Shown here piece after piece: positions 1 through 11,020 of a stretch of 11,020 nucleotides of DNA. Below the pieces are notes generated by a model. That model ran no database searches and had not been told where the DNA came from. It worked only from the letters and a program-made list of their open reading frames with translations. A program made the translations under genes and the position numbers. Source of the DNA: an uncultured Pirellula sp. (GTDB lineage: Bacteria > Planctomycetota > Planctomycetia > Pirellulales > Pirellulaceae); assembly GCA_903837255.1 (NCBI GenBank), contig CAILTZ010000066.1:1-11020 (forward strand), given 5' to 3'. Within the stretch, counting starts at the first letter, position 1, and every line of letters begins with the position of its first letter.

Positions 1-93
1 ATCGCCAAAGCCTTCGAGGAGCAATTGACGTATCCTGGCGAGATCAAGGTTACCGTGGTACGCGAATCCCGGTTTGTCGAAACTGCGCGGTAA
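1..93 (+). CDS. rny: RNase Y, C-terminal end (partial; 5' part lies outside the window)
   Basis: Frame 1 is open from the first base and ends at TAA 91-93, giving 30 residues. It contains [13 protein letters not shown] followed by RFVETAR. This closely matches the conserved tail of RNase Y, whose family consensus ends approximately YPGxIKVTVIRExRAVEYAK. RNase Y is a membrane-anchored endoribonuclease (N-terminal helix, coiled coil, KH domain, HD domain) that starts mRNA decay; only the extreme C-terminus, after the HD domain, is visible here. The last 44 bases are also coding on the opposite strand, for the tail of the 2309-residue envelope protein. The conserved tail is intact, so the gene appears functional at this end. 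Identification rests on a short but characteristic segment. Confidence 0.9.
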
Positions 94-3000
94 TCATCCA
101 GTAGGTATCCATCGCCAAAACCGCGGCCAATAAGGCCGCTAAACTCGGCAGCAGCAAATCGCCTGTAAGCAACCACCATGCTAGTGCAAGACTCAACAGC
201 TGCCACCAAGTGCGATGGTGCAACCATCCCTGATTGCGTCGCCAGAGCCAGGCCAAGCTGAGAAACACCAGTAATGGCAAGAAGCATTGAACCATAATTT
301 CACTGGTAACAGGTTTGAACGATCCGCTTCCGGCTATAGGACTGGTATGTTCTTTGGGAAGGGTGTTCAAATCTATGTTGCCTTCGTGCGGATCGGATCG
401 AATCGTCGAATCCAAGAAATGGCGATAATCAGCAGGGCTAGTCCAAGGCAGTTCGGAGAGAGTCTGTACCCCTGCTGCAAAATCCTCCGAAGATAGCGAT
501 CCAAAAGATGGATGCGAAGCCGAAGCAGCAGCCCAAAGCATCTCTGCGAAACGCCCAGCGCAGTACCTCCACGCTTGGCTTCCATCATCCTTGTTCAGGT
601 TGTTTTGGAGCGTGCTAGTCCAAGCGTCAAATTCGATCTGGACGCTTGCTTGCTGATCGCTCAGCGACGTGGAATTCAAAAGAGATACGACAGATCCCTT
701 GGAAGACGAGCTTGCTAGGTACGGCGACAAATCGCTTTCGAGCGACGAGGAAACACTCGCTACGCTTGCAAACCTTAGCTCGACCTGCGCGATTGTATCC
801 ATGGGCGGATAGTACACTTCGAGGTTCGAACCATCCTGTCGAAATGGATAATACTGACCGTTGACCCAAGCCAATCCACACTTCCAATCAACAGGAACTA
901 TCCACTGCAGCGAACCCTGAGAACTAAGTCCAGGTTGACGCTGTATCCAGAATTCCGACTGAATCGATCCATTGGCTTTCCGCTGGTGCCTTGCAAAAAC
1001 TTGTTGATACCCATCAGCTAGCTTGGGATCACCCTTGTGTTGGATATCCGGCTGGCGGCTCAATGTACCGAGGACCAACTGATCGTCATTAAAACCCAAA
1101 GTCTTTCGAATCAATGAATCCACACTGGCAGAGGTCCCGAGGAGCTGTGAGACACGCATCGCAAGCCCGTTTGACTTTGGAATTGCGATCAAAACATCTT
1201 TCGGTTTTCGGCCGTTGATCTCGATCTGCTCAACCGCTTTAAGATCCACAGCAACCCCAAGCTCGGGTGCTAGATCGATAAGAAAATCATAAGGCCGTCG
1301 GATTTGGTCTTCCGGATTGGCAACCAATGGATCAATCGAGATGATCCGATGGTTCCATCTCAGATCGGTGTATTCCTGGGTGGGGTTCTTGCTCGACCAT
1401 GAGGCCATCGATTCTCTTGGTATCGATAGTTCAATTCCATGCCATGGTTCGTTGGATGCATCCGGTCGTAGTCCGTAGATTTGCAGACCAGGCCCAGAGG
1501 ATTCCTCGGGGAATCGTACCACCAATACCCCGCTCCAGTCAGACGGACATTTCTTCAATGCAATGGGTTTGCGATCGAGTTGTTCTATGCTTCCCTGAAA
1601 GAGTAATCTCTCTGGTCCGCCGCCCTGGATCCCCCAAATATTCGTTAAATCGGATTTCTCTACATCGACGGTCCAGGTGGGGTCGGCTGATAGGAGGAAG
1701 GTTGGTGGGCTTGCCCAGCCGACGGTGGCTTTGAGTTCGGGCAACACAAATTCAAAGGCACTACTATCTGCAATCGACAGTGGTAGCGAATACTCAACGA
1801 CAAACTCGCTGACCGATTCGACTTGGCGGTCGATCAGGATCTGCAAGAAGCTTTTGGAATCCTTAACCCAAGAGAGAAACTCCAGCGATCCGCTTTGAGT
1901 TAGGACTCGATCCACTCGGTAACCCTTTGGAATTTCAAAAGTCAGTTGCGTTTTATTTCCAAAGGGACTATTGAGTTTGATCGTCGTCAATACCCGAGCG
2001 CGATCCGAGGCAAGATGGATCTTGTGGGTTGCAAAGAGCTGCTGGGTCGAGGGGAGCGTTTGTCGTCGCAAAACCCCAAATCCACTGCTCAAAGGAATCC
2101 GAAGATTGGTTGTCAACGGAGGCTCTTTTAGGTCTGGCCAGTCGAGACGCTCTTTTGCGTTGATCGCTGGTATCCAGCTACTGATCCCATCGAGCGTCCA
2201 GAGGGATCCAGGGCTTCGCGCGTAGCGAAAAACCCCTTGACGGACTCGCCGATCACGGCACTCGGCAAAGAGTATGCTCCGAAGCGATGCATCGCCAACA
2301 GGCACCCAGGTCGTTACGATCGATCGCTTCGCATTGGCTTGACCGCCGGTCGGCTGTTCTTCTAAATTCATGGGATTCAATCGGACCGCATAACGGCGAC
2401 GGTCGAGTGTGCTACCTGTTCGGACGTCGAACAAGGTTGCATCGCCCCAGTGAATGCCTATCGGCAGCCATTGCGAATCGGCTTCGATTTCGATGTCGCC
2501 GGCCATGGCTGAAACTCCAGGATATTCAATTACCGTTCTGGCCATAAGTTGATCGCTATCGAGAAATAGTTCTGTATTCATCGTGGGAACATCTGGGCCA
2601 GACGGGGACGGATCGCTGGGCATGGCAAGCAACGGGGAACGATTTCCGGTGGACAATGGAGGTTGAAAGAATCCCTCGATTCGATTTTTGTTCCCAAGTT
2701 GAACGACGCTCCTACCCATCGAAGGGTTCGAAGAGCGTCCGAATGCCGATACGTTCACCGACCAAGCTCCATCGGTCTCGATTTCAAGGACTGCATTCCC
2801 TACCGGCATGACCTCGGTGTCGATGGCCCAAGCTTTGTTCGGATTTTTTTCCCCTGCAATCCCACCACCTGACGAGACGTTGTTGCTCGATAAAAACGTC
2901 CCTAAGGGAATTCCGTTAGGCAGCCCATCGATGCTTCGCAACCTGACCTGAGACTCGATCTGGACCGAGCGGCGACCAGGGCGATCAGGGAACCAAACGA

Positions 3001-6000
3001 GCTCCGTATCCGACTTGCTAAATCGCCCGGATAGAACTTCTACTCCGTCGATGCTAAAGCGACTTAGTTTGAGCGACTCGGCAGGAAACGGGATTCGAAC
3101 AGCTCTGCCGACGGCTGCTTCGCTGATCCATATCTCATAATTGCTCGTCAAAGGCTGGTCGGCGTTTCCAAATCCTAACGAACGGCTGTCCAAACGCAGA
3201 TAGTGCTTGCTCGAGCCGAATAACGCAACGGAGTCTCTCTGACGGCGTTCACGATCCTCCTGCTCAATGAGTTTGAATAGTTCGTCCGGAACGTAGATTG
3301 TTGTTCCAGAGAGTTCGCCTTGGTCCGTGATGGGAATCAATATATCAAAGACTTTCGCGGTCTCATCCAAGGGATCTTGTGAATACCCAGGGTCCGAATG
3401 AGCCAACACCAGAGAGACTAAGCCGATTGGAAAAAAAACTAATGGTAGAACCATGGTTGGCCCGATCCCCTTGGATTCCCCTTTGGGATCCCAAGTGCTC
3501 GAACGGTCCGACCGAATGCTTTGAGAACTGATCATCGTCGCCGGACGAATGATCTGATACAGACGGTATAAAATTCCTCCGCAAGCCAACCCTACAAAGA
3601 CTTGTTGGCACCAGATAGAAAAATCAGCGACAAACCAAAACGAGCCTATCCAGCAACCAACCGCGACAAACATTACAAACCAAGGCCAACGCCGAAAACT
3701 CCCTGCCGAAAAGAACGCCGCAAAAACCATCAGCCAACTCGCATATCTTTCGACCGCCGGTTTGGTCAACAGCAATTCACAACCCTCACCTGCCAGTTCT
3801 GGATTCAAGACCATAGAGCTCCATCTGCCAGGAGGCCCCCTCGGTGAGGCTTGGGGCCTTTGGTCGGTCGCAAGCGGTAGGAGCAACTTCCAAGTCGATT
3901 TTGTCCAGTCCCAAACGGGCCACCAGTTCACCCTCTCTAAACTAGGAACACCGGCGTCGAGGAGGGACAATTTCAAACCTTCGGGGAACCAGACTCGTTG
4001 GATTGGCAGAAATGAATCGATCTGAGCGAATCGGACTTCGGGAAATCGGAACTGCAGTTTTCGACTATTTGCTTGCAGCCCAAGCAGTTGGTTCATCCAT
4101 CCGCTGGTGTCCTTGACCTCATCGGCTTTGGGCCCAATCAACCGAACATGCAAAGTTGTATCTAGTTGAGCATTCAAACCCACGAAACCTAACTGGCCCC
4201 CGAACCCCAACTGAACTCCGAAAACCGACTTGGTAGAAATCGAGGTGCTTTTGAGCAGTACCAATGGAACCTTTCGCTCTCCGGAGATCAGATAGCTGTC
4301 AGCAATGGTCCATCCTTGTGGCAGCTCCACGGTCAATTCACCTTCGGATGAACTCGGGACGACCAATTTCGTCAAAAACTCAGCCGTTTGATTTCCGAAT
4401 CCATCAACAAAAAGATCCAATCGCGAATCGAAGAAAAACGGAGTGGAAATCTGGTACTGATTTGTGTCCAGGATTTCGATGGTACGTAGTGGTCTGGGCC
4501 CGTCCTCCGACGGTGCGTTTTGTGGATCAACGTTAGATTCATAGGAGTAAACGAATGCGGATCCATCCGATTTTGGGTTGACCTGCATTCCATCTGGTCG
4601 CGCAATGATCAATTGCTCCGATAAATTCAATCGGTACGAGATCCGCTTGGCCTCTGCGACCAGCGGTTCAATCATTTCAAAAGTTGGCAGCGTCGAATAG
4701 GTACTCTTGGTTGCAACGAGCGCACGGAGGCTATCGGGTTCCGAGTCAAGCGATAGATTGCTCAGTTGGATGGTCCAAGCCCCAGAATCCGAGTCGAACT
4801 GGGTAGTGATTGGCAAACGCTGTGAACCTTCGTAATGCCATTGAAAGCCTTCAGGCAGCCTCACGCGGACTTGAGAGATGTCGCTCCATTCGGAAGACAA
4901 CAGAAAACGATGTTCAACTCTCCACTGCGCATCGGATCGACGAACTGAGGTTTCGATCGGGATGACCAAGCTATCTTCTAGCGAGGTTGCTACCAGAGGA
5001 GGTAGCTGGTTATCATGGGTCCCAAAAATCAGGGCTCGTACTAGCCTGGGCAGGGAATCCCTTTGCCAAGGAGTCAAATCCTCGTCCGAAAGAACCCATT
5101 GCGCCGTACGACCGCGAAAACTAAGACGGTTATTCGCATTGAGCTCGACATACAAACAGTGACGAATCGTCATGTCGTTCATCGAGAGCCAGGGCATTTG
5201 CCCAAGTTGCAATTCACCGCCACTGTCTAGACTCATGGCTAGCTGAAAATCGAGCGTCGTCTCGGAGCCTAAGAGCTTGTTGGTATCGATTCGAATAGCT
5301 GTTAGGGAATCCTCAATAGTCACAAAATCCAAATTTGCTTGCGGCTTGCACGCGATTGACTTGGGATCCATCTGCCAACCAGCCGGTATGTTGATGTCCT
5401 GAATTCCACGTCCGTTCAACCGAAGAAGTCTCAATCGCACATTGGCGATGCAGCGATCAGCGTCGGTGTTGATTCGAACGATCGACTCAATCTGATTATT
5501 TGCAGCTTGTTTTTCAAGGTTGCAATGAAAGTCGGGGGCATTGCGGTTCCACGAGTATTCCAGGCGGTGCAATCCCTCCGTAGCCCTGCGAACCAACTCG
5601 AGCCTCCCTCGGTCGGGAGCAACTCCGACAAAACGTCCGTCAATCTGATCCTGAAGTATTGTCGTCCCGAATAGAACTGCACCGTTGCTGTTGCGGATAG
5701 CTGGTAGGATCGCATTTCCTGACGCGTCGAGTGGGAGTTCCGCCCAAGGAATCAAAAATTCAGCCGTCATTCGCATGCGCGTGGAACCGCCTAGATTCAG
5801 TCCGAGCATTTCGGGGATGGATACAACAACTCGATTTCCGTCCAAAGACAAGTTGGACTCGCGATCGTTGATCGCAAGAGACCTGAGTTTCATTCCTTGG
5901 GGCAGTTCCAAACGTAGTGGTTGATTAGAACCTCCGGTTTCATTCCATTCCCACTCACCGAGGACGCGCAGTTGGTTAGCGTGGATGGAGTATTGCAACG

Positions 6001-6979
6001 TTTGTTTGGAGAAGAGCCGATCGATTCCCCATTCGGTCGGCATTTGGATTGCCTGTCCACTACCGGGGTTGGATCCGAGTTCGATCGAAAAGGAAATCTT
6101 TTCATTCCCACTGAATTCCAGGACCCAATAGGCATTTTCCAGAGTCGTAGAAAGGCTCGTTCCCAGGTTAGGTTTTCTCTCTGGCCAACCACCCATCCTA
6201 TCGGCCGCTTCCTCCCAGCTTTCGAATCTCCTTATCACGACATTGGATTGCTCAACTCTGGCTGATTTTGGCAACAACAGCACCAAACAGCCGTCGACCG
6301 TCCTCGGGACGAGCGCCTCGTAATTCAATCGATTGGGAGTGCTATCCGAGGTCGGTCTCAGCGACCAGCGTATCCAAGCTTCGTCGCCTATGCGTTGCAA
6401 AAGAGGATTGCCTGTCGAATCGAAAACCCAAGTAGGGGAGGTGTTTGCATCGGATTCCCCTTTTTTTTCGGAAGAACTTTCTGAGGGACCGCGAGGGTTG
6501 GGCGGGCTTTGCGAATTATTCAATTCGTCGGAACTATTCTCGATGGCTAGATTCCAGGGAGTCAAGCGTTCTCGGGCAGTTGTCTCCGACTGAATTTTCG
6601 AAAGTGTCTTCAATGGTTTCGACCAAATAAGATGCGTGCGCTCCGAGAGCAATTCGGCTCCGACCAACTGGGCCACCGCATGAAAGGACCTAAGGTTCTG
6701 AGCGGAGGAGTTCCAAGGGTCGATCGATTCGCTATTGCGACGGATAAGTCGATCCAGAGCCCCGGGAAGCCGATCGATCTCCAAGGGGCGGAGATTATCA
6801 ACGGGTAGATTTGGCAGTTGCGAATCAAGCACAAAAATACGTCGAAACGGTCGCTCAGCCATCGCCTGGTCAGAACGATCGGACGCGGAGGGCTCCGGCC
6901 TCTGCCCAAACAGTTCGCCCACCGAAAAAGCTTGTAAAAAAATCATTGCAATCGCAACAGCAACCCAGACGCACTTCAT
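50..6979 (-). CDS. Giant two-module envelope protein (2309 aa), unknown function
   Basis: No known function is recognised. The start is ATG 6979, chosen because AGGGAG lies 5 nt upstream and a signal peptide follows (hydrophobic residues 4-20, small residues after). Module A (about 1-1148) has a Ser/Pro/Asn-rich linker at 148-184, a long ectodomain rich in alternating-hydrophobic strands, and three membrane helices near 1079-1095, 1099-1118 and 1122-1142. A basic segment (1143-1172) follows, then a signal-peptide-like helix at 1173-1194. Module B (about 1195-2222) is a second ectodomain opening with IYVPDELF (1228-1235). It ends with helices near 2228-2247, 2258-2273 and 2274-2295 and a basic tail. 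Predicted topology puts both ectodomains outside and the linker and tail inside. It is translationally coupled to the upstream 1249-aa gene by ATGA. The last 14 residues overlap rny antisense. Fusion of two genes like the neighbour is inferred from the repeated layout. The ORF is certain; the function is not. Confidence 0.88.
92..304 (-). other. Three-helix membrane cassette of module B (C-terminus)
   Basis: Codons 2226-2296 encode three hydrophobic stretches (about 2228-2247, 2258-2273, 2274-2295). The first is followed by a basic, Trp-rich turn ([16 protein letters not shown]), comparable in position and composition to the RWPWF turn of the other two cassettes but not identical. The residues after it are those that overlap rny. 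Confidence 0.6.
123..139. other. Perfect GC-only hairpin just after rny
   Basis: GCGGCC (123-128), loop AATAA, GGCCGC (134-139) forms a 6-bp all-GC stem 29 nt after the rny stop codon. It could help end or protect the rny transcript, but no T-tract follows, so it is not a standard intrinsic terminator. On the minus strand it is inside the coding region of the 2309-residue gene. Confidence 0.4.
3398..3463 (-). other. Internal signal-peptide-like helix joining modules A and B
   Basis: Codons 1173-1194 encode a hydrophobic stretch beginning [14 protein letters not shown] and ending VLAHS, followed by a polar exported-type sequence. It resembles a signal peptide lying in the middle of the 2309-residue protein. 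It directly follows the three-helix cassette of module A and a basic 30-residue segment. After three helices the chain should be in the cytoplasm, so this helix would return it outside and act as a start-transfer segment for module B. Confidence 0.65.
3554..3748 (-). other. Three-helix membrane cassette of module A
   Basis: Codons 1078-1142 encode three closely spaced hydrophobic helices. RWPWF (1097-1101) lies at the start of the second helix and LY (1137-1138) in the third. The distance from RWPWF to LY is 40 residues, against 39 in the equivalent cassette of the upstream protein, which supports common descent. Confidence 0.7.
6976..6979 (-). other. ATGA stop-start overlap (translational coupling)
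   Basis: The ATG of the 2309-residue gene and the TGA of the upstream gene share 4 bp. Such overlaps usually allow terminating ribosomes to re-initiate, which would keep the two products in proportion. This supports a single operon with a shared function. Confidence 0.8.
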
Positions 6980-9900
6980 TGAGGCTCCCTGACATTGGCG
7001 GTTACGGTGGACTGGAACGCCGAGGAATCACCTGCGGTTTTCTTTGCAATATTTGCTCCTGCCATGGACTTGGGTGATATCGTGGCGGGTGTGTATTGCC
7101 GCGTGACGAAAATGCTACGTCGTCGGGCTCGTCGATCCATGACCCACCTGGCCAATGCATAAAGCATCGCCAAAGCAACCGATACGACTGCGGCTTGAAG
7201 CACTAACAGGGAAACATCCCAAGCGATCTGCGAAAAGATAAAAAAGCTACCCAGGAACAAAGCCCAAAACCAAGGCCAACGAATCCAGCGGTTGTCTTTG
7301 AGGACGACCGCCAACAATAAGACGATCAGCGAGACAGGGAGCCAAATCAACGCGCTGGGCACAAAGGTAGCTTCGAGTGGCTGCGTCGATGCGATGCTGG
7401 TTAGATCGTATTGATTGATTTGCTGGGCCAAGATGGGTTGCCGGGTAGCCCCGAAGCGTTCCTCCAATTGCTCTTGATCGGTCGTGCCTACTCGACGGAA
7501 AAACAAGTCGCTCCAACGCCACTGATACATAGGCAGGGTGTTTTTCGTGCTTGCAACGAGATGCTCAGTGCGAGGAACGATGATTTGCCAAACCATCGGA
7601 GCACTCGATGGATTTCGCGAAAGCCTAGGTCCAATCGGCTGGACTTTTCGAAACCAACCCTTGGGTGCCGCTTGGGTCGCGAAGACCTCGAGCACATGGG
7701 TATCAGAATTCGTCGAATCGCCTTCCTCGGGAATCGCGACTATCGCGTAGCCTTTCGATTCGGAATCCTCGCGAATCACCGCACGCTGTCCATCAATCAT
7801 CCATTCCGCATCCCTGATCAGTTCCGGTGTAATCGGTATCCGTAGCATCCGCTGATCGGTCTGGAAACGAGCAACGTAACGATCGCGTTGCTCGATAGCG
7901 TTGACGATCGTTTGCACCCATTCACCGTCGAGCCTGAGCGAGGATTTCACTTCGTTTGCACGACGCATCGCGATGATCGAGATCCGTGGATCGTTGGGAT
8001 CGATCTCATGGGCTCCAGTGTTCGTGCCTGTCGGGAGGCTCAAGCTAAAACTCGATGTGCTCTGGATCCGCAGCTCGGCTTGATCAATACTCAATTGCTC
8101 TTGCTCACGAGCCGAAGTTAACCTCGCCACACCTAAATCGAGCAAGACTTGATCTCCAGGCTTATCGAGAGATCGATGAGCCGTCGCATATTTTGCTTCT
8201 ATCAGGAAATCAAGTCGATTGCTACCGTCAACCGCCACTTCTGGAACGATTAACTTGGCCCATCGCATTCCCTGTGATTGGCTGGAATCATCAGCAATCC
8301 ATTCGATGGCAACCGGACGATTGTCGATCGAGACAGATAGCTCTCGACCCGATTGCTCTGGGTTCGAACCAATCGATTCGAGTGGAAAACCGAGACGAAG
8401 TTCGGTTGGCCTGCTCCCTAAACACTTGCAGTCCCACCGCAGATCCCATTCGATCGTATCCTTTGTCGGTGATACACTGGCGATCAAGCTGGCCGAGACA
8501 AAAGAGCCTTTTCTCGTTCGTTGTCCAGTCCAACGGCAAGCACTCGAGCCATCGGCGATCCCGTACTGCATCAAGAAGGGAGTGGCTCCAAAATTATTGA
8601 CTATCAACTGCTTTTGAAAAGTTCTATCTAGCGAAGTTTCAACTAAACCGGATAGATCGCTCGAGCCAGAGCTGAGCCGATAGGGCCAACTGTAGAGAAT
8701 CATGCGCCCGGGGGGAGTGCGTACGATCCTTTGCTGGGTCTCCTGGGATAACCAGGACAATCTCGGCAGGGAAAAAGCTATCTCATTGGATTGGGACGGT
8801 AATTGGCGACTCAGCAAATACTCCAATCTCCAAGCTTGGACGGCCTCTTTTTTCTCGGTTGAATTTGCAATGATCTCAAAGGGATTTCCGAGCCCCAGCC
8901 CGCCCAAGCCAACTTCGCCGCCTCGCTCGCTGCGAACACTTTCAGATTGCGTCGGGCGGGCGGACATTGCACTTCGGATCCAAAGATTGGCGTTGATCGG
9001 AAGAGACCAAACGCTTTCGGGATTTTCAACCGTCGGCTGCCCAACGCTTGGGACCGAATCCAGGGGTACATCCACCTCCGATGGATAGAGGACGATGCGC
9101 TCGGGTTTCCATCCTTCGACTTCCAATTCCAGCAGTGGCAACTGAATCGGGTCGCTTCCGAATTCGATCGCACCCCTGAGGAGTATACGATTCTCACGAA
9201 TCTCCACACGTTGCTCGGAGAGCATGCGAGGGCGCTGGGCTACGGTGGTCCACTGAGTCGCGATCTTGGCCGGTTGCCCATCGAATTGAAAGGAGTAGAC
9301 GATCGACTCGCTGCCGTCGGCAGCTTGCGATTGCCTTGATAATTGAATAGCTCCGGTTGGACTCCAATCGATCGAGTTGGTCCGAGGAATCGCAAATTCA
9401 ATGGTTCCACCATGCCGCTCGACACCTTCCAGATAAGGTGCTTCAAAGCGCACCTGAGGATCGCCAGGCGATCGGGACAATTGCCATTCGAGGTTCAAAT
9501 CCAATTCGGTACGGCTGTAAGCTTCATCGATTTCAATCCACCAGTTTTCCGAAGGCTTTTCCTGGGTTAAAGTCGCAGGATCGGGCACGGCGGTTGTCGA
9601 TTCGGGTTCGTTTTTTCCAGCACCAGAATTGGATCGCTTGTCTCGAACCAATCGATAATTCGCAAAGTTGATTACGCTCGAGTTGGCTTCGCGCACAAGC
9701 CCCTGCGGGGGCAGGTTCCAGAGAATTTGCTTACCACCGAGTTTGATAGGACCGCGTATCGATAGAGCTGTGTCCGCCCGCCAACGATTCGCATCCCCAT
9801 AGGGAGAGTATTTGGTCTGGCTTCGAACCTCAATAGCCGCAATCGCTTCTCGGGTCGCCTTTCGAGTCCAAGTCATATTGATCGAGTTTGAAGAAGTTCT

Positions 9901-10725
9901 TATCGTCGCGACGGAATACTCGCCTTGGACCTGGAACGGTTCGATGACTTCGTTGCCACCACCCGTGGCATTCAACTCCCAATCACCCTTTGGCAACCTG
10001 AGCTTGATGACCGTGGCTGCAGGTGGCAAATCCAACCGGAGTGATGTTCCGCTTGCGGAAGTGACGAGCTTGCATACCGACGCGAGTTCCAGTCGCCGCT
10101 GCAGGGACTTGCTAGGACCCAACCGCCACAGATACCCGTTGGATTGGGCAGCCGTTGCGATGCTCTCGACTCCATCGGCCTGCACGTCGGCACTCGATTG
10201 GCTGGGGATCCATTGCAACTGACTCAGTGCGATCGGCACCGTCCATGTCGTCCGATTGGACTTCTTCATGGCGATCAATCCCCGCAACTGTACCTTGGCA
10301 TAATCAGAAACCGGCTCAATGACCAAATCGAGCTGCGTTAAACTCGGGGTGACTGCAAGCCCTTCTCCCCCAAGGTCCGTCTCCATCAAGAGTCTTTCGA
10401 AATCTTCGTACCGCGTTCTGGGTACTAGGATCTCCTCACCTTTATCATTCCGCATGTACATCAAGTCAGGGAGCACTCCGGGCCCCACCACTCGGGGAAG
10501 GTTCTCCGGAGGCATCATTCCGCTTGCTGGCCCGTTGGAAGGCGGGTCTTGGGCACAGATCGACCTTGCAAGTACTCCGCAAAAAAACACGGTTAGGAAA
10601 ATCGCGACGAACCAACGCCGAACGGCGAGTTTGAACGCGATTGAGCCCAGGCCGCACCGCGACTCTGCTGCCTGTTTAAAACGCAGGTTTTCCTGTAAAT
10701 TTCTGTCGCGTCCTGTCCTAGACAC
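6976..10725 (-). CDS. Large exported membrane-anchored protein (about 1249 aa), single-module paralogue of its neighbour
   Basis: No known function is recognised. The frame has a stop at 10773-10775, then GTG codons at 10764 and 10725 and no ATG before the signal peptide. GTG 10725 is preferred because AGGGGA lies 7 nt upstream; GTG 10764 would add 13 residues and lacks a good ribosome site. Numbering from 10725: a long polar n-region (1-37), a hydrophobic core about 38-52 and likely cleavage near 58 (SICA then Q). The motif ILVPRTRYEDFE starts at 99. An ectodomain rich in predicted beta strands runs to about 1120, with a Ser/Pro/Glu linker at 361-394 and a Gly-Leu run near 606-613. Three membrane helices follow (about 1124-1142, 1151-1168, 1171-1193), then a cytoplasmic tail starting RRARRR (1198-1203). 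RWPWF at 1149-1153 recurs in module A of the downstream protein. It is the first gene of the operon; its TGA overlaps the next ATG. Exact start is uncertain. Confidence 0.85.
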   Translation of the reverse strand: MSRTGRDRNLQENLRFKQAAESRCGLGSIAFKLAVRRWFVAIFLTVFFCGVLARSICAQDPPSNGPASGMMPPENLPRVVGPGVLPDLMYMRNDKGEEILVPRTRYEDFERLLMETDLGGEGLAVTPSLTQLDLVIEPVSDYAKVQLRGLIAMKKSNRTTWTVPIALSQLQWIPSQSSADVQADGVESIATAAQSNGYLWRLGPSKSLQRRLELASVCKLVTSASGTSLRLDLPPAATVIKLRLPKGDWELNATGGGNEVIEPFQVQGEYSVATIRTSSNSINMTWTRKATREAIAAIEVRSQTKYSPYGDANRWRADTALSIRGPIKLGGKQILWNLPPQGLVREANSSVINFANYRLVRDKRSNSGAGKNEPESTTAVPDPATLTQEKPSENWWIEIDEAYSRTELDLNLEWQLSRSPGDPQVRFEAPYLEGVERHGGTIEFAIPRTNSIDWSPTGAIQLSRQSQAADGSESIVYSFQFDGQPAKIATQWTTVAQRPRMLSEQRVEIRENRILLRGAIEFGSDPIQLPLLELEVEGWKPERIVLYPSEVDVPLDSVPSVGQPTVENPESVWSLPINANLWIRSAMSARPTQSESVRSERGGEVGLGGLGLGNPFEIIANSTEKKEAVQAWRLEYLLSRQLPSQSNEIAFSLPRLSWLSQETQQRIVRTPPGRMILYSWPYRLSSGSSDLSGLVETSLDRTFQKQLIVNNFGATPFLMQYGIADGSSACRWTGQRTRKGSFVSASLIASVSPTKDTIEWDLRWDCKCLGSRPTELRLGFPLESIGSNPEQSGRELSVSIDNRPVAIEWIADDSSQSQGMRWAKLIVPEVAVDGSNRLDFLIEAKYATAHRSLDKPGDQVLLDLGVARLTSAREQEQLSIDQAELRIQSTSSFSLSLPTGTNTGAHEIDPNDPRISIIAMRRANEVKSSLRLDGEWVQTIVNAIEQRDRYVARFQTDQRMLRIPITPELIRDAEWMIDGQRAVIREDSESKGYAIVAIPEEGDSTNSDTHVLEVFATQAAPKGWFRKVQPIGPRLSRNPSSAPMVWQIIVPRTEHLVASTKNTLPMYQWRWSDLFFRRVGTTDQEQLEERFGATRQPILAQQINQYDLTSIASTQPLEATFVPSALIWLPVSLIVLLLAVVLKDNRWIRWPWFWALFLGSFFIFSQIAWDVSLLVLQAAVVSVALAMLYALARWVMDRRARRRSIFVTRQYTPATISPKSMAGANIAKKTAGDSSAFQSTVTANVREPQ
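6985..6990 (-). promoter_or_regulatory. Ribosome binding site of the 2309-residue gene
   Basis: AGGGAG on the minus strand sits 5 nt before ATG 6979, inside the final codons of the upstream gene. Combined with the ATGA stop/start overlap at 6976-6979, it supports both the start choice and coupled translation of the two envelope proteins. Confidence 0.6.
7147..7359 (-). other. Three-helix membrane cassette of the upstream protein
   Basis: This region encodes three hydrophobic helices with NRWIRWPWF between the first and second and LYALARW in the third, followed by a strongly basic tail (RRARRR). The basic tail fits a cytoplasmic C-terminus by the positive-inside rule, leaving the large ectodomain outside the membrane. 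Confidence 0.7.
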
Positions 10726-10732
10726 CCATGCT

Positions 10733-10738
10733 TCCCCT
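10733..10738 (-). promoter_or_regulatory. Ribosome binding site that favours GTG 10725
   Basis: The minus strand reads AGGGGA, then 7 nt, then GTG at 10725. This is the only good Shine-Dalgarno match near the possible starts of the 1249-residue gene. The longer start, GTG 10764, has only a weak GGA upstream. The call assumes SD-led initiation, which is not universal in planctomycetes. Confidence 0.5.
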
Positions 10739-10811
10739 GGTGCGTGTATCGGCGATCGAACCACCGTTCCATTTTAGACATATGGCCAACCGTTAGCCGG
10801 TATTTTAGCTG

Positions 10812-10839
10812 ATTATTGCCAACACCTGCGGCATCCCAA
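10812..10839 (-). promoter_or_regulatory. Candidate promoter of the envelope-protein operon
   Basis: On the minus strand TTGGGA (10834-10839) and AATAAT (10812-10817) are separated by 16 bp. This is a 4/6 and 5/6 match to the sigma-70 consensus. It would start a transcript near 10805, with a leader of about 80 nt before GTG 10725. Planctomycete promoter consensus is poorly defined, so this is a plausible match only. Confidence 0.35.
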
Positions 10840-10871
10840 GCTCGCTTATCCTAAGAAACGTTAGAACTGGC

Positions 10872-10891
10872 ATTCCTGGAGCTCCGGGAGT
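10872..10891. promoter_or_regulatory. Imperfect 20-bp dyad, possible operator
   Basis: The sequence is centred on the perfect palindrome GGAGCTCC (10878-10885). Extending outward, 8 of 10 base pairs are Watson-Crick across 20 bp. It lies upstream of the candidate minus-strand promoter and just before an isolated TATAAT on the plus strand. A dimeric regulator site is possible, but chance cannot be excluded. Confidence 0.25.
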
Positions 10892-10942
10892 TCAGCTTGG
10901 GTTATAATAGACCCATTGCTGAAAAGCCCGCCAATAGGAACC

Positions 10943-10990
10943 TCGTACTGTCTGTCGTACTGTCTGTCGTACTGCCTGTCGTACTCTCTG
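10943..10990. repeat. Four-copy 12-bp tandem repeat
   Basis: The unit TCGTACTGTCTG occurs at 10943, 10955, 10967 and 10979. The first two copies are identical; the third and fourth each carry one substitution (TCGTACTGCCTG and TCGTACTCTCTG). The period is a multiple of three. The array lies in the intergenic region upstream of the operon. There are no spacers, so it is not CRISPR. It may be a regulatory iteron-like array, or part of the leader or N-terminus of a plus-strand gene beyond the window. Confidence 0.9.
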
Positions 10991-11020
10991 TCCCGATCCG
11001 AACCTTCATGCTGCGATTGA

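Follow-up and report, generated by a model that had tools for sequence, protein, structure and literature searches.

A giant two-gene, three-module protein pair of planctomycetes as a possible periplasmic scaffold and sensor

What do two overlapping genes encode that together take up ∼10.7 kb of planctomycete DNA on a single strand, and what might such giant proteins do at the cell envelope? The window in which we addressed this question, 11,020 nucleotides long, is the whole of contig C66 from an incomplete genome (G000; 4.64 Mb, 912 contigs, 83% complete). The first gene, P1 (6976..10764, minus strand), has a GTG start and 1262 codons, and its product consists of a signal stretch, an ectodomain, three membrane helices, and a short tail. 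The second, P2 (50..6979, minus strand; homologs P0036–P0064), begins with ATG and runs for 2309 codons, in which two modules, A and B, are fused. The P1 stop and the P2 start share the four nucleotides ATGA at 6976..6979, and the original prediction of two coupled genes is borne out by these ORFs and their overlap. The closest P1 homolog, P0001, is 95% identical and comes from a metagenome-assembled genome named Pirellula sp.; it is 26 residues shorter than P1, which leaves the P1 start unsure. The contig ends 256 nt upstream of P1. At its other end, the window holds the 3′ end of a convergent RNase Y (rny) gene (1..93, plus strand). This piece encodes the last 30 residues, of which 27 and 28 are identical to the RNase Y of two genus relatives, and its final 44 nt are shared with the end of P2. 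No tRNA was found in the window, and no Rfam family reached its gathering score.

Comparison with curated families does not name either protein. Neither P1 nor P2 matches Pfam or NCBIfam above the cut-off; the weak matches below it are to DUF5693 (15.2 of 29 bits), LapA_dom (10.3 of 28), SA1362 (12.5 of 42), and BsuPI (12.7 of 22.9). PHROGs (phage) and PADLOC (antiphage defense) list no match for the window's proteins, and profile searches of the PDB sequences with module A, module B, the repeat, and the cap returned nothing credible. As far as Pfam, NCBIfam, PADLOC, and PHROGs reach, the proteins are thus as free of enzyme motifs as first noted. Close relatives are called hypothetical proteins where the sources name them, with the exception of P0024, labeled “VTT domain-containing”, a domain for which Pfam gives no support in the window's proteins. 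Among open-licence papers, judged by titles and the beginnings of abstracts, we found none on the family. It would therefore appear to be described by none of the curated families searched; this newness rests on sequence searches, and the repeats may yet have a known fold.

Hydrophobic stretches were located by a 19-residue Kyte–Doolittle scan, which marks residues 52–70, 1137–1155, 1163–1181, and 1186–1204 of P1 and residues 3–21, 1100–1118, 1116–1144 (several overlapping peaks), 1175–1193, 2228–2246, and 2270–2288 of P2. In P1, the signal stretch (residues 52–70; 10555..10611, minus strand, as are all features below) is followed by an ectodomain of ∼1065 residues (72–1136; 7357..10551), which extends to the first helix, and by a membrane cassette (1137–1204; 7153..7356), in the order of signal, ectodomain, and three helices that had been proposed. 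Within the ectodomain lie the cap motif ILVPRTRYEDFE (residues 112–123; 10396..10431; class consensus VPnfsYEEFerlL), the one copy of a ∼175-residue repeat detected in P1 (400–564; 9073..9567; repeat profile, E 4.6e-21), and the W-rich stretch QWRWSDLFFRR (1081–1091; 7492..7524; class consensus YrWrWqgLfWsR). A consensus over 65 P1 rows likewise has a cap with the VP...YEEF motif and, at the end, the W-rich stretch, hydrophobic helices, and an arginine-rich turn. Module A covers residues 1–1165 of P2 (3485..6979), with its signal stretch at 3–21 (6917..6973), the one repeat detected in P2 at 550–714 (4838..5332; repeat profile, E 3.2e-6), a W/P-rich stretch beginning at 1018, and a membrane cassette at 1080–1144 (3548..3742), placed by the scan and by alignment of the cassettes, the first of its three helices being seen by eye only. 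The pentapeptide RWPWF occurs in this cassette at residue 1097 and in P1 at 1162. Ahead of module B stands an internal signal-like helix (1175–1193; 3401..3457), which in the scan looks like the old signal peptide of that module, retained internally. Behind it come the module B ectodomain (1195–2226; 302..3397), with a cap motif at 1228–1239 (3263..3298), and the module B cassette (2228–2290; 110..298). The order of P1 had been said to occur twice in P2; the order does recur, but each P2 module closes with two helices that the scan shows clearly, and the third is a guess by eye. Chou–Fasman averages over the alignments are strand-like at 0.23–0.28 versus helix-like at 0.16–0.23, and three neighbor proteins taken as single sequences give 0.24–0.29 and 0.40–0.54, respectively. 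A description of the arms as “β-rich” was not upheld, as the P1 ectodomain taken as a single sequence has 0.25 strand and 0.29 helix.

Are the three modules related? Profiles built from the genus only were tried first and gave E 7.8e-6 for P1 against A, 0.11 for P1 against B, and 0.0036 for A against B, the latter two no better than the best later control. With order-wide profiles (74 P1 rows, 60 P2 rows), hhalign pairs P1 with A at a probability of 99.8 (E 1.2e-27, 972 columns), P1 with B at 99.2 (E 3.5e-19), and A with B at 99.3 (E 1.4e-20), and the best E value among 21 reversed, column-shuffled, and block-shuffled control targets is 0.0041. The result therefore depends on the wider sampling, since the genus-only profiles gave clear significance for P1 and A alone. 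Comparisons restricted to the ectodomains remain significant for all three pairs (probability 98.3–99.4). In the profile alignments, P1 112–123 pairs residue for residue with P2 1228–1239, and the two RWPWF copies do so with each other; QWRWSDLFFRR falls on P2 1022–1032, four residues into the W/P-rich stretch of module A. Every motif quoted in the original prediction is present at its place, and, given the controls, the register of the shared pairs exceeds chance.

The gene pair is spread far beyond the genus. A search with the single P1 sequence finds relatives in 57 of the 60 nearest genomes, its own included, and the single P2 sequence does so in 27 of the 60, all within the genus. Profile A5, built from the first ∼445 residues of P1 in 24 P1 rows from class and order, has matches in 178 of 198 class genomes. 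A ∼10.7-kb pair whose first member is so common, and which belongs to no curated family searched, marks a large gap in what is known of planctomycete cells. Of 148 genomes sampled from the phylum, A5 matches 50, 16 in the class and 34 outside it; the 34 stand among 132 outside-class genomes (98 without a match), a denominator read from the list order, in which no class genome is among the misses. At the order loci, a long same-strand ORF lies directly behind P1 in 38 of 40 cases (up to 2962 residues, some truncated where the stretch ends), with ORF lengths that may be overestimates because the caller used on the relatives' loci picks the furthest upstream start. With this caller, L071 and L074 yield no P1–P2 pair and L157, L203, and L208 no module call. 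Across 72 class, order, and genus loci, 68 of them testable (4 could not be tested), an open frame 600 or more codons long starts between −40 and +150 nt from the P1 stop in 67, the exception being L165, and in 42 of the 68 the start sits at the exact 4-nt overlap. The conserved synteny of the pair thus holds well beyond the genus. At L161 and L162, the genes are split differently. Five genomes, four of one family (G091, G118, G079, and G132) and G101, carry two paralogous pairs, with P2 proteins of ∼2660–2860 and ∼1980–2440 residues. As for synteny with rny, also raised in the original prediction, 6 of the 11 genus loci have a convergent RNase Y gene (two of the remaining five stretches break off within P2), and L166 is a further case.

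A second gene neighborhood appears outside the class, where we read 20 loci, one each from 20 of the 34 matching genomes, picked for varied gene sizes. A gene for a VWA protein of the YfbK type lies directly upstream of the modules in 9 of the 20, and an ECF sigma factor gene precedes it in 8 of these (the ninth contig starts inside the VWA gene), counts to be read with the overlap that five of the nine loci supplied VWA queries and four supplied sigma queries. Four of the VWA proteins were scanned whole for the zf-HC2 anti-sigma domain, which is above the cut-off in two, below it in one (18.6 of 22.2 bits), and absent from one. In 11 of the 34 outside-class genomes with the family, the contig that carries the modules also has a YfbK_C match beside them. 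Outside the class, YfbK_C occurs in 30 of 34 genomes with the module family versus 41 of 98 without it (Fisher p 2e-6, in a test that ignores kinship). In the window's class, no VWA gene lies within the stretches covered at the 72 class, order, and genus loci, and of the 16 class genomes in the phylum sample that carry the family, only 5 have YfbK_C. Its match is missing from 14 of the 60 relatives, including the P1-bearing G027, G028, G031, and G032; in G000 it lies on a contig other than that of the window. Pfam finds no VWA, YfbK_C, or zf-HC2 domain in the window's proteins. None of ten VWA loci that we read in the order has a module gene, and in five of them a sigma gene is adjacent. The 14 relatives lacking YfbK_C and these ten loci led us to reject the VWA protein as an obligate part of the system in the order, and a sensor role would not be obligate in the class, because the VWA gene is unlinked at class loci and YfbK_C is often missing.

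What role would accommodate these observations? Our best explanation, which we put forward tentatively, is that P1, A, and B are three paralogous subunits, the latter two fused, of a single inner-membrane complex with periplasmic arms, serving as an envelope scaffold and sensor that was ancestrally read by a VWA/sigma system. The arms, strings of ∼175-residue repeats behind a conserved cap, would stand in the periplasm, a placement we infer from the signal stretch before and the helices after each of them. The LysM domain of the homolog P0069 fits a site near peptidoglycan, and together with the end-of-module helices it fits an inner-membrane-anchored periplasmic place better than the “surface proteins” of the original prediction. 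That P1, A, and B assemble together is plausible from the gene arrangement: because the genes overlap and pair strictly, coupled translation would supply the subunits in equal amounts for assembly into one complex. The most likely job, in our view, would be that of scaffold and sensor of the cell envelope, for which the arms would bind an envelope partner. Ancestrally, a membrane-spanning anti-sigma protein would have used its VWA domain to read the state of the arms and freed the sigma factor; the sigma/VWA gene order suggests that transcription responds to the state of the complex in at least some outside lineages, perhaps ancestrally. In the window's class, the scaffold would have been retained and the sensor genes unlinked or lost, and a structural role must suffice there because the complex is kept without linked sensor genes. 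The three-subunit organization, the separate genes outside the class, and the sigma/VWA link make this explanation concretely testable in Planctopirus limnophila, a laboratory strain that is tractable.

A different use of the same architecture is possible, although we consider it unlikely: the complex could be an envelope assembly or transport machine, whose three arms would make up a conduit, or act as a chaperone, in the periplasm for an envelope polymer (glycan, lipid, or outer-membrane protein) and would sense nothing. A family present in 178 of 198 class genomes is what a housekeeping machine would lead one to expect, and the persistence of the modules without linked sigma or VWA genes points the same way. 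Neighboring genes also offer this reading something. A gene of the inositol monophosphatase family (PF00459) lies upstream of P1, on its strand, at 21 of the 29 order loci that fall outside the genus and at 8 of the 32 from the class-wide step. Downstream, five loci (L149, L150, L151, L155, and L167) have a convergent gene for an HtrA-like protease with trypsin and PDZ domains. However, none of the 11 genus loci has the phosphatase gene, which may be only a bystander, and no ATPase or transporter is among the recurrent neighbors named by Pfam, to which most neighbor clusters do not belong; the lack of any family match for P1 and P2 likewise tells against this reading. Behind P2, a GNAT acetyltransferase gene recurs in seven loci (Pfam on one).

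Less probable still is that the proteins are surface adhesins. Planctomycetes are described as forming rosettes and attaching. Adhesins are commonly large and built of tandem repeats; P1 and P2 are large, and modules of their relatives mostly show several repeats. Yet helices close each module and another lies between A and B, which would tie the arms to the inner membrane; no Pfam family was found; and P1 and P2 form fixed pairs across most of the class, which would be atypical of adhesin repertoires.

How the modules arose bears on the three-subunit reading itself, and here too another account can be framed: no whole module was ever triplicated, and the likeness among P1, A, and B reflects strings of the same ∼175-residue repeat, joined independently. 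The unit does recur within modules, with 616 matches in 164 proteins after three rounds with the repeat profile, and the repeats inside a module align to each other, giving off-register self-matches down to E 6.7e-10. Of 222 modules or module halves with a match, 99 hold three repeats, 54 two, 46 four, 22 one, and 1 five, so that the single copies detected in the window's P1 and P2 stand against mostly two to four per module in relatives. Pfam on 78 repeat copies returned six families with one member each (best 0.0011), which we took as chance. The membrane cassettes are divided in their testimony: those of P1 and A match by profile (95.4%, E 1.9e-8), while that of B aligns with neither (46.7% with P1, 3.8% with A). 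Against independent joining, the best module alignments are collinear across 780–972 columns with the cap motifs in register, and a tree of caps and first repeats places them largely by position and not by locus. The tree comprises the N-terminal regions of 67 modules drawn from 26 selected loci, labeled by gene order and with the window's A and B left out; in it, the P1, A, and B labels need 3, 2, and 5 changes versus shuffled means of 18.0, 18.0, and 15.3; 23 of its 64 inner branches are weak, and the B modules of L213 and L217 sit beside A rows. We therefore regard independent joining as very improbable. Profile A5 also matches both halves of P2 proteins in other genomes, at 2.3e-35 and 4.2e-39 in G087 and, within the order, at 1.9e-18 and 4.7e-12 (L087) and 8.5e-19 and 1.9e-16 (L095). 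It has no match to the window's own P2, so the link between the window's P1 and P2 runs via these relatives. At the outside-class loci L199 and L200, three separate single-module genes stand in a row. The ancient triplication of the original prediction stands on the mutual profile matches, the A5 matches in both P2 halves elsewhere, and the tree by module position, and its simplest account would be a single triplication before the sampled lineages diverged, followed by fusion of A and B.

In planctomycetes, crateriform structures of two forms, large and small, link the outer and inner membranes (PMC5394234), and since the available part of that report mentions no protein assigned to these “press-stud” connections, one could imagine P1, A, and B as their inner-membrane and periplasmic part, with the two paralogous operons serving the large and the small (stalk-pole) structures, a reading to which we give hardly any weight, although the class-wide spread, the large proteins, their three arms, and the second operon are compatible with it.

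Set beside known systems, the three-subunit complex that we favor has its nearest likenesses in a group of distant homologs, P0067–P0072 (602–2329 residues; one assigned to Myxococcota by its source), which profiles match at E 1e-71 to 1e-8. Their repeats align, and several show by eye a cap motif of similar pattern. P0070 and P0072, unlike P1 and P2, have no hydrophobic stretch above the scan threshold; P0072 carries CarboxypepD_reg domains, as P0069 does its LysM domain. Plasmid records gave no match with P0070 or P0067 and hence no annotated gene context beyond the phylum. One P1 stretch weakly resembles about residues 21–121 of the N-terminal domain of M1 aminopeptidases (leukotriene A4 hydrolase, LTA4H), a match that at E 0.083 is not significant and is not seen with the repeat or cap profile; it was set aside, and no peptidase part was found in the window's proteins. 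The YfbK-type VWA and ECF sigma system (PF12034 and PF00092, with zf-HC2, PF13490, in some) adjoins the modules in several outside-class lineages, but differs in kind from P1 and P2, which have no VWA, YfbK_C, or zinc finger domain of their own and no VWA gene beside them at the class, order, and genus loci. For planctomycetes and other phyla, a force-transducing role has been proposed for YfbK-like vWA proteins tethered to the inner membrane (PMC12204202). As far as the accessible part of that source goes, the transducers of PVC bacteria are tied to tolQ/tolR-like motor genes, and giant module proteins are not mentioned with them; they have a YfbK-like VWA fold on an inner-membrane tether and occur in planctomycetes among others. 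If the sensor reading is true, the planctomycete YfbK-type VWA proteins, whose function is reported there as unknown, would gain a likely partner in the giant module proteins.

Several genomes carry two paralogous copies of the pair formed by P1, the single-module protein, and P2, in which two homologous modules are fused (L138/L150, L142/L152, L143/L154, L141/L155, and L148/L166). In these double-pair genomes, the P2 protein measures ∼2660–2860 aa in one pair and ∼1980–2440 aa in the other. At L161 and L162, in genomes of family f23, the matches to the profile built from P1 relatives are a 609-aa gene beside a 1680-aa gene, and genes of 498 and 1596 aa; here the modules seem to be differently split or extended. 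At L209, L210, and L211, a VWA gene is followed directly by a two-module protein of ∼2140–2210 aa, and no separate P1 was seen at these three loci.

The end of P2 overlaps that of the convergent RNase Y gene by 44 nt (positions 50–93 of the window), and a convergent RNase Y gene adjoins the pair in 6 of the 11 loci from the genus. At L149, L150, L151, L155, and L167, the convergent gene 3′ of P2 encodes an HtrA-like protease, with trypsin and PDZ domains identified by Pfam in the L149 copy. On the other side of the pair, a ∼249-aa gene (L067:14398–15144 and its relatives) lies upstream of P1 at 13 loci, mostly on the opposite strand; the L067 copy, when searched, gave no Pfam match. Within the window, a 12-base unit, TCGTACTGTCTG, occurs as four tandem copies (10943–10992, 92% matches) in the stretch between P1 and the contig end, ∼180 nt 5′ of the P1 start.

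Two distant homologs carry added domains, namely a LysM domain in P0069 and CarboxypepD_reg domains in P0072.
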